Positions 1 through 64,000 of a DNA stretch of 64,000 bases are shown here, one piece after another; the stretch's first letter is position 1; each line of letters begins with the position of its first letter. The notes below the pieces were generated by a model. That model did no database searches. It had not been told where the DNA came from and saw only the letters and a program-made list of their open reading frames with translations. The translations under genes and the position numbers were made by a program. The stretch is from Dehalococcoidia bacterium (lineage in GTDB: Bacteria; Chloroflexota; Dehalococcoidia; Lucifugimonadales; Lucifugimonadaceae), in the NCBI GenBank assembly GCA_028285005.1, contig JANQQP010000015.1, positions 1 through 64,000 of the forward strand. Direction: 5' to 3'.

Positions 1-112
1 CGGTGTTGAGAGCCTGGTCCCGCGCGGCGAGGCCCTGCGAACCCCGCCAGGTCCGGAAGGAAGCAACGGTAAGTTGGATCCCTCGGGTGCCGCGGGATAG
101 CCGGGCTCGAGT
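1..112 (+). ncRNA. ffs: Bacterial small SRP RNA (4.5S-like)
   Basis: The RNA scaffold of the signal recognition particle binds Ffh and targets nascent membrane proteins. The conserved apical domain is visible: CCAGGTCCGGAAGGAAGCA near 47-65, carrying the GGAA tetraloop and the asymmetric internal-loop sequence. The flanks close into a hairpin, with GAGCCTGG near 10-17 pairing with CCGGGCTC near 102-109. The size of about 110 nt fits the short bacterial form without an Alu domain. The exact 5' end may lie at or just before the window start. Confidence 0.9.
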
Positions 113-196
113 CGCCCGCCTGGGCATGTGACGGACGCGGGTCGATTTCGGGGTGCACGACCGCATATTTCTATCCCGGCGCCGTGCTGATCTTCA

Positions 197-214
197 CCGA
201 GTTCCGAAACTCGG
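197..214 (+). terminator. Possible terminator hairpin between ffs and ksgA
   Basis: A perfect 7-bp inverted repeat CCGAGTT / AACTCGG with a 4-nt CCGA loop is followed by CGTTTCCC. The T-run is short, so this is a weak intrinsic terminator at best. It lies about 85 nt downstream of the SRP RNA and just before the ksgA start, so it could also act on ksgA translation. Confidence 0.35.
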
Positions 215-232
215 CGTTTCCCAGGCATCCGA

Positions 233-1081
233 ATGTCCCGACAGCGACTAGGACAGAACTTCCTGACCGACCGGGCTGTTGCCGGACGGATCATTCGATC
301 CGCTTCGGTCACATCTACTTCAACCGTCCTCGAAGTTGGTCCCGGGAAGGGCGCACTTACCCATCAACTGGCCGCATCCGCCGGGACGCTGACGGTTGTG
401 GAGGTCGATCCGGCGCTGGCACTGGAACTACGAGAGCGGTTCGCCGGAAATAAGAATGTCGATGTGGTTGAGGCCGATGCGCGCACGGTTGACCCAGATT
501 CGCTGCCTCTCATCATAGGCCGCGAATACACGCTGATCGCCAATCTGCCCTACTACGCAGCCACTCCAATCGTTCGCAACTTCCTGGAGTCGGAGCAGCC
601 GCCTGCGCGAATGGTCGTGATGGTGCAGCGAGAAGTGGCGAACGAGATGCAGGCTGAGCCCGGCGAGATGAGCATGCTGTCGATCGCCGTGCAGGTCTAC
701 GCCGAATCGAGAACACTGTTCACCGTGCTTCCCGATGCCTTCACTCCGAGGCCGAAGGTCACATCCGCCGTCATTGAGTTGACACCTCGAACTGAGCCGC
801 TCGTCGCGTCAGAGCAACGGCACGACTTCTTCAAGCTCGCGAAGGCCGGTTTCCGCGCTCCACGCAAACAGCTGCACAACTCGCTGGCATCAGGACTCAA
901 CATCGATACTGCTCTTGCGAGATCCATCATCGGGAACGCTGGAATCGACTCCGAGCGACGGCCCGCCACAATATCGATAGCGGAATGGCAAGGGCTGCTC
1001 ACGGCCTGGGCAGAAGCAGGAAAGCCATATGTCGTCCATGGCACCTCTCGTAAGCAGCGAGCGGAAGCCTTGAAGAGGTGA
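233..1081 (+). CDS. ksgA: 16S rRNA dimethyladenosine transferase KsgA/RsmA
   Basis: Dimethylates two adjacent adenines near the 3' end of 16S rRNA during late small-subunit assembly, using SAM. The 282-aa protein has the family's usual length. It opens with RQRLGQNFLTD, the typical KsgA N-terminus, which supports the ATG at 233. The SAM-binding EVGPGKG is at residues 34-40, and the catalytic NLPYY (motif IV) at 104-108. The C-terminal helical domain is intact. ispE follows 7 bp later, a pairing common in bacteria, so the two genes are probably cotranscribed. Confidence 0.95.
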   Translation: MSRQRLGQNFLTDRAVAGRIIRSASVTSTSTVLEVGPGKGALTHQLAASAGTLTVVEVDPALALELRERFAGNKNVDVVEADARTVDPDSLPLIIGREYTLIANLPYYAATPIVRNFLESEQPPARMVVMVQREVANEMQAEPGEMSMLSIAVQVYAESRTLFTVLPDAFTPRPKVTSAVIELTPRTEPLVASEQRHDFFKLAKAGFRAPRKQLHNSLASGLNIDTALARSIIGNAGIDSERRPATISIAEWQGLLTAWAEAGKPYVVHGTSRKQRAEALKR

Positions 1082-1088
1082 GGAAGCG

Positions 1089-1958
1089 TTGAGCACGGTT
1101 CGAGAACTTGCCCACGCCAAGGTCAACCTCACACTGGAGATCATCGGCAAGCGGCCGGACGGTTTCCACAACCTGGTCACAGTCATGACGACTATTGGCC
1201 TTCACGACGTTGTCGAAGTTTCTGAGGCGGACGATCTCGGAATGGCGGACGACGGCGGAATTCCGGCCGAACGCAACCTGGCACTGATCGCCGCGAAGAC
1301 GCTGAGAGATCAGACGGGAGTTAGCGCAGGCGCTGCGATATCCCTCGAAAAGCGCATACCCGAGGCGGCGGGATTAGGCGGAGGCTCGGCCGACGCGGCG
1401 GCGACGCTGCGGGCACTGAACCGGCTGTGGGACCTTGGTCTCAGCCCTGACGAGCTGGCGGAGATCGGCGGCACCTTCGGTTCCGACGTACCGTTCCTGG
1501 TGCACGAAGGAGCTGCGCTCGTGCAGGGCAGAGGAGAGGACATCACGCCTTTGCCGCTCCCCGCGATTGACCGACTGCTGGTGCTCTACCCGGACATTCC
1601 CATACCCGACAAGACCAAGACACTCTTCTCACTCGTAGGCTCTGGCCGATACACCCGCGGCGCGCTTTCCCACAAGCTCGCTGCACGGATCCGCGCCGGG
1701 CACGACGCTCCGGCCGAGTTCTTCTTCAATGCCTTCCAGGACCTTGCGCCTGAGGTGTTCGAAGGCTGGGGAAGCTATCGTGATGCTCTTGCCGGGCTCG
1801 GCGCGCGGGAGATCACGTTGAGCGGAGCCGGACCATCGATGTTCGCCGTGCCGCCGTCGAAGGAGATCGGCACTACCTGGCACCTGCTCCTGAGCCGGAC
1901 CCGCGGCTGGCAGGCTTTCATTACCGAGCCGTTCGCTCTCGAAAGGGCGAAAGAATGA
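1089..1958 (+). CDS. ispE: 4-diphosphocytidyl-2-C-methyl-D-erythritol kinase IspE
   Basis: ATP-dependent phosphorylation of CDP-methylerythritol in the MEP pathway to isoprenoids. The 289-aa GHMP kinase has AHAKVNLTL at the N-terminus with catalytic Lys11, DGFHNL at 24-29, the ATP loop GLGGGSADAA at 95-104, catalytic Asp133 in GSDVPF, and a C-terminal LSGAGPSMF loop. It starts at a TTG that sits directly before the conserved region. Its last 4 bp overlap the next start (ATGA), which suggests translational coupling. Presence of IspE implies the MEP rather than the mevalonate route. Confidence 0.95.
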   Translation: MSTVRELAHAKVNLTLEIIGKRPDGFHNLVTVMTTIGLHDVVEVSEADDLGMADDGGIPAERNLALIAAKTLRDQTGVSAGAAISLEKRIPEAAGLGGGSADAAATLRALNRLWDLGLSPDELAEIGGTFGSDVPFLVHEGAALVQGRGEDITPLPLPAIDRLLVLYPDIPIPDKTKTLFSLVGSGRYTRGALSHKLAARIRAGHDAPAEFFFNAFQDLAPEVFEGWGSYRDALAGLGAREITLSGAGPSMFAVPPSKEIGTTWHLLLSRTRGWQAFITEPFALERAKE

Positions 1959-2359
1959 GCGAGTTCGTCGCGGGCTCTCTCGCTGGAGCCATCATGGGTC
2001 TCGCTGTGCAGGCTTACTGGCTGCTGGTCCTCTCTCGTCGTCCGCTCGCATCTTTCAAGGACCCTGAGTCAAGAATCGGGACCGTGATCGTGTTCGGTGG
2101 ATTGGTGGCGGTCGGGGGCTGGATCCTGTTTGGCGGGATACTGGGTGCGCTGGTTGGCGCAGTCAGGCCGGACGACTCCGACGCAGCCCTCGTGCCGAGT
2201 GTGGCGTTCCTGTTCGTCCTGCTGTTCTTCGCCGCCGCTGCCATGATCCCTGCGCTCTATTTCATGCCCACATGGAAGCGGCATGTCCTGGTGACGTTCG
2301 CACTCTTCGCAGGACTATTCGGACTCCTGCTCCCCAACCTCGTCGTCGCGGTGCAGTGA
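1955..2359 (+). CDS. Small four-helix membrane protein of unknown function
   Basis: A 134-aa protein with about four hydrophobic segments (roughly residues 5-25, 46-68, 79-99 and 108-130) separated by short polar loops. There is no signal peptidase site and no recognisable catalytic motif. It overlaps the ispE stop by 4 bp and shares its strand, so it is very likely cotranslated with ispE. I do not recognise the family. The hydrophobic pattern and operon position make it a real gene. Confidence 0.7.
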   Translation: MSEFVAGSLAGAIMGLAVQAYWLLVLSRRPLASFKDPESRIGTVIVFGGLVAVGGWILFGGILGALVGAVRPDDSDAALVPSVAFLFVLLFFAAAAMIPALYFMPTWKRHVLVTFALFAGLFGLLLPNLVVAVQ

Positions 2360-2417
2360 TAGTCCATAATCCTCGGCGCTACCTCACACATCCTCAACTC
2401 TTCCCCGGAGCGCGTCG

Positions 2418-3239
2418 ATGACAACTCAGCAACACCTCTTTCCCGGCCGCTTCGACGGCAAGGTCCTTCTGCTCTCAGGCTCTGCCGCCGCCCAGGAGGG
2501 TGAGTTGATGGGTTTTGGCGGCGCAACCGCGTGGCGCTTTCTGCGCGAGGGAGGCGCGGCTGTTGTGCTGACCGACGTGCAGGACGGACCGGGTGAGAAG
2601 TCGGCTAAGAGTATGCGTGACGCGGGTTTCACCGCCGAATTCGCGCATCACGACGTGACAGACGAATCCCACTGGGAGACGATCATCACTGGCGCTCTCG
2701 AAAAGCACGGACGCCTCGACTACCTGGTGAACATCGCGGGCACGCAGGACACGATGGCGATTGAAGAGACGCCGGTTGAGACTTGGCAGCAGGTGATGGA
2801 TGTAACCAACCGAGGCATGTTCCTTGGCGTGAAGCATGGCGCTCGTGCGATGCGCCGGAGCGGCGGCGGGTCAATCGTGAACCTGGCTTCAATGGCAGCT
2901 CGCTGGTCGTCGCCGTACGGAGCGGCCTACGCCGCGTCCCGGGCAGGAATGACTCACTTCACCCGTGGCGCAGCGATCCAGTACGCCAAGGACAACATCC
3001 GGGTTAACAGCGTGCTGCCGGGCTGGACGAAGTCACCGTTCACGAAATGGATCTTCACAGACGAGAAGCTGAGCAAGTACAGGACCGACAGAGTGCCACT
3101 TGGGCGTTGGGGCGAGCCTGAAGAGATCGCCTCAGCCATCCTCTTCTTGCTGTCAGATGATGCCAGCTACGTCACCGGCTCCGAGCTGCTGATCGATGGC
3201 GGAGTAACCGCCGGTTTCTATCCGCCCGTGGGCGACTAG
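2418..3239 (+). CDS. SDR-family oxidoreductase with altered catalytic Lys
   Basis: A 273-aa classical short-chain dehydrogenase fold, presumably NAD(P)-dependent. The start is supported by GGAG 8 nt upstream. Two motifs are unusual. The cofactor loop reads SGSAAAQEGELMGFGGATA instead of TGxxxGIG, with an insertion of several residues. The active site has NLASMA with the Ser, then YAASR where YxxxK is expected, so the catalytic Lys is Arg. The NIAG motif and the C-terminal ELLIDGGVTAG segment are normal. The substrate is not predictable. The gene stands alone between ispE and the sigma factor. Reduced or altered activity is possible. Confidence 0.85.
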   Translation: MTTQQHLFPGRFDGKVLLLSGSAAAQEGELMGFGGATAWRFLREGGAAVVLTDVQDGPGEKSAKSMRDAGFTAEFAHHDVTDESHWETIITGALEKHGRLDYLVNIAGTQDTMAIEETPVETWQQVMDVTNRGMFLGVKHGARAMRRSGGGSIVNLASMAARWSSPYGAAYAASRAGMTHFTRGAAIQYAKDNIRVNSVLPGWTKSPFTKWIFTDEKLSKYRTDRVPLGRWGEPEEIASAILFLLSDDASYVTGSELLIDGGVTAGFYPPVGD

Positions 3240-3380
3240 GCCGAACCTGGGCCTGAAGTTGACTCGAGCAAGTTTCGCCTGATCCGCGTTGGCTCCTGCG
3301 GCGAACAACTTGAACGGTGCGTTTGAGCACGCCCGCGTCACCCGCAGTTCTCGCGAAGAGATGTCAACTTCCACCCAGTC

Positions 3381-3386
3381 TAGAAT
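3381..3386 (+). promoter_or_regulatory. Candidate -10 element for the ECF sigma operon
   Basis: TAGAAT lies 55 nt before the chosen sigma start codon. I see no good -35 hexamer at 16-18 bp. It would give a 5' leader of about 50 nt. Confidence 0.3.
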
Positions 3387-3441
3387 AGTCAGCCCTGCAG
3401 CTACAGTTGCAGAAACCACGCCCGATGAATTGGCGGGGCGG

Positions 3442-4074
3442 ATGACGGACCATGCTGACTACATAGACAGGCCGGGACGTCGCGCTGACGCGGAGAACCC
3501 TGCGGCTGCGGGCAGTAACGCCGTCGACGAACTCCAGCTTATCTCGCAGGGCATCGCTGCCAGGGAGACTGATGCGCTCGGCCGGCTCTACGACCTGATG
3601 GGCCGAAGAGCGTTCGGTCTCGCCTACACAGTGATCGGCGATTCGGCGCTGGCAGAAGACGCTGTGCAGGACGCCTTTCTGTCCCTTTGGAAACAGGCGG
3701 AGAAGGTCAGCCAGAGTCGAGGCAAGATCGAATCGCTGTTACTGACAATGGTCCACCGACGGGCGGTCGACCACATCAGGAAACGGGCGAGATCGGCTCG
3801 CGCAAACTCGGCGCTGGAGTTGGAATCTCACGACTCCGAGCCCCGAGACCCGCAGCAGTTGGCCGTGGACAGGACCGAGCAGGCGGACGCTGTCTCGGCA
3901 CTGAAGTCCCTCCCCGAGGAGCAACAGCATGTCATTGAGCTCGCGTACTTTCGCGGGCTGACGCAGCGTGAGATTGCAGATGAAACGGGTGTGAGTATCG
4001 GTACGGTGAAAGGGCGGATACGGCTGGGGTTGGAGAAGCTGCGGACCGCTTTCGGCCTGGGTGACGAGCGATGA
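3442..4074 (+). CDS. ECF-type RNA polymerase sigma-70 factor
   Basis: An extracytoplasmic-function sigma factor, about 210 aa from the chosen ATG. Sigma region 2 lies near residues 44-110 (YDLMGRRAFGLAY and DAVQDAFLSLWKQ). Region 4 lies near 150-205, with the helix-turn-helix LTQREIADETGVSIGTVKGRI. The frame is open further upstream, with alternative starts at 3361 (ATG) and 3289 (TTG). A TAGAAT -10-like element at 3381-3386 argues for the 3442 start. The 3' end overlaps the anti-sigma gene by 4 bp, the classic sigma/anti-sigma pairing, so the factor probably answers to a membrane-sensed signal. Confidence 0.88.
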   Translation: MTDHADYIDRPGRRADAENPAAAGSNAVDELQLISQGIAARETDALGRLYDLMGRRAFGLAYTVIGDSALAEDAVQDAFLSLWKQAEKVSQSRGKIESLLLTMVHRRAVDHIRKRARSARANSALELESHDSEPRDPQQLAVDRTEQADAVSALKSLPEEQQHVIELAYFRGLTQREIADETGVSIGTVKGRIRLGLEKLRTAFGLGDER

Positions 4075-4772
4075 CTAACTGCGAAGAGCTGCGCCAGAAC
4101 GCCGCTGCCTACGCTCTAGGTGCGTTGACCGAAGACGAGCAGGCGGAGTTTGAGCGCCACATAGCTGAATGCGGGCTGGAGCACGAGATCGAGCTGTTCA
4201 GCGAGGTTGCGTCGCGGCTCTCACAGGCGGCACCTTCCGTGGAGCCGCCTCCCGGCCTGAAAGACAAGATCTTGCTTGCCGCAACTGCCGAATCGGCCAG
4301 TCAGACTGTGGCTGCCGCGGAACGGCGACCCACACCCACCTGGACGCAGCGATTACAACGCTTCGGCGCGCCGGCATACGGCGCTGCTGCGGTTGCGCTT
4401 ATAGCGATCGGAGCACTGATCGGTTGGGGCGCAGCATCACTTTCGGGCGGAGATTCAGCAACCGAGTTGAACCATTTCCGCCGCGATCCGGAGGGTGACT
4501 GGCTTCGGGTGGAGACGGTGCTGGGCGAAGATGGCCTGATGCTCTCCGTCGGCAACCTCGACACGCTTCCCGGCCAGAGCATCTACCAGTTTTGGGCCAT
4601 CCGCGAAGAACGCTGGGTGCCGATCGGCGAGTTCGACACGGACTCCGAGGGCAAGTGGAGCGGTTACTTCCAGTTCTCGCTTCAGGAGGGCGACTCGGTG
4701 GCTATCACTGTCGAACCTGAGAGCGGAGCAGAAACTCCCGGCTCCGACCCGGAGATCAGCAGCCGCATTTAG
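4071..4772 (+). CDS. Membrane anti-sigma factor, RskA-like
   Basis: A 233-aa anti-sigma factor, probably holding the upstream ECF sigma at the membrane. The N-terminal helical domain has the AYALGALTEDEQAEFERHIAEC pattern seen in anti-sigma-K proteins. One transmembrane helix spans residues 101-123. The extracytoplasmic domain has the RskA hallmarks LDTLPGQSIYQFWAI and GDSVAITVEPESG near the C-terminus. The gene is coupled to the sigma gene by an ATGA overlap. Regulated proteolysis of the extracellular part would release the sigma factor, as known for the family. Confidence 0.88.
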   Translation: MTNCEELRQNAAAYALGALTEDEQAEFERHIAECGLEHEIELFSEVASRLSQAAPSVEPPPGLKDKILLAATAESASQTVAAAERRPTPTWTQRLQRFGAPAYGAAAVALIAIGALIGWGAASLSGGDSATELNHFRRDPEGDWLRVETVLGEDGLMLSVGNLDTLPGQSIYQFWAIREERWVPIGEFDTDSEGKWSGYFQFSLQEGDSVAITVEPESGAETPGSDPEISSRI

Positions 4773-4906
4773 GCGGCGAGCCGCGTTTTCTGGTGGGTCG
4801 ATGCTGTCTCCGTTCGCCGCAACCTGCGGACATTCTCGGGTTATGATCCTCACCGGCGTAAATACGCACATTTCAGATCACAAAAACTACTCAGGTGAGG
4901 GTTCAG

Positions 4907-5752
4907 ATGGCCGGAAGATTTGAAGGACAGGTCGCGGTCATAACAGGTGGCGCACTCGGCATTGGCGGAGCGACCGCACGCAGGCTGGCATCGGAAGGCG
5001 CGAAGGTCCTGATCGCCGATATCAACGACGATGCGGCTGCAACCAACGTGGAACACATATCGTCCGACGGCGGCACTGCGAAGGCCATTCACACAGATGT
5101 CGCGGTCCCTGCCGACATCGAGCGCGCCATTTCCGATGCAGTGGAGACTTGGGGACGGCTCGACATCCTGGTACAGAACGCTTTCTCGGTGGTCGGCGGC
5201 GAATCGCGCATCCATGGGACGGCAGAACAGGTCGATGAGGCTGATTGGGACTGGGGAATGGATGTGCTTGTGAAGGCACTGTATCTGGGAGCTAAGCACG
5301 CCGTGCCGCACATGCGCCGAAACGGTTCAGGCTCGATCATCAACCTCGCATCTGTCCACAGCCTGCTGCAAGAAGCCGAGATGCTTGTCTACGAGGCAGG
5401 GAAAGCTGCCGTGGTGGGCATGACACGACAGATGGCGAACGACTTCGGCCCGGACAACATACGCGTCAACGCTATTGGCCCCGGACACATCGTCTCAGAG
5501 GGTCTTGAAGAGATGTGGAAGGACAATGCGGAAGGCCTGGCGTTCTTCGCCAACCAGTATCCGCTCCGTCGCACAGGAGTTCCCGATGACATCGCAGGCG
5601 CAATAGCGTTCCTGTGCTCGGAAGACGCCTCTTTCATCACCGGGCACACGTTGATGGTCGATGGCGGGTTGACCGTGCAGCTGCAGGAGAAGTTCGGGCT
5701 ACGACAGGCTAATTACGCTCGCGCTAACCCCGGAACCGAGCTGCCCGGTTAG
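4907..5752 (+). CDS. SDR-family oxidoreductase
   Basis: A 281-aa classical short-chain dehydrogenase. The cofactor motif TGGALGIGGATA is near residues 12-23, followed by an acidic ADIND segment suggesting NAD(H) preference. The catalytic Ser is in NLASVH and the Tyr/Lys pair in YEAGK. The ATG at 4907 is preferred over the GTG at 4895 because AGGTGAGG at 4893-4900 is well spaced for it. A TATGAT -10-like hexamer lies at 4842-4847. The stop overlaps that of the convergent kinase-like gene by 4 bp. Substrate unknown. Confidence 0.88.
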   Translation: MAGRFEGQVAVITGGALGIGGATARRLASEGAKVLIADINDDAAATNVEHISSDGGTAKAIHTDVAVPADIERAISDAVETWGRLDILVQNAFSVVGGESRIHGTAEQVDEADWDWGMDVLVKALYLGAKHAVPHMRRNGSGSIINLASVHSLLQEAEMLVYEAGKAAVVGMTRQMANDFGPDNIRVNAIGPGHIVSEGLEEMWKDNAEGLAFFANQYPLRRTGVPDDIAGAIAFLCSEDASFITGHTLMVDGGLTVQLQEKFGLRQANYARANPGTELPG

Positions 5753-6342
5753 CCTGCTCGCGTGAGTCCGTGCAGTCTGTAGAAGTTGTCGAGCTCGCGG
5801 GCGGTGCGGATCAGGTAGAAGTCCACTCCCTCTCTTGCGACCGTCGAGATCGACTCGGCCAGCTTGCGGTAGCGATGGCGCTTCTGCCACATCTCATAGA
5901 TCGCTGAGTCGCGCGTGAGCAGGTGCTGCCGGAAGGTCTCAACGTTTCCTCCGCAGACCTGCTTTCGCGTTAGTGCGTTCAGCAGCGAGCGCTTCGTCCT
6001 GCGCCAAAGCATGATCGGAAACGGCAGCTGCAACACGATTAGCGACTCGGCCTGTTCGTGGACCATGTCGACAACTTCGGCGTGGTAGTGGTCGGTGACC
6101 CAGCCGTTTGGGCTCCCGTTCATCCACTCCTCGAGAATCCGCCGGAAGTCATTTGCCGGTCGACGTTCCCAACCCGGCATGTGTGCGATCTGGTCCAGCT
6201 CAATGTGCTCAAGCGAGAACTTCTGTGCGATTGCTCGCGCCAGTGTCGTCTTGCCGCCGTGACCCATCACAGCGACCTTCCGCCCGAGCGGATGATCGAG
6301 TGGCACCGAATTCACGTGGCTGGCGATAACTGGAAGCGACAT
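5749..6342 (-). CDS. P-loop kinase-like protein (AAA/topology-modulation family)
   Basis: A 197-aa P-loop NTPase resembling adenylate-kinase-like proteins annotated as topology modulation protein FlaR. The Walker A loop is GHGGKTTLA at residues 27-35. It is followed by an IELDQIAHMPGWERRP segment of the type that binds the phosphate acceptor in this group, and an LIVLQLPFPIMLWRRTKR segment corresponding to Walker B and the lid. The C-terminal half is rich in Arg and Lys. The acceptor substrate is unknown. The gene is convergent with the SDR and shares TTAG at the stops. Confidence 0.7.
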   Translation of the reverse strand: MSLPVIASHVNSVPLDHPLGRKVAVMGHGGKTTLARAIAQKFSLEHIELDQIAHMPGWERRPANDFRRILEEWMNGSPNGWVTDHYHAEVVDMVHEQAESLIVLQLPFPIMLWRRTKRSLLNALTRKQVCGGNVETFRQHLLTRDSAIYEMWQKRHRYRKLAESISTVAREGVDFYLIRTARELDNFYRLHGLTRAG

Positions 6343-6454
6343 CTGAACGTGGTCTCGCTATCGGGAGAAAATTCGCGCTGACTCCAGCCCAGCATATAGC
6401 TCATAGAGCTTCTCTCGCTGGCATACTGGTTTGCCGAAATCGGTATCAAGTCAT

Positions 6455-6464
6455 CGAGATCTCG
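6455..6464. promoter_or_regulatory. Palindrome upstream of the epimerase gene
   Basis: CGAGATCTCG, a perfect 10-bp palindrome 23 nt before the epimerase start. An extended -10-like TGGCATACT lies just upstream at 6419-6427. An operator is possible, but the short length makes this weak. Confidence 0.25.
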
Positions 6465-6487
6465 TCCCACCCGAAAGAGGAATGTCC

Positions 6488-7429
6488 ATGAAGGTCCTTG
6501 TCACCGGCGGCTCCGGAATCGTCGGCCATTACGTCATCGACGAGCTCTATAAGAATGGCCATACCGTCATCAACGCAGACGTTGCCCGCATGAGCACGAA
6601 CCTCGGGCACAGCGGCACGACCGGAACCGCCAGCGGCGAAGTTGCCGTCAAGATGCGTGAGAACTGGCCGCAGCTCCCGAAATTCTTCCAGGTCGAGATT
6701 GCCGACTACGGCCAGGTGATTTCTGCGATGGATGGATGTGACGCCGTCATCTCCCTGGCATCCCGTCCGAGCGCTGCGCACTACACCGAGGAAGATGTCT
6801 TCGTTACGAACGTCTCTTCGATGTGGAACGTCTGCCGCGCGGCTGAGCAGCTCAAGATCAGCCGGGTTGTTCTCGGCTCGTCTTACAACGCAGTTGGCGC
6901 GATGGGCACGGCCGCACGGTGGGAGCCGAAAGAGGTTAAGCCGCCAGAGTACTTCCCGATGGACCAGCACGTCGGCACGCGCTCGGAAGATCCGTACAGC
7001 ATCGCCAAGTGGATCGGCGAAGAGGTTGGCGACGGTTTCGCCCGGCGCAGTCCCTGGATGTCGATCAACTCGATGCGGTTCAACGGCATGTGGGACGACG
7101 CCTATTTCAAGAACCTCGCCACCAATCCAATCACTGACCCGTGGACACGTTGCCAGGGTTTCTGGACCTATCTGCACATTCGTGACGCGGCCCGAGCCTG
7201 CGTCATGTCGGTGGAGTCGGATGGCTGGACGGGCCACAACCGGCTATTCCTGAATGCCGACGACATCATGCTCGACATTCCGACGATGGAGGCGATCAAG
7301 ACTGTCTACCCGGACGTACCGCTAAACAAGGAGTTCGAAGGCTTCGAGTCGCCGATCTCGACTCAACTGGCGAAGGACACTATCGGTTGGACACCTCTGT
7401 ACTCATGGCGGGACGAGCAGTTTCAGTAG
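6488..7429 (+). CDS. NAD-dependent epimerase/dehydratase (extended SDR)
   Basis: A 313-aa extended SDR. Dinucleotide motif GGSGIVG at residues 7-13, and the active-site pair YSIAK in DPYSIAKWIGEEV. The start at 6488 is chosen over 6482 and an upstream TTG because AGAGGA at 6476-6481 is correctly spaced. It resembles nucleoside-diphosphate-sugar epimerases and uronate dehydrogenase-like proteins, acting on a sugar or sugar-acid substrate that I cannot specify. It lies just before the catabolic region and overlaps the following lipoprotein gene by one base. Confidence 0.85.
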   Translation: MKVLVTGGSGIVGHYVIDELYKNGHTVINADVARMSTNLGHSGTTGTASGEVAVKMRENWPQLPKFFQVEIADYGQVISAMDGCDAVISLASRPSAAHYTEEDVFVTNVSSMWNVCRAAEQLKISRVVLGSSYNAVGAMGTAARWEPKEVKPPEYFPMDQHVGTRSEDPYSIAKWIGEEVGDGFARRSPWMSINSMRFNGMWDDAYFKNLATNPITDPWTRCQGFWTYLHIRDAARACVMSVESDGWTGHNRLFLNADDIMLDIPTMEAIKTVYPDVPLNKEFEGFESPISTQLAKDTIGWTPLYSWRDEQFQ

Positions 7430-8013
7430 TGACATCCTTCGCTCGACGGTCGAAACACATCAAGCAGCGGTCGGTCCTCGTTCCGGTGATGCTTCTGTGC
7501 CTGTTATCGGTTGTGGCTGCATGCACAACTGAGAGAGAGGTCACGCCCGGCCCGGACGGCTTCGCCTGCCAGTACCATCCAGCTGGCAACGGTTCGGTTG
7601 AATTCACTGAGCCAACGCCGAACGAGCTTGGTGAGTTCGACACATTTGTCCTTGTGCGCATCACTGGACAGTCGCGAGACACCGAGACAGGTGAGCTTGG
7701 CAACCTCGGAACCATCGAGGAAGCGGTCGTCGGAGGGCGCAGCGAAGGCGCGCAGATCGAACTCCAGAGCGGGTTCGATCTGTGCATGGAAGCAGGCTCA
7801 GTCTTCTACGTGATCGCCCGTGACATCGATCCCAACGCGTTTTTGCAGATTCCTCACCCATGGGCCACATTTCCTGTGATAAACAATCGCATCACACTCC
7901 ACCCGGACATGCGCAAGGACGACCTGGTCGGCCAGTTCCACGGTCTTGACCCGGTGCTGTTCGAGCGCAGATTCGTGGAGTTCGTGGACAGGACCGACAT
8001 CGAGGTCGACTAA
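7429..8013 (+). CDS. Predicted lipoprotein of unknown function
   Basis: About 194 aa from a GTG overlapping the epimerase stop. The N-terminus has basic residues (RRSKHIKQR), a hydrophobic core and a lipobox LSVVAAC, so it is predicted to be exported and lipidated. The mature part is acidic and soluble and has no recognised domain. Longer starts at 7387 (TTG) and 7405 (ATG) are possible but lack Shine-Dalgarno sequences. The pairing with the epimerase suggests cotranscription. The function is unknown. Confidence 0.65.
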   Translation: MTSFARRSKHIKQRSVLVPVMLLCLLSVVAACTTEREVTPGPDGFACQYHPAGNGSVEFTEPTPNELGEFDTFVLVRITGQSRDTETGELGNLGTIEEAVVGGRSEGAQIELQSGFDLCMEAGSVFYVIARDIDPNAFLQIPHPWATFPVINNRITLHPDMRKDDLVGQFHGLDPVLFERRFVEFVDRTDIEVD

Positions 8014-8077
8014 GGCCGCTCCTCTGGATGATGGTCCGAAGCGACCTGCCGAATTGACTCTGGGCTGACTGACTGCG

Positions 8078-9601
8078 ATGGCCTCATACGACTACATAGT
8101 TGTCGGGAGTGGATCGGCCGGAGGCGCGCTCGCTGCGCGGCTGTCGGAAGATCCGACTGTCTCCGTGTTGCTGCTCGAAGCCGGGCCGGATTACCCAACC
8201 GTCGAGTCACTGCCAGACGACCTGCGCGATGGCCTTGCCACCGGCGCTGACCTCGTCGTCGGCGGAGATCACGACTGGCAGTTCACTGCTCAGTCCAACC
8301 CGCTGAACCCGGAAATGCCCGTGCCACGCGGTCGCGTTATCGGCGGCACCAGCTCTATCAACGGCCAGGTGTTCCTACGGGGCATCCCGGAAGACTTCGA
8401 TGCATGGGCAGCCGCGGGCAACGATCTGTGGAGCTTCGACAGGGTCCTGCCGGCAATGCGAAAGCTCGAGACGGATGTCGACATGGGCGGCGATTTCCAC
8501 GGCAAGGACGGACCGATCATCGCCCAGCGAGCGAAGCCAGACGAAATGATGGCCGACCAGCTCGCATTTATCGCCGCGTGCAAGGCCGCCGGATTTCCGG
8601 AAGCCGAAGACCATAACCACCCGGACTCGACAGGCGTCGGGCCTCTGCCTCTGAACAACCCGGGCGGCATCCGCTGGAGCACAAACCTCGGCTACATCGC
8701 CCCGGCGCGTCACCGGCTCAACCTCACGATTCGCACCAATGCGGGCGTGAGAAAGCTGCTCTTTGACGGCGGACGGGTGATCGGTGTTGAGGTGGAATCG
8801 GGTGATGAAACCTTCGATGTTCACGGCGGCGAGGTCATTCTGAGCGCTGGACCTGTGCAGTCGCCGCAACTGCTGATGCTTTCAGGTGTTGGACCTGCGG
8901 TTGACCTTGCGAAGCTCGGCATACCCGTGATCGCCGATCTTCCCGGCGTCGGCAAGAACCTACGAGACCATCCGAGCGTCCACGCACGCTGGAACGCAGC
9001 GCCCGAATACGAGATGCCGGACGCCAGCTTCGGGCAGCAGAAAGTGGCGCTCCGGTACACGGCCGAGGGTTCGGACCTTCGTAACGACATGATCATGGTG
9101 ATGCGCTGGCGCTCGGTGGACAGGGCGCTGGTCATCTCAACTGGCCTGTTTCTCGCCGAGGCCGCCGGTGAACTTCACCTGCAGTCAGCCAACCCCAAAG
9201 ACCAGCCAGCAATGGACTATCGCCACCTGTCAGAGAAATCGGACCGCGTGCGCATGGCGAACAGTATTCGCCTAAGCATTGAGTTGGCGGCTCACAGGTC
9301 GTTCGAAGGAATCCTCGGTGAGCGGACCGATCCAACGGACGAGATACTGGCATCGGAAGACGCTACCGACGAGTGGATGTACCGCACGGTTTCGACGATG
9401 CACCACATCTCCGGCACCTGCAAGATGGGTCCGGTGACAGACGCCGGCGCAGTCGTCGACCAGCGATTGCGGGTCCATGGCATTGATGGTCTGCGGGTCG
9501 CAGACTGCTCGATCATGCCGGACTGCATCAGGGCGAATACGAACGTTACTGCGATGATGATCGGCGAGCGGCTGGCGGAGCTGATCGTCGAAGAGCGCTA
9601 G
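8078..9601 (+). CDS. GMC-family FAD oxidoreductase
   Basis: A 507-aa flavin-dependent alcohol oxidase/dehydrogenase of the glucose-methanol-choline family. The FAD loop VVGSGSAGG is near residues 8-16, followed by LLLEAGPDYP and the PROSITE-like GGTSSINGQVFLRG. The active-site His442/His443 lie in MHHISGTCKMGP. The C-terminal RANTNVTAMMIGERLA holds the partner Asn. Full length for bacterial choline-dehydrogenase-like members. It probably oxidises a primary alcohol or polyol, with substrate unknown. It converges on the M81 gene with a 4-bp CTAG overlap and opens the catabolic region. Confidence 0.92.
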   Translation: MASYDYIVVGSGSAGGALAARLSEDPTVSVLLLEAGPDYPTVESLPDDLRDGLATGADLVVGGDHDWQFTAQSNPLNPEMPVPRGRVIGGTSSINGQVFLRGIPEDFDAWAAAGNDLWSFDRVLPAMRKLETDVDMGGDFHGKDGPIIAQRAKPDEMMADQLAFIAACKAAGFPEAEDHNHPDSTGVGPLPLNNPGGIRWSTNLGYIAPARHRLNLTIRTNAGVRKLLFDGGRVIGVEVESGDETFDVHGGEVILSAGPVQSPQLLMLSGVGPAVDLAKLGIPVIADLPGVGKNLRDHPSVHARWNAAPEYEMPDASFGQQKVALRYTAEGSDLRNDMIMVMRWRSVDRALVISTGLFLAEAAGELHLQSANPKDQPAMDYRHLSEKSDRVRMANSIRLSIELAAHRSFEGILGERTDPTDEILASEDATDEWMYRTVSTMHHISGTCKMGPVTDAGAVVDQRLRVHGIDGLRVADCSIMPDCIRANTNVTAMMIGERLAELIVEER

Positions 9602-11124
9602 GTGCCTGACGGCGGTTTCGGCTCATAGCGCGCCGCAGGGTCTAGCGGAAAGATCGGACGTCGAATGCGCTTGTACTCGAAGTGACTCATGTCACCGCTC
9701 GTCGCCCCGGGCGAGTTGACCGAGATCATGCGGCGGGCGATCGGCTGGTAGGCGGGTCTGGGTGACACGACGCCCTTCGCCACGACGATGTTGAACTCTT
9801 CCGGCCTGTATCCCAGTGAGTAGAACTGCTCCCGGCTCATGTTTCCCACACGGGTTGAGACCAGCACCACAGTCGGCCCGGCATCAGTCTCCACCGCTGC
9901 CGTAGGGCCGCCGTCGAAGTAGCGCCACCCGGCGTGGACAGTCCCCGAGTCCTCGAACCGGCCATCTGAGAGCTTCGCAACCGTGCCGGTGATCCTGACC
10001 GGCTTGCCGTGGAGAGAGTCGGACTTGCCGCCGACCTCCAGTTCTACTCGTGCGCCTTCACCGGCGTCGAAGCAGGCCGATGCAGCTTCTGGGTCGCGGA
10101 TGGTCTGAAGCCACGATCCAACGCTGCGCCGCATCGCCTCCGCCAGCAGGAACGTGCTGTCGCCCGAGCTGCCTGCACCGATGTTGTCGCCGACATCGAG
10201 TAGCACCACTGGGCCGTCGCCTTCTGGCGTCGCTAGTGCCTGCTCAACCGCCTCGATCGGGCTCGGCCCGAGTGGCACGTTGAGCTCATGCCGATGACGC
10301 CATGCTCGCTCGGCTATCCACACAGCCGTTTCTCGCGCCTCAGTCTCGGAATCGTCATGCAGCACGTAAATCGCAAGGCGATTCTCATCGACATCTGCCC
10401 ACGGATAGCCCTGTCCGACAGACGCGCTTGCCACTCCCGGCCGCTCCAACACCGACTCGAGGTCGTCGATGATTGACTTCATGGGCTCTTCGCGAGTGTC
10501 ATGTTGGAAGATGCCAATGACCATCGGTGGCTGCTCCAGCCACTTGTGCAGCCGTTTGCCGGTCCGAGCCATCTCCTGAACAAGCCGTGCCGCCTCGATA
10601 GCTCGTGGTACCGCATCGACGTGTGGGTTGGTCCTGTACACAACCAGCGCATCCGTCTGATCAGCCATCTGCTGCGAGATGTTGGCGTGCAGGTCCAGCG
10701 TCATAGCAACCGGCACATCAGGCCCGACAGCCTCCCGCACTCGACGGGCAAGTTCGCCGTCCATGTCCGGAAAATCTTCCGACACCGCAGCACCCATCTG
10801 GTTGAGCAGCACACCATCAAAAGGACCCTGCTCCCGCAGCATCTCGAGTGCCTCGCCAGTCAACGACTCAAAGGCTTCCGAGGTGATGGTTCCGGCAGGG
10901 TCGGTGGCGGCGAAGATCAGCGGCACCAGCTCGAAGTCGAGTTCATCGGCGGCCTGCAGAAAGCCGGCAAGCGAGGTTTGCGCATTCCGCTGCATCTCGA
11001 TGTATTCGCTACCGCGCTGCACACCGTAGGTCTGCAGACCAGACCGCTGGAACACCTCGAGTGTCGTCAGGTTGGACGCGAACGTGTTCGTCTCGTGATG
11101 GATCCCAAGCGTGGCAATTCGCAT
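9598..11124 (-). CDS. M81-family metallopeptidase (MlrC-like)
   Basis: A 508-aa protein of the MlrC/DUF1485 family, whose founding member finishes degradation of linearised microcystin. The N-terminus reads RIATLGIHHETNTFA. The HHETN motif supplies predicted zinc ligands, and TLDLHAN near residue 140 the next. VLLDVGDNIGAGSSGDST starts the C-terminal MlrC domain. Such genes are frequent in heterotrophs and probably act on small amide-bonded compounds other than microcystin. The MFS gene lies 26 bp upstream on the same strand, so import and hydrolysis are likely coexpressed. Confidence 0.9.
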   Translation of the reverse strand: MRIATLGIHHETNTFASNLTTLEVFQRSGLQTYGVQRGSEYIEMQRNAQTSLAGFLQAADELDFELVPLIFAATDPAGTITSEAFESLTGEALEMLREQGPFDGVLLNQMGAAVSEDFPDMDGELARRVREAVGPDVPVAMTLDLHANISQQMADQTDALVVYRTNPHVDAVPRAIEAARLVQEMARTGKRLHKWLEQPPMVIGIFQHDTREEPMKSIIDDLESVLERPGVASASVGQGYPWADVDENRLAIYVLHDDSETEARETAVWIAERAWRHRHELNVPLGPSPIEAVEQALATPEGDGPVVLLDVGDNIGAGSSGDSTFLLAEAMRRSVGSWLQTIRDPEAASACFDAGEGARVELEVGGKSDSLHGKPVRITGTVAKLSDGRFEDSGTVHAGWRYFDGGPTAAVETDAGPTVVLVSTRVGNMSREQFYSLGYRPEEFNIVVAKGVVSPRPAYQPIARRMISVNSPGATSGDMSHFEYKRIRRPIFPLDPAARYEPKPPSGT

Positions 11125-11150
11125 CTGACGATCCTCCGAACTCCTGTAGG

Positions 11151-12458
11151 TCAGTCCGCACTAGCGGGTTCTGACGCTGGCTTGGCTGTTGATCGGTCCT
11201 CGATCTCGCCTTCCGATCGCCCACCCCAGTTTGGCTGCCTGGCAAGCATTAGCGTGATCGCTCCCAGCACGAAGATGCCGATGATCACTGCGAACGCCAC
11301 GTCATAGCTGCCATTTCGGTCGTGGATCTCTCCGGCCAGCCACGGCCCGCCTGCGATCGAAATGATCGATGCCATCTGGAATATGCCCATGATGCTGCCG
11401 AACTCGCGCAGCCCAAAGGTCTCCTGCACCACCAGCACGATCAGCGCTCCAAGGCCCCCGAAACCGAGGCCGTAGACGAATATTCCTGCCCACAGCACGA
11501 CCGCGTTGCCGGGAACGATCATCAGCGCCACACCGATCGCCTGCAACGCCACGCTCACGGCAGTTGCCTTGCGAGCCGAGAACTTCTCAGTCGCGCGACC
11601 AAAGGCCAGCTTCGAGCCGATTCCCATCGCCGCGATGATTGTCACGGCCGAAGTTGCGAGCGCAGGCTCGAAGCCGTTCTCTCCGAAGTGCTGCCTGAGC
11701 TGAGTCAGCACGCCCTGATAGGTGAACATGGCGCAAGTGAGCCCAATGAGAACAAGCCAGAACGCACTGGTGCGCAGTGACACCTGAAGGCTCATGCCAG
11801 CGTGAGCGCCTCGACCTCCGTCCGGCAACGGCTTACGGCCCGTCCGCAACCGCTCTTTATCAACGTCCTCCGTTCGCTCCCTGATGATGACCAGTGCCAC
11901 AAGTGCCAGTGCCACCATGATGAGTGCATAGGCAACGTAAGCCCATTCCCAGGTCGCGAACGAGATGATCGTCGCCGCCAGCGCAGGCATCGTCACGCCG
12001 CCAAAGTTGTTGCCCGCGGTCACCGCTCCCATCACTCGGCCTCGCGTCTCGGGAAACCAGAGCCCGACCATCTTTCCGCTCGGCAGCACCGTCGCTCCGG
12101 GGAATCCTGCGTAGACGAGAGCGCTGAAGAGATACCAGTGCCACAGCTCTGAGATGAGTGGGCGCAGCGCGAACCCGAGAGCTATCGACAGCAGCGAAAA
12201 GAACATCACGGGGCGAGTGCCGTAGCGGTCGGACAGCCTGCCGACGAACGGTGCAAGTATTCCCGAGATGAACGCGAAGGTCAGCGAAAGGTTGATCTCG
12301 GTCTGCGACCAGCCGAACTGCTCTTGTAACGGCCCGGCGAACTCTCCGAACGAGTACTGTGCCATGCCGATGGACAGTCCAGTGGAGAGAAACACCACGA
12401 TGGCCACGTAGTAGCCGTGGAACGGTCCGCCTCTTTGCTGTTTCGGCTCCTCAGTCAT
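11151..12458 (-). CDS. MFS transporter
   Basis: A 435-aa major facilitator with about 12 hydrophobic segments. The loop 2-3 signature GRLSDRYGTRPVM and an ETRGRVMGAVTAGNNFGG segment resemble the monocarboxylate or oxalate/formate antiporter subfamily. The start at 12458 is an ATG followed by a polar N-terminus. It is the first gene of a minus-strand pair with the M81 hydrolase and is divergent from the aldolase. A role in uptake of an organic acid or amide used by the neighbouring enzymes is inferred from position only. Confidence 0.9.
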   Translation of the reverse strand: MTEEPKQQRGGPFHGYYVAIVVFLSTGLSIGMAQYSFGEFAGPLQEQFGWSQTEINLSLTFAFISGILAPFVGRLSDRYGTRPVMFFSLLSIALGFALRPLISELWHWYLFSALVYAGFPGATVLPSGKMVGLWFPETRGRVMGAVTAGNNFGGVTMPALAATIISFATWEWAYVAYALIMVALALVALVIIRERTEDVDKERLRTGRKPLPDGGRGAHAGMSLQVSLRTSAFWLVLIGLTCAMFTYQGVLTQLRQHFGENGFEPALATSAVTIIAAMGIGSKLAFGRATEKFSARKATAVSVALQAIGVALMIVPGNAVVLWAGIFVYGLGFGGLGALIVLVVQETFGLREFGSIMGIFQMASIISIAGGPWLAGEIHDRNGSYDVAFAVIIGIFVLGAITLMLARQPNWGGRSEGEIEDRSTAKPASEPASAD

Positions 12459-12623
12459 CAGCGAGGCGTCGCTGCTCAGGGATCATCTTCGCTCCGTGAA
12501 TGGAAGTTGCGGACCGGTGTGTTGGGCATGGGCAGGCACGACCTCGCAATGGTACGCCTGACACTGAATCGCCGGAGCTAATACCGCTGGCCCGACGGCC
12601 GCTCGCCGTTCGTGGCGTCGAAT

Positions 12624-12629
12624 GTATAC
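12624..12629 (+). promoter_or_regulatory. Candidate -10 element for the aldolase operon
   Basis: TATACT directly follows TG in the 244-bp divergent gap between the MFS and aldolase genes. It lies 73 nt before the chosen aldolase start. No convincing -35 is visible. Confidence 0.3.
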
Positions 12630-12702
12630 TCCCGCTGCCAAACGAGCGTGTAACGAGCGAACCGTTTGGCTGGCCGTCACGGATACAAGCGAAAGACGCA
12701 CC

Positions 12703-13425
12703 TTGAGAAAGAGCAACATCCGCGCTGCGATCAAGTCAGGCAGCAAGGCGTATGGCCTTGGCCTCACCTTCCCGGAGCCGACGCTGGCCGAGTGGGCGGG
12801 CTACCTCGGCTTCGACTTCCTGCACCTCGACATGGAGCACGGCATCTTCGACTGGGAATCGGCCGAGATGATGTGCCGGGTCGCGGACATGCACGGTATG
12901 ACCTGCACGGCCCGAATACCGAACACCGAGACAGACACGATTCTCCGCGCCTTCGACCGTGGGTTGATGGGCATCCTGTGCCCGCATGTGGACAGCGCCG
13001 AGCAGGCCGCACGCATCGCAAAGGCAGCTCGTTTCGGTCCTGAAGGCGAGCGCAGCTTCGGCACGTCCCGAGGTCGAGACTACGGCCTGACTGGCAAGAG
13101 CCCGGCTGAGTACATGGCTGAATTCAACGAAGAGGTCACAGTTTCGATTCAGATCGAAACTAAGCACGCTGTCGACACCATCGACGACATACTCCAGGTC
13201 GAGGGAATCGACCTGATCACCTTCGGTCCGCAGGACCTCGCTCAATCACTCGGCCACCCCGGACATGCGGACCATCCAGAAGTAGTGGAGGCGATGGACC
13301 ACGTTGTTGCCCGCGTTCGAGCTGCGGGCCGGAACATGGCAGGCGATGTCGAGTCCAGCGTGAACCTCGTTCAGTGGATGCCATCGAAACTGAAGGAATG
13401 GCTGGAGCAGGCGAAGTCCAGTTAG
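12703..13425 (+). CDS. HpcH/HpaI-family aldolase
   Basis: A class II metal-dependent aldolase, about 240 aa, cleaving 2-keto-3-deoxy or 4-hydroxy-2-oxo acids to pyruvate or glyoxylate and an aldehyde. Visible motifs are FLHLDMEHGIFDW with the catalytic His46, LCPHVDSAEQA, an IQIETKHAVD stretch with the metal-binding Glu, and FGPQDLAQSLG. The TTG at 12703 is preferred over the ATG at 12622, because the latter adds an atypical N-terminus and overlaps a -10-like TATACT. It begins a plus-strand run of five genes. Its aldehyde product could feed the nearby dehydrogenases. Confidence 0.9.
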   Translation: MRKSNIRAAIKSGSKAYGLGLTFPEPTLAEWAGYLGFDFLHLDMEHGIFDWESAEMMCRVADMHGMTCTARIPNTETDTILRAFDRGLMGILCPHVDSAEQAARIAKAARFGPEGERSFGTSRGRDYGLTGKSPAEYMAEFNEEVTVSIQIETKHAVDTIDDILQVEGIDLITFGPQDLAQSLGHPGHADHPEVVEAMDHVVARVRAAGRNMAGDVESSVNLVQWMPSKLKEWLEQAKSS

Positions 13426-13455
13426 TCGATCTCACCAACGCACGAAAGAAACCCG

Positions 13456-14430
13456 ATGCCCCTGACTCCCGCAACCGAAGACACGAAGTTCGAGCCGGTC
13501 CCGCACTGGGCCAAGCTTCCCATGGGCATCAGTTTCTATGGCGACGCCACTTCGGTCGCGGTCGACTCGAAGGACAACGTCTACGTCTTCAACCGCGGCA
13601 CCGACCCGATCGCAGTCTTCGACCCGGACGGCAATTTCGTGCGAGGTATGGGGCACGGTGAGTTCACCCGGCCTCACGGCATAGAGATCGACGCTGAAGA
13701 CAACATCTATCTCATTGACGACGACGGCCACTTTGTTCAGAAGCGAACGAATGACGGCAAGGTCGTGTTCACGCTCGGCACACCGGGAAAGCCGGCTGAA
13801 TGGCAGGGCGGAGGAACGTTCAACAGGCCGACCGATGTGGCGATCCATCCAGAGACCGGAGACCTGTTTGTTTCCGATGGCTATGGAAACTCTCGCGTTC
13901 ACCGCTTCGACAAGGACGGCAAGCATCTTCTTTCCTGGGGCGAGTCCGGATCAAGGCCCGGACAGTTCAGCCTGCCCCACAACATCACGATGCTCGGCAC
14001 GAACCACGTCGTTGTCTGCGACCGGGAGAACTTCCGCCTGCAGGTCTTCACTCTTGATGGCGAGTTCGTGACGCAGTGGCATGTTCACCACCCGATGTCG
14101 ATCACGAACGGCAAGAACGGCGACACCAGTTTGTACGTTGGCGAGATGATTCCGCCACCAGTCCAGCGCGGAGTCAGGAACCTTGGTGCGAGAGTCGCTC
14201 TGCTGGGAGCCGACGGTACGTTCCTGCAGCACGTAGGTGCGCCGCTGCCCGGTCAGGACCCTGACCAGTTCACAGCGCCGCACGGTATTGCTACCGACTC
14301 ACGGGGCAGCTTCTATGCCGCAGAGGTCGCATGGACCAACTACTACTCAAGACCAGATAACTGTGGGTCGGATACGCCACCGCTCGGAGAGATCGTGAGC
14401 CTTAGAAAGTGGAGAAGGGTTAGCGGATAG
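13456..14430 (+). CDS. NHL-repeat beta-propeller protein 1 (amidating-lyase-like)
   Basis: A 324-aa protein made of NHL repeats, each of the form V-DSxDNVYVFNRG, GIEIDAEDNIYLIDD or DVAIHPETGDLFVSDGYGNSRVHRFD. It resembles the peptidyl-alpha-hydroxyglycine alpha-amidating lyase (PAL) group of six-bladed propellers. No signal peptide is visible, so it is presumably cytoplasmic. PAL-like NHL proteins are abundant in environmental Chloroflexota, and their real substrates are unknown. It is followed 55 bp later by a close paralogue. Enzyme activity is inference; a binding or scaffold role is equally possible. Confidence 0.85.
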   Translation: MPLTPATEDTKFEPVPHWAKLPMGISFYGDATSVAVDSKDNVYVFNRGTDPIAVFDPDGNFVRGMGHGEFTRPHGIEIDAEDNIYLIDDDGHFVQKRTNDGKVVFTLGTPGKPAEWQGGGTFNRPTDVAIHPETGDLFVSDGYGNSRVHRFDKDGKHLLSWGESGSRPGQFSLPHNITMLGTNHVVVCDRENFRLQVFTLDGEFVTQWHVHHPMSITNGKNGDTSLYVGEMIPPPVQRGVRNLGARVALLGADGTFLQHVGAPLPGQDPDQFTAPHGIATDSRGSFYAAEVAWTNYYSRPDNCGSDTPPLGEIVSLRKWRRVSG

Positions 14431-14485
14431 CAACCCCCGATCGCTACGACCGCATACTGCCAGATTGGCGGAGCAGGAGATCAAC

Positions 14486-15433
14486 ATGCCCGGACCGGTA
14501 ACACCAGACACTAAATTCGAGCCTGAGTTCGGCTGGGCCAAGCTGCCGCATCCGATGAACTTCAAGGAGGCGACATCGGTCACCGTCGATTCCGAAGACA
14601 ACGTTTACGTCTTCAACCGTGGCAACTGGCCGGTGATGGTGTTTGACCGCGATGGCAACTTCCTGCGCCACTGGGGCGCCGGAGAGTTTGATCGGCCTCA
14701 CGGGATCCGGACAGATCAGGAAGACGACCTGTATCTAATCGACGACATTGCGCACATGGTTGAGAAGCGAACCAAAGATGGCAAGCTCATCATGCGCCTT
14801 GGTGAGCGCGGCAAAGCGGCTGAGTGGCAGGAAGGCGAGCCGTTCAACCGACCGACTGACGTTGCGATCCATCCCGACACCGGCGACATCTTCGTCGCTG
14901 ACGGCTACGGCAACTCCCGCGTGCACCGCTTCGATAAAGATGGCAAGCACAACCTTTCGTGGGGCGAACCGGGCTCACGCCCGGGCCAGTTCAGCCTTCC
15001 TCACAACATCACTATGCTCGGCAACAGCCACGTCATGGTGTGCGACCGGGAGAACTTCCGACTGCAGATCTTCACGCTCGAAGGCGAGTTCGTACAGCAG
15101 GTGATATCGCATCGGCCAATTGCCATATACGCAGGCCAATACGCAGACCAGAACATCTACGTAGCTGAAGCCGGTGCGCCGCCGGTGCAAGACGGTGTGA
15201 AGCGGCTCGGTCTCTGCGTCGTCATCTACGACAGGGAACTCAAAGAGGTTGGCCGCTTCGGAGCCGAGCTTGGTGGCGAGGGCGCAGACCAGTTCCTTGC
15301 GCCGCACGGTATGGCGATGGACTCTGAAGGCTCGATCTACGTGGCGGAGGTGTCATACACCGCATACGGCTCGAACCAGGACCCACCGCGAGAGGTAGTT
15401 TCTCTACGGAAGTGGAAGAGAGTCAGCGGCTAA
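14486..15433 (+). CDS. NHL-repeat beta-propeller protein 2 (tandem paralogue)
   Basis: A 315-aa paralogue of the preceding gene along its full length. Both share DTKFEP near the N-terminus, SVTVDSEDNVYVFNRG, DVAIHPDTGD and GNSRVHRFDKDGKH, and both end in VSLRKWKRVSG-like tails. The ATG at 14486 is chosen over the TTG at 14465, because GGAG is 6-7 nt upstream and the N-terminus then aligns with its sister. The two propellers may act on related substrates or form a pair. The stop is 20 bp before the dehydrogenase start. No signal peptide is seen. Confidence 0.85.
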   Translation: MPGPVTPDTKFEPEFGWAKLPHPMNFKEATSVTVDSEDNVYVFNRGNWPVMVFDRDGNFLRHWGAGEFDRPHGIRTDQEDDLYLIDDIAHMVEKRTKDGKLIMRLGERGKAAEWQEGEPFNRPTDVAIHPDTGDIFVADGYGNSRVHRFDKDGKHNLSWGEPGSRPGQFSLPHNITMLGNSHVMVCDRENFRLQIFTLEGEFVQQVISHRPIAIYAGQYADQNIYVAEAGAPPVQDGVKRLGLCVVIYDRELKEVGRFGAELGGEGADQFLAPHGMAMDSEGSIYVAEVSYTAYGSNQDPPREVVSLRKWKRVSG

Positions 15434-15453
15434 AGGTCAGGTCGGCAACCGTC

Positions 15454-16506
15454 ATGCAAGCGCTTAGATACCACGGCAACAAGGACATCAGGCTTGAGGA
15501 CATTCCTGCGCCGGAAGCAGGCGACGGGCAGGTCCGCGTTCGCGTGACGAACACCGGCATCTGCGCCACGGACATCGAGGAATGGCAGTACGGACCGCTC
15601 TGGGTCCAGCATGGCGGACCGAATCCGCTCACCGGCCGGGAGGTTCCGCTGACACTCGGTCACGAAATCACCGGACATGTCGAGAGCGTCGGTAGTGGCG
15701 TGGATGGGGTGAGTGCCGGCGACCGCGTCACGATCAACAACGTCCTCACCTGTAACAGCTGCTTCTGGTGTCTGCGCGGGCAGCAGGCCGTCTGCCCGAA
15801 CATGGCGGTTGCGGGACTCTCTGCAGACGGAGGGCTTGCCGAGTTCATCGTTTGGCCGGGCGACCAGGTCGTGAAGCTGCCGGACAACGTTTCAGACGAA
15901 GAGGCGGCGCTGGTCGAGCCGACAATGGTTGGCGTGCGTGCCGTGCGCAACTCCGGCGTCAGGCCCGGCGACAACGTCGCAGTCGTGGGTGCAGGGACTG
16001 TAGGCCTGCTCACCATGCAGGCATTCAGCGCGGCGGGCGCAAGGGTGATCGCAGTCGATGTCCGAGAGCAGAGCCTCGCAACGGCGAAGTCGCTTGGAGC
16101 CGATCACACGGTTAACGCTGCCAGCGGAAATGCTGGCGAAGAACTGCTTGAGCTAACGGACGGCATTGGCCCCGACATCGTCGCCGAGACCGCAGGCGCC
16201 GCGAACACTCCGGTCGACGCGATCAACTGGACCCGGCGCGGCGGCACAACAGTCCTGGTTGGGATCTACTCCGCCACTCCAAAGATGAACTTCAATGAAG
16301 TCGTCGGCTTCGAGCGCAAGGTCGTCGGGTCGGTCGCCTCCGGTCCTGGCGACATGGCTGCGGCCGTCGGGATGATCGGCTCTGGCAGGATCAAGGTGAA
16401 GGACCTGATCTCAGAGAAGATTTCACTCGACCGTGCAGTCGAGGACGGCTTCAACAGGATGCTGGAGCCGGACAAAGGCGTTTTCCGGATTCTGATCCAG
16501 CCTTAA
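15454..16506 (+). CDS. Zinc-dependent alcohol dehydrogenase (butanediol/sorbitol DH-like)
   Basis: A 350-aa medium-chain dehydrogenase. Catalytic zinc ligands are Cys37 (TGICATD) and His70-Glu71 (LGHEITGH). The structural zinc cluster is Cys100, 103, 106 and 114 in CNSCFWCLRGQQAVC. The NAD fold has VVGAGTVGLL. The insert between residues 45 and 62 is typical of butanediol or polyol dehydrogenases. An upstream GTG at 15412 would overlap the NHL gene; the ATG at 15454 fits the family better. A likely role is oxidation of a secondary alcohol or polyol within the catabolic region. Confidence 0.9.
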   Translation: MQALRYHGNKDIRLEDIPAPEAGDGQVRVRVTNTGICATDIEEWQYGPLWVQHGGPNPLTGREVPLTLGHEITGHVESVGSGVDGVSAGDRVTINNVLTCNSCFWCLRGQQAVCPNMAVAGLSADGGLAEFIVWPGDQVVKLPDNVSDEEAALVEPTMVGVRAVRNSGVRPGDNVAVVGAGTVGLLTMQAFSAAGARVIAVDVREQSLATAKSLGADHTVNAASGNAGEELLELTDGIGPDIVAETAGAANTPVDAINWTRRGGTTVLVGIYSATPKMNFNEVVGFERKVVGSVASGPGDMAAAVGMIGSGRIKVKDLISEKISLDRAVEDGFNRMLEPDKGVFRILIQP

Positions 16507-16520
16507 CACCTCCGACTCCT

Positions 16521-17600
16521 ATGCATCACCAGGACGAACGTACACACGGCTGCAGGGTCTCCGACTCTTGGAGCTACCGCGGTCTGAAGACAGTCGTGCT
16601 AGAGAATGAGCTAGTCAGGGTGATCGTCCTGGCTGACAAGGGCGCAGACATCTACTCGTTCGTCCACAAACCCACCGACACCGAATTCATGTGGAGGACG
16701 CCCTGGGGAGTTCGCAATCCCGTCCTATCTGTTCCTCCGACAGGAGACCCTGGTTCGGTCTGGCTCGATTTCTACGAGGGCGGATGGCAGACAGCTGTTC
16801 CGCACGGCGGATATCCGGACACGGTCGCTGGCGCAGAGATGGGACTGCACGGTGATGTCAACACGATTCCATGGGACGCCGTGGTCGTCGAGGACTCGGC
16901 CGAAAGAGTCTCGGTCAAATTCTCTGCAAAGAGCGTGCGGACGCCGTTCGCAATCGAAAAGACGCTGACACTCGTTTCCGGCTCGTCCACTTTGCGGCTT
17001 GACGAAGCGCTAACAAACGAAGGCGAGGAGTCGCAGGACGCAGTCTGGCTCGAACACATTGCGGTTGGCCCGCCCTTTCTCTCCGGCAACACCCGGCTGT
17101 ACGTGTCCGATTGCAAGGTGCTGAGCCATCCGGAGCCGATCGACCCTAACTCGAAGCTGAAGCCCGGCCACGAGGGTCCGTGGCCGATCGTCCCGCTGGC
17201 CGAGGGTGGCGAGACCGATTTCTCTCGTGTCCCATCGCCCGAAGACCGCTCTCTCGACATGGCCTACATGACCGAGATGTCGGACGGCTGGTACGCGCTC
17301 CACAACCCTGAGACCGGTGTCGGCTGGGCCGTCTCGTATCCCGTCGAGGTCTTCAAGTACCTCTGGTACTGGCGTAACTTCAAGGGCGGGTTCGGCTATC
17401 CGTGGTACGGCCGCTGTTACAACCTCGGCCTTGAGCCTTGCACCAGCTTCCACAACGGCGGCCTGAAGCAGGCGCAGGAGAACGGGACAGCACTGACGGT
17501 TCCGGCCGGCGAGACGGTGCGGGCGACGTTGCACGCTGGCGCGTTCGTGAGTGAGGGCGAAGTAGACGCAAGGTCTGTCATCGAGAACGCTAGGTTCTGA
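16521..17600 (+). CDS. Aldose-1-epimerase-like protein (DUF4432-like)
   Basis: A 359-aa protein of the galactose-mutarotase fold. Support comes from the opening ENELVRVIVLADKGADIYSFVHKPT, the FYEGGWQTAVPHGG segment, the carbohydrate-binding-like HGDVNTIPW, and WYWRNFKGGFGYPWYGR near the C-terminus. Such proteins bind or interconvert sugar anomers or related sugars. It lies 14 bp after the alcohol dehydrogenase, so cotranscription is likely and it supports a sugar-like substrate for the cluster. The exact reaction is unknown. Confidence 0.82.
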   Translation: MHHQDERTHGCRVSDSWSYRGLKTVVLENELVRVIVLADKGADIYSFVHKPTDTEFMWRTPWGVRNPVLSVPPTGDPGSVWLDFYEGGWQTAVPHGGYPDTVAGAEMGLHGDVNTIPWDAVVVEDSAERVSVKFSAKSVRTPFAIEKTLTLVSGSSTLRLDEALTNEGEESQDAVWLEHIAVGPPFLSGNTRLYVSDCKVLSHPEPIDPNSKLKPGHEGPWPIVPLAEGGETDFSRVPSPEDRSLDMAYMTEMSDGWYALHNPETGVGWAVSYPVEVFKYLWYWRNFKGGFGYPWYGRCYNLGLEPCTSFHNGGLKQAQENGTALTVPAGETVRATLHAGAFVSEGEVDARSVIENARF

Positions 17601-17619
17601 ACACAGGCCGTCTGCACGC

Positions 17620-18753
17620 TCATTCCAGGCTGATCAGCTTCTCGGTTTTCGCAGACTCGTAGCCTGCCATTAGCACTTCGACGTGGTGGGCCGCATCTTC
17701 CGCTGTGATCTGCGGTCTTGCGCCCGACTCGATGCAGTCCAGGAACGCCCGCACATCTGCTGTTGAATCGGCTGGCGACAGCAGCTGCCAGGACTTCTTG
17801 TCCGCCTGCTGCACATCCCGGCGTGTTGAAGCCCACATCATCATCGGGTCGAACTCGTGCCTTTTTGGGTTGTCGAATACGGTCTCCTGCGAGTAGACCT
17901 CGATCCTCGGTTCATCGTCGCTGAACCTGAAATAGCCGTTTTCAGCAATCAGACTGACCTGCTGCTGGCCCATCATCGGGTGACTGTGGATTCCGGTCCT
18001 GCCAGCCATGATCGTCGCAGGCGTGCCGTCCTCAAGCGTCAGCAGCATCGCTCCAAAGTCTTCGATGTCTAGCTCAGCATGCTCGGCGAAGAAGTAGTTG
18101 CCGGTGATGGCCTGAACGCTGCGCACGCGCTGCCCGGTCAGCCACGTTGCGAGTGAGACAGGGTAAACGCCCATGTCGAACAGCTCGCGCTTCGCTTCGA
18201 CGAACGTGAACCGGCTATCGCTCCCGCGTTCCTGTCGCACGAAACCTTCGGGGACATCGCTTAGGTGACCTTTTGCCATCAACATGTCGCAGTGGACGGC
18301 GAGCAGACTTCCTGTTTCACCGTTGTCGATCGCTGAACGGGCGGACTGAGCCCAGCTTGTGTTCGCCTGCGAGAAGACCTGCGTCACCGTTCCTGCTCTG
18401 CGTGCTGCCTCGACGATCTTCCACGCATCGTCTCCCGCGCCGGCCAGTGGCTTGTCCATGTAGATGTGCATGCCAGCCTCAAGACAGCGGGTCAGAACTC
18501 TGCCGCGCCGTTCAACATCGGGGCAGGCGCAGATGATATCGACGCCGTCGATCTGCAGAGCGTCATCTAGCTCCAGGTACGGCAGGTCCAGCTCCGACGC
18601 CAGCGTTCGGTTGAGGTCTTCCCGGTATTCAGGAAGCCCCGGCTCGTCTGCGATCGCGACCACGTCGCATCGCGGATCTGCTGCGAAGGCGCGGATGTAG
18701 CCTTCGAGATGAGTCCGGTTTCCGCCGATGCCTATGACTTTGTGTCCCGGCAT
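17620..18753 (-). CDS. Gfo/Idh/MocA-family oxidoreductase
   Basis: A 377-aa NAD(P)-dependent sugar or inositol dehydrogenase-type protein. The N-terminal Rossmann domain begins KVIGIGGNRTHLEGYIRAF. The usual EKP motif appears as MDKPLAGAG near residue 105. The C-terminal domain includes KRELFDMGVYPVSLATWLTG, the typical GGG-x-DxGxH-like region. The ATG at 18753 overlaps the TGA of the 122-aa gene (TGATG), so the two are translationally coupled. An open frame upstream to 18951 is not used. It probably oxidises a sugar-derived hydroxyl. Confidence 0.9.
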   Translation of the reverse strand: MPGHKVIGIGGNRTHLEGYIRAFAADPRCDVVAIADEPGLPEYREDLNRTLASELDLPYLELDDALQIDGVDIICACPDVERRGRVLTRCLEAGMHIYMDKPLAGAGDDAWKIVEAARRAGTVTQVFSQANTSWAQSARSAIDNGETGSLLAVHCDMLMAKGHLSDVPEGFVRQERGSDSRFTFVEAKRELFDMGVYPVSLATWLTGQRVRSVQAITGNYFFAEHAELDIEDFGAMLLTLEDGTPATIMAGRTGIHSHPMMGQQQVSLIAENGYFRFSDDEPRIEVYSQETVFDNPKRHEFDPMMMWASTRRDVQQADKKSWQLLSPADSTADVRAFLDCIESGARPQITAEDAAHHVEVLMAGYESAKTEKLISLE

Positions 18754-19121
18754 CAGTTCCCTGATCCTTCGAACCGGTGGTAGATGCTGCCTCTTGAGCC
18801 GAGCAACGCGAAGTCTCCTCCCAATCGACCTCGCGTCCCCTGCGAAGCGCTGATGAGCGCCGAAGCGCCGTTCGGCCACTTCACCATCACAACTTCCACG
18901 TGTTCGTCCGGGGTAGTCGGCCACCGTGCAGATGGTTCGGCACCGAACCATTGCGACGCAGATTCGACCACATACTCAGTCAGGCCGGATACTGCATCAC
19001 TCTCCTCACTTTCTCGGAAGAGATGCAGTGTGATGCGCGCCGCACGCGGCGTGCCGATGTCGCCTGCCTGAACTGACCGGCTAACTGCCGCTGCAAGTTG
19101 GTCCCATTCGTCGAACTTCAT
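18753..19121 (-). CDS. Stand-alone Gfo/Idh/MocA C-terminal-like domain protein
   Basis: A 122-aa protein. The segment GDIGTPRAARITLHLFRE, then TEYVVESASQWFGAEP, VVMVKWPNGASALISASQG and GGDFALLGSRGSIYHRF, matches the substrate-binding beta-sheet domain of Gfo/Idh/MocA oxidoreductases, but there is no Rossmann domain. The coupled downstream gene is a complete oxidoreductase, so this is not a simple frameshift half. It may be a companion subunit or a decayed paralogue. It is first in a two-gene minus-strand operon divergent from the aldo/keto reductase. The domain assignment is by eye. Confidence 0.65.
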   Translation of the reverse strand: MKFDEWDQLAAAVSRSVQAGDIGTPRAARITLHLFRESEESDAVSGLTEYVVESASQWFGAEPSARWPTTPDEHVEVVMVKWPNGASALISASQGTRGRLGGDFALLGSRGSIYHRFEGSGN

Positions 19122-19210
19122 CGTCAGTCCTGGAAATCAAGTCACTGGAGAGACGGCGGAGGATAAACCCAAACCTGTGCCGCCGGGTGGTTCGAGAACA
19201 CCCAGACGCT

Positions 19211-19228
19211 GCCGATTGACTAATCGGC
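19211..19228. promoter_or_regulatory. Perfect 7-bp inverted repeat, candidate operator
   Basis: GCCGATT-GACT-AATCGGC lies in the 179-bp divergent gap between the 122-aa/Gfo-Idh operon and the aldo/keto reductase operon. Its size and position suit a dimeric repressor controlling both sides. No regulator gene is adjacent. Confidence 0.5.
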
Positions 19229-19300
19229 GCGATGGGTCAAAACTACCCGCACTATCAAGACAGAGCCTTACAACTGCTACCCGGCAACAAGGGGAGACCG

Positions 19301-20302
19301 ATGAGAAAGCGCACATTTGGCGACTCAGGACTGGAGACCACCGTCATTGGATACGGTGGCTGGCCAATGGGCCGGGGCATGTACGGCTCACTCGATGACG
19401 AAGAGGCGATCAAGGCTGCGCAGGCGGCCTACGAAGGCGGCGTCACGCTCTTCGACACTGCCGCCATCTACGGCTGGGGCTATGGCGAAGAACTGATGGG
19501 CAAGGCGATCGGCTCGTTCCGCAAGGACATCGTGCTGGTGACCAAAGGCGCTCGAGAGTGGCAGCGCGACAACCCTGACCGCTCAGCAGCTACGGTCGCC
19601 GACTCTGATCCGGTCAAGCTACGCAGGTCGATCGACGAGAGCCTGAAGCGGTTGCAGACCGACTACATCGACCTCTTCCTCATCCATTGGCCCGATCACA
19701 CTCGCCCGCACTCTGAGCCGATGCAGGTGCTGGAGGACGCCAAGAAAGCAGGCAAGATCCTGCACTCCGGCGTGTCGAACCACAGCGTGGCCATGATGGA
19801 CGAGTGTCTGCAGACCTCGCCAATCGTCACGAATCAGATCGGTTACCACATCTTCGACAGGCGTCCTGAGGCTGACGTTATGCCGTTCGTCGAGTCGCAC
19901 GGCATGGGAATCATGGCTTACGGCTCGCTGGCCCACGGACTCCTGACCGGTGCGTGGCAGGCAGACCAGGCGTTCGGGGACGACGACTGGCGGAGGCGCG
20001 GCGACAACTTCGGCATCCAGAGCTGGGGACCGGAAAACCTCGCCAAGAACATCGCAGTTGTCGAGAAGCTGAAGACGATAGCGGGCGACCACGGCCTGAC
20101 CGTCGCTCAACTCGCCATCGCATGGGTGATCAAGAACCCTGTGGTTAGCGTGGCGCTGGTCGGCGCGAAGACGCCTGATGAGATGCGTGAAGACCTGCCC
20201 GGCGACTGGGACATGCCGGACTCGGTGAAGCAGGAGATAGACGATCTCGTGCTCGCTGAAGGGTCAGGCGTTGGCACTGCAGGGATGACAATCGCGACGT
20301 GA
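19301..20302 (+). CDS. Aldo/keto reductase
   Basis: A 333-aa NADPH-type aldo/keto reductase, (beta/alpha)8 fold. The catalytic tetrad is visible: Asp52 and Tyr57 in FDTAAIYGWGYG, Lys82 in LVTKGAREW, and the His in LFLIHWPDH. The start at 19301 has GGGGAG 5 nt upstream; the longer frame from 19232 lacks this. It heads an operon with the HAD phosphatase (GTGA overlap) and the amidohydrolase. It probably reduces or oxidises a sugar aldehyde in the catabolic region. Confidence 0.92.
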   Translation: MRKRTFGDSGLETTVIGYGGWPMGRGMYGSLDDEEAIKAAQAAYEGGVTLFDTAAIYGWGYGEELMGKAIGSFRKDIVLVTKGAREWQRDNPDRSAATVADSDPVKLRRSIDESLKRLQTDYIDLFLIHWPDHTRPHSEPMQVLEDAKKAGKILHSGVSNHSVAMMDECLQTSPIVTNQIGYHIFDRRPEADVMPFVESHGMGIMAYGSLAHGLLTGAWQADQAFGDDDWRRRGDNFGIQSWGPENLAKNIAVVEKLKTIAGDHGLTVAQLAIAWVIKNPVVSVALVGAKTPDEMREDLPGDWDMPDSVKQEIDDLVLAEGSGVGTAGMTIAT

Positions 20303-20958
20303 GCGGTCTCCAGGCTGCTTGCTTCGACCTCGACGGGACTCTGATCGACACAGGACCGCTGCACGTTCGTGCTGAACGGCTCGCTCTGAACTCGCTCGGG
20401 ATCACTGAGCTGGCTTCAGATCACCCTGTCACGTTCGGCGCCGGGATCCTTCCGGGCATGCAGATGCTTGCCGACCATTATGGCTTCCCTTCCGCCGAGC
20501 ACGTGTTCGAGGCGTATCTGCCAGCGTGGGAGTCGTCGTTTGAAGATGGCCTCGAACAGATGCCGGGCGCAGACGCCGCGCTGGAGAGACTGCGCGATCT
20601 CGGCGTACCGCTGGCGCTCGTGACTTCGGGTGAAGACGAATACGTTGACAAAGTCCTGGCGCGCTTCGAGTGGTCCAGTCTCTTTTCGCATCTGGTCACA
20701 CTGGAATCGGTGACAAACATCAAGCCGCACCCTGAGCCGTATCTGAAGGCGGCCACTCTGCTGGGACTGGAGCCTGAACGGTGCGTCGGCATAGAAGACT
20801 CGGCATCGGGGATGCGCGCTTTGGCTGCAGCAGGTTGCTACTCGGTTCTGGTTCAGGCAGATCCCGCTCTACGAATAGTGGACCCAGCGCCTGACATCGT
20901 CATCGATTCGCTAACAGAACTCGACGACGAGCTGGCCAGTAAACTCTTCGCTTCGTGA
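20299..20958 (+). CDS. HAD hydrolase, beta-phosphoglucomutase-like
   Basis: A 219-aa HAD-superfamily protein with an alpha-helical cap. Motif I is DLDGTLIDT at residues 9-17, motif II LVTSGED, motif III KPHPEPYLKAA, and motif IV GIEDSASG. This is the arrangement of beta-phosphoglucomutase-like phosphatases and mutases (HAD-IA). It starts at a GTG overlapping the aldo/keto reductase stop (GTGA), so the two are coupled. A small sugar phosphate is the likely substrate. Confidence 0.9.
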   Translation: MSGLQAACFDLDGTLIDTGPLHVRAERLALNSLGITELASDHPVTFGAGILPGMQMLADHYGFPSAEHVFEAYLPAWESSFEDGLEQMPGADAALERLRDLGVPLALVTSGEDEYVDKVLARFEWSSLFSHLVTLESVTNIKPHPEPYLKAATLLGLEPERCVGIEDSASGMRALAAAGCYSVLVQADPALRIVDPAPDIVIDSLTELDDELASKLFAS

Positions 20959-20987
20959 ATCCCAACGCATAGCCAGAGGACGGAAAG

Positions 20988-21779
20988 ATGCCAATCATCG
21001 ACACTCACTGCCACGCTGGCGGCAACTGGTTCGAGCCGATCGAGGTCCTGGAGTTCCAGATGGACCGCTGTGGAGTCGATGCCGCGGTGCTAATCCAGCA
21101 CGGCGGAACCTATGACAACACCTATCTTTTCGAAGAGGCAACGAAGAGAGGCGACCGCTTCAAGGTCGCCGTGCTAATCGACCCCGAGAGCGACAATCCG
21201 CTTGGCGATCTAACGAAAGAGGCCGAACGGGGAGCGGCTGGAGTCAGGCTCTATCCGGGGCAGCAGTTCAAGACATCGCACCCCCACGACATCTGGAAGA
21301 AGGCGGGTGAGCTAGGCCTGGTCGTCACCAGTCTTGGCGGCGCGGAAGGGTTCGCTTCCGACGAGTTCAAGGCGATGCTCGATGCCTGTCCAGACACGCC
21401 GGTGGTAATCGAGCATCTGGTCGGAGTCGGGATCACCGACCCGCCGTACACGCTGTACGAATCGGCACTCGAATGCGCCGAACGGCCGAACACAACGATC
21501 AAGGTGCCGGGACTCGGAGAGATCACACCTCGTCCGCCGCGCCTGCTGCCTGAGTTCAGATTCGACGACGTTCCGCCGCTGTTCGAGATGGCGAAGGAAG
21601 CTTTTGGCGCGCAGCGGATGATGTGGGGGAGCGATTTCCCGCCAAGCGCCGGTCGGGAGGGTTACCAGAACACGCTTGAAGGCGTCAGGAACCATCCGGC
21701 GTTTGCGGACGGGGACGACATCGAGTGGGTGCTGGGAAAGACGGCGGCAAGAGTCTGGGGCTTCGACAACCTCGACTAG
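20988..21779 (+). CDS. Amidohydrolase-2 family metal-dependent hydrolase
   Basis: A 263-aa TIM-barrel hydrolase. IIDTHCHAGG supplies the HxH metal motif at residues 7-9, VVIEHLVG a further His, and MMWGSDFPP the terminal Asp. This matches the amidohydrolase-2 group, which includes lactonases and decarboxylases such as ACMS decarboxylase-like and 2-pyrone-4,6-dicarboxylate hydrolase-like enzymes. It is third in the operon with the aldo/keto reductase and HAD genes. A lactone or carboxylate intermediate is plausible. Confidence 0.88.
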   Translation: MPIIDTHCHAGGNWFEPIEVLEFQMDRCGVDAAVLIQHGGTYDNTYLFEEATKRGDRFKVAVLIDPESDNPLGDLTKEAERGAAGVRLYPGQQFKTSHPHDIWKKAGELGLVVTSLGGAEGFASDEFKAMLDACPDTPVVIEHLVGVGITDPPYTLYESALECAERPNTTIKVPGLGEITPRPPRLLPEFRFDDVPPLFEMAKEAFGAQRMMWGSDFPPSAGREGYQNTLEGVRNHPAFADGDDIEWVLGKTAARVWGFDNLD

Positions 21780-21787
21780 GCGCCAGC

Positions 21788-22708
21788 TCACTCGCCCCAG
21801 TACGAAACGCCGACGAGTCCGGGGCCAGTGTGCGCGCCCATGAAAGGGTGGAACTGCGTCAGAAACAGCTCCACGCACTCTACTCGCTCGCCCAGCTCGT
21901 TCATCAGTGACTCCGCCTCATCCTCGGCATCGGCGTGCATCACGTTGACGTGCGCACGTCTGCCCATCATGTCGCCAGTTACCTCTTTCACCAGACGCTT
22001 GTAAGCGCCCGAGCGCGAACGCGGCCTGGCTATCGAACCGACTCGTCCCGCACTGAACTCCATCACAGGTTTGATGTTCAACAGATTCGTCGCCCAGACC
22101 GCAATCTTCGGCACGCGGCCACCTCGGTGCACGTACTCAAGCGTGTCCAGATACGCCACGAGCCGGACCTTCTCCGCGAGGATCCCGGCTCTTGCTTGAA
22201 TCGTAGGTAACTGCTCACCTGCGCCGGCCATCCGGGCGCACTCGAGCACGATCAGCGCCTGCGAACCTGCCGCTCCCTTTGAGTCGAAGACAGCTATCTC
22301 GGTGTCCGGCAGATCGGTAGCCGCCATCTCGGCCGCCACTCGCGCTGCGTCGTAGGCGGCACTCAGCCCGGCGGAAAGCGTTACGCACATTACCGAATCT
22401 GCCTGCTGTGCAGCTGCCCCGAACGCCTCCAGCCATGCTCCGGGTTTGGGTGCCGATGTGGTTGGGAGTTGCTCCAGTGTTGTCAGACGGGAATAGAAAT
22501 CGTCGAGCGCGCCGTCCGGTCCATCGACGAACGTCTCGTCGCCTATCGTCACTTCCATGCTCGCGACATTGATCCGGTGTTTCGATAGAAGCTCCGGCGT
22601 CAGCGCGGCCGCCGAATCGGTCACGACCGCAACTGATCGACGATCAGGCGCCCCGTTAGATTCCAAGGAGTCAGGCGGCTCAGGCATATTCGGGTCTGTT
22701 TCAGGCAT
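21788..22708 (-). CDS. DegV family fatty-acid-binding protein
   Basis: A 306-aa DegV/FakB-type protein, which in other bacteria presents a bound fatty acid to the FakA kinase. VAVVTDSAAALTPELL near residue 27 and the acyl-binding pocket segments TSAPKPGAW and VMCVTLSAGLSAAYDAA are clear. LDTLEYVHRGGRVPKIA carries the conserved Arg-Gly-Gly-Arg. About 20 residues at the N-terminus are acidic and non-conserved. The gene converges on the amidohydrolase with 8 bp between stops and is divergent from hisZ. It has a good promoter immediately upstream. Confidence 0.92.
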   Translation of the reverse strand: MPETDPNMPEPPDSLESNGAPDRRSVAVVTDSAAALTPELLSKHRINVASMEVTIGDETFVDGPDGALDDFYSRLTTLEQLPTTSAPKPGAWLEAFGAAAQQADSVMCVTLSAGLSAAYDAARVAAEMAATDLPDTEIAVFDSKGAAGSQALIVLECARMAGAGEQLPTIQARAGILAEKVRLVAYLDTLEYVHRGGRVPKIAVWATNLLNIKPVMEFSAGRVGSIARPRSRSGAYKRLVKEVTGDMMGRRAHVNVMHADAEDEAESLMNELGERVECVELFLTQFHPFMGAHTGPGLVGVSYWGE

Positions 22709-22716
22709 CGCAGAAC

Positions 22717-22744
22717 ATTATCTGCCACAAGATGGCCTGGTCAA
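22717..22744 (-). promoter_or_regulatory. Canonical promoter of the DegV gene, possibly leaderless
   Basis: On the minus strand, TTGACC (22744-22739) and GATAAT (22722-22717) are separated by 16 bp. The -10 ends 8 nt before the DegV ATG at 22708. Transcription would therefore begin at or next to the start codon. Confidence 0.6.
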
Positions 22745-22857
22745 AAGTCCGGGCACGTCGACAGTTTTCAGTCGAAGACAGAGGAATTCGCTCCACCAAT
22801 TCGCTAAGTGCTCAACAGTGGTGCTGGCACGCGTCCCACGAATTACCGTTCGCAGCA

Positions 22858-22863
22858 TAGAAT
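22858..22863 (+). promoter_or_regulatory. Candidate -10 element for the his operon
   Basis: TAGAAT lies 72 nt upstream of the hisZ ATG. No strong -35 is seen, and hisZ itself has no obvious Shine-Dalgarno sequence. Confidence 0.3.
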
Positions 22864-22935
22864 TAGTCGCTCCGGCCGCAGTGTGGTCGGCCAGACAGGT
22901 GAACAGCACGGAAACCGCGCGTCGCAGCGCCCAAC

Positions 22936-24327
22936 ATGTCAACGCTAAGACAGATTCGTAGACTGCCGAACACATTCGACGCGGACGCGGCGCAGGTGGC
23001 GCGCGCACAGAGCGCCGCTGCGATCTGCCGCGAGATGCTGTCGCTGCGCGGGTACGAACTCATCGACACACCGATGTTCGAAGAGAGCGAGCTCTTCCTG
23101 CGCAAGTCGGGCGGCGAGCTTTCGAGCAGGCTCTATGACTTCGAGGAGCCCGGCGGCTTCAGGACGAGCCTGCGTCCTGAGTTCACTGCCCCTGTCATCC
23201 GGCACTCGATAGAGACCGGTGAAGCGGGCTCGAAGACCTGCCGATACCAGTACTCTGGCCCGGTCTTCAGGTATGCCGCTCCCGAGCACCCTGACGGCTC
23301 TAAAACCCGGCAATTCAACCAGCTTGGAGCAGAGCTGATTGGTGCGCCGGCACCGCACGCCGACGGCGAGATCATGTCGATTGTGACCGAAGGATTGGAC
23401 GCACTCGGCATTCCTCCCGCGACCATCGCACTTGGGCACGTTGGTCTTCTCCGCCGACTGTTGCGGAAGTTCGAGCTGTCTGAGCGCGCTGGTCAGTTCC
23501 TGCTGGCCAACGCGGAAGCGATCGCCTCAGGGAAGCTGGAAGAGGTCAGTGAAACGGCGACGAAACTCTCTTTGTTGACTGCGAAAGATACTTCCGCGAG
23601 TGGCGGTACTGGAGACATTAAGCAGATTGAACAGGTGCTTGACCGCTCACTTGGGCCGCTCGGAGCGAACGCCGGTTCCAGGACACGCGCTGAGGTGATC
23701 GCTCGCCTCGCCAGGAAGCAGATGGCGGCCGATGACCCCGCGAAGTTCGAATCTGCCCTTTCGATGTTGAGTGAGCTGATGACTGTCTCCGGCGACCCGG
23801 ACAAGGCATTGGACGACGGCAGGAGGCTCGCAGTGTCTGCGAAGCTCGACGAGAAGTGCTTCATGCTGCTCGAACAGGTAGTCGAATCGGCAGTCGACCA
23901 GGGAGTCGACCGTTCCACGATTTCGATTCGATACGGACTTGCGCGCGGTGTTGCTTACTACACCGGGATGGTTTTCGACATTCTCGAATCTCCTGACGCC
24001 ACAGACTCTCTCGGTGGTGGCGGACGGTACGACGGCCTGACCCGTGCGCTTGGACTGGACGCCGATGTGCCAGCGCTTGGCTTCGCGTACACGCTTGACG
24101 CGCTCGTGAAGCTCATGCCCTCGGCATCCGACGAAACAGCCAACTCGAATCCGGTCCTTGTCAGGCCGGCTGACGACACTGCGTGGCGCGCCGCAGCCAG
24201 CGTTGCGGCAAAGCTCAGAGAAGAGGGCAGGGTAGCGGTACTCGACACTGGCAACGATGACACAGCCGGGTTCAGTCGGGTGATCACGGTCGACTCATCC
24301 GACGGTACCACGGAGTCGGTCCGATGA
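22936..24327 (+). CDS. hisZ: HisZ-like regulatory subunit of ATP phosphoribosyltransferase (HisRS paralogue)
   Basis: A 463-aa protein of the histidyl-tRNA synthetase catalytic fold. SLRPEFTAPVIRH, RQFNQLGAELIG, ARGVAYYTGMVFDIL and GGGGRYDGL are all present. The class II motif 2 reads FRYAAPE instead of RxE, so the catalytic Glu is absent. The C-terminal anticodon domain is short (about 85 residues). Both points favour HisZ, which activates HisG, over a true HisRS. An insert of about 110 residues around 190-300 is larger than usual. The gene starts the his cluster and overlaps hisG by 4 bp (ATGA). Confidence 0.75.
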   Translation: MSTLRQIRRLPNTFDADAAQVARAQSAAAICREMLSLRGYELIDTPMFEESELFLRKSGGELSSRLYDFEEPGGFRTSLRPEFTAPVIRHSIETGEAGSKTCRYQYSGPVFRYAAPEHPDGSKTRQFNQLGAELIGAPAPHADGEIMSIVTEGLDALGIPPATIALGHVGLLRRLLRKFELSERAGQFLLANAEAIASGKLEEVSETATKLSLLTAKDTSASGGTGDIKQIEQVLDRSLGPLGANAGSRTRAEVIARLARKQMAADDPAKFESALSMLSELMTVSGDPDKALDDGRRLAVSAKLDEKCFMLLEQVVESAVDQGVDRSTISIRYGLARGVAYYTGMVFDILESPDATDSLGGGGRYDGLTRALGLDADVPALGFAYTLDALVKLMPSASDETANSNPVLVRPADDTAWRAAASVAAKLREEGRVAVLDTGNDDTAGFSRVITVDSSDGTTESVR

Positions 24328-25355
24328 GCGCCCTGCGGATTGCCATCCCTTCATCCGGCGCACTTTTCGAAGGCGCGCAGAGCTTCTTGAAGTCATCTGG
24401 ACTGACAGTCAGCCGCGATAATCCGCGACGCTACACCGGAACGATTCCGGCACTCCCCGGCGTCGAAGTTCTGTTTCAGCGTCAGTCAGACATCACCGGC
24501 GAGGTTGATGGCGGCAGTGCTGACCTTGGAATTGTCGGTCTTGATCGGTACCTCGAGTCGCGTCTCGAAAACGGCGACAGTGTCCAGGTCGGCACTGGAG
24601 CAGGCTTTGGCCAGTCGCAACTCGTTATCGCCGTCCCGGATTCCTGGGCAGATATCACCACAGTCGCAGACCTCGCTGAACTTGCGCTGGAGTACCGGGA
24701 AAAAGGCAAAGACCTCAGAATTGCGACCAAGTACCGGCGGCTCGTGAAGCGCTTCCTCGAAGAGCGAGACATCTACTACGTGACACTGGTTGAGGCGTCC
24801 GGCAGCCTCGAAGCTGCTCCGATCATGGGCTACGCCGACCTCATCGCAGACATCACGGCGTCCGGAGTGACGCTGAGGGAGAATCAGCTTCGAACTCTCG
24901 TCGACGGAGCGGTGATCGATTCACAGGCCATATTGATCGGCAACGTGCGACTGCTGGCGGCGGACGAAGAGAAGATGGCGCTTACCCGCGAGGTGTTGGA
25001 GCGCGTCGAAGCGTCAGGTCGCTCACGAAAATATCAACGGGTTTCGTTCAACCTCACCGCTGACAGCATGGAGAGTGCCGCCGACCGAGTCCTAGAAAGA
25101 TCCGACCTCTCAGGCATCGATGGCCCGAGCATCTCCCAGGTTTTTTCCTCTCGTGAAGGCATGTGGTTCAACGTCCAGGTTGTGATCCAGCGAGCGCTGA
25201 CGCTGCAAGCAGTCGACTACTTTCGATCTCTCGGAGGCACGTCGATCACAGTGAACGAAGCTTCCTACGTGTTCCGCAACGTGTGCGAGTCCTACGTTGA
25301 GTTGGAAAAGGCCGTCGCCGAATACACCCGCAAGAACGGCTCGGGCGCGGAATGA
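24324..25355 (+). CDS. hisG: ATP phosphoribosyltransferase HisG, long form
   Basis: The first step of histidine synthesis, condensing ATP and PRPP. It is 343 aa. The catalytic domain includes LRIAIPSSGALFEGA, DLGIVGLDRYLE and the PRPP-loop region VEASGSLEAAPIMGYADLIADI. About 110 C-terminal residues follow (GPSISQVFSSREGMWFNVQV... VDYFRSLGG...), resembling the ACT-like regulatory domain of long-form HisG. HisZ normally partners short HisG, so having both is odd. ATGA overlaps join it to hisZ upstream and hisD downstream. Confidence 0.9.
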   Translation: MSALRIAIPSSGALFEGAQSFLKSSGLTVSRDNPRRYTGTIPALPGVEVLFQRQSDITGEVDGGSADLGIVGLDRYLESRLENGDSVQVGTGAGFGQSQLVIAVPDSWADITTVADLAELALEYREKGKDLRIATKYRRLVKRFLEERDIYYVTLVEASGSLEAAPIMGYADLIADITASGVTLRENQLRTLVDGAVIDSQAILIGNVRLLAADEEKMALTREVLERVEASGRSRKYQRVSFNLTADSMESAADRVLERSDLSGIDGPSISQVFSSREGMWFNVQVVIQRALTLQAVDYFRSLGGTSITVNEASYVFRNVCESYVELEKAVAEYTRKNGSGAE

Positions 25356-26674
25356 GACGCGTCCAGGGTCTGGATGCCGGGCTGAGCGCGGTCAAGGATG
25401 CACGGAGTTCAGGCGCTGAATCGATACTGACCGACGGCAACGGCCTCTATGAAACCCGGCTAACGCCTGACCAGTTCGCCCAGCGTATTGTCACAAAGGT
25501 TCGACGCGAGGGTGACTCTGCAGTCAGGCGCATCTCCGCTGCGCTTGATCGAGTGGAGGTGGACGACCAACCGCTAGAAGTGCCGCGCCAGCGTATAGAC
25601 GCCGCGGTGGACGCGATTTCGTCGCAGACGCGAGCAGCCCTCGAACTGGCCGCAGAACGCGTCCGAAACTTCCAGCAATCTGCAATGCCAACCGGCTGGT
25701 CAGACCCATCCGGCGAGTTCGGCGAAGAGGTGCGGCCGTTGGGGCGTGCCGGTGTATATGTGCCGGGCGGCGTGGCCCCGCTGGCGTCGTCGGTCATCAT
25801 GACCGTAGTTCCCGCTCGCGTCGCCGGAGTCGATGAAGTGATCCTTGCGACTCCGGGCCGAGGGAATGAAGACCCGCACCCGGTAGTGCTGGCCGCCGCA
25901 GCAATCGCGGGTGCCGACCGGGTCTTCCGAATTGGTGGAGCGCAGGCCATCGCCGCGCTCGCCTACGGGACCGAGTCTGTGCCGAAGGTAGACATAGTCT
26001 GCGGCCCGGGCAACGCCTTCACGACCGCAGCTAAGAAGGCCGTGTTCGGTGATGTCGGGGTGGATGGACTCTACGGTCCGACAGAGACCGCAGTTGTTGC
26101 CGATGAATCAGCCGATCCGGAATTTGCTGCGGCCGACCTGCTGGCGCAGGCTGAGCACGACGTTGTCGCTCTGCCCGTCCTGATATCCACGTCCGAAGAG
26201 ATCGCCGGACGAATCGAGGCTGCGGTTAAATCGCAGCTTGAAGAGCTCTCTCGCCGCCGAATTGCAGGCTCGGCAGTGGAGAACGGAATCTCGATTGTCG
26301 TCGATTCGGTCGAAGAGGCGATCCAGGTCGCAAACGAGCTAGCGCCAGAACACCTCTGCGTGTCAGTGGAAAACGCTCGCGAATATCTTCCGACCATCCG
26401 ATACGCCGGCGGTATCTTCCTTGGCGAGTTCTCGGCCGAGGTGATGGCTGACTACGTCGCTGGACCGAGCCACGTCATGCCGACCGGCGGCACGGCGCGT
26501 TTCGCATCGGCCCTAAGCGTGCGAAACTTCCTGCGCTACAGCCCGTTCTTGAATCTTTCGGAAGAGACGTTCCTTTCCCTGGCTGCAGACGCCTCCGAAC
26601 TGGCGAACGCAGAAGGGCTCGACGGCCATGCGGCAGCGGCGGACCGTCGCCGGGAAAAGCTGGCAGGTGAATAG
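25352..26674 (+). CDS. hisD: Histidinol dehydrogenase
   Basis: A zinc- and NAD-dependent enzyme carrying out the last two steps, histidinol to histidine. The 440 aa is the normal length. PLGRAGVYVPGGVAPLASSVIMTVVPARVAGV, GGAQAIAALAYGTESVPKVDIVCGPGN, the ALAQAEHD-type LLAQAEHDVVALPVLIS, and GPSHVMPTGGTARFASALSV are all present, including the conserved His residues used in catalysis and zinc binding. It starts by ATGA overlap with hisG. The stop is 33 bp before hisC. Confidence 0.96.
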   Translation: MRRVQGLDAGLSAVKDARSSGAESILTDGNGLYETRLTPDQFAQRIVTKVRREGDSAVRRISAALDRVEVDDQPLEVPRQRIDAAVDAISSQTRAALELAAERVRNFQQSAMPTGWSDPSGEFGEEVRPLGRAGVYVPGGVAPLASSVIMTVVPARVAGVDEVILATPGRGNEDPHPVVLAAAAIAGADRVFRIGGAQAIAALAYGTESVPKVDIVCGPGNAFTTAAKKAVFGDVGVDGLYGPTETAVVADESADPEFAAADLLAQAEHDVVALPVLISTSEEIAGRIEAAVKSQLEELSRRRIAGSAVENGISIVVDSVEEAIQVANELAPEHLCVSVENAREYLPTIRYAGGIFLGEFSAEVMADYVAGPSHVMPTGGTARFASALSVRNFLRYSPFLNLSEETFLSLAADASELANAEGLDGHAAAADRRREKLAGE

Positions 26675-26695
26675 GCCAGATCGCTCGAAGCCCTG

Positions 26696-26701
26696 CATAA
26701 T
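26696..26701 (+). promoter_or_regulatory. -10-like element just before hisC
   Basis: CATAAT ends 6 nt before the hisC ATG, in the 33-bp hisD-hisC gap. It would give a leaderless internal transcript. No good -35 is seen. Confidence 0.35.
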
Positions 26702-26707
26702 TCAAAC

Positions 26708-27796
26708 ATGACTGACATCACGAAGCTCATGCGGCCACACCTCGTCAAAGTGGCCACCTACCACGGCGTCGATCCGTCCGAGGAACTGGCACGTGCCGCA
26801 GGCATCCGGCCTGAGGACGTCATTCGCCTGAACGCCAACGAGAACCCGTACGGTGCGCCGACATCGGTGACTGACGTGCTAAAGGACCTTGTGGTGCACC
26901 TGTACCCGGACCCGGAGCAGCGGCGACTCCGGGCGAAGCTGGCTGAGTACACCGGCCAGCCGGTCGAGCGGGTGATGGCGGGCGCTGGTGGCGATGAGAT
27001 CATCGATCTGCTGCTGCGGCTTTTCACTGAGCCCGGCCAGAAGCTCATCGACTGTGAACCAACATTTGGCATGTACTCCTTCTGCGCGCGAATCGCCGAT
27101 GCTCCGGTCGTGATGGTCCCGCGTAGGGACGACTGGTCGATCGATATCGACGGCGTGATCGATGCAATCGACGACGACACGAGGCTGATATTCCTCGCCT
27201 CGCCAAACAACCCGACAGGCAACCTGTTGAGCGAAGCGGAGGCCCGAGCGCTTCTCGACACCGGACTGATCCTGACGGTCGACGAGACCTACTACGAGTT
27301 CTGCGGCAAGACACTCTGCCACCTGCTCGATGAGTACGAAAACCTGGTCATTCTGCGGTCGTTCAGCAAGTGGGCTGGTATCGCCGGCCTGCGCATCGGC
27401 TACTGCATCGCTTCCGAGACGCTGATCCAGCATTTGTTGGACATCAAGCAGCCTTACAACATCAACGCCGCGGCCGAAGCGGCAGCGATCGCCGCGCTGG
27501 ACAACAGGGACGAAGTGTTGGAGCGGGCCGACACGCTGGTTGAGCAGCGTAAGCGCCTGGAGAAGACACTGAACGACCTCGACGGCGTCGACTACTTCCC
27601 ATCGGAAGGCAATTTCCTGCTCTGCCGCTTCAACGGCCGCACCGCCAGGGACGTATACGAAGGCCTGGCTCAAAGAGGGATATTCGTCAGGCTCTTCGAA
27701 AAGGCCAGACTCGAAGACTCGCTTCGGATCTCGGCAGGGACGCCAGAGCAGACAGACCGGTTGATAACCGCGATCTCCGAGGTAGTCGGCGGCTAG
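26708..27796 (+). CDS. hisC: Histidinol-phosphate aminotransferase
   Basis: A PLP enzyme converting imidazole-acetol phosphate to histidinol phosphate. It is 362 aa, fold type I. RLNANENPYGAP near residue 37 is the HisC N-terminal signature, FLASPNNPTGN binds PLP, and the Schiff-base Lys lies in ILRSFSKWAGIAGLRIGY. The C-terminal LRISAGTPEQTDRLI binds the carboxylate. It lies between hisD and hisB in the biosynthetic cluster. Confidence 0.95.
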   Translation: MTDITKLMRPHLVKVATYHGVDPSEELARAAGIRPEDVIRLNANENPYGAPTSVTDVLKDLVVHLYPDPEQRRLRAKLAEYTGQPVERVMAGAGGDEIIDLLLRLFTEPGQKLIDCEPTFGMYSFCARIADAPVVMVPRRDDWSIDIDGVIDAIDDDTRLIFLASPNNPTGNLLSEAEARALLDTGLILTVDETYYEFCGKTLCHLLDEYENLVILRSFSKWAGIAGLRIGYCIASETLIQHLLDIKQPYNINAAAEAAAIAALDNRDEVLERADTLVEQRKRLEKTLNDLDGVDYFPSEGNFLLCRFNGRTARDVYEGLAQRGIFVRLFEKARLEDSLRISAGTPEQTDRLITAISEVVGG

Positions 27797-27817
27797 CGGT
27801 GCTTTGTATCGCGACGA

Positions 27818-27895
27818 ATCACGAATCCTGCGGTGCGCATCCATGCCGCGGCCTCGCAGGTTCGCGGTAACCTGATTTGTGCCGCTGTTCGTGAT
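27818..27895 (+). promoter_or_regulatory. Three-way-junction-like inverted repeat in the hisC-hisB gap
   Basis: Outer arms ATCACGAA (27818-27825) and TTCGTGAT (27888-27895) are exact complements. Inside lie a hairpin CCTGCG (27827-27832) / CGCAGG (27855-27860), extended by an inner GCG/CGC, and a second hairpin GCGG (27864-27867) / CCGC (27882-27885). It fills most of the only sizeable gap (128 bp) inside the his cluster. It may be a regulatory RNA element, a processing site or a protein-binding cruciform. Confidence 0.4.
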
Positions 27896-27924
27896 CCAAC
27901 GGCAAAGTAACTCTCAGGAATGAC

Positions 27925-28518
27925 ATGGCACGCACGTCCAAGATCGAACGGAACACCAAAGAGAGCCAGATTTCGCTCGAGTTGAACCTCGATGGCACCG
28001 GCAAGTCGGAAGTTACAACGCCGGTCGGGTTTCTTAAGCACATGCTGGACCAGATCGCCCGCCACGGCCTGATCGATTTGAAGGTTTCGGCACACGGCGA
28101 CCTCGAGACCGGCAGCCATCACACGGTCGAAGACACTGCAATCGTGCTCGGCCGAGCCATCCAGGAAGCTCTCGGAGATCGCCGCGGCATCGTGCGCATG
28201 GCAGACAGAACAGTGCCGTTGGACGAAGCTCTGACACATGTCGTGGTCGACCTCGGCGGGCGAGGTTATGCCGTAGTCGACATGGGTTCCGTCAATAACA
28301 TCGGGGAGTTTCCGGCCGACCTTGCGCGCCACTTCTTTGAGGCGATGGCGCTCGAGGGTAAATTCAACCTGCATGTTCGAGTGATGAGCGGCTTGAACGA
28401 ACACCACGTCATCGAATCGGCGTTCAAGGCGTTCGCACGAGCGTTGCGCGCAGCAATAGAGATCGACCCTCGCAACCCGGACGGCATTCCGAGCACAAAG
28501 GGCACGCTAACGGACTAG
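27925..28518 (+). CDS. hisB: Imidazoleglycerol-phosphate dehydratase
   Basis: A manganese-dependent dehydratase in histidine synthesis. The 197-aa monofunctional form lacks the HisB phosphatase domain of enterobacteria. RNTKESQISLELNLDG is followed by GFLKHMLDQIARHG, then GSHHTVEDTAIVLG and the repeat-like MSGLNEHHVIESAFKAFARAL, which hold the paired metal-binding His motifs. AGGA lies before the ATG. The gene ends the visible his cluster; hisA, hisF, hisH and hisI are not in the window. Confidence 0.95.
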   Translation: MARTSKIERNTKESQISLELNLDGTGKSEVTTPVGFLKHMLDQIARHGLIDLKVSAHGDLETGSHHTVEDTAIVLGRAIQEALGDRRGIVRMADRTVPLDEALTHVVVDLGGRGYAVVDMGSVNNIGEFPADLARHFFEAMALEGKFNLHVRVMSGLNEHHVIESAFKAFARALRAAIEIDPRNPDGIPSTKGTLTD

Positions 28519-28527
28519 CGGTGTCGT

Positions 28528-28800
28528 CTAGCGTGTTGCAGCAGTCTCGCCAACCGGCTCGAGATCGAAGCTGAAAAGCTCTATCACCGGGTTGGCCAGC
28601 AGCTTCTCGCACATCTCACGGACCTTCGTCTCGGCCACGCTGCGGTCCTGCTCCTCAAGCGTCACCTCGAAGTATTTCCCGGCGCGCAGCGACTCTATGG
28701 AGTCGAACCCGAGGCGGCCGAGCCCCTGCGCGATCGTCTTGCCCTGCGGGTCGTTAATGGTGGGCTTGAGAGTGACTTTGATACGTGCGAGAAATTTCAT
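28528..28800 (-). CDS. purS: PurS subunit of phosphoribosylformylglycinamidine synthase
   Basis: A small subunit that bridges PurL and PurQ in the fourth step of purine synthesis. It is 90 aa, near the usual 80-85. RIKVTLKPTINDPQGKTIAQGLGRLGFDSIESLRAGKYFEV is the family core. The C-terminus has an extra Glu/Thr-rich tail. It is convergent with hisB (9 bp between stops). A promoter-like pair lies directly upstream. purL and purQ are not in the window. Confidence 0.93.
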   Translation of the reverse strand: MKFLARIKVTLKPTINDPQGKTIAQGLGRLGFDSIESLRAGKYFEVTLEEQDRSVAETKVREMCEKLLANPVIELFSFDLEPVGETAATR

Positions 28801-28807
28801 GCACGTA

Positions 28808-28836
28808 ATGGTAGCGGCGAACCAGCACCCTCACAA
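28808..28836 (-). promoter_or_regulatory. Candidate promoter of purS, possibly leaderless
   Basis: Minus strand TTGTGA (28836-28831) is followed after 17 bp by TACCAT (28813-28808), which ends 7 nt before the purS ATG. Agreement with consensus is moderate. Confidence 0.4.
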
Positions 28837-28931
28837 AACCGCAGAGCCAGTTTGCGCGCTTGATCGCTACCGCGTTGCGGCGAGATAGGCAGACTCGAAC
28901 TGAGGGTTGCCTGACTGGCTAAGCACGCGGT

Positions 28932-29645
28932 CTAGAACGAGTTGCCGGGAACGCTCTCGGGAGCTCGGTCCTGGTAGGCGTCGATGAAGTCCAGGAACAG
29001 TTCCTCGTCGAACTCGTCGGTGAACAGGTGATGCCGCCACGCGGTGAGCGCAATTCGTTCACCATTCCCGATGCCGGTGTATGGCGACAGGATGAACTGA
29101 GCCCTGTTTCGAGGAATCAGGTCTTCGAGCTGTTCGATCAGCTCATCACAGCCGTCCGGGCAGTCGTAGTGGATGCCGATTCCGCCGTGCTCCAGGTTGT
29201 GGACCAGCACTTCGTCCGGGAGCGGCTCGTCGTAGATTCCCCAGCGCGCAGGCGCCGGGACACCGACCGGAGTCTCGCTGGCAAACCAGTGCGGGCCTGA
29301 AGTTGCCGGTCGGGTGGCGTATCCGGTGCCAGCGACTCCGGGCGCGATGTGCGCATTGCCGCGGTCAGGATCCAGCGGAACCGGCCCGCCAGTATTCAGG
29401 CTGCCGCCTTCACCGGTATGAGTTGCGCCACCGGTGTGGCCGCCGCCAAGTCCGGGTGACAGCGTCAGGCTAAGAATGAACACGATGGCAAGTAGGCTTC
29501 CGCCTGCCAGGTAGAAGGTCCGGCGACGCTTCTTCCGCGACTGGCTGCGCTGTCTGCGCTCGGCGCGGATCTGCGATTTCGTCATGCCGCGGCGGCTTGC
29601 CGGCCGCGTGCTTGCTACTCGTTTACTGTCGTCGTTACTGGCCAT
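28932..29645 (-). CDS. DUF3105 membrane-anchored protein
   Basis: A 237-aa protein. The N-terminal 45 residues are strongly basic (RAERRQRSQSRKKRRR). One membrane helix follows at about 46-67, then a Gly/Thr-rich linker and the DUF3105 domain with TSGPHW near 120, VHNLEHGGIGIHYDCPDGCDEL, and ALTAWRHHLFTDEFDEELFLDFIDAYQDRAPE. The topology suggests the domain lies outside the cytoplasmic membrane. Conserved His and Cys hint at metal binding. The function is unknown. A 519-bp gap separates it from purB. Confidence 0.88.
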   Translation of the reverse strand: MASNDDSKRVASTRPASRRGMTKSQIRAERRQRSQSRKKRRRTFYLAGGSLLAIVFILSLTLSPGLGGGHTGGATHTGEGGSLNTGGPVPLDPDRGNAHIAPGVAGTGYATRPATSGPHWFASETPVGVPAPARWGIYDEPLPDEVLVHNLEHGGIGIHYDCPDGCDELIEQLEDLIPRNRAQFILSPYTGIGNGERIALTAWRHHLFTDEFDEELFLDFIDAYQDRAPESVPGNSF

Positions 29646-30164
29646 ATCGGTAGAGTCTGGACGTTACTGGTTAGTTTCGTTGTTTCAGATAGTCAAGGAG
29701 CGATCGGTCAAGCGCTCGTATGCGCTCAAGTGTCTCTTCTACGTCTGTGCAACCACAATTGACGGCAGATTAGGCGCTGGTCGCTCTTTGTTTCAGTCTT
29801 GCTTTAGCAGTCAGTTACGAGTGTACTGTTCGTCATACGCTGGAGGCGTGGTCCCCGGCTTCCAATCATCCGCATTCCCGAACCGGCTGCAGTCTGGCAC
29901 CAACACCTCGTCAATCAGAGTCCGTTCGCCACAGACGAAGCCGATTCGAACTTGGAGCCTGAAAGAATCATACCTCTCTATGCGGCGTGACTGCGGGCTG
30001 TCGAGAACTGCTCGACTCTCTTCGCCTCAAGACTACGATACAGCTCGGCGCCGATCAGATTCTCGCCTTCCGCAGCAGACCGTCGTCGATGCCGTATGTG
30101 TCTTTTGTCTTGCTGCGGTGCATTAGAACTGGAAGTGACGTCTCATATACCGCAGTCGCAACAG
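29646..30164. other. 519-bp intergenic region without a recognisable gene
   Basis: This lies between the DUF3105 start and the purB stop. Base composition is more mixed than the neighbouring genes. An inverted repeat AGCGC-TCGTAT-GCGCT lies at 29711-29726. A minus-strand TTGACT at 29696-29691 could be a -35 for the DUF3105 gene. Open frames here lack ribosome sites and any protein character. I find no tRNA. It may hold the DUF3105 promoter, an RNA or a decayed gene. Confidence 0.4.
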
Positions 30165-31481
30165 TCATGTGCGTACTTCCACCGGGAACCCCAGGCGGGC
30201 GAAGCTGTGATCCGTGTGACGCAGGTAAAAGCCGTAGTCGAACAGCGGCTCTATCTCCTCGGCCTTCAGGTTTGACTGGACGGTCGAATCAGTCTTTACC
30301 AATTCCCTGAAGTCTTTCTCCTCGTCCCATGACTTCATGGCACAGCGCTGCACGGTGTCGTACGCCTCTTTACGATCGACTCCGGCTTCAACGAGGGCCA
30401 GCATCACTCGCGGCGAGAATACGAGGCCTCTAGTTAGCTCCAGGTTTCGCATCATCCTGTCCGGGAAGACGAGCATGCCGTCGATGATTCCGGTCATCAG
30501 GAACAGTGTGTAGTCGACCGCCAGGGCGGAGTCCGGAAGGATCACACGCTCGGCGGACGAGTGAGAGATGTCGCGCTCATGCCATAGAGCGACGTTCTCG
30601 AGGGCAACGACCGAGTTTCCCCGAACCACTCGCGCCAGTCCGCAGATGCGCTCGGAAAGCTCGGGGTTCCGCTTGTGCGGCATTGAGGACGAACCCTTGG
30701 TGACGAACCCGGGAGTGCCGAATGGCTCCTGAACCTCACCGATCTCCGTTCGTTGTAATGCTCTGATCTCGGTCGCCATCTTGTCGAGCGTCGCCGCGAT
30801 AAGCGCGAGCACCTGAACAAACTCGGCGTGGCGGTCTCGCTGGATCACCTGGTTCGATACGGGCGCGGGCTCGAGATCGAGCTGCCGTGCGACCGATTCC
30901 TCGATCTCAGGCGGAACTCCGGCGAAGGTTCCAACGGGCCCGGACAGCATGCAGATGGCGACTCGCTTGCGCGCCTCGGCGAGACGCTCACGGTTGCGCC
31001 GCATCTCGTCCCACCACATCGCCAGCTTGAGGCCGAAGCTCATCGGCTCAGCATGAATGCCGTGTGACCGTCCGATGCACGGCGTGTCCCTGAACTCGAC
31101 CGCACGCCGTTTCAGCACGTCCATCAGACCTGCGACCGCGGTGTCCACGATGTCCACGGCCTGCGTCATCTGCATCCCGAGCGCGGTGTCCTTCACATCG
31201 TTCGAGGTCAGGCCGTGGTGGATCCATCGGCTCTCGGGACCGAGCGATTCGGATACAGCCCGGGTGAACGAAACGATGTCGTGCTTCGTCTCTTCAAATA
31301 TGCGGTCGTAGGTCTCCCGATTGAACCGGGCGCCGCGGATCTTCTCCATGTCCTCAGTAGGCACCACGCCGAGATCAGTCCACGCCTGCGAAGCGGCGAT
31401 CTCAACCTGCAGCCAGAGGTCGAAGGTGTTGTCGTCCGACCACACCTTGCTCATCTCGGGACGGGAATACCTCGGAATCAT
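30165..31481 (-). CDS. purB: Adenylosuccinate lyase
   Basis: Catalyses two beta-eliminations, SAICAR to AICAR and adenylosuccinate to AMP. It is 438 aa. RYSRPEMSKVWSD starts the protein. HHGLTSNDVKDTALG holds one catalytic region, IGRSHGIHAEPMSFGLK another, and the superfamily signature GSSSMPHKRNPE carries the catalytic Ser loop. It is last in the minus-strand guaA-purD-HAD-purB run and overlaps the upstream HAD gene by 4 bp. Confidence 0.96.
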   Translation of the reverse strand: MIPRYSRPEMSKVWSDDNTFDLWLQVEIAASQAWTDLGVVPTEDMEKIRGARFNRETYDRIFEETKHDIVSFTRAVSESLGPESRWIHHGLTSNDVKDTALGMQMTQAVDIVDTAVAGLMDVLKRRAVEFRDTPCIGRSHGIHAEPMSFGLKLAMWWDEMRRNRERLAEARKRVAICMLSGPVGTFAGVPPEIEESVARQLDLEPAPVSNQVIQRDRHAEFVQVLALIAATLDKMATEIRALQRTEIGEVQEPFGTPGFVTKGSSSMPHKRNPELSERICGLARVVRGNSVVALENVALWHERDISHSSAERVILPDSALAVDYTLFLMTGIIDGMLVFPDRMMRNLELTRGLVFSPRVMLALVEAGVDRKEAYDTVQRCAMKSWDEEKDFRELVKTDSTVQSNLKAEEIEPLFDYGFYLRHTDHSFARLGFPVEVRT

Positions 31482-32203
31482 TTCGGTTCAGTCAGTCTCA
31501 TAGGTTCGCGACCCAACGCCGCGACAAACTCCGTCACAGGGCGAAAGTCCTCAAATGGAGTCGCGTCTATCCCGGACTCCTCGCAGATTCGCAGCAGACG
31601 GTCTCTGGCGAACACGTAGTCGGCATTTTCAGCCGCGCAGGCATCGGAAGTGCTGCCGTCGCCAACGAACACGGTGGTCGCCGACTCACCAGCCTGTTCC
31701 AGCGCCTTGCACTTGCAGGTCGCCCAGTCACCGCGGCACGGTACATCGACATCTGCGAAGGGGTAATCGTAGCTGAACTCACCGCTATCCGACCCGTTCC
31801 GGACAGCAGAACCGCAGACGACATTCAAGTTAGCGAGTCCGTGGCACTCCAGCACCGGTTCGATATAGAGGTCGAGTCCTGCTGAGGCAATGGTGAGTTC
31901 ACCTTCGATATCGTCTAATGCCTGCAGCAGATCGTTGAGTCCCAGCCGAAGCTCTACCTCATCAGCCGCAACCTGCTGCATCTGTTCGACCGGTGCGTCG
32001 ACCGAGTTAAACGCCAGCTCCTGGTACTCACGGAATGTGATCTGCCCGGAGCGGTACTGGGTGGAGAACCGCTCCAGCGCATCAGGCGCGAAACGCTTCA
32101 GAAGAAGGTGCGCCACATTCTGAGTTGTAAGCGTGTCATCGAAGTCTGCGACAACGGCGATGCGCTGTTTCCGATCGCCCTCAGCTATTGCCTGCTGTTT
32201 CAT
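31478..32203 (-). CDS. HAD-IB phosphatase, MtnX/SerB-like
   Basis: A 241-aa HAD hydrolase. Motif I is VVADFDDTLTTQ, with the two catalytic Asp; LTIASAGLDLYIEPVL carries motif II; the cap contains YRSGQITFREYQ; and VFVGDGSTSDACAAENADYVFAR carries motif IV. It resembles MtnX-like phosphatases of the methionine-salvage type and phosphoserine-phosphatase relatives. The ATG at 32203 makes an ATGA overlap with the purD stop; an ATG at 32227 is the alternative. It sits inside a purine operon with overlaps on both sides, so a role on a nucleotide or PRPP-derived phosphate is possible. Confidence 0.85.
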   Translation of the reverse strand: MKQQAIAEGDRKQRIAVVADFDDTLTTQNVAHLLLKRFAPDALERFSTQYRSGQITFREYQELAFNSVDAPVEQMQQVAADEVELRLGLNDLLQALDDIEGELTIASAGLDLYIEPVLECHGLANLNVVCGSAVRNGSDSGEFSYDYPFADVDVPCRGDWATCKCKALEQAGESATTVFVGDGSTSDACAAENADYVFARDRLLRICEESGIDATPFEDFRPVTEFVAALGREPMRLTEPK

Positions 32204-33480
32204 TGCGCCGAAGCCACCGGGCTGCATAAGGCCCGCTCAGCGATGTCATCCCGGTGGTGTTGACCATCAAAGCTGATCTCACCAGCTGCCGAATAGGCCT
32301 CGTCTCGCGCCTCAGCGACATCCTTGCCTGATCCGACCGTTACCAGCACTCGTCCTCCGGCTGTCACCGTCTCGCCGGATTCGTTGACGGCCGTGCCTGC
32401 ATGAAAGACCAGTGCATCGTTCTCAAGCCCGCTAATTGGCATGCCGGTTCGGTACTTGCCGGGATATCCGCCTGACGTCATCACTACGCATACGTGAGCA
32501 CCTGATCCCCAATTGACCTCGGTCTCTGCGAGCCTGCCTTCGGCCGTCGCCAGGCAGATCTCCGCCAGGTCGCTCTCCAGCAACGGCATCAGGACCTCGC
32601 ACTCAGGGTCGCCGAAGCGGCAGTTGAATTCGATCACGCTTGGACCTTCATCGGTGAGCATGAGCCCCGCATAAAGCAGGCCGCTATAGGATGATCCGTC
32701 GACGGCCATCTGCCGAGCTATCGGTTCGAGGATTTCGCTTCGGACCTGCGCTGCCAGCTTTGGTGTCCAGAACTCGGGCGGTGTGTACGCGCCCATGCCA
32801 CCGGTGTTCGGACCTTCGTCCCCGTCATTGACTCGTTTGTAATCGCACGCGGCCACTTCGGCCGACACATGCTCGCCCTGCACGAACGCAAAGACGCTCA
32901 CCTCCGGTCCGGAGGTGCGATCTTCAATCAGCAACGTGTCTCCTGCGTGACCGAAGGCGTTTCCGTCGATCATCGAGACGATGGCGTTTGAAGCCTCTTG
33001 ATGCGTGTCCGGCAGCAGCACACCCTTACCCGCAGCGAGCCCGTCAGCCTTGATGACGAACGAGCCTTCGGGCAGAGACAGCATGTGAGACAGCGCCTCT
33101 TCGGAGTCATCGAACTTCCTGGCCTGGGCCGTTCTCACTCCCGCCTTACTCATCACGTCTTTCGCCCAGGACTTCGATCCTTCCAGCTGTGCCGCTGATG
33201 CGGTCGGAGCGAATATCTTCAATCCGGCGTCTGCGAACCTGTCCGCGATCCCGGCGACCATTGGCGCTTCTGGCCCAACGATGGTGAGATCGACTTCACG
33301 GTCCAGCGCAAGTTCGAGCAGTCCATCTACATCTTCGGCGTCCATAGGAACGTTCTCACCGACCGCCGCGGTCCCGGCGTTCCCCGGCGCGATCAGAATC
33401 TCGGATACCAGTTCGCTCTGCGCCAGCTTCCATGCAAGCGCATGCTCCCGCCCTCCGTTTCCAACGACCAGCACTCTCAT
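32200..33480 (-). CDS. purD: Phosphoribosylamine-glycine ligase
   Basis: Second step of purine synthesis (GAR synthetase), ATP-grasp fold. It is 426 aa. MRVLVVGNGGREHALAWKLA opens the protein. VGPEAPMVAGIADRF, FVIKADGLAAGKGVLLPDT and VIEFNCRFGDPECEVLMPLL are the family signatures, including the ATP-grasp metal ligands. The ATG at 33480 is preferred over the GTG at 33489, since AGGTG is spaced for it. It lies 19 bp after guaA and is coupled to the HAD gene. Confidence 0.96.
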   Translation of the reverse strand: MRVLVVGNGGREHALAWKLAQSELVSEILIAPGNAGTAAVGENVPMDAEDVDGLLELALDREVDLTIVGPEAPMVAGIADRFADAGLKIFAPTASAAQLEGSKSWAKDVMSKAGVRTAQARKFDDSEEALSHMLSLPEGSFVIKADGLAAGKGVLLPDTHQEASNAIVSMIDGNAFGHAGDTLLIEDRTSGPEVSVFAFVQGEHVSAEVAACDYKRVNDGDEGPNTGGMGAYTPPEFWTPKLAAQVRSEILEPIARQMAVDGSSYSGLLYAGLMLTDEGPSVIEFNCRFGDPECEVLMPLLESDLAEICLATAEGRLAETEVNWGSGAHVCVVMTSGGYPGKYRTGMPISGLENDALVFHAGTAVNESGETVTAGGRVLVTVGSGKDVAEARDEAYSAAGEISFDGQHHRDDIAERALCSPVASAQ

Positions 33481-33499
33481 ATATCGCACCTGTCGGCGC

Positions 33500-35206
33500 C
33501 TACTCCCACTCGATCGTTCCAGGCGGCTTGCTCGTGATGTCGAGAACGACCCGGTTCACCTCCGGCACTTCATTCACGATGCGGTTCGAGATTCGCGCAA
33601 GGGTGTCGTAGGGAAGCCGCGCCCAATCTGCCGTCATAGCGTCCTGGCTCTGCACTGCACGAATTGCGACGACGTACTGGTATGTGCGGCGGTCGCCCAT
33701 CACGCCGACTGTCTGGGTATTCGTCAGCACAGCGAAGGTCTGCCAAAGCTTCTCGTAGAGCCCGGCGTCTTTGATCTCGTCGATCACGATCCAATCGGCG
33801 GCTCGCAGAATCTCGAGCTTATCGTGCGTGACTTCGCCGATCGTCCTGATGGCGAGTCCCGGGCCGGGGAACGGCTGTCGATTCACTGCCTGGTCGGAAA
33901 CACCGAGCTGCGTCCCGGCCCTGCGTACCTCGTCCTTGAACATGTAGCGCAGTGGCTCGACCAACTTCAGGTTCATGCGCTCCGGCAGCCCGCCCACGTT
34001 GTGGTGCGTCTTGATCTTGTGCGCCGCAGTTGTCTCCGCTGACGTGCTTTCGATCACGTCCGGGTAAAGAGTGCCCTGTGCGAGGTAGTCGACCTGCCCG
34101 AGCCTGTTCGCAACCTCCTCGAAGACCTTGATGAACTCCTCGCCAATGCGCTTTCGCTTGACTTCGGGGTCTGTCACGCCTTTGAGAGCCGATAGAAACC
34201 GCTCGGCCTGGTTTTCGAAGATCAGGTTCACGCCAAGGTCACGAGCGAAGACATCTCGCACTCGCTCAGCCTCGCCACGTCGCAACAATCCATTGTCGAC
34301 AAAAATGCAGGTAAGCCGGTCGCCAATCGCCCTGTGGATGATTGCTGCAGCGACCGTTGAGTCCACGCCGCCTGACAGCGCGCAGATCACTCGCCCGTCT
34401 CCGACCTGCTCCTGCACCCGGCGGACCGCATCCGTCACGAAGTTCGCAGGTGTCCAGGTGCCTGTCGCGCCGCAGACCCTGAAGGTGAAATTGCGAAGGA
34501 CCTCGGCTCCTTGCGGCGTGTGGACAACCTCGGGATGGAACTGGATTCCGAACATCTTCTGTTCGTCCGAACCCATGACAGCAACGGGCGAGTTGTCCGA
34601 GTAAGCCATCGACCGGAATCCCGGCGGCAGGTCCTCGATGCGGTCGCCGTGGCTCATCCAGACCGGGATATCGCCGTCAAGCCCTTCGAGAAGATCGACG
34701 CCAACGCCGTCCTTGTGGATGACGGCATGTCCGTACTCCTGCTCGGTCCCGCGCAGGACTTTGCCGCCTAGCTGATGCGCCAGCACCTGCATGCCGTAGC
34801 AGATACCGAGGATTGGAACGTTGGCGTCGTACACCCAGGCGGGAGCAAGCGGCGAGCCAGTCTCATAGACGCTGTTCGGGCCGCCAGAAAGCACGATGCC
34901 GATGACGTCCTGCTCTTCGAGGACGTCGGCCGGAGCATTCCACGGCACGATCTCGCAGTAGACATTTGTCTCCCTGATGCGCCGGGCTATCAACCGGGAG
35001 TACTGCGATCCAAAGTCGAGAATGACGACAGTTTCGGTGCGGAGCGGGACGCTTTCGTGCTGGCCCTTCGGCGGTTCCTTCTGGGCGATCTCGAGGTACG
35101 TCCCGACCTCGATATCGTCCGATGTGGCAACCCGGGCGCTGCCGTCGCCGGGAGGCGCCTGCCCTGAGCCTGTATCAGCCTTCGCACCGTTCGAATTTGG
35201 GCTCAT
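33500..35206 (-). CDS. guaA: GMP synthase (glutamine-hydrolysing)
   Basis: Amidates XMP to GMP. The 568 aa is about 50 longer than usual, because an N-terminal polar segment (residues 1-57, rich in Gly, Ser, Pro and Asp) precedes the GATase domain that starts VVILDFGSQYSRLIARR. The GATase nucleophile Cys is in LGICYGMQ and its His/Glu in IQFHPEVVHT. The ATP-pyrophosphatase P-loop is ALSGGVDSTVAA. The C-terminal dimerisation domain ends KPPGTIEWE. The ATG at 35206 has AGGTGG upstream. It is the first gene of the purine operon. Confidence 0.96.
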   Translation of the reverse strand: MSPNSNGAKADTGSGQAPPGDGSARVATSDDIEVGTYLEIAQKEPPKGQHESVPLRTETVVILDFGSQYSRLIARRIRETNVYCEIVPWNAPADVLEEQDVIGIVLSGGPNSVYETGSPLAPAWVYDANVPILGICYGMQVLAHQLGGKVLRGTEQEYGHAVIHKDGVGVDLLEGLDGDIPVWMSHGDRIEDLPPGFRSMAYSDNSPVAVMGSDEQKMFGIQFHPEVVHTPQGAEVLRNFTFRVCGATGTWTPANFVTDAVRRVQEQVGDGRVICALSGGVDSTVAAAIIHRAIGDRLTCIFVDNGLLRRGEAERVRDVFARDLGVNLIFENQAERFLSALKGVTDPEVKRKRIGEEFIKVFEEVANRLGQVDYLAQGTLYPDVIESTSAETTAAHKIKTHHNVGGLPERMNLKLVEPLRYMFKDEVRRAGTQLGVSDQAVNRQPFPGPGLAIRTIGEVTHDKLEILRAADWIVIDEIKDAGLYEKLWQTFAVLTNTQTVGVMGDRRTYQYVVAIRAVQSQDAMTADWARLPYDTLARISNRIVNEVPEVNRVVLDITSKPPGTIEWE

Positions 35207-35243
35207 AGATCCACCTGTCGCGGAACTCTGGAAACGGCTCAAG

Positions 35244-35259
35244 CTAGCAGCGCTGCTAG
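35244..35259. promoter_or_regulatory. Perfect 16-bp palindrome in the guaA-tsaC divergent promoter
   Basis: CTAGCAGCGCTGCTAG is an exact palindrome 38 bp upstream of the guaA start. It overlaps a plus-strand TAGACT hexamer (35257-35262). It could be an operator that controls the purine operon and/or the divergent gene. Confidence 0.5.
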
Positions 35260-35402
35260 ACTCAGTCAACACGGCCGGACTACGCCCGCAAAAATGTCGT
35301 GTTCAAGCGTTGTCACTGCTACTGAAATTGTATCCCTCGAAACGTTCGAATAGTGACCTTGTGGAGCGGTTTTCACCTCCCTTGCAGACAGAGATAGTTA
35401 AG

Positions 35403-36017
35403 TTGTCAGACCTCACCCGCGCGGCCGAGCTGCTGAAGCTGGGCAAACTGGTTGCATTTCCCACAGACACCTTCTTCGCACTCGGCGTCGCGATACGCGA
35501 GGAGCCAGTCAAATCGCTGTTCGCAGCGAAGGGCCGGATGGCTGGAAATCCGGTCCCGGTGCTGCTTTCTTCATCTCAGCAGCTGGCGCAGGTAACCGAT
35601 GGAGAACTGAGTCCAGCAGGCTCCGCGCTTGCGGCCGAATACTGGCCCGGTCCGCTAACGATCGTGGTCTCCGCTGCTCCCAACGTGCCGGAAGCCGTCA
35701 CCGCCGGTACCGGCAGTGTTGGCGTCCGGGTCCCTGACCATGACCCGGCAAGAGAACTGATAGCGCTCAGCGAATCTCCGTTAACGGGAACGAGCGCCAA
35801 CCTTTCCGGCATGGAGCCCTGCAAGACGGCCGAACAGGTGCTTCAACAGTTGGATGGCGTCATCGACGCGGTTGTCGACGCTCCCTGTGGGCCGCACTCG
35901 GACCCGTCCACCGTCGTCAGGTTCGATGCTCAGGAGCTACAGATCTTGCGAGAGGGCTCGATCAGTGAGGCTGACATCAGGCGAGTGACTGCCGGCGCTG
36001 ACGGGTCACGTCTCTGA
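35403..36017 (+). CDS. tsaC: L-threonylcarbamoyladenylate synthase (TsaC/Sua5 family)
   Basis: Makes threonylcarbamoyl-AMP from Thr, bicarbonate and ATP for t6A37 modification of tRNA. It is about 204 aa, a YrdC domain. AAELLKLGKLVAFPTDTFFALG opens it, KGRMAGNPVPVLL follows, and then WPGPLTIVVSA, GVRVPDHDPARELI, TGTSANLSG and STVVRF, all conserved. The frame is open upstream into the guaA promoter region, but only the TTG at 35403 gives a normal N-terminus. It has no Sua5 C-terminal domain. It is divergent from guaA. Confidence 0.88.
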   Translation: MSDLTRAAELLKLGKLVAFPTDTFFALGVAIREEPVKSLFAAKGRMAGNPVPVLLSSSQQLAQVTDGELSPAGSALAAEYWPGPLTIVVSAAPNVPEAVTAGTGSVGVRVPDHDPARELIALSESPLTGTSANLSGMEPCKTAEQVLQQLDGVIDAVVDAPCGPHSDPSTVVRFDAQELQILREGSISEADIRRVTAGADGSRL

Positions 36018-36092
36018 CGCCGGAACCGTTACCATGTTTTCGGCGGCGCTCAGAGTCGCTATCCAGAGTCTTCGGCGGGACCAGTACCAGAC

Positions 36093-37184
36093 TTGAAACC
36101 ATCAGTTGAAAACCTCAGGCGAGAACTCCTGCCCGGCGTCAGCTTCGAGGCAGCGCAGAGCCTGGAAGGCTCAATCCGCGACTTCATCACTGCGCGAGAG
36201 CTCGCCCTCTACCGCATGATGTCGTTCCAACTGGGATGGGTTGACGAAAACGGAGAAAGGTCGAACATCCCGACTCGACCACGAGTCCACGGCCAGTTCG
36301 CCATGGCCATCGCCAACGCGATCTCGGACTCGGAAGATGCCGTCGGCAGCGTCATTCCATACGCAGTTTCCATCGAACTCCTCCAGAACTACTCGCAGAT
36401 TCATGAGGATGTCGAGGACGGCAACACTGAGCACAACGGTCGGCCGTCTGTCTGGTGGACGTGGGGACCTGCACAGGCGATCAATGCTGGCGACGGCATG
36501 CACGCGATGGCACGGATGGCGCTGTTCGCTCTTTCCGAGAAAGGAGAACCTGTCGAGTCGGTTTCCGCTTCGCTCAAAGCGCTGGATCAGGCCGCAGTCC
36601 TCATGTGCGAGGGCGAGTATGTCGATATCACCATGCAGGAGCAGATCGGCCTGACTTCTCAGAAGTACATCGATATGGTCCGGGCGAGGTCAGGTGCACT
36701 GTTCGGAGCATCGGCGCAGATCGCATGTATCGCTGTCGGAAAGCCGGATATGGCCGACACGCTCCAGGAGTTCGGCCAGCATGCCGGAACTGCCCGCCAG
36801 CTAGTCTCTGACTACACACTCTTCTGGGGTGGAGAGCAGCTCGATTCGGTGCAGCAGGGCAGACTACTTACCAAGAAGAAGAACCTGCCGGTTGTTCACG
36901 CCATCGAATCTGCTCCGCCAACAACAAAGCGTCAGCTTGGCGATATCTATGTTCAACGAGTCATCGACCCAAACAAGATCAGCGAAATCACCTCGCTGCT
37001 CGATCAGTCGGGCAGCGCTGAGTTCACACTGAAGTCAGTCGATGAGCAACTCCAGAAAGCGAATGCCGCGCTGGACGGAGTCGATCTCGATGACCGGGCG
37101 AAAGCGCGTTTGGGCGACTTGCTGACAGCCATCGCGGGGTTTGAAGAGGGTTCGAGCCAGCCGGTCGGAAGCGAGAGCAGTTAA
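36093..37184 (+). CDS. Polyprenyl synthetase-family protein with degenerate second Asp motif
   Basis: A 363-aa all-alpha protein of the isoprenyl diphosphate synthase fold. The first Asp-rich motif is HEDVED at residues 104-109, followed by NGRPSVWWTWGPAQAINAGDGM, the pattern of a Chloroflexota-type subgroup. The second motif, normally QIxDDxxxxW or DDxxD, reads QLVSDYTLFWGG at 236-247, with only Asp240 retained. Mg2+-diphosphate binding may be altered. The TTG start is followed by a reasonable N-terminus. The stop overlaps the pgk start (TAATG), so the two are coupled. The product chain length is unknown. Confidence 0.82.
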   Translation: MKPSVENLRRELLPGVSFEAAQSLEGSIRDFITARELALYRMMSFQLGWVDENGERSNIPTRPRVHGQFAMAIANAISDSEDAVGSVIPYAVSIELLQNYSQIHEDVEDGNTEHNGRPSVWWTWGPAQAINAGDGMHAMARMALFALSEKGEPVESVSASLKALDQAAVLMCEGEYVDITMQEQIGLTSQKYIDMVRARSGALFGASAQIACIAVGKPDMADTLQEFGQHAGTARQLVSDYTLFWGGEQLDSVQQGRLLTKKKNLPVVHAIESAPPTTKRQLGDIYVQRVIDPNKISEITSLLDQSGSAEFTLKSVDEQLQKANAALDGVDLDDRAKARLGDLLTAIAGFEEGSSQPVGSESS

Positions 37185-38368
37185 TGACGAAGATGACGGT
37201 TCGGGACATCGATGTTAATGGCCGAACATGCCTCGTTCGCGTTGACTTTAACGTGCCGACCGAGCCCGGAACGGGAAGGATCATCGATGACTCCAGGATC
37301 CGCGCCGCGCTTCCTACCATTCATCATCTCCAGACCAACGACGCTCGAATCGTCCTCTGCTCACACTTTGGCCGTCCGAAAGGGCAAGTTGTCGAAGAGT
37401 TGCGGATGTCTGCCGTGCGACAGCGCGCTTCAGACTGGTTCGGCGTCAACGTGGTCGATGCCGGACTGCCGGGCGACGCTGTCGATCCTTCGCAGGTGAT
37501 CGTTGCTCTCAAACCCGGCGAGATCGCGATGCTCGAGAATTTGAGGTTCGACCCGGGAGAAGAAGCGAACGATGCTTTTTTTTCGAAGGCACTCGGTTCA
37601 CTCGCTGATATCTACGTCAATGACGCGTTCGGCGCCGCGCACCGTGCACATGCTTCTACCGTTGGGGTGACCGAGCACCTGTCGGCGGTCGCTGGGTACT
37701 TGATGGAGCGCGAGCTCAAAATGCTCACCCGTGCGCTCGAATCAGACGAGCGGCCGGGTGTTGCGATCATCGGTGGAGCTAAGGTCGCAGACAAGATCCA
37801 GGTGCTCGAAAACCTGTCGCAGAAGGTCGATACCTTGATCGTCGGTGGCGGTATGGTCGCTGCGTTCCTCAAGGCGCAGGGTTACGTCTCGGGCAAGTCG
37901 GAAATTCCCGACGACGAGGTGCACACGGCTGGCGAACTTCTGTTCTCCAGCGATGCCAAGGTGATCACGCCTACTGATGTGGTGGTCGCCAGAGAGTTCG
38001 CTGAGGACGCAACGCCCTCGGTTGTCAGCGTGACAAAGGTTCCGGCCGACAGCCTGGTACTCGACATCGGACCCGAGACACGCGCTCTGTATGCCGACGA
38101 AATCATCGCCGCTAAGAAGATCATCTGGAACGGGCCGATGGGTGTCGTTGAATGGGAGTCATTCGCTGAAGGCACTCTCTCAGTAGCCCGGGCAGTCGCT
38201 GCCGTTCCTGATGCCTTCAAGCTGGTTGGCGGCGGGTCCACAGTGTCGGTTATCGAGGAGCTTAATCTGCGTTCTGAGATCACTCATGTGTCCACCGGCG
38301 GCGGCGCGTCACTCGAATTCCTTGAGGGCAAGGTCCTGCCGGGGGTAGCAGCGCTCGATGACGCCTAA
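37184..38368 (+). CDS. pgk: Phosphoglycerate kinase
   Basis: Glycolysis/gluconeogenesis, transferring phosphate between 1,3-bisphosphoglycerate and ADP. It is 394 aa. TCLVRVDFNVP at the N-terminus is the family signature. LCSHFGRPKG, ENLRFDPGEEANDAFFSKAL and NDAFGAAHRAHASTVGV build the substrate site. IGGAKVADKI binds nucleotide, and VSTGGGASLEFLEGKVLPGV ends the C-domain. It is followed 22 bp later by tpiA, a common pairing. Confidence 0.97.
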   Translation: MTKMTVRDIDVNGRTCLVRVDFNVPTEPGTGRIIDDSRIRAALPTIHHLQTNDARIVLCSHFGRPKGQVVEELRMSAVRQRASDWFGVNVVDAGLPGDAVDPSQVIVALKPGEIAMLENLRFDPGEEANDAFFSKALGSLADIYVNDAFGAAHRAHASTVGVTEHLSAVAGYLMERELKMLTRALESDERPGVAIIGGAKVADKIQVLENLSQKVDTLIVGGGMVAAFLKAQGYVSGKSEIPDDEVHTAGELLFSSDAKVITPTDVVVAREFAEDATPSVVSVTKVPADSLVLDIGPETRALYADEIIAAKKIIWNGPMGVVEWESFAEGTLSVARAVAAVPDAFKLVGGGSTVSVIEELNLRSEITHVSTGGGASLEFLEGKVLPGVAALDDA

Positions 38369-38389
38369 TGCAGGAGACTTGAGGATCAG

Positions 38390-39151
38390 ATGAGCAGTAG
38401 AAAGCCGGTGATCGCCGGTAACTGGAAGATGAATACGACGCCTGCCGAGGGCCGAGAACTGGCTGCCGCTATTGCGGCGGGCTCGAAGAACCATCCCGGC
38501 GTCGAAGTCATCATCTGTCCGCCGTTCACCGGTCTGGCACAGGCGGCCGACGCGGTTTCAGGCAGCGCGGTTGAAGTCGGTGCGCAGAACGTTTCGTCAG
38601 AGGAGTCCGGCGCCTTCACCGGCGAAGTCTCTGTCTCCATGCTCGCAGGACTGGCAACTCATGTGATCGTCGGTCACTCTGAGCGTCGAGCGATGTACTG
38701 CGAAACGGACGAGGCTGTGGCTGCCAAGGCTGTCACAGCTCATGCCACCGGACTCACGCCAATCCTGTGCGTTGGCGAGGATCTCGAAACTCGCAAGTCA
38801 GGCGATGCCGTTGCCGCCGTTCGTGGACAACTCAGGGCCAGTCTGGACGGCTACACAGGCTGGGGCTCGCTGCTCGTGGCCTACGAACCGGTCTGGGCGA
38901 TTGGCACCGGCGCTGCGGCTTCACCTCAGCAGGCGCAGGAGATCGTCGGTGAGCTTCGGCAGGAGCTTTCGTCTCTTGCTGGAGCCGATGCAGCTGAAGC
39001 CATCCGGATCCTTTACGGTGGAAGCGTAAACGCCACTAACATCGGCCCGTTTATCGACCGGCCGGACGTGGACGGCGCGCTGGTTGGTGGAGCCAGCCTC
39101 AAGCCCGATGAGTTCCTGCGCATCGTCGAGATGACCGCCCGGCTGTACTGA
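38390..39151 (+). CDS. tpiA: Triosephosphate isomerase
   Basis: Interconverts dihydroxyacetone phosphate and glyceraldehyde 3-phosphate. It is 253 aa, a TIM barrel. The catalytic Lys lies in IAGNWKMNTT, the electrophilic His in VIVGHSERR, and the catalytic Glu in VAYEPVWAIGTG, followed by loop 6. LYGGSVNATN binds phosphate. TTGAGGATCAG precedes the ATG. It forms the glycolytic pair with pgk. Confidence 0.97.
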   Translation: MSSRKPVIAGNWKMNTTPAEGRELAAAIAAGSKNHPGVEVIICPPFTGLAQAADAVSGSAVEVGAQNVSSEESGAFTGEVSVSMLAGLATHVIVGHSERRAMYCETDEAVAAKAVTAHATGLTPILCVGEDLETRKSGDAVAAVRGQLRASLDGYTGWGSLLVAYEPVWAIGTGAAASPQQAQEIVGELRQELSSLAGADAAEAIRILYGGSVNATNIGPFIDRPDVDGALVGGASLKPDEFLRIVEMTARLY

Positions 39152-39182
39152 AGCCGATGTGCTCCACAGGTGAGGGCGACCT

Positions 39183-40109
39183 TTGAGCGCTCATTTCACG
39201 GGCAAGAAGCTGCTCACGATCGTCGGCGCGACCGCCTCGGGCAAGAGCGCCGCTTCGATCCTTGTTGCTCAGCGGTTCCATGGCGAAGTCATTAACTGCG
39301 ATTCGAGACTGTTCTACCGAGGCCTCGAAATCGGGACCGCAATGCCATCTGAGCAGGAGCGCAGCGCTGTTCCGCATCACCTGGTCAGTTTCCTGTCTCC
39401 GACCGAAAGCTACAGCCTTGCCCAGTTCCTCGCCGACGCCAGGCGCACTGTGTTGGACCTACACGAACGCGGGACCCAGCCCGTACTTGTCGGAGGTACC
39501 GGGCAGTATGTGTGGGGATTGCTTGAAGGCTGGCAGGTGCCGGAAGTGCCGCCAAACCTCGAATTGCGAACGGAATTGGAGCATGAGCTGGAGGAGCGCG
39601 GAGTTGATGCTCTTTATGAACGTCTTGAGGCCCTGGACCCGCAGATCGCGGCCTCAGTCGATGCCAAGAACCACCGCCGCATCATACGAGCGATCGAGCG
39701 GATAGCCTCTGGCACGGCCCAGGATCACCGGGAAGCGATTGACCCTGGCTACGACTCCCTGCTGATCGGACTACATGTTGAACGGTCCGAGCTTCACCGG
39801 CGCATCGCGGAACGTATCGACCAGATGCTCGCAAGCGGGTGGCTCGACGAAGTTAACCGCCTCATTGACGACGGAATTGACTTCTCGCTGCCCGCTATGT
39901 CCGCAATCGGCTATCGCGAGCTGGCTGCGGTCATTCGTGGAGAGATCACCATCGGCGAGGCTCGCGAACGTACAATTCGAGCCACCAACCGGCTCGTTCG
40001 CCACCAGAACAACTGGTTTAAGCAATCCGACGGCCGCATCAACTGGGTTGATGTGACAGATGGCGACCTTTCGCGTGTGCTCGAACCGGTCGAGCATTGG
40101 CTCAAGTGA
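39183..40109 (+). CDS. miaA: tRNA dimethylallyltransferase MiaA
   Basis: Transfers dimethylallyl to A37 of tRNAs reading UNN codons. It is 308 aa. The P-loop is IVGATASGKSAAS, then NCDSRLFYRGLEIGTAMPS, HHLVSFLSPTESYSLAQF, LVGGTGQYVWGLLEG, and the NHRRIIRAIE segment. The TTG start is supported by AGGTGAGGG, 6-10 nt upstream. Position between tpiA and dapF suggests one transcription unit from the polyprenyl synthetase gene onward; its isoprenoid substrate links weakly to that gene. Confidence 0.95.
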   Translation: MSAHFTGKKLLTIVGATASGKSAASILVAQRFHGEVINCDSRLFYRGLEIGTAMPSEQERSAVPHHLVSFLSPTESYSLAQFLADARRTVLDLHERGTQPVLVGGTGQYVWGLLEGWQVPEVPPNLELRTELEHELEERGVDALYERLEALDPQIAASVDAKNHRRIIRAIERIASGTAQDHREAIDPGYDSLLIGLHVERSELHRRIAERIDQMLASGWLDEVNRLIDDGIDFSLPAMSAIGYRELAAVIRGEITIGEARERTIRATNRLVRHQNNWFKQSDGRINWVDVTDGDLSRVLEPVEHWLK

Positions 40110-40128
40110 TGCAGGATCAGGAGAAAAA

Positions 40129-41001
40129 ATGTCGATTCCGTTTGTGAAGCTCCAGGGAGCAGGCAACGACTACATAGCCATTGACGGCCGCGGACTAGAC
40201 CGCGACTGGGGGCAGCTTTCGCTCGATATGAGTAAGCCTGCGTTCGGTGTTGGCTCGGACGGAATTGTGCTCGTACAGGAGCCACAGCCGGAAGCGGCAT
40301 CTGCAGGCGCGCAGGTCCGCATGCGGGTCTACAACCCCGACGGCTCCGAGGCCGAGATGAGTGGCAACGGGATTCGGCTCTTCTCAAAGTTCGTTATCGA
40401 CCACAAGATTGCTACTCCCGGCGCAGATGGCCTCATAGTGGAGACCGGAGGCGGCGTCCGGACCGTCGTGCCGACCATGGATGGCGACCGAATGGTGTCC
40501 GCAAAGGTCGCGATGGGTGTTCCTGAGTTCGAACCAGCCCAGATTCCAGTTGATGCTTCAGTGCTGAACAGGGCCGACCGCGTCCACGACTTCCCGCTTG
40601 ATGTCGGAGGCCGAACCCTCAAAATCACCTGCGTAGCAGTCGGCAATCCGCACGCCGTTGCTTTTCCAGACGAGCCGGTCGAACAGTTCCCGCTGGTGGA
40701 ACTTGGAACGCTAGTCGAAAACCACTCGATGTTCCCGAACCGCATCAACTTCGAGGTGGTCAACGTGCTATCTCGTTCACGCATTCGGGCTCGCATATTC
40801 GAGCGCGGGGCAGGGGAGACGCTCTCGTCTGGCACCGGCAGCACTGCGTCTGCGACCGCAGCACGCGCCCAGGGTCTCGTCGATAACGAAGTGGACGTAG
40901 TTGTCGACGGTGGAGTGCTGAAGATCTCCTGGGACGAGACCGGTGAAGCGTTCCTGGAAGGTCCGGCTGTCGAGGTGTTCGAGGGAGTCTGGCCCGACTA
41001 G
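40129..41001 (+). CDS. DapF-like protein with both catalytic Cys replaced by Ser
   Basis: A 290-aa protein with the diaminopimelate epimerase fold: VKLQGAGNDYIAID, FGVGSDGIVLV, NPDGSEAEMSGNGIR, AVGNPHAVAF, NRINFEVV and ERGAGETLSSGTGS. DapF uses two Cys, in xCGNG and xCGTG/xCGSG. Here these are Ser78 (codon AGT) and Ser234 (codon TCT). Other active-site features (the Asn, Glu and Arg residues) look intact. The ATG at 40129 has GGAG upstream. dapL, which makes LL-DAP, lies nearby, so a DAP role is expected, but epimerase activity by the known mechanism is doubtful. It could be a variant or a changed function. Confidence 0.9.
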   Translation: MSIPFVKLQGAGNDYIAIDGRGLDRDWGQLSLDMSKPAFGVGSDGIVLVQEPQPEAASAGAQVRMRVYNPDGSEAEMSGNGIRLFSKFVIDHKIATPGADGLIVETGGGVRTVVPTMDGDRMVSAKVAMGVPEFEPAQIPVDASVLNRADRVHDFPLDVGGRTLKITCVAVGNPHAVAFPDEPVEQFPLVELGTLVENHSMFPNRINFEVVNVLSRSRIRARIFERGAGETLSSGTGSTASATAARAQGLVDNEVDVVVDGGVLKISWDETGEAFLEGPAVEVFEGVWPD

Positions 41002-41480
41002 TCGAGGCTCTCTAACAGCTCGATGCATTCCGAGATCTGAACCTCGCACAGCACCACCAGGTTGCCGACGATCGCATATGCGCCATAGCTCGTGCGAGTT
41101 GCGCTGATGCCACCGACCGCAAAGGGCGCGGGCTTGCCACGCCCTGTCGCCTCGTCCGCTGGCCCGGTGCCGTCTGCGACAGCGGACTCGTGTGACGGAT
41201 AGACACGGACCTCGACATCACGCTGGTTGTAGAAGCCGTACCAGGCGCTCTCTGCGTTCGGGAGAGTGTCGGCCGCAAGTTCCCGCGACTGTTTCCAGCC
41301 CGCTGCCACCAGCTGCTCGATCGTGAAGGTCTTCCCGGCGCTCAGGACAGGCACGGGCTCAAGGCCTTCATCGTCCGTAGAAGCTGCCGGCTCCTGACCG
41401 CTGTCGCCTGAGCCGCAGGCGATCACCGCCGCGCCGAGCAGCGGCAGGAAGAACATCAGCATGCGACGAACAGGCAGCAT
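40998..41480 (-). CDS. Predicted lipoprotein of unknown function
   Basis: About 160 aa from the ATG at 41480. The N-terminus LPVRRMLMFFLPLLGAAVIACGSG is a lipoprotein signal peptide with lipobox AVIAC. An acidic linker (EPAASTDDEG) and a folded domain follow, with FTIEQLVAAGWKQ and a Cys pair near the C-terminus (LCEVQISEC). The function is unknown. It is convergent with dapF, sharing CTAG at the stops. A TATAAT lies 9 nt upstream of the ATG, so the mRNA may be nearly leaderless. Confidence 0.72.
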   Translation of the reverse strand: MLPVRRMLMFFLPLLGAAVIACGSGDSGQEPAASTDDEGLEPVPVLSAGKTFTIEQLVAAGWKQSRELAADTLPNAESAWYGFYNQRDVEVRVYPSHESAVADGTGPADEATGRGKPAPFAVGGISATRTSYGAYAIVGNLVVLCEVQISECIELLESLD

Positions 41481-41489
41481 GATGCGGGG

Positions 41490-41495
41490 ATTATA
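41490..41495 (-). promoter_or_regulatory. TATAAT -10 element before the lipoprotein gene
   Basis: A consensus TATAAT on the minus strand ends 9 nt before the lipoprotein ATG at 41480. The -35 is not evident. It predicts transcription starting within a few bases of the start codon. Confidence 0.5.
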
Positions 41496-41612
41496 GGCCG
41501 GTCCGTCGTTTGAGGGTCTCGGTCGCCTTCTGGCAGCAGTTACACTATCCAGCCGCTCGCGCAATTGCCCTCACTCGTAAATCGACTAACCCAGTCCCGT
41601 CACGGAGCAAGA

Positions 41613-42776
41613 ATGAAATTCGCCAGAAGAGTTGAAGAGCTTCCCCCGTACCTGTTCGTCGGCATCTCTCGTGCCATTGCGGCCAAGAAAGCTGAGGGAA
41701 TCGATGTCATTTCGTTCGGCATCGGCGATCCAGACATCCCGACTCCAGACCCTGTGCTGAACCGGCTTCAAACTGCGCTCCGAACTCCTGCCCATCACAG
41801 GTATCCAGAATCTGAAGGACTCCCGGAATTCAGGCAAGAGGTTGCCGACTTTTACAGCCGAAGGTTCGGAGTCGAACTCGACCCGGAGACTGAGATCATC
41901 AACCTGATTGGCGCGAAGGAGGGCATCGCTCACGCTGCTCTCTGCTTCATCGACCCCGGAGACATCGCGCTGGTGCCGGACCCCGCTTATCCGGTTTACG
42001 AGATAGGCACGATGTTCGCGGGAGGCACAAGCCACTTCATTCCGCTAACTGCGGATAACGACTGGCTGCCGAGACTTGATGACATTCCGACCGATGTGGC
42101 CCGCAACGCGAAGGTCCTGTGGCTCAACTACCCGAACAACCCGACAGGCGCCACGGCCTCACTTGAGTTCTTCAACGAAGCGATCAAGTTCGCGAAAGAG
42201 TTCGACATCGCTCTGCTCCACGACGCCTGCTACACCGAGGTCACGTACGACGGTTATGTCGCACCATCGATCATGCAGGCCGAAGGCGCTCGCGACATCG
42301 CAATGGAGTTCCACAGCCTCTCGAAGACTGCGAACATGACCGGCTGGCGCGTAGGAATGGCGGTTGGCAATGCTGACATGGTCAACGCGCTGATGCGAGT
42401 AAAGTCCAATATCGACTCGGGCTCTTCGCAGGCTGTCCAAGAGATGGGCATGGAGGCTCTGAACCTGTCGCCGGACTGGATACACGAGAACAACGAGATC
42501 TATCGCCGCCGCCGTGACCGAGTGGTCGCCACGCTGAACGAGATCGGCATCGACGCCGTAGCTCCCAAGGCTGGACTCTACATCTGGGTGCCAATCCCAG
42601 AAGGGACTACCTCAGCCGAGTTTGCAGAAAAACTGCTCGAGGAGCGAAACGTGGTGGTAACGCCCGGCAATGGCTACGGGCCCGCCGGCGAAGGCTACAT
42701 CCGGCTATCGCTGACCATTCCTGACGAGCTGATCGACGAAGGAGTCAGCCGTCTTAGCGGCCTGAGACTCGGGTAA
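41613..42776 (+). CDS. dapL: LL-diaminopimelate aminotransferase-type enzyme
   Basis: A 387-aa PLP aminotransferase, fold type I. FARRVEELPPYLFVGISRAIAAKKAEGIDVISFGIGDPDIPTP is characteristic of DapL-type enzymes, which convert tetrahydrodipicolinate directly to LL-DAP. LNYPNNPTGA and the Schiff-base Lys in FHSLSKTANMTGWRVG are present. The ATG at 41613 has GGAG 5 nt upstream. The neighbouring dapF-like gene supports the lysine/DAP assignment; other class I aminotransferase substrates remain possible. Confidence 0.85.
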   Translation: MKFARRVEELPPYLFVGISRAIAAKKAEGIDVISFGIGDPDIPTPDPVLNRLQTALRTPAHHRYPESEGLPEFRQEVADFYSRRFGVELDPETEIINLIGAKEGIAHAALCFIDPGDIALVPDPAYPVYEIGTMFAGGTSHFIPLTADNDWLPRLDDIPTDVARNAKVLWLNYPNNPTGATASLEFFNEAIKFAKEFDIALLHDACYTEVTYDGYVAPSIMQAEGARDIAMEFHSLSKTANMTGWRVGMAVGNADMVNALMRVKSNIDSGSSQAVQEMGMEALNLSPDWIHENNEIYRRRRDRVVATLNEIGIDAVAPKAGLYIWVPIPEGTTSAEFAEKLLEERNVVVTPGNGYGPAGEGYIRLSLTIPDELIDEGVSRLSGLRLG

Positions 42777-42885
42777 TCCGCCAGGGCTCACTGAGTGGCG
42801 AAAAGTGGCAATACGCCGACGCAGCGGTTCGTTTAACCTAGAATCAGCGTAGCTGCACGATCAAACAACCGGAACACGGCCAAAT

Positions 42886-44055
42886 TTGCCCAAAAACGGA
42901 AGCACACACTCAACCGGACCATTCAGGGAACGCGTCTGCCTTGTAGGTGCACGAGTCCGGTCTGACCGCAGTGTCTGGAGCCTCGAAGACACGGTTGACG
43001 AGCTGGCCGAGCTCGCACGAGCTGCCGGCGCCAATCCCGTGGCACAGGTCACCCAGCACCTGCAGAAGCCATCGCCCACCTACCTCGGGTCAGGCAAGCT
43101 CGAGGAGCTGAAAGAGATTATTCACCTCCACCGTGTCCAGACTGCGATCTTCGACGACGAGTTGATGCCGTCGCAGCAAAGGGCGCTTGAAGACCTGCTT
43201 AAGGTCAAGGTGATTGACCGTACTGCGCTCATCCTGGATGTGTTTGCCCAACGCGCCCGGACTCGAGAAGGCCAGTTGCAGATTGAGCTGGCGCAGACCG
43301 AATACCTCCTGCCGAGACTGGCAGGGCAGTGGTCACACCTTGAGCGACTTGGCGGTGGTGTCGGTACGAGAGGTCCGGGTGAAACCCAGATCGAGACTGA
43401 CCGACGACTGGTGAGATCGCGGCTATCACGCGTGAAGAAGGAGATCGAACGAGTCCGCTCACAGCGCGATCAGCAACGGCGCAGACGCACGCGTGACGCT
43501 TTCACTGTGTCGCTTGTCGGCTACACAAACGCCGGCAAATCTGCGCTGTTCAACCGCCTCACTTCAGGCGATGTGCGATCGAGAGACCGACTCTTCGAGA
43601 CCCTGGATACCACGACGCGCCGCCTGTTTCTCCATTCTGGAACGAAGGCTGCTCTCTCTGACACAGTCGGCTTCATTCACAAGCTGCCGCCAATACTGGT
43701 CGCCGCCTTCCGCGCCACGCTGGAAGAGGCGCACGAAGCCGATCTTCTGCTGCATGTCGTTGACGTCAGCAGTCATTACGCGTCTGAGCAGGCACAGGTG
43801 GTTGAAGAGGTGCTCGACGAGATGGGCCTCTCGGAAACTCCTCGAATCCTGGTTCTCAACAAGTGGGACCTTGTCGCCTCGTCGCCCGATACTGAAGAGT
43901 CTGACTCGCTCTCCAGGGCACTGCTGCCGGAAGACGGAGCGGCCGTTCTGACCTCTGCCATCGAAGGCTGGGGAATCGAGCAGCTCAGGGACGAGATCGA
44001 CAGCCAGCTGAACCTGCTCAGAGTTGAGGCCGGCACCGTGTCGGTCGCCGGCTAA
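42886..44055 (+). CDS. hflX: Ribosome-associated GTPase HflX
   Basis: A 389-aa GTPase known to split stalled ribosomes under stress. The N-terminal HflX domain includes PSPTYLGSGKLEELK. The coiled linker has GERGPGE-type GTRGPGETQIETDRRL, then a basic helix RVRSQRDQQRRRR. The G domain has GYTNAGKSALFNRLTSG (G1), LSDTVGFIHKLP (G3) and LNKWDLV (G4). A TTG start directly precedes the coding region; TAGAAT at 42839-42844 may be its -10. It is cytoplasmic. Confidence 0.95.
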   Translation: MPKNGSTHSTGPFRERVCLVGARVRSDRSVWSLEDTVDELAELARAAGANPVAQVTQHLQKPSPTYLGSGKLEELKEIIHLHRVQTAIFDDELMPSQQRALEDLLKVKVIDRTALILDVFAQRARTREGQLQIELAQTEYLLPRLAGQWSHLERLGGGVGTRGPGETQIETDRRLVRSRLSRVKKEIERVRSQRDQQRRRRTRDAFTVSLVGYTNAGKSALFNRLTSGDVRSRDRLFETLDTTTRRLFLHSGTKAALSDTVGFIHKLPPILVAAFRATLEEAHEADLLLHVVDVSSHYASEQAQVVEEVLDEMGLSETPRILVLNKWDLVASSPDTEESDSLSRALLPEDGAAVLTSAIEGWGIEQLRDEIDSQLNLLRVEAGTVSVAG

Positions 44056-44103
44056 AGCCCCACTCCGATTCGTTCAGTCACTTCGACGAGAGGATCTTTC
44101 CAG

Positions 44104-44445
44104 ATGTCATTCCCGTTCGACCCGTTTCCATCCAGCCCGTTCTTCAGCTGCGAAGAGAGCAGCTTCCGCATCGTTGACAAGGCCCGGTTTTCACAGGTCG
44201 TAACCGGCAAAGAGGACCCATGGCTCACGCTTTCAGTCAGTGATTCCAACGTGATGCACAGCAGGCCGGTTCGAGTGACTTCTCACGAGGACTTCGATAT
44301 CGAGATCGAGTGCGAGGAAGGCAGCCTGAAGCTGGATATCGGTTCAGAGTCGGCACGAAAGATCGATTCCGACGGCCGTGAATGGGTGTATCGCGGTGGG
44401 CTAGAAGAGGCAAACCAGGGCATGGGCTGGATGCCTGTCAGCTAG
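44104..44445 (+). CDS. Small conserved-looking hypothetical protein
   Basis: A 113-aa acidic soluble protein with a Pro/Phe-rich N-terminus (MSFPFDPFPSSPFFSC) and no signal peptide or transmembrane helix. GAGAGGATC lies before the ATG. I do not recognise the family. It lies 48 bp after hflX and converges on the nitroreductase gene with a shared CTAG. Codon use is consistent with a real gene. Confidence 0.55.
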   Translation: MSFPFDPFPSSPFFSCEESSFRIVDKARFSQVVTGKEDPWLTLSVSDSNVMHSRPVRVTSHEDFDIEIECEEGSLKLDIGSESARKIDSDGREWVYRGGLEEANQGMGWMPVS

Positions 44446-45026
44446 CCCTGCGCCCACTTTTCGGCCACTTCGCTTAGCGACTTTCGTCCACTCGGCGACT
44501 CCCTCTGCTGCAGGTCCTCGTCCAATCCTGACGGATCGCCGCGCCGCCCCACGGCGATGCCGGCAATCACGTCATACCTGTCGCGAGGCAGGTCAAGCTT
44601 GTCGTGTATCTCGTCGATCTCGATGCCACCCATGGCGTGCGTGAACAGTCCCATCTTCGCTGCCTGGATAGCGATCGACATCCATGCCGCTCCAGTGTCG
44701 AACTGGTTCGTGCGAAACACGCGCCCTTCGTCATTTCCCTTCGCCGCAACGACGATCACCAGCAGGGGCGCCGATGTTGCCCATTTCTGGTTTCCCGGCC
44801 TTAAAAGCGAGTTGAACAATTCCCGCTCCGGTCCGTCTGTGGCATACAGGAAGCGCCATGGTTGCGAGTTGTTGGAAGATGGAGCCCAGCGAGCGGCCTC
44901 GAACAGTGTGTCGATCTCGCTCTGTGTTAACGGGTCGGGTGAGAATGCCCGAGTTGACCACCTCTGCAAGAAGATGTCGTCAACTTCGGAACCCGGCGTC
45001 GCTTCCCGTCTCGCTTGTTGGACCAT
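44442..45026 (-). CDS. Nitroreductase family FMN oxidoreductase
   Basis: A 194-aa flavoprotein of the nitroreductase fold, presumably an FMN-dependent homodimer using NAD(P)H. LQRWSTRAFSPDPLTQSEID carries the Arg-Ser-x-Arg FMN motif, AARWAPSSNNSQPWRFLYA follows, and GIAVGRRGDP ends the fold. The ATG at 45026 is preferred over the GTG at 45038, since GGAG is correctly spaced. It is divergent from a MarR regulator, a common arrangement in which the regulator senses electrophiles or quinones. Confidence 0.9.
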   Translation of the reverse strand: MVQQARREATPGSEVDDIFLQRWSTRAFSPDPLTQSEIDTLFEAARWAPSSNNSQPWRFLYATDGPERELFNSLLRPGNQKWATSAPLLVIVVAAKGNDEGRVFRTNQFDTGAAWMSIAIQAAKMGLFTHAMGGIEIDEIHDKLDLPRDRYDVIAGIAVGRRGDPSGLDEDLQQRESPSGRKSLSEVAEKWAQG

Positions 45027-45152
45027 TCGTATCTCCACGACTGTGTGACTCTGTGAATTGACAGGCTTTGGATGTCGTTACAACAGACAGAGTACCGCTA
45101 ATTTGATGGCACGAGCGCTGCAGCCTCGTCGGACTAAAGGCACGGCAACGAG

Positions 45153-45158
45153 TAGAAT
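45153..45158 (+). promoter_or_regulatory. -10 element of the MarR gene (leaderless start)
   Basis: TAGAAT ends 6 nt before the MarR ATG at 45165, so the transcript would start at the start codon. A separate TTGACA at 45058-45063 in the same gap has no matching -10. Confidence 0.45.
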
Positions 45159-45164
45159 TGCTGT

Positions 45165-45659
45165 ATGGCTCGAAGTTCACGAAATGCTCGTCCCAACGCG
45201 GCCCAGCTTGAGATATTCGGTAGGTTTCTCAGGGCCCACCAGCAGGTATACGAATCCCTGAACAAGAGCTTGCTGGAGGAACGCGGACTATCGCTTCCCT
45301 GGTACGACGTTCTTTTGCAGCTTTCCGAATCTGGCGAAGACCGGCTCCGGCTGCAAGAACTGGCGGACCGCGTGCTCTACTCGCGGTCCGGGCTAACACG
45401 CCTGATCGACCGTATGGAAGCGGCCGGGCTGGTCAGTCGAGAACCATGCGAAGACGACCGGCGCGGCACGTTCGCTGTACTCACGGCTGATGGGAAGAGG
45501 GCGCTCCGGCGAGCCGCGCCAACTCACCTGAGGGGCATCGAGAAGCAGTTTTTCTCAAAGCTCACGGGAGAGCAGTTGAGCGTGGTCGATGAAGCCATGA
45601 AGGAAGTGTTGCAGGGCACCGACTGCGTCAGCGAGACCGCTGCGCCCGCAGTTCAGTAG
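45165..45659 (+). CDS. MarR family transcriptional regulator
   Basis: A 164-aa winged-helix protein. LSLPWYDVLLQLSESGEDRLRLQELADRVLYSRSGLTRLIDRMEAAGLVSREPCEDDRRGTFAVLT covers the recognition helix and wing, with the DxRG-type motif DDRRG. It is divergent from the nitroreductase gene and probably regulates it and itself. Its 3' end overlaps the convergent nucleotidyltransferase-like gene by 32 bp. Confidence 0.93.
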   Translation: MARSSRNARPNAAQLEIFGRFLRAHQQVYESLNKSLLEERGLSLPWYDVLLQLSESGEDRLRLQELADRVLYSRSGLTRLIDRMEAAGLVSREPCEDDRRGTFAVLTADGKRALRRAAPTHLRGIEKQFFSKLTGEQLSVVDEAMKEVLQGTDCVSETAAPAVQ

Positions 45660-46227
45660 ACGAGACATCGGCCCGGAATTCGTCTTCTGGAATCGCGATG
45701 AACATCTCGCTCACCTGATCCGGCGCTTCCAGGTCGTCCAGGCCTCTGAAGACCTGATCTGCGTCGACCCTGCCAGCCACCAGGAACTTCACGCCTCGGT
45801 CGCTCATCTGTTGCAGGTCTGCGGTGGCGTCACCGTCGGTGTTATACCGGTCGTCAATGAGCCGGACCGCGGTGTCATAACCGATCACGAACCATGCGCC
45901 GGGCAGTAATGCTGCCTTATCCGAGAAGAGCGGAGCACGCGTAACGGCGATGTCTGCGTAGTCGGCAAACTGCGTCAGTCGCTGCTCTAACTCTTCTCGC
46001 GGCAGGTCCGGCTTATCAACGTTTTCGATTGAGATCTCGAACAGCGAGACTCGGCCGCTGATCCTGCTCGCAGCTCCTGCCAACCGTCGGTGCCCTTCAT
46101 GGAGCGGATTGAACGAGCCTGCGAGCACAACGCGGCTTGAACAATCCCCAACTGCAGACCACTCACCCGCCTCCGAGACGATCACCGCCCTAGTGCGGTC
46201 GTCGTATATGGCGTCGAGACCGCTCAT
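45628..46227 (-). CDS. Nucleotidyltransferase-like protein (NadD/cytidylyltransferase fold)
   Basis: A 199-aa protein with the nucleotidyltransferase HxGH motif in VVLAGSFNPLHEGHRRLAG near residues 33-51, and a C-terminal SSTELR that matches the ISSTxIR motif of nicotinate-nucleotide adenylyltransferase. The coupled upstream gene is CinA-like. Together they resemble a split form of proteins that join a CinA-like domain to a nucleotidyltransferase, so a role in pyridine nucleotide salvage (NMN to NaMN to NaAD) is inferred. The reaction is not proven. Confidence 0.78.
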   Translation of the reverse strand: MSGLDAIYDDRTRAVIVSEAGEWSAVGDCSSRVVLAGSFNPLHEGHRRLAGAASRISGRVSLFEISIENVDKPDLPREELEQRLTQFADYADIAVTRAPLFSDKAALLPGAWFVIGYDTAVRLIDDRYNTDGDATADLQQMSDRGVKFLVAGRVDADQVFRGLDDLEAPDQVSEMFIAIPEDEFRADVSSTELRAQRSR

Positions 46228-46811
46228 TCTGCTGCGGTTCCCGGTCCATCATCCGATCGAACTATCACTTCGCCATCCAAGAGTGGAACCTCGACGCGCC
46301 CCGGCACCAGCTTCGCCTCGGCAATCGCGTTCAGAACGATTCTGCTAGTCACATCCTCCTCGCCTGCCCGGTCACGTTCTCCTTTGTTCATAACTAAAGA
46401 GAGCGTGGTCCTGCGGCCATCATTCGCAGCCAGCGCTACGTGACAGCGGTTCTCGCCTCTGCGCACACGATCGGTTGCGATTGCAGCGGTGCACGCAACA
46501 CCGGCCAGCAACACATCCTCATCACTCAGGCGTCGAGCCTCCTCCAGAGCGCGCTCGGCCATGAACGATGCCTCTGCGGCTGAGACGTGTTGGTCGGCCT
46601 TTCTGCCAGTGAACTCGTCAAGCGCCGCCTGAGAATACGGAACTCGCGCATCCAGGACAGTCCTTGATGTGCCAGCCTCGGCGAACAGCCATGCCAATGC
46701 CTGCGTTCCGGCTCCTGTGACCACAAGGCACAGTTTGCCGGGAGCTGCGTGTATGGCGCGGACCAACGCAGATATGTCGAGCGGGATGGCGTTTTTGGGG
46801 CCAGGATTCAT
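46224..46811 (-). CDS. CinA C-terminal-like (NMN amidohydrolase-like) protein
   Basis: A 195-aa protein of the CinA/PncC fold. LCLVVTGAGTQALAWLFAEAGTSRTVLDARVPYS, then AASFMAERALEEARR-like segments, and GVACTAAIATDRVRRGENRCHVA match the family. It is translationally coupled by a 4-bp overlap to the nucleotidyltransferase-like gene. A PncC-like activity would convert NMN to NaMN. The conserved active-site Ser/Lys cannot be placed confidently by eye. Confidence 0.78.
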   Translation of the reverse strand: MNPGPKNAIPLDISALVRAIHAAPGKLCLVVTGAGTQALAWLFAEAGTSRTVLDARVPYSQAALDEFTGRKADQHVSAAEASFMAERALEEARRLSDEDVLLAGVACTAAIATDRVRRGENRCHVALAANDGRRTTLSLVMNKGERDRAGEEDVTSRIVLNAIAEAKLVPGRVEVPLLDGEVIVRSDDGPGTAAE

Positions 46812-46981
46812 AGAGGTTTCGGAGCCGATCAGGAGGGGTCGAGGACAATTTGTCGATATGCCACCTGCGGACTCGTCGAGTATACGTCTGCTGAGTTCGA
46901 CCGCCGCATACGCAATCCCAACCTAAACGTACTTCCGGTCGGGCGATAACTGAAGATCGGACAATCACAAACGGCGCAATT

Positions 46982-47076
46982 CGTGAAAGCTCAGACCTGT
47001 ACGTAGAATTTCGTCGTTGCACGCACTATATTTTCACGTCGGTGGTGTATCATGATTGATCGTGAAATCATTCACG
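46982..47076. promoter_or_regulatory. Four CGTGAA/TTCACG half-sites upstream of the MMPL gene
   Basis: CGTGAA at 46982-46987, TTCACG at 47033-47038, and a perfect inverted repeat CGTGAA-ATCA-TTCACG at 47061-47076 lie in the 302-bp gap before the transporter. The last ends 37 bp before the GTG start and overlaps the expected transcription start region (TATCAT at 47048-47053). This resembles a repressor operator array. Confidence 0.5.
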
Positions 47077-47113
47077 CTTGGTCTCTCCCGATCTGGTTCC
47101 GAAGGAGAACAGA

Positions 47114-49357
47114 GTGACTCTCTCAACTGAAGGATTGGCAAGGATTTCGGCCACCCGCCCATGGCGGACGATCTTAGTCTTCATCGCCCTGCTGCTGGTC
47201 GCCGGGTATCTGGTCGGAGAGTTCCTGGAGTCTGCAACCCAGGAAGGTAACGGTGAATTCACGATCTCCCAGGAGAGCGTCACCGCCCAGGATCTGCTTG
47301 AGGAGAGCGGTCTAAGAGACGAGCAGCGCGACGTGGAAGTCGTGCTGATCCGCCACGCAAACGAGGAGTTCGGCTCTCCCGCATTCACCAGCAAGATCAA
47401 CGAAGTTCACTCGGCGATAGTTGCGCTCGGGCCAGACACCGTACTTGATCCATCGCAACTCCCGAATCCCGCCTTCATTCCCGCCGAAGCCGGTTTCGTG
47501 GGGCAGAGCAACCGCGCCGTTCGGATTCCTGTGACCCTCGCCGGTGATTTTCTTGATGCGGGTGACACGGTCGAGCCTCTACTGGAACTGATCCATGAGC
47601 TGGACGAAGGTGAGAACGGGTTCCAGGTAGGGATATTCGGCCAGGGAGCGATAGGAGCCGACTTCCGAGAGATCAGTGAGCGTGACCTGATCATCGGCGA
47701 ATCGATCGGCGGTATCGTGGCGATCTTCATCCTGATCTTCGTGCTCAGGGCACTCGGATCGGTCTGGATCCCGCTCGTAATCGCCATCTTCGGAATCGCG
47801 ATGGCCTACGCGGCAATCTCCGTTGTCGGCCAGTTCTACGACAACATCCCGTTCTTCGTAACCAACTTCATCACGATGATTGGACTCGCCGTGGGCATCG
47901 ACTATTCGCTGTTCATAGTGGCTCGTTACCGGGAGGAACGCGCACGCGGCCGCGAGAAGGTTGATGCAATTACGGTCGCCGGCTCAAGCGCATCTCGAGC
48001 GGTGTTGTTCTCAGGATTCACGGTGGTGTTCGCTCTGGTCGGCATGCTTATCGTGCCAACGACCATCTTCTTCTCGATGGCGCTCGGAGCGATCCTTGTG
48101 GTCGTATTCACGGTCATCCTTTCCCTGACCTTCCTGCCCGCAGTCCTGAGCGCCATGGGAGACAAGGTGAACGCATGGAAGGTTCCTTTCCTCGAGCAGA
48201 AAATCGATTACGACGACACCACTCGAGGCTTCTGGAACTGGATGACGCGCAACGTGTTGCAGAGGCCGGTGATTTTCCTGGTGGTTACCTTCTCGCTTCT
48301 CGTCGCACTGACCATCCCGTACTTCAACATCAACCTCGGCTTCAATGGACCCGAGACCTTCCCTGACGACTTCGAGACAAAGGAAGTGTTCGACATCCTG
48401 CAGGCCGAGTTCGTGGGCGGCCTCGACGAGGTTTCCCCGATCGACATCGTTATCGATGGCGATGCGGACTCTGCAGCCACCCGCGATGGCGTGAATCGAC
48501 TGGTTGAGAGACTGGAACAGGAGCCGCTTTTCCGGGAAGCGACGCCTTACCAGGTGAGCGCCGACGGTCAGGTTGGTGTGTTCATTCTCAACCTCAGGCC
48601 GGTGGACAACCCGGACGAAGTCACGAGCTTCATTCGTGAAGTGCGCGACACGCACATACCGGCGGCGAATGTGCCAAGTGAAGTGCTGGTTGGCGGTCAA
48701 CGTGCTTTCGAGGTCGACTTCTTCAGCCTTGTCGACACCTGGACGCCAATTGTGATTGGACTGGTGTTGCTGCTCAGCTTTGTACTGCTAACCGTTGTGT
48801 TCAGATCGCTGATTGTTCCGATCAAAGCGATCATTCTCAACCTGCTCTCAGTCGGAGCAGCTTACGGATTACTGGTCCTCGTGTTCCAGGAAGGGTTCCT
48901 GATCGACGTTCTCGGGTTCCAGCAGGTTCCTGTGATCGAGGCGTGGATACCGCTCTTCCTGTTCGCCATCCTGTTCGGACTCTCGATGGACTACGAGGTG
49001 TTCCTGTTGAGCAGGATCAGGGAGCGCTTCGACCAGTCTGGTGACAACGACGAATCGGTTGCCTTTGGGCTCCGCAGCACGGCAGCGATCATCACTGGCG
49101 CAGCGCTCATCATGGTGGCGGTCTTCTGGGGCTTCACACTCGGTGATCTGGTGATGTTCCAGCAGTTCGGCTTCGGGCTGGCTGTGGCGATCTTCGTAGA
49201 CGCCACGATCATCCGGTCGATACTGGTGCCGTCGACCATGAAGCTGCTGGGCCGGAACAACTGGTGGCTGCCGAGCTGGCTCAGCTGGCTGCCGGACCTA
49301 CGGGTCGAAGGCGGCGAACCCTCACCGTCAGTCCCGACTCCGGTCGAGGCCGATTAG
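47114..49357 (+). CDS. MMPL-family RND transporter
   Basis: A 747-aa integral membrane protein with two MMPL repeats. Each has a large external loop and a bundle of membrane helices. The first repeat has GLAVGIDYSLFIVARYREERARG, the second FGLSMDYEVFLLSRIRERFDQSGD, the typical proton-relay GxDY motifs. Such exporters move lipids, fatty acids or toxic hydrophobics by proton motive force. The GTG at 47114 has GAAGGAGAA upstream; the earlier TTG at 47078 does not. A strong terminator follows. The substrate is unknown. Confidence 0.92.
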   Translation: MTLSTEGLARISATRPWRTILVFIALLLVAGYLVGEFLESATQEGNGEFTISQESVTAQDLLEESGLRDEQRDVEVVLIRHANEEFGSPAFTSKINEVHSAIVALGPDTVLDPSQLPNPAFIPAEAGFVGQSNRAVRIPVTLAGDFLDAGDTVEPLLELIHELDEGENGFQVGIFGQGAIGADFREISERDLIIGESIGGIVAIFILIFVLRALGSVWIPLVIAIFGIAMAYAAISVVGQFYDNIPFFVTNFITMIGLAVGIDYSLFIVARYREERARGREKVDAITVAGSSASRAVLFSGFTVVFALVGMLIVPTTIFFSMALGAILVVVFTVILSLTFLPAVLSAMGDKVNAWKVPFLEQKIDYDDTTRGFWNWMTRNVLQRPVIFLVVTFSLLVALTIPYFNINLGFNGPETFPDDFETKEVFDILQAEFVGGLDEVSPIDIVIDGDADSAATRDGVNRLVERLEQEPLFREATPYQVSADGQVGVFILNLRPVDNPDEVTSFIREVRDTHIPAANVPSEVLVGGQRAFEVDFFSLVDTWTPIVIGLVLLLSFVLLTVVFRSLIVPIKAIILNLLSVGAAYGLLVLVFQEGFLIDVLGFQQVPVIEAWIPLFLFAILFGLSMDYEVFLLSRIRERFDQSGDNDESVAFGLRSTAAIITGAALIMVAVFWGFTLGDLVMFQQFGFGLAVAIFVDATIIRSILVPSTMKLLGRNNWWLPSWLSWLPDLRVEGGEPSPSVPTPVEAD

Positions 49358-49378
49358 CCACTAACAAAAGACAAGACT

Positions 49379-49415
49379 AAAGAAGGGCTGCTCCATCGGG
49401 AAGCAGCCCTTCTTT
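49379..49415. terminator. Bidirectional rho-independent terminator
   Basis: A 14-bp perfect stem AAAGAAGGGCTGCT (49379-49392) / AGCAGCCCTTCTTT (49402-49415) with a 9-nt loop. The A-run and T-run at the two ends make it function in both directions, between the MMPL gene and the convergent ThDP enzyme gene. Confidence 0.92.
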
Positions 49416-49460
49416 GTGTTCGTCTATGTGTCGACTGACAGACGCCGTGTTACGCGCCTT

Positions 49461-51116
49461 TTAGCCGATCAGCCCTTCCTGCGGCAGCGTCCACGGCGCT
49501 CGGTTCGACATCAGCTTCGGCCGTGGCATGCGCTCGACTGGCACCTCGATCAGCACTGGCTTATCCAGCTTCACCGCATCTGCAACGAGGTCGCCGACAT
49601 CGGTCGGCTGGTCGGCCCGCATTCCGACTACGCCGTAGGCCTCGGCCAGCTTCAGGAAGTCAGGGTTGTGCAGGTCAGCCTCATACTGTCCGCCGAAGTC
49701 CATGTCCAGGTCTCTTGCGACGTTCCCGAATGCGTTGTCATTGAACACCACGGAGACCACGTTGATGCCGTACTTGACCGCCGTCGCAAGCTCGCCGGAG
49801 TAGTACATGAAGCCCCCGTCGCCGGAGATAGAGATCACCGGAAGGTCCGGCCTGCCGACCTTTGCTCCAAGCGCGGTCGGGTACGAGAAGCCCAGGTTGC
49901 CGGAGTAGCCCGAGTCGATGTAGCTCTTCGGGTGATAGACGGGCCAGTGCAGCCGGGAGTAGTAGCCGAGCTGCGTCATGCCAGCCACCAGGATGGCGTC
50001 CTCCGGCGCACCTTCACGGAGCGACTTCAGAATAGAATCCTGCGGCTGGTCCTTCTCCTCGTCCGCAAGGTTGAGGCTCGCCCTGATCTCGGCGACTCGT
50101 TCCGCCGGAGACGGCCGTTGTGAGGCTCCGTTCTTCGCATACTCGGCCTGCAGCGCGGTAAGCGTGCCCTTCGCGTCGCCTACCAGCCCAAGCGTGTTGG
50201 GGAAGATCTGGCCGATCACCGATGGGTCGGCGTCGATGTGGATGAGCTTCGCTCCGCCGCCGGCCGGATTGCGCAGTGAGAATCTTGAGCCGATGACGAT
50301 GACGACATCGGCGTTCTCCATCGCGTCCTTAACCATGCCCGCCGGCCCAAGCGAAGAGCCAAGGCTCAACGGATGCCGGTCGCTGATCGTGCTTTTACCG
50401 CCAGCGGACGTGATCACCGGGATATTCGTCGTCTCGGCAAATGAGACCAGTTCCGCCTCGGCATTCGATCTCGCCACGCCGCCGCCTGCATAGATGATCG
50501 GGCTCTTCGCCTCGGCGATCAGCTTCGCCGCTTCAGCCAGCGTCTCCGCACTCGGCGCTGAACGGTCCTGCGGCGCAGGCTCCTGTAGCTCCACCTCCTC
50601 ACGCTCAACCATCGTCTCGGGCGGCAGCTCGAACTCTACTGGCCTTGGCCTGCCGGTCCTGAGTTGTCGGAACGCCTCGTGCAGACCTCCCGGCACCTCG
50701 TTAGGGCTCAGGACCCGCTTCTGCCACTTCGTCACCGGCTTGATCGTGTCGATCTGGTCGTTCACTTCGTGCAAGCCGCCGAGGTCTTTGCCGATCGTTG
50801 CCCTCGGAATCTGTCCGGCGATCATCAGTACAGGCGATGAGCGGGCGTACGCAGTGCTTAGACCGGCCGCGGCGTTGTAGATTCCCGGGCCGGGCACAAC
50901 CAATGCCACTCCGGGACGTCCGGTGGCGCGAGCGTAGCCGTCCGCCATATACGTCGTCGTCCCCTCGTGGCGAGCGGTGATCATCCTTATGCCCGGCTCT
51001 TCGCGCAGAGCGTCGATGACGCCGTACATCTGCACGCCCGGCAGGCCGAAGATGACATCGACCCCTTCTCTGATCAGGGTCTGCACAACGGCCTGGCCAC
51101 CGCTCATATTCGGCAT
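49461..51116 (-). CDS. Thiamine-diphosphate enzyme, acetolactate synthase-like
   Basis: A 551-aa ThDP-dependent protein of the acetolactate synthase/benzoylformate decarboxylase superfamily. The N-terminal PYR domain has FGLPGVQMYGVIDAL and the catalytic Glu in RHEGTTTYMADGYAR. The central domain has IVIGSRFSLRNPAGG. The PP domain has ISGDGGFMYYSGELATAVKYGINVVSVVFNDN, the ThDP-binding GDG...N motif. No anabolic AHAS small subunit is nearby, so a catabolic 2-oxoacid lyase or decarboxylase is likely. The ATG at 51116 has AGGAG upstream; a GTG at 51182 is the longer alternative. Confidence 0.88.
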   Translation of the reverse strand: MPNMSGGQAVVQTLIREGVDVIFGLPGVQMYGVIDALREEPGIRMITARHEGTTTYMADGYARATGRPGVALVVPGPGIYNAAAGLSTAYARSSPVLMIAGQIPRATIGKDLGGLHEVNDQIDTIKPVTKWQKRVLSPNEVPGGLHEAFRQLRTGRPRPVEFELPPETMVEREEVELQEPAPQDRSAPSAETLAEAAKLIAEAKSPIIYAGGGVARSNAEAELVSFAETTNIPVITSAGGKSTISDRHPLSLGSSLGPAGMVKDAMENADVVIVIGSRFSLRNPAGGGAKLIHIDADPSVIGQIFPNTLGLVGDAKGTLTALQAEYAKNGASQRPSPAERVAEIRASLNLADEEKDQPQDSILKSLREGAPEDAILVAGMTQLGYYSRLHWPVYHPKSYIDSGYSGNLGFSYPTALGAKVGRPDLPVISISGDGGFMYYSGELATAVKYGINVVSVVFNDNAFGNVARDLDMDFGGQYEADLHNPDFLKLAEAYGVVGMRADQPTDVGDLVADAVKLDKPVLIEVPVERMPRPKLMSNRAPWTLPQEGLIG

Positions 51117-51292
51117 GGAAACCTGCTCCTCGGATAACGCAGCCGGGACTTCACTTACTCCCGGGTTCGCTGGATTTCGCACCTGTCAGTCGAACTGACT
51201 GAAGGCGGTCGGTCGGAATGCTGGCAGCGTAGCGGCCGCGAGTTGCCGACGCAAGCAATCACCGTGATCGATGTTGAAGCTGGAGGTGGAGA

Positions 51293-51763
51293 TCAGCGGA
51301 AAATCTGAGTTGGCGCAAGCCACTGGAGCGTGCCCGAGCCCGCCGACTCTAGTTTAAGCAGGGCAGCAGTGCCCGGCCGCACACGGACATAGGCATGTCT
51401 TCCGCCGGTGATCAATCCGGAGATGTATTCGCTGATAGTCGGTTCATGTCCGACCGTAGCCAGCAGGCCGGTTCCGCTCTGAAGGTGATGGTCGACCAAA
51501 CGTGCGTAATCGCCATGAACTATCTCGTCAGACAGCTCCGGCTCAGGCCATCCGGCGACTTCGCGAAGAATCTCGGCGGTCTGCACTGCGCGGACGTACG
51601 GGCTCGAGAGCAGCACATCGGGTATGAGGATTTCGCCCAACTGCTTTGCCGCAATGCGAAACTGCTCAACTCCTTGATCAGAAAGCGGACGCTGGGAGTC
51701 GTCCGGCCACTTGCTAGCGTCGTGATCCTCAGCTTTGCCGTGCCTGATCAGCAGAAGTTTCAT
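51293..51763 (-). CDS. sixA: Phosphohistidine phosphatase SixA-like
   Basis: A 156-aa histidine-phosphatase superfamily protein. LLLIRHGKAED holds the RHG catalytic motif, LSSPYVRAVQTAEIL the second Arg, and TVGHEPTISEY the second His. The small size and RHGKAE match SixA, which dephosphorylates phospho-His in other bacteria. It lies next to the small coiled protein gene. Confidence 0.88.
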   Translation of the reverse strand: MKLLLIRHGKAEDHDASKWPDDSQRPLSDQGVEQFRIAAKQLGEILIPDVLLSSPYVRAVQTAEILREVAGWPEPELSDEIVHGDYARLVDHHLQSGTGLLATVGHEPTISEYISGLITGGRHAYVRVRPGTAALLKLESAGSGTLQWLAPTQIFR

Positions 51764-51794
51764 CGTATTGGGGGTGGCTGAGCTTCTGAAAAGA

Positions 51795-52019
51795 TCAGCC
51801 GGTGTCGCGGTTCGGCTGGTCAGTCTCGCGGGTCTCGTCCGAAGACTCGCCTAATTCTGCCAGGCGCTCCTCTTCATCCAGCCTGGCCAGCTCTTCCTCG
51901 GCCTCCCGTTTGAGCAGGCGGCGGTCCGCCTTTTCCTTCAACACAGCGATACCGATTCCAACCGCTGTGCCGGCCATTCCAACCATCGCCATCAGCGGAG
52001 CCGCTGTCGATCTGCACAT
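51795..52019 (-). CDS. Small membrane-tethered charged protein
   Basis: A 74-aa protein. A short hydrophobic N-terminal stretch (MAMVGMAGTAVGIGIAV) precedes a long charged helix, KEKADRRLLKREAEEELARLDEEERLAEL, probably coiled-coil. The first possible start is the ATG at 52019; 51992 is another. There is no known family. It resembles small phage-shock- or YtxH-like membrane proteins only in general form. Confidence 0.5.
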   Translation of the reverse strand: MCRSTAAPLMAMVGMAGTAVGIGIAVLKEKADRRLLKREAEEELARLDEEERLAELGESSDETRETDQPNRDTG

Positions 52020-52137
52020 TTTGTCGCTGCGAACCTTTGAGGAGCCTGGTGATCTTGAGACGAGTAGCCGAACACGTGCGAATCAGCCGCCATATTCTAC
52101 GCGCAGACCTGCGGCCCACGCAGCGTAATTCGCGCTG

Positions 52138-52935
52138 TTACCGAAGATCGCGCTGCTGAAAGACATAAGCGCCGACGGCAATCGACACGGCACCTACACC
52201 AGCAAGCGCCAGAGCCTGCCAGCCGACGATGCCATTGAGCAGGATGTTGTTGCCGTTGTAGTACCAGAACAGCGAGATGAAACGGGTCCATTCGAGCACG
52301 GCTGCAAGCTGTTGAATAGCGTTGAAGAGCCAGCCCGCCACCAGCACTCCGGTCGTCAATCCGGCCGCATTGCCTCGTCGCCCAGTCGCAGCGCCAATGC
52401 CCGCAGATAGCAGGCCTGCTGCCGCCCCCAGCAGGAACAGGCTGAAGACGATCTGTGCCAGTTTCCACAGGTCGACCAAAAACCCGGCAATCAACGTGCC
52501 GACGAGTATCGAGGCCCAGAGCAACGTGGCGAGTACGGTCAACATTCCCAGCGACTTCTGAGCGATGAGAGAAACCCTGCTGATCGGGTTTGCCAGCAGC
52601 TGGTCCATCGTGTGAGCTTCCTCTTCGCCAGCGATGAGTCCGGACCCACGAACGACGGCGTAGGAGAGCATCAGCAGCGGCGCCAACACGGAGAACGGCT
52701 GTGTGTTGAGGTAGCCCTCAGGTGTTGTGAACTGAAGCGCTCCACCGATCAGCGAGAGGATGAACTCTGGCAGCTCCTCGATGAAGTCTTCGAAGCCAGA
52801 GATATCGCGGATGGTCGGGAATAGAAGCGTCGTGTATAGCGCCGCAGCGATCAGTCCGATGCCGATCCAGAACGTCAGCTTTCGCTGATCGTGCAGTGTC
52901 TTGAGGTAGACATTGCGGAAGTAGACGCCGTTCAA
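52138..52935 (-). CDS. ABC-2 type transporter permease
   Basis: A 265-aa integral membrane protein with about six helices. It has FRNVYLKTLHDQRKLTFWIGIGLIAAALYTTLLFPTI at the N-terminus and VVRGSGLIAGEEEAHTMDQLLANPISRVSL, the hallmark loop of ABC-2 permeases. The last helices end at LALAGVGAVSIAVGAYVFQQRDL. The ATPase gene precedes it with a 4-bp overlap. A drug or lipid exporter role is typical. Confidence 0.88.
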   Translation of the reverse strand: MNGVYFRNVYLKTLHDQRKLTFWIGIGLIAAALYTTLLFPTIRDISGFEDFIEELPEFILSLIGGALQFTTPEGYLNTQPFSVLAPLLMLSYAVVRGSGLIAGEEEAHTMDQLLANPISRVSLIAQKSLGMLTVLATLLWASILVGTLIAGFLVDLWKLAQIVFSLFLLGAAAGLLSAGIGAATGRRGNAAGLTTGVLVAGWLFNAIQQLAAVLEWTRFISLFWYYNGNNILLNGIVGWQALALAGVGAVSIAVGAYVFQQRDLR

Positions 52936-53876
52936 GAGCCTTCACCCTTGGTCTGCACTTCGGTGGCCTCTGAGCCGTCCGCAGCATCGTTGTAGTACGC
53001 CATAAACACCTCGTCGAGCGCCGGTGGTCTGCTCTCCAACGACGTGACGGTGAACCGAGCCGCCGTTTTGACGATTGCGTCGATGCTGTCTGAACTCAGG
53101 AGTGTGATGGTGTCACCGTCGACTTCACCAACCTCCACTCCTTCGATTCGGGAAAAGGCTTCGGCCGCCGAGGCTACCGCACCATCCCCGATTTCGACCG
53201 TTACAGTCGCCCGGGCCCGAGCACGCAAAGCTTCGATGGTCTCGAGGGCCACAAGCTGACCTTCTCTGATGATGCCAACACGGTCACAGACCGCTTCCAC
53301 CTCATGCAGCAGGTGTGACGAGACGAACTGTGTCGCGCCCGTCTCCTTTCGCTCGTTGACCAGCTCCAGGAATTCGGCCTGCAGCAACGGGTCCAGCCCG
53401 CTCGTCGGCTCGTCCAGCACCAGCAGTTCAGGGTTGCCCATGAAGGCCTGCACCAGCCCAACTTTCTGCCTGTTGCCGCGCGATAGCTCGCCGAACTTCC
53501 GGGAGCTATCCAGCCTGAACCGCTCACATAGCGAATCCATATCCTGCGGTTCGGCACCGCCACGGAGATTGATGAAGTATTCGAAGACCTGCTCAGCCGT
53601 CAGGTTTGGGTACGTGATGAAATCGCCCGGCAGATAGCCAGTGCGCCGCCTGATCTCCTGAGAACCTTCATGCGAGTCGAGTCCGAGCACACGAGAGCTA
53701 CCGCGTGTCGGCTTGATGAAGTCGAGGAGCAGGCGAATGGTCGTGCTCTTACCGGCGCCGTTCGGCCCCAGCAGACCGAAGACCTCGCCGGGATAAACCT
53801 CGAGGTTGAGGTCTCGCAGGCCGACAAACTCGCCGTAGAACTTCGTGAGCTGTGTCGTCTCAATGGCGGCTGGCAT
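52932..53876 (-). CDS. ABC transporter ATP-binding protein
   Basis: A 314-aa ATPase. Walker A GPNGAGKSTT near residue 39, the Q loop in GYLPGDF, signature LSRGNRQKVG, Walker B LLVLDEPTSGLDP, and the H loop SSHLLHEVE are all in order. The C-terminal 90 residues, rich in acidic and Val/Thr residues, match the extension typical of ABC-2 exporters of the CcmA/DrrA group. It is coupled to the permease gene and is probably a half of a two-component exporter. Confidence 0.93.
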   Translation of the reverse strand: MPAAIETTQLTKFYGEFVGLRDLNLEVYPGEVFGLLGPNGAGKSTTIRLLLDFIKPTRGSSRVLGLDSHEGSQEIRRRTGYLPGDFITYPNLTAEQVFEYFINLRGGAEPQDMDSLCERFRLDSSRKFGELSRGNRQKVGLVQAFMGNPELLVLDEPTSGLDPLLQAEFLELVNERKETGATQFVSSHLLHEVEAVCDRVGIIREGQLVALETIEALRARARATVTVEIGDGAVASAAEAFSRIEGVEVGEVDGDTITLLSSDSIDAIVKTAARFTVTSLESRPPALDEVFMAYYNDAADGSEATEVQTKGEGS

Positions 53877-53912
53877 TGTTGGGCCCAGCGCGCGGTCGCA
53901 ACGCTTATGCGT

Positions 53913-54671
53913 CTACGCCTGCGCGTACTCCGCGAGCGCCTCTTCCGAAAACTCGGCGTTCGAAAACACCTTCTGCACGTCATCCAACTCCTCAAGCGCG
54001 TCGATCAGCCGCATCGCTTGTCGAGACTTGTCCATGTCCAACTCGACCAGCGACGTCGGCACCATCGCAATCTCGGCGGACTCGATCTTGACGCCTTCGA
54101 TCTTTTCGATCGCTGCCTGCACCTGTGGGAAGCCGTCGAATGGAGCGGTCACACTGATCTGCGAGTCCTCAATGTCGACGTCTTCAGCGCCGGCATCCAC
54201 GATTTCAAGCGCCACCTCTTCGGGGTCCCTGCCCTCGACGAGCACTGCGATCTGACCCTTGGTCTCAAAGTTCCAGGCCACGGCTCCGGACTGAGCCATA
54301 TTGCCGCCGTTGCGAGTTAGCTTGGTGCGAACATCAGTGGCCGAGCGGTTTTTGTTGTCTGTCAGGGTTTGAACAATGATTCCGGTGCCGCCAGGGCCGT
54401 AGCCCTCGTAGGTAATCTCTTCGAGGGCGTTACCGCTGTCGCCCGTGCCCGCGCCGCGCTCGATTGCCCGCTGGATGTTGTCCTTGGGCATGTTGTTGGA
54501 GCGCGCGTTATCCACTGCGAGGCGAAGCCGGAAGTTCATATCCGGGTTGCTATCGCCCGACCTCGCCGCAACCATGATTTCTCGAGAGAGGCGAGTGAAG
54601 AGTTGCCCGCGCTTGGCGTCAGCAGCACCCTTCTTGTGCTTGATCGTGCTCCACTTTGAATGACCTGACAT
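53913..54671 (-). CDS. YebC/PmpR-family transcriptional or translational regulator
   Basis: A 252-aa protein. MSGHSKWSTIKHKKGAADAKRGQLFTRLSREI is the invariant YebC start, supporting the ATG at 54671 over the longer frame. RLAVDNARSNNMPKDNIQRAIERGAG and VQTLTDNKNRSATDVRTKLTRNGGNM follow. YebC proteins bind DNA, and some resolve ribosome stalling at proline stretches. It lies next to rimM, but the genes do not overlap. Confidence 0.93.
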   Translation of the reverse strand: MSGHSKWSTIKHKKGAADAKRGQLFTRLSREIMVAARSGDSNPDMNFRLRLAVDNARSNNMPKDNIQRAIERGAGTGDSGNALEEITYEGYGPGGTGIIVQTLTDNKNRSATDVRTKLTRNGGNMAQSGAVAWNFETKGQIAVLVEGRDPEEVALEIVDAGAEDVDIEDSQISVTAPFDGFPQVQAAIEKIEGVKIESAEIAMVPTSLVELDMDKSRQAMRLIDALEELDDVQKVFSNAEFSEEALAEYAQA

Positions 54672-54711
54672 CTCTTCCGTTCCCCAGACCTGTTCCGGGT
54701 CGCCAGCGACG

Positions 54712-55284
54712 CTAGCTGTCCCGGTCGTCCTCTTCAGGTTGATCTGCCTCCGCTTCGGGCAGATCAACAGTGATCACTCTCTTAACGGTATCAACTTCTT
54801 TCACCGTGTTCTGAGTCGCCGGTACTAGGATATCTCGCCCATCCTGAGTTGAGACGACGTAGACGTCGTTGGCGCCTGTTTCCATGATGCCAGACAGCGT
54901 GCCGATCGAGCGTCCAGCGGCGTCGATGACGCGAGAGCCGACTAGCTGATAGTGGTAGTAGACGCCTTCGGGAGGCTGCGGCACTGAGGATTCGGGGACT
55001 TCCAGCTCGACTCCTCTCAGGAGATCCGCAGCGTTGCGGTCGGAGACATCTTTGAAATGGACGCTGAAGAGGCCTTTGCGACTTGGCGTCGCCTTTTCTA
55101 CCTCAACTGATCTGTTCCCAGCGATGACGACCGTTCCGGCCCCAAGTCTTGATATGTCGCCCGAGTAGAGCTCCACCTCAAGGCGCCCATCAAGACCGAC
55201 GGCCCGACGGACGCGGCCGATGGCGATTAGCGGGTCCGGCGTTCCGCTTTCAGGGTTTTCGGACACAAGGTCTTCTTCCGGCAA
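54712..55284 (-). CDS. rimM: 16S rRNA processing protein RimM
   Basis: Assists 30S maturation by binding ribosomal protein uS19. It is 190 aa. The N-terminal domain opens IAIGRVRRAVGLDGRLEVELYSGD. The PRC-barrel-like C-domain has GVYYHYQLVGSRVID, ILVPATQNTVKEVD and ITVDLPE. The start is a TTG at 55284. A C-terminal acidic tail is present. Usual neighbours (rpsP, trmD, rplS) are not here. Confidence 0.93.
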   Translation of the reverse strand: MPEEDLVSENPESGTPDPLIAIGRVRRAVGLDGRLEVELYSGDISRLGAGTVVIAGNRSVEVEKATPSRKGLFSVHFKDVSDRNAADLLRGVELEVPESSVPQPPEGVYYHYQLVGSRVIDAAGRSIGTLSGIMETGANDVYVVSTQDGRDILVPATQNTVKEVDTVKRVITVDLPEAEADQPEEDDRDS

Positions 55285-55335
55285 CTGTTAGAACTCCCGA
55301 CTACTGGCGAACGAGGCAACTAGCTTGCTGCAGCG

Positions 55336-56097
55336 CTAGATCAGCGACACGAAGAAGGTGACTATCACCACCAGCACTCCGCCTTGAATGGCGCCCAGGA
55401 TCGCTGGCATCACGAATATTCCGCGGTTTCTCCCGGTGCGCGCAACGCTGAACCACACATACGCTGGCACCAGCATAGCCGCCAGGTATCCGATGCTCAG
55501 CAGGTGCATCCACAGCCTCGCCCATGAGCCAAGGAAAGTGGCAACTTTTGGCAGATCGTTTCCCCAGGAATCGGTCGAGGTGAACGTGGCGCCTGCCCAG
55601 ATCATCGTGTGGATAACCAGCGTGAAGATGATCGCGCCGCCGGTCGCCACGAATAGCCTGGGATGTGAACGGCTACGACTTGTCACGAACACGATGGCCG
55701 TCCATATCGCCACCAGGTGGATCAACGGCCCGCCACCCCAGGTCACGATGCCACCAAAAGTCGAGAACTCTGAGGTCTTCTGCCGCACTGCGACGAACAG
55801 GTAGTCGGGAGCCTGACCGGTGATCAGCAGTCCGGTGATCCAGTGTCCGAATTCGTGCAGAAGGACCACAATGATGACGCCGAACAGCGCCGAGCCAGTG
55901 AGGATCCTGGCCTGCTGACTGCGACCCAAGCTGCGCCCGGCCATGTGCCGGTCAAGTTCGGCGGAAAGGTCCTCGAGGGTCCGGCTTCCGGCCGGTTCGC
56001 CACGCGGAGGCGCCGTGATACGAACGCCCGCGTAGTTCCTGCCCGGTTCGGGAGTTCCAGCAGTTCGCTCGTTCTCGCTTTTCGTGTCTGGGTCCAT
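55336..56097 (-). CDS. M50-like (site-2 protease-type) membrane protein
   Basis: A 253-aa protein from the ATG at 56097. Its soluble N-terminal region of about 65 residues precedes five or so membrane helices. LLHEFGHWITGLL at residues 79-91 carries an HExxH zinc motif (His81, Glu82, His85). The usual second motif (NxxPxxxxDG) is not seen; GGGPLIHLVAIW may be a distant counterpart. It may be an inactive or divergent intramembrane protease. The neighbours give no clue. A frame to 56214 is open but less likely. Confidence 0.65.
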   Translation of the reverse strand: MDPDTKSENERTAGTPEPGRNYAGVRITAPPRGEPAGSRTLEDLSAELDRHMAGRSLGRSQQARILTGSALFGVIIVVLLHEFGHWITGLLITGQAPDYLFVAVRQKTSEFSTFGGIVTWGGGPLIHLVAIWTAIVFVTSRSRSHPRLFVATGGAIIFTLVIHTMIWAGATFTSTDSWGNDLPKVATFLGSWARLWMHLLSIGYLAAMLVPAYVWFSVARTGRNRGIFVMPAILGAIQGGVLVVIVTFFVSLI

Positions 56098-56306
56098 CTG
56101 GCTTTGAAAGGCGACACTCCGCCTAAGGTATTTCCCTGAGTCTAGCCGCGGATACGCAACGCCATCGCCAACGGCTCTACGGATTATTAACCGCAGAACC
56201 ACGGTCAGTAACAAACATTACTTGCCTCCACCCTTACAATGCCGCCCTGTCAACGAAGTCCGACCGATGAGGACTGACCGGAAAGCAGACTGAGGGAACC
56301 GACTAC

Positions 56307-57710
56307 ATGTTTCTGTTCAAATTCCTGGGATTGAAGTGGCTAATTGGCCTCACCGTATTCGGCGTGATAGCCGTCGTCGGTGTAGCCGGGCTCTACCTCG
56401 CGGTCGTTGGTGGTGTCGATATCCCCGGACTGTCCGATGCGTTCAGAGTCGACCCCGAACCGCCGTCTCCCGAGGTTCTCGCAAGGGCCGACGTCGTCGA
56501 GCAGAACATTCGCGACGCGATCGAAGACAACTCTGCCTTCTTCCTTGAGCTTACTGATCAGAACCTTTCCGATCTCCTCGAATCTGAGCTGAGCAGCGAC
56601 GACCGCATCCAGAACCTCGAGGTCGAGATACGCAGCGAAGACGTGGAGGTGAGCGGCGAGCTTGCCGGCCGAATCGGTGTCGGCTTCTCTGGTGTGATCG
56701 GCGTGCTGCTGGAGCAGGGACAGGTCGAGCTGGAATTGAAGTCGGTTAGCCTCAGCTCTCTGCCAACGCCGGGCTTCGTCAAGGACGAGGTACAGCCGTT
56801 CATCGATGAGGTGCTCGACATCAACGAGCGGCTACGCGAATCCGGTGCTACGCAGATCCAGGCGGTGAATCTCGATCCTGGAGTGATCCAGATAGTCGGC
56901 GTCCAGGCTGCCGGTGCGACTGTTGCAGACAGCACGCTGGCGGCGCTGAGGAATGCTGTCGGTTCAGGTGGCGGATCGCCTCAGCCACCTGGTGCGAACG
57001 TGGTGCCGCAGGGCCGGACTGGTAGTGAGTCGGGCAGTCCGCTCTACCTGGCGCTTGGCGACTCACTGGCGGCGAACGTCGGTGTTTCGGACCCCAGGGA
57101 CGGCTATGTATCGCGGTTCCACGGCCACCTTGAGAGAGAGCGAAACGAAACTCTCGGACTCGTCAACCTTGGCATATCCGGCGAATCGACAATCTCGATC
57201 CAGAACGGAACTCAGCTTTCAGACGCTCTGTCGATCCTGAACGGCTCAGATCAAGTGGCGGCGTTGACCATCGACCTCGGAGCCAACGATGTGCTCTCCC
57301 ACCTGGGCTCCGCAGATTGTCTTGAGGGCGAGGCCGGGCCAAGGGCTGCGGCTTGCCAGGCACGTATAGACGCAGCGCTGGATGCATTTAGTCCCAACTT
57401 CCGGGGCATCCTGGCGCAGCTAGATGCAGCGCTGGATGACGGTGCCGAGTTCTACGTGATGACCGTCTACAACCCGTTCGACATGGGCATCGGCCTCCCG
57501 CTTGAGGACTTCTCTTCAGGTGTCGTCGCCGACCTCAATGCTCTGATTAGGGCCGAGGCCGAGACGATTGGTGCGACGGTCGCTGATCCGTTCCCGATCA
57601 TGGCTGACAACGCTGGCGCGTGGACGAACATGCTGGGCGAGGCCGACATTCACCCGAATGCGGAGGGTTACCAGGCACTGGCGTTCTCGCTGGCCGAGGC
57701 GCGAGGCTAG
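56307..57710 (+). CDS. Membrane-anchored SGNH/GDSL hydrolase with N-terminal beta domain
   Basis: A 467-aa protein. One membrane helix lies at about 13-33. Residues 60-215 form a beta-rich region with SDDRIQNLEVEIRSEDVEVSGELAGRIGVG and VELELKSVSLSS. A Gly/Pro linker follows at about 220-240. The C-terminal SGNH hydrolase has Block I ALGDSLAA (Ser253), Block II NLGISGES, Block III LGANDV, and Block V DIHPNAEGY with the Asp/His dyad. It is probably an extracytoplasmic esterase or deacylase of lipid or polysaccharide. The N-domain resembles YpmS/DUF2140-like proteins by eye. It converges on glcF with a shared CTAG. Confidence 0.82.
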   Translation: MFLFKFLGLKWLIGLTVFGVIAVVGVAGLYLAVVGGVDIPGLSDAFRVDPEPPSPEVLARADVVEQNIRDAIEDNSAFFLELTDQNLSDLLESELSSDDRIQNLEVEIRSEDVEVSGELAGRIGVGFSGVIGVLLEQGQVELELKSVSLSSLPTPGFVKDEVQPFIDEVLDINERLRESGATQIQAVNLDPGVIQIVGVQAAGATVADSTLAALRNAVGSGGGSPQPPGANVVPQGRTGSESGSPLYLALGDSLAANVGVSDPRDGYVSRFHGHLERERNETLGLVNLGISGESTISIQNGTQLSDALSILNGSDQVAALTIDLGANDVLSHLGSADCLEGEAGPRAAACQARIDAALDAFSPNFRGILAQLDAALDDGAEFYVMTVYNPFDMGIGLPLEDFSSGVVADLNALIRAEAETIGATVADPFPIMADNAGAWTNMLGEADIHPNAEGYQALAFSLAEARG

Positions 57711-59044
57711 CGAGAGGTCTCTTTCGAGTAGGCTTCGTCGAGAAGCTCGACTACGTAGCGGACGCGAGACTCGGAGCCGACGCGCTTCAGCGCAGACGCC
57801 ATCTGCAGCGCACAGCCCGGATTACCGGTCGCAACTATCTGCGCTCCAGTTGAGGCGATGTTCGATGCCTTACGGTTGCCCAACCGCTGGGACATTTCCT
57901 TCTGCGTGATCGAGTACGTGCCGGCCGACCCGCAGCAGACCCCGGCTTCCGGCATCTCCACCCGCTTGAGCCCGGGTATGGCGTCCAGGACCTGTCGCGG
58001 CGCTGATGAGATGCGCTGAGCATTGATCAGGTGACAAGCGTCCTGGTAAGTGACGGTGTAGTCGAGGGCGCCGGTCGGAGCCTGTAGTCCGAGCTCGACC
58101 AGGAACTCGTGTATGTCCTTAGTGAGGCTGGACACGCGCTCGGCCTTCTCCAGGTAAGTCTCGTCGTCGTGGAATAGCTCGGAGTATTCCTTCATGGTCG
58201 AGCCGCAACCGGCTGACGCGACGATCACTGCGTCAGGGTCGATTGACAAGAAAGAGTCGATGTTTTGCCGGGCCATCATGCGAGCCGACTCAAGCTCTCC
58301 AGCATGCGCGTTCAGAGCACCACAGCAGCCCTGGTCTGCTGTCAGGTGCACTTCGACTCCGTTGCGTGAAAGCACTCGCACCGCAGCTTCAAGCGCTGGC
58401 GCGTGGGTCAGAGTCATCACGCACCCCGCCAGCATTGCAACCTTCGCTCTTGGTCGTCCCTCCGCGGTGATCACCTGGCCGTCAGCCACAAAGAACTCGT
58501 CGCTCAAGGGCGGCAAAGACTCGTCGAGGTACTCCTGATCACCCGGTAAGAGGCCGAGGAGGCCGGACTTGCGGGCAAGCGTCTGAGCTCCGGACTTCCT
58601 GTACAGCTTTGCCGCTCTGCCGATCCAGCGCAGTCTGACCGGGCTGGTAAGAACCTGCTTGTATCCGATGCTTCGGCCGATTCGCTCGCGGAGCGGGCGC
58701 TTGAACTCCTGCTCAACCTGAGCACGCGTCGCCTCCATCAGACGTCCATACGGCACACCAGAGGGGCAGGCGACTTCACATGCCCGACACTGGAGGCACA
58801 GGTCCCAGTGACCGACGACCGACTCTGTCATCGCAAGCCGGCCCTCAGCGACTCCCTTCATGAGTGCGATTCGACCGCGTGGCGACTCCATCTCGAGTCC
58901 GGTTTCGAGGTACGTCGGACATGCGTTCAGGCAGAAACCACAGTGCACGCACTTGTAGAGGTCCTCGTCGCGAGGCGCATCGGGCCCGGAGAACCCGGGA
59001 AAGGTGCCCGCCGGTGCGATTGGGTGCTGCTGAGGCTGAGTCAT
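57707..59044 (-). CDS. glcF: Glycolate oxidase iron-sulfur subunit GlcF-like
   Basis: A 445-aa protein. Two 4Fe-4S clusters: CVHCGFCLNACP (Cys32, 35, 38, 42) and CLQCRACEVACP (Cys83, 86, 89, 93). Two CCG-type domains follow, with GCCGALNAHAGE and GVCCGSAGTYSITQKEMSQRLGNRK. It passes electrons from a flavin 2-hydroxyacid dehydrogenase to the membrane chain. It is last in the operon with glcE and an SDR; glcD is absent from the window. Lactate or another 2-hydroxyacid is possible as substrate. Confidence 0.92.
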   Translation of the reverse strand: MTQPQQHPIAPAGTFPGFSGPDAPRDEDLYKCVHCGFCLNACPTYLETGLEMESPRGRIALMKGVAEGRLAMTESVVGHWDLCLQCRACEVACPSGVPYGRLMEATRAQVEQEFKRPLRERIGRSIGYKQVLTSPVRLRWIGRAAKLYRKSGAQTLARKSGLLGLLPGDQEYLDESLPPLSDEFFVADGQVITAEGRPRAKVAMLAGCVMTLTHAPALEAAVRVLSRNGVEVHLTADQGCCGALNAHAGELESARMMARQNIDSFLSIDPDAVIVASAGCGSTMKEYSELFHDDETYLEKAERVSSLTKDIHEFLVELGLQAPTGALDYTVTYQDACHLINAQRISSAPRQVLDAIPGLKRVEMPEAGVCCGSAGTYSITQKEMSQRLGNRKASNIASTGAQIVATGNPGCALQMASALKRVGSESRVRYVVELLDEAYSKETSR

Positions 59045-59053
59045 ATTGCTTCT

Positions 59054-60316
59054 TTAGATACGGCCGGCGAATCTGCCAGGGTTCAGCACTCGCTTCGGAT
59101 CGAACTGTTGCTTGATGCTCCTCATCACAGACAACGCAGTCCCCTGGTCGCCGAACACGTCGATCTGGCTCTTCATCTCGGTAGGGCAGCGCTCGACGAC
59201 CAGTTGCCCGCCGTGCTCGGACGCCAGACCTCGCAGGCGCTCGATGTCTCCGTGCGTACCAGCCGCTAGTGTGAGCGTCAGTGTGCCGAACCCGGCTTGA
59301 AGCTCGCCCGATACCTGCGTCTGTTCGCTGGCACTGACGCTTTTAGCCAGCAGTTTGACAGCATCGTCCGGTTTGAACGTGCCTCTCAGCGTAAGCTGCT
59401 CGGCTGTGGCATCTCCACCCGGCTGGCCCCAGATCGAGTCCGCAGCCGCACCCCGCAACACCTCGTAGCCCTGTGCACCGATCGATCCAGCGAGACCAGT
59501 CAGATCATTCTCCTGCCTTGCGACCGACTTCTCGCCTCCAGACACAGTAGCCAGGACTAGCGAGTTAGCTGAGCCTGGATCCACAGGCGTATCCATACAG
59601 GGAAATCGAGACAGCGCGGCACCGCCTGCAAACACAGTGAAGGCCTCAGGCATCGCCGGGCCGTCAAACACCTGCATTGCGAATTCACCGGCTTCCTCAA
59701 CCGATCCAAACCACGCCGCGATGGTGCTCGAACTGGCCGGAATCGGCACAACCTTCAGCGCGACTTCGGCGATCACTCCAAGCGTGCCGAATGCGCCTGT
59801 GTGCAGCCTGTGGAGATCGAAGCCCTGCACATTCTTCACCACTCTGCCGCCCGATTTCGTCACTGTGCCGTCGGCGAGAACGACCTTTATGCCGATGATC
59901 CAATCCCGGATGCCGCCCATCGACGATCTCGCATGTCCACCCGCGTTCGACGCCACGCTACCGCCGAGTGTGGCCCTTTCAGGGTGCCGGACGTCGAATG
60001 GCAGTCGCTGGCCCTGCTTTCCCAGCGTCTCGCTCAGATCGGCGATCTTCACTCCGGCGTCTGCAACAACTGTCAGGTCGCCCGCCTCATGCTCGACATT
60101 GCTCGACAGGTTCGAGAGATCGAGAGCCACGGTGTAGCGCTCAGGCACGTTGCCGATGTGCATCCTGGTTCCGCCGCCCCACGGTACGACCGCCTCTCGA
60201 GACGTGTGCGCCGCCTTCAACGCAGATGAAAGCTCATCAAGCGAGCCGGCCGTCACGACGCTGTCGGGCACAATGCCATCCACAGCGTAGGTGTCGGTAG
60301 CTGGAGCGCTGGTCAT
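59054..60316 (-). CDS. glcE: FAD-binding 2-hydroxyacid oxidase subunit, GlcE-like
   Basis: A 420-aa flavoprotein of the FAD/PCMH family. PWGGGTRMHIGN and the FAD pyrophosphate loop ATLGGSVASNAGGHARSSMGGIRDW are clear, then GRVVKNVQGFDLHRLHTGAFGTLG. The C-terminus SIKQQFDPKRVLNPGRF is typical of the family. It is coupled to glcF (9-bp gap). In classic glycolate oxidases GlcD and GlcE both occur; here only the GlcE-type subunit is seen next to glcF. The start at 60316 is an ATG. Confidence 0.9.
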   Translation of the reverse strand: MTSAPATDTYAVDGIVPDSVVTAGSLDELSSALKAAHTSREAVVPWGGGTRMHIGNVPERYTVALDLSNLSSNVEHEAGDLTVVADAGVKIADLSETLGKQGQRLPFDVRHPERATLGGSVASNAGGHARSSMGGIRDWIIGIKVVLADGTVTKSGGRVVKNVQGFDLHRLHTGAFGTLGVIAEVALKVVPIPASSSTIAAWFGSVEEAGEFAMQVFDGPAMPEAFTVFAGGAALSRFPCMDTPVDPGSANSLVLATVSGGEKSVARQENDLTGLAGSIGAQGYEVLRGAAADSIWGQPGGDATAEQLTLRGTFKPDDAVKLLAKSVSASEQTQVSGELQAGFGTLTLTLAAGTHGDIERLRGLASEHGGQLVVERCPTEMKSQIDVFGDQGTALSVMRSIKQQFDPKRVLNPGRFAGRI

Positions 60317-60318
60317 GG

Positions 60319-61059
60319 CTAAAGGGTCATCGCCCCGTCAATCACTTGGATCTGTCCGGTGACATAGCTGGATTCGTCGGACGCCAGCCACACCGCCAGC
60401 AGAGCGATCTCTTCCGGTGTGCCGATGCGACCCATGGGCTGCCGAGCCAGGAAATCATTCAAGGCTTGCTCTGGGTCGGGAGCCATGTTGATGCGGTCAT
60501 GGAGCGATGGAGTGTCGACGGTTGCGGGAGCGATGGCGTTGCACCTGATTCCCTGCGAGATGAAATCTTTTGCCACCGACATCGTCAGTCCCGCCACTGC
60601 TGCCTTGCTTGCTGAGTAAGCCGCCCGGTCGGCGACACCCATCACATGTGAGGCAACTGACGACATGTTGATCACCGAGCCGCCGCCGTTCTCGATCATT
60701 GGCGGGAGATAGGCCTGCAACATCCTGAACATGCCCTTGGCGTTTAGCTCGAAAGAGAAGTCCCAGTCACGCTCGGAACATTCGAGGATGTTTCCCATTG
60801 CGACATAGCCTGCGCAGTTGAACAGGATGTCAGGCGCGCCGGTTTCGGCCAGCAGAGCGTTGATCGAATCGGGGTTGGTGACATCGCAGCGCATCGTCTT
60901 TATGCGGTCGGTGCCATGCAGGTCGGCAAGCGCCTCTTCGTTGATGTCTGTTGCCCAGACCTGAGCCCCTTCGTGTGCGAAAGCCAGTGCAGTCGCCTCG
61001 CCAATGCCCTGTGCCGCTGCCGAGATGACCGCTGTCTTGCCGCTGAGCCGAGCTACCAA
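60319..61059 (-). CDS. SDR-family oxidoreductase
   Basis: A 246-aa classical SDR. ISAAAQGIGEATALAFAHEG replaces the common TGxxxGIG with A residues but keeps GIG. FNCAGYVA holds the structural Asn-Ala-Gly. The active site reads NMSSVA and YSASK. Also present are PMGRIGTPEEIA and VTGQIQVIDGAMTL. The TTG at 61059 gives a normal N-terminus with GGAG upstream; the open frame to 61170 does not. It is in the glcE-glcF operon (2-bp gap) and may act on the same substrate family. Confidence 0.88.
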   Translation of the reverse strand: MVARLSGKTAVISAAAQGIGEATALAFAHEGAQVWATDINEEALADLHGTDRIKTMRCDVTNPDSINALLAETGAPDILFNCAGYVAMGNILECSERDWDFSFELNAKGMFRMLQAYLPPMIENGGGSVINMSSVASHVMGVADRAAYSASKAAVAGLTMSVAKDFISQGIRCNAIAPATVDTPSLHDRINMAPDPEQALNDFLARQPMGRIGTPEEIALLAVWLASDESSYVTGQIQVIDGAMTL

Positions 61060-61231
61060 ATCCGTTCTCCGAGGTTGACTTGAGTTGACGATGCGGACAA
61101 GACTAGACGAAGTGCCGAGTTTGCGGGAGGCTGAGAGGGTCGTCCGGGCGACTAAAACAGACCGCGCCACGTGGGATCTGACTCATACGGCATCAGTTGA
61201 GCGGCTCTCCGTGCTTAGCGGCCGTCTGCGA

Positions 61232-62164
61232 CTAGCTGTTCGCCGCCATGACGTTGACCAACTCCTGCACAGCCTCGGCCGACCTGGTCAGCGCAGCCTT
61301 CTCTTCTGCCGTGAGATCGATCTCGATCACCTGCTCCACTCCGCCTGCTCCAAGCTTCACCGGCACGCCCGCGTAGAGGCCGTTGATGCCGTATTCGCCC
61401 TCAAGGAAAGCTGCGCAGGGCAGGATCTCTTTTCGGTCGAGGAGAATCGCTTCCACCATCTGCGCTGAAGCGGCGGACGGGGCGTAGTAGGCGGAACCTG
61501 TCTTCAGGAGCCCGACAATCTCTGCGCCACCGTCGCGGGTGCGCTGCACTATCTCCTCAAGCCGGTTCGCCTCAATCAGTTGCGCGACCGGCACTCCGCC
61601 GACGGTCGTCGTCCCGATCAGCGGAACCATACTGTCGCCGTGGCCGCCAAGCACATACGCCTGCACGTTTGTCACCGACGTTTCCAGCTCCATGGCCAGG
61701 AAGGTGCGGAAGCGGGCAGTGTCGAGGATGCCTGCCATGCCGACGACTCGCTCCTTCGGAAAGCCGGAGACGGCTTTGGCGTGTTGCACCATGGCGTCGA
61801 GCGGGTTAGAAACGATCACCAGCACGGCGTTAGGTGAGTACTTTGCAACCTGCTCGGTGACGCTGCCAACGATCTTCATGTTCGTGAGAAGCAGGTCGTC
61901 CCGAGTCATTCCAGGCTTGCGCGGCAGCCCGGCGGTGATGACAACAACGTCGGAATCAGCGGTCTCTTCGTAGCCGTTCGAGCCAACCACTTTGGCGTCG
62001 GTCCCGATCACCGGACCGGACTCCATCATGTCGAGCGCGAGGCCCTGTGGCTTGTCCTCGACGATGTCCACCAGGACGACGTCGGCATAGCCTCGCTCGA
62101 ATATCCGCTGAGCAGTGGTTGAGCCGACGAATCCTGCTCCAACTACTGTGACCTTGAATCTCAT
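61232..62164 (-). CDS. mdh: Malate dehydrogenase
   Basis: A 310-aa NAD-dependent protein of the lactate/malate dehydrogenase superfamily, TCA cycle. [17 protein letters not shown] is the NAD loop. The active-site loop [14 protein letters not shown] carries the Arg that selects malate over lactate. VSNPLDAM and the catalytic His in [11 protein letters not shown] are clear. The ATG at 62164 has GGAGAGG upstream. It is divergent from the isocitrate dehydrogenase gene. Confidence 0.95.
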
Positions 62165-62181
62165 GTGTCTGCCTCTCCGCA

Positions 62182-62197
62182 ATCTCAATTCCGAGAT
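62182..62197. promoter_or_regulatory. Inverted repeat upstream of mdh
   Basis: ATCTC-AATTCC-GAGAT lies 18 bp upstream of the mdh start, beside an A/T-rich stretch with TAAATA (minus strand, 62203-62198) that may be its -10. It could be a regulatory site. Confidence 0.35.
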
Positions 62198-62404
62198 ATT
62201 TAGGGTTATTGTTTGCTATTCAGATTTGTTTCTGCAGGCCGAAAAGTGCCGCGCTCGGCTGCGGTCGGGTTTTCGGCGGGAACCTAGTTTGCCACAGCAT
62301 CGAGGACTTTGGAGCAACGGCCGGGGAAGTGTGGCGATTTCATGGCTTCAGACCGACGAAGACCGTGGCGTTGAGCGCACATGGGAAGCTCAACAGAAAA
62401 TGCC

Positions 62405-62410
62405 TATACT
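62405..62410 (+). promoter_or_regulatory. Candidate -10 element of the isocitrate dehydrogenase gene
   Basis: TATACT lies 59 nt upstream of the ATG in the 305-bp mdh-icd divergent gap. No strong -35 is seen. Confidence 0.35.
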
Positions 62411-62469
62411 GACTTGAAGTTACCGCCACACTCCGGGCGACATCTGCGCAGATTCCACGAAGGACCAAC

Positions 62470-64000
62470 ATGAGCTCCTCGCCAACCATCATCTACACCT
62501 GGACAGACGAAGCGCCCGCACTCGCCACGCACGCATTCCTCCCTGTCATACGCGCCTTCGCCGCCGCGGCCGGGGTCAACGTCGACACAAGAGACATATC
62601 GCTCGCCCACCGTGTGCTCGCCCTGTTCCCGGAGCGTCTTGGCGACAGAAAGGTGCCTGACGACCTGGGTGAACTCGGCCAGATGGTTGAGACGCCCGAG
62701 GCCAACATCATCAAGCTGCCAAACATAAGCGCGTCAGTACCGCAGATGAAGGCATGTATCGCCGAGCTGCAGGCCAGGGGTTATGCGCTGCCTGACTACC
62801 CGGACGACCCGGCCAACGATGAAGAGCGAGGGATCAAGGATCGATACGCGCTGGCTATGGGCAGTGCCGTGAACCCTGTGCTCAGGCAGGGCAACTCCGA
62901 CCGTCGGGCTCCAAATGCGGTCAAGGAGTACGCGAAGAAGAATCCGCCACGTATGCGTGACTGGCCAGCGAACTCAAAGACACACGTGTCCACCATGAGT
63001 GCTGGCGATTTCAGGAATAACGAACGATCGGTGACGATCAAAGACGCAACGGACGCCAGGATCGAGTTTGTCGCAGGTGATGGCTCGGTCACTGTCCTGA
63101 AGGACTCGGTTCCACTGCTGGCCGACGAGGTGCTCGACGCCACCTTCATGAGCAAGAAGGCGCTGGTCGATTTCCTGGCTGAGCAGGTGCAAGACGCTAA
63201 GGACAATGATGTACTTTTCTCGCTTCACCTCAAGGCGACCATGATGAAGGTGTCTGACCCGATCCTCTTCGGTCATGCCGTCCGTGTCTTCTTCGCCAAC
63301 GTCTTCGAGAAGCACGCGGCTGATCTGGAATCGGTCGGCGCAAACCCGAACAACGGCTTCGGTGACATCCTCAGCAAGATCCAGGAACTTCCCGACGACC
63401 GGCGAGCCGCAATCGAGGCTGACATCGAAGCGGCGTATCGCGAAGGTCCCGGCATCGCCATGGTCAACTCCGATCGAGGCATCACCAATCTGCATGTGCC
63501 GAGTGATGTAATCATCGATGCCTCGATGCCGCCGATGATCCGTGACTCTGGCGGTATGTGGAACACTGACGGCGAGCTGCAGGACACGAAGGCGGTGATC
63601 CCGGATTCCAGCTACGCCGGCATCTATGACGCAGTGGTCACGGACGTGCAGGCGAATGGCCAGCTCAACCCGGCCGAGATGGGCACAGTACCCAACGTTG
63701 GCCTGATGGCGCAGGCAGCCGAGGAGTACGGATCACACAACAAGACCTTCGTGGCCACGGCAGGCGGCACGATGCGTGTTGTTGACGCAAACGGCAACAC
63801 GTTGCTTGAGCACAATGTCGAAGAAGGCGACATCTGGCGTGCGTGCCAGACCAAGGACCTGCCCATCCGCAACTGGGTCCAGCTCGCAGTTAGGCGGGCA
63901 AGAGCCACCGGCGCGCCCGCTGTCTTCTGGCTCAACAAAGACCGTGCGCACGACTCGGAGCTCATTCGCAAAGTGGAGCTGTACCTTGGCGAGCTCGACA
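62470..64000 (+). CDS. icd: Monomeric NADP-dependent isocitrate dehydrogenase (partial, runs off the window)
   Basis: Oxidative decarboxylation of isocitrate in the TCA cycle. 510 codons are in frame to the window end with no stop; the family is about 740 aa, so about two thirds are present. [30 protein letters not shown] at the N-terminus, [74 protein letters not shown] and [10 protein letters not shown] match the monomeric type, not the homodimeric one. AAGGA lies upstream of the ATG. It is divergent from mdh. Confidence 0.93.

Follow-up and report, generated by a model that had tools for sequence, protein, structure and literature searches.

A clade-wide Ser/Ser active site in the sole DapF of SAR202 Dehalococcoidia

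In the window analysed here, a stretch of 64,000 nt from a Dehalococcoidia bacterium, the gene dapF encodes a member of the diaminopimelate (DAP) epimerase family that carries serine at the positions of both catalytic cysteines. A thiol-thiolate pair is regarded as indispensable in enzymes of the DapF class, and Cys-to-Ser mutation is the standard way of inactivating them. The Ser/Ser pair is fixed in the clade to which the window belongs, the gene is single-copy, under selection and surrounded by pathway genes, and the binding residues and the fold are intact. We consider it likely that this protein is the cell's only DAP epimerase, converting LL-DAP to meso-DAP for lysine with a predicted serine acid/base pair in place of the two cysteines. 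The clade-wide occurrence of Ser/Ser in a sole, intact lysine-pathway DapF suggests the same job performed with a different acid/base pair.

The dapF gene (positions 40129..41001, forward strand), assigned by profile matches and an AlphaFold2 model, starts with ATG and codes for 290 amino acids; an AGGAG at 40119..40123 (+) is, as read from the sequence, its likely ribosome-binding site. The protein reached 225.8 bits with the DapF equivalog model TIGR00652 (cut-off 114.65) and 149 bits with PF01678 (cut-off 34.7). The latter was its sole Pfam match, the proline racemase profile giving none, and the score with NF038284 for bifunctional DapF/glutamate racemases (72.7 bits) stayed below the cut-off of 350. 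Aligned with solved DapFs, Ser78 (EMSGNG, codon AGT at 40360..40362, +) coincides with the first catalytic Cys (H. influenzae Cys73) and Ser234 (LSSGTGS, codon TCT at 40828..40830, +) with the second (Cys217); the reading frame, its coordinates and both serine codons had been given correctly in the first-pass annotation of this DNA. C168 is the sole remaining cysteine. The DAP-binding residues N13, D44, N69, N80, N173, N207, E225 and R226 are invariant across the window's family, bar one truncated sequence. The PROSITE PDOC01029 signature (as quoted in PMC8225329) is matched by none of the 33 family proteins, and by all 33 once its Cys is written as Ser. Of the defining features of the DapF family that were tested, the window protein lacks only the Cys pair.

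A DapF match was found in 33 of the 37 genomes of the window's family, its own genome (87.7% complete) included, and all 33 proteins are Ser/Ser; the four genomes without a match are 56-74% complete. The same pair is present in 44 named loci from Dehalococcoidia and SAR202, which come from other assemblies, partly of the same genomes as the 33, and were fetched with peptide patterns that excluded both catalytic sites. Among these loci is that of Ca. Lucifugimonas marina JH1073 (L026), whose genome is complete. A sequencing or assembly error is ruled out, since dozens of independent assemblies are concordant. Site 78 is encoded by AGY in 80/80 cases and site 234 by TCN in 79/79, with all four third bases in use, from which we conclude that each replacement arose once in the family and has been retained since. 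Ser/Ser is kept within the family at identities down to 53%. Comparison of the window's dapF with five relatives gave dN/dS values of 0.04-0.07 (about 0.05), a sign of strong purifying selection, and the gene is retained even in family genomes of 1.3-1.4 Mb.

In a maximum-likelihood tree of 172 DapF proteins, calculated from an alignment that left out the two catalytic sites, the window's family forms a single clade (SH-aLRT 100) nested among Cys/Cys proteins. The supposition of the first-pass annotation that related Chloroflexota might share a Ser/Ser subgroup is borne out by this fully supported clade and by the 33/33 genomes. The other sampled families of the order and class contribute 88 Cys/Cys, nine Ser/Cys, four Cys/Ser and one Ser/Ser protein (L185), as well as one without a call at the first site; a further four proteins of family f49 are Cys/Ser. 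A second Ser/Ser clade unites Bacteroidota, Clostridium homopropionicum and L185, one of its members being Cys/Ser. Judged from the tree, Ser/Ser DapF evolved at least twice. The minimum number of changes is eight at the first site and three at the second, all of them between Cys and Ser; in the 172 rows both sites are confined to these two residues, with no Ala, Gly, Tyr or Arg. Were every single-base non-synonymous change of TGY tolerated, eleven changes would all involve Ser with a chance of about 1e-6, a rough figure in which each change is treated as a one-base step from Cys to Ser. On account of this low chance, we take the Cys-Ser exchange to reflect constraint rather than decay.

The closest relative outside the family (L085 in genome G049, same order, 52% identity) is Ser/Cys, with SGDG replacing SGNG. 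Its serine is encoded by TCC, as against AGY in the window's family, which points to a separate origin. In family f49, which belongs to the MurE-bearing Dehalococcoidia, a Cys/Ser DapF is fixed (8/8; L158, L163, L164, L166 and L264-L267); the locus has a G+C content of about 69% in one f49 genome. Family f49 is probably that of Tepidiforma, for which a cell-wall hydrolysate without detected DAP was reported despite DAP-type genes (PMC10284905), and the Cys/Ser DapF and the DAP absence may be linked.

Upstream of dapF lies miaA (39183..40109, +; TIGR00174, 232.1 bits), its neighbour throughout the family. Downstream, beyond a lipoprotein-like ORF of 188 aa on the reverse strand (40998..41564; no NCBIfam match), follows dapL (41565..42776, +) for LL-diaminopimelate aminotransferase, which makes LL-DAP (NF006756, 592.6 bits, cut-off 507; TIGR03540, 584 bits). 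The order miaA-dapF-dapL is conserved, with a same-strand dapL after dapF in 42 of 45 family loci; of the three exceptions, L053 ends inside dapF, and L028 and L032 are without dapL within their flanks. In G009, a DapL-like match elsewhere in the genome reached 330 bits only. With dapL adjoining, the connection to the DapL lysine route that had been drawn from the window by itself holds.

A search with PF01678 yielded exactly one DapF per genome in 40/40 genomes (two domain matches in one ORF), 19 of them from the window's family; a second, Cys/Cys DapF, for which the first-pass annotation had advised searching, was not found in these family genomes. DAP dehydrogenase, which would offer a bypass, was above cut-off in none of the 40. 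LysA is present in 40/40 genomes (one below the curated cut-off), the family LysA retaining the usual CESGD motif, and DapB was above cut-off in 27/27 genomes searched, which rules out a lost lysine route. The earlier proposal that meso-DAP is made elsewhere therefore finds no support: neither a second DapF nor a DAP dehydrogenase above cut-off was found in the 19 family genomes, and LysA and DapB are in place. The proposal of a binding protein fares no better, as dapF is conserved beside dapL and evolves under strong purifying selection.

MurE was above cut-off in 0/19 genomes of the window's family. SAR202 bacteria have been described as lacking peptidoglycan and the genes for it (PMC10444878; PMC11994032), and amino acid biosynthesis pathways were reported as complete in streamlined SAR202 (PMC11994032). 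Because of the missing MurE and the peptidoglycan-free SAR202, we propose that the DapF of this family serves lysine alone. DAP-type peptidoglycan is regarded as ancestral in the Dehalococcoidia (PMC10284905), and MurE was above cut-off in all ten genomes of families f35, f49, f67, f72 and f42 with a Ser/Cys, Cys/Ser or Ser/Ser DapF; the DAP-type motif EDPR was seen in 4/10 of the MurE sequences, by pattern only. In the MurE-bearing Dehalococcoidia such a variant is the sole DapF. Loss of peptidoglycan as the sole cause of the serine change was rejected, as Ser variants also occur in these MurE-bearing families, though the window's family is without MurE.

Bacteroidota possess peptidoglycan and require meso-DAP for it. 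Four draft genomes of this phylum (G174-G177) have a Ser/Ser protein as their single DapF and no DAP dehydrogenase above cut-off, and in three of the four dapL adjoins the Ser/Ser dapF (L051: TIGR03542, 639.9 bits versus a cut-off of 364.7). We take this sole Ser/Ser DapF as the strongest argument that such a protein can make meso-DAP. Clostridium carries its Ser/Ser protein in addition to a Cys/Cys DapF; in C. carboxidivorans P7 (L054; G173:C1:2465098-2465675) the Ser/Ser copy is broken by a TAG, the Cys/Cys DapF lying elsewhere in the genome. Oxidation resistance as a general driver of the exchange is a mere guess, strict anaerobes such as Clostridium sharing Ser/Ser.

The AlphaFold2 model of the window's DapF (mean pLDDT 92.3) predicts the DapF fold with two pseudo-symmetric domains, with TM scores of 0.83-0.88 to most solved DapF structures and far weaker matches to the proline racemase superfamily. 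Ser78 directly precedes helix 79-91 and Ser234 helix 235-247 in the model; in known DapFs, helix dipoles at these positions lower the pKa of the cysteines (PMC12039745). Several further residues vary together with the catalytic pair. The conserved third Cys, at +6 from the first catalytic site, is replaced by Leu84 (40378..40380, +): this position is Leu in 33/33 proteins of the window's family and Ile in 9/9 other Ser/Ser proteins, as against Cys in 114/116 Cys/Cys, 9/9 Ser/Cys and 4/5 Cys/Ser proteins. Counted as independent pairs, two of three agree with this association and none opposes it, too few for significance. Trp224 (Trp in 104/116 Cys/Cys proteins) has become Phe in the family (Phe224, 40798..40800, +). 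Position 238, which is Ala in 102/116 Cys/Cys proteins, is Ser, Thr or Cys in the family, and in the window Ser238 (40840..40842, +) places an additional hydroxyl beside Ser234. Outside the family it is Gly237 that has changed to Ser, in 14/14 proteins with Ser234 and 0/125 with Cys234. The +3 Ser found in Ser234 proteins outside SAR202 brings to mind those proline racemase relatives whose catalytic Ser is held by the residue three positions on (PMC4113996).

We infer from these features that the protein is catalytically active, that its serines act as bases, and that they are tuned by the change of Cys84 to Leu and by extra hydroxyls near Ser234. LL-DAP would be supplied by the adjacent DapL and bound as in other DapFs, with Ser78 and Ser234 predicted to flank the DAP site from its two faces, each at the N-terminus of one of the two central helices. 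With activation from the helix N-terminus and nearby groups, one serine would take the alpha proton, and the other would return a proton from the opposite face; meso-DAP would then pass to LysA to yield lysine in an organism without peptidoglycan. A precedent for serine as acid/base is the Ser93/Cys 4-hydroxyproline 2-epimerase (PMC4113996). The first-pass annotation had held that, within the proline racemase fold, a change from Cys to Ser or Thr signals a different reaction; this is true in part, but the Ser/Cys member is a genuine 4-hydroxyproline 2-epimerase (PMC4113996). Its idea of different chemistry likely stands in the sense of another acid/base pair, whereas a different reaction is not indicated.

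Mutational data speak against serine catalysis: point mutations from Cys to Ser leave M. tuberculosis DapF and PddB with < 0.1% activity (PMC8225329), the activity of HisR C67S and C209S is greatly reduced (PMC11602996), and C. glutamicum DapF loses nearly all activity when Cys is changed to Ala (PMC5296763). The natural proteins would then either hold compensating changes or run slowly. A literature search found no natural Ser/Ser DapF that had been assayed or described, most subscription journals being outside its reach. It is conceivable, if rather unlikely, that Ser/Ser is a far slower epimerase than Cys/Cys and is tolerated in slow-growing SAR202 without peptidoglycan, where little meso-DAP is needed. 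The trace activity of the mutants (PMC8225329) and a DAP demand for lysine only (0/19 family genomes with MurE; PMC10444878, PMC11994032) would fit such an enzyme, but four genomes of the peptidoglycan-bearing Bacteroidota likewise have no DapF other than a Ser/Ser one, and MurE-bearing Dehalococcoidia have a Ser/Cys, Cys/Ser or Ser/Ser protein as their only DapF. Moreover, strong purifying selection together with the co-varying residues suggests tuning, not mere tolerance.

A change of reaction or substrate, turning the protein into another racemase, epimerase or dehydratase or into a DAP-binding protein, would require meso-DAP or lysine to be made by another way, e.g. by a LysA taking LL-DAP or by an unknown racemase. 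DapF-like racemases for histidine (PMC11602996) and for O-ureidoserine do exist, and in the proline racemase superfamily the enzymes with a Ser/Thr pair act as dehydratases (PMC4113996). We nevertheless judge it improbable in view of the adjoining dapL, the complete set of DAP-binding residues, the status as sole DapF and a LysA with its usual CESGD, all the more as neither an alternative DAP epimerase nor a DAP dehydrogenase was found in the genomes searched. Loss of both catalytic cysteines is also the classical sign of a dead enzyme, and the protein could be the relic of one (a pseudoenzyme) in lysine-scavenging cells. With dN/dS near 0.05, cysteine replaced by serine only, dapF kept even in the 1.3-1.4 Mb genomes and the downstream LysA kept in all, there is very little to be said for this. 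An active epimerase with a serine pair is the reading we prefer.

SAR202 bacteria are abundant in the dark ocean, and whole lineages, SAR202 among them, have Ser/Ser as their only DapF. We would expect such enzymes to be insensitive to thiol-directed and aziridine inhibitors of DapF and to the oxidative disulfide switch described for the C. glutamicum enzyme (PMC5296763). These genomes would be misread by annotation rules that score Ser variants as inactive and by predictors of the lysine pathway that require the Cys signature.

Compared with the Cys/Cys DapFs of Anabaena (9mro), Arabidopsis (3ejx) and H. influenzae (1gqz), the window's protein agrees in fold, length, DAP-binding residues and place in the DapL-LysA route, with 30-38% identity to solved structures. 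It differs by Ser for both catalytic Cys, Leu for the third conserved Cys and Phe for Trp224, its PROSITE signature failing at the Cys only. The H. influenzae mutants C73S and C217S (2q9h, 2q9j) carry the identical replacements, hand-made and one at a time, in an unchanged fold; unlike the natural Ser/Ser proteins they are without the co-varying changes, and their catalysis is hindered (PMC12039745). The Ser/Cys 4-hydroxyproline 2-epimerase B9JQV3 and the Ser/Thr 3-hydroxyproline dehydratase B9K4G4 share the fold class and use the first-site Ser as acid/base (PMC4113996), but belong to another branch of the superfamily and act on other substrates, the epimerase B9JQV3 retaining one Cys. The Ser/Ser DapFs of Bacteroidota and Clostridium (L047, L049-L052) likewise have both sites as Ser, an aliphatic residue 84 and, in three genomes, an adjoining dapL. 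They form a separate clade of separate origin at 36-42% identity, carry Ser at +3 from the second Ser, and include one relative that is still Cys/Ser.
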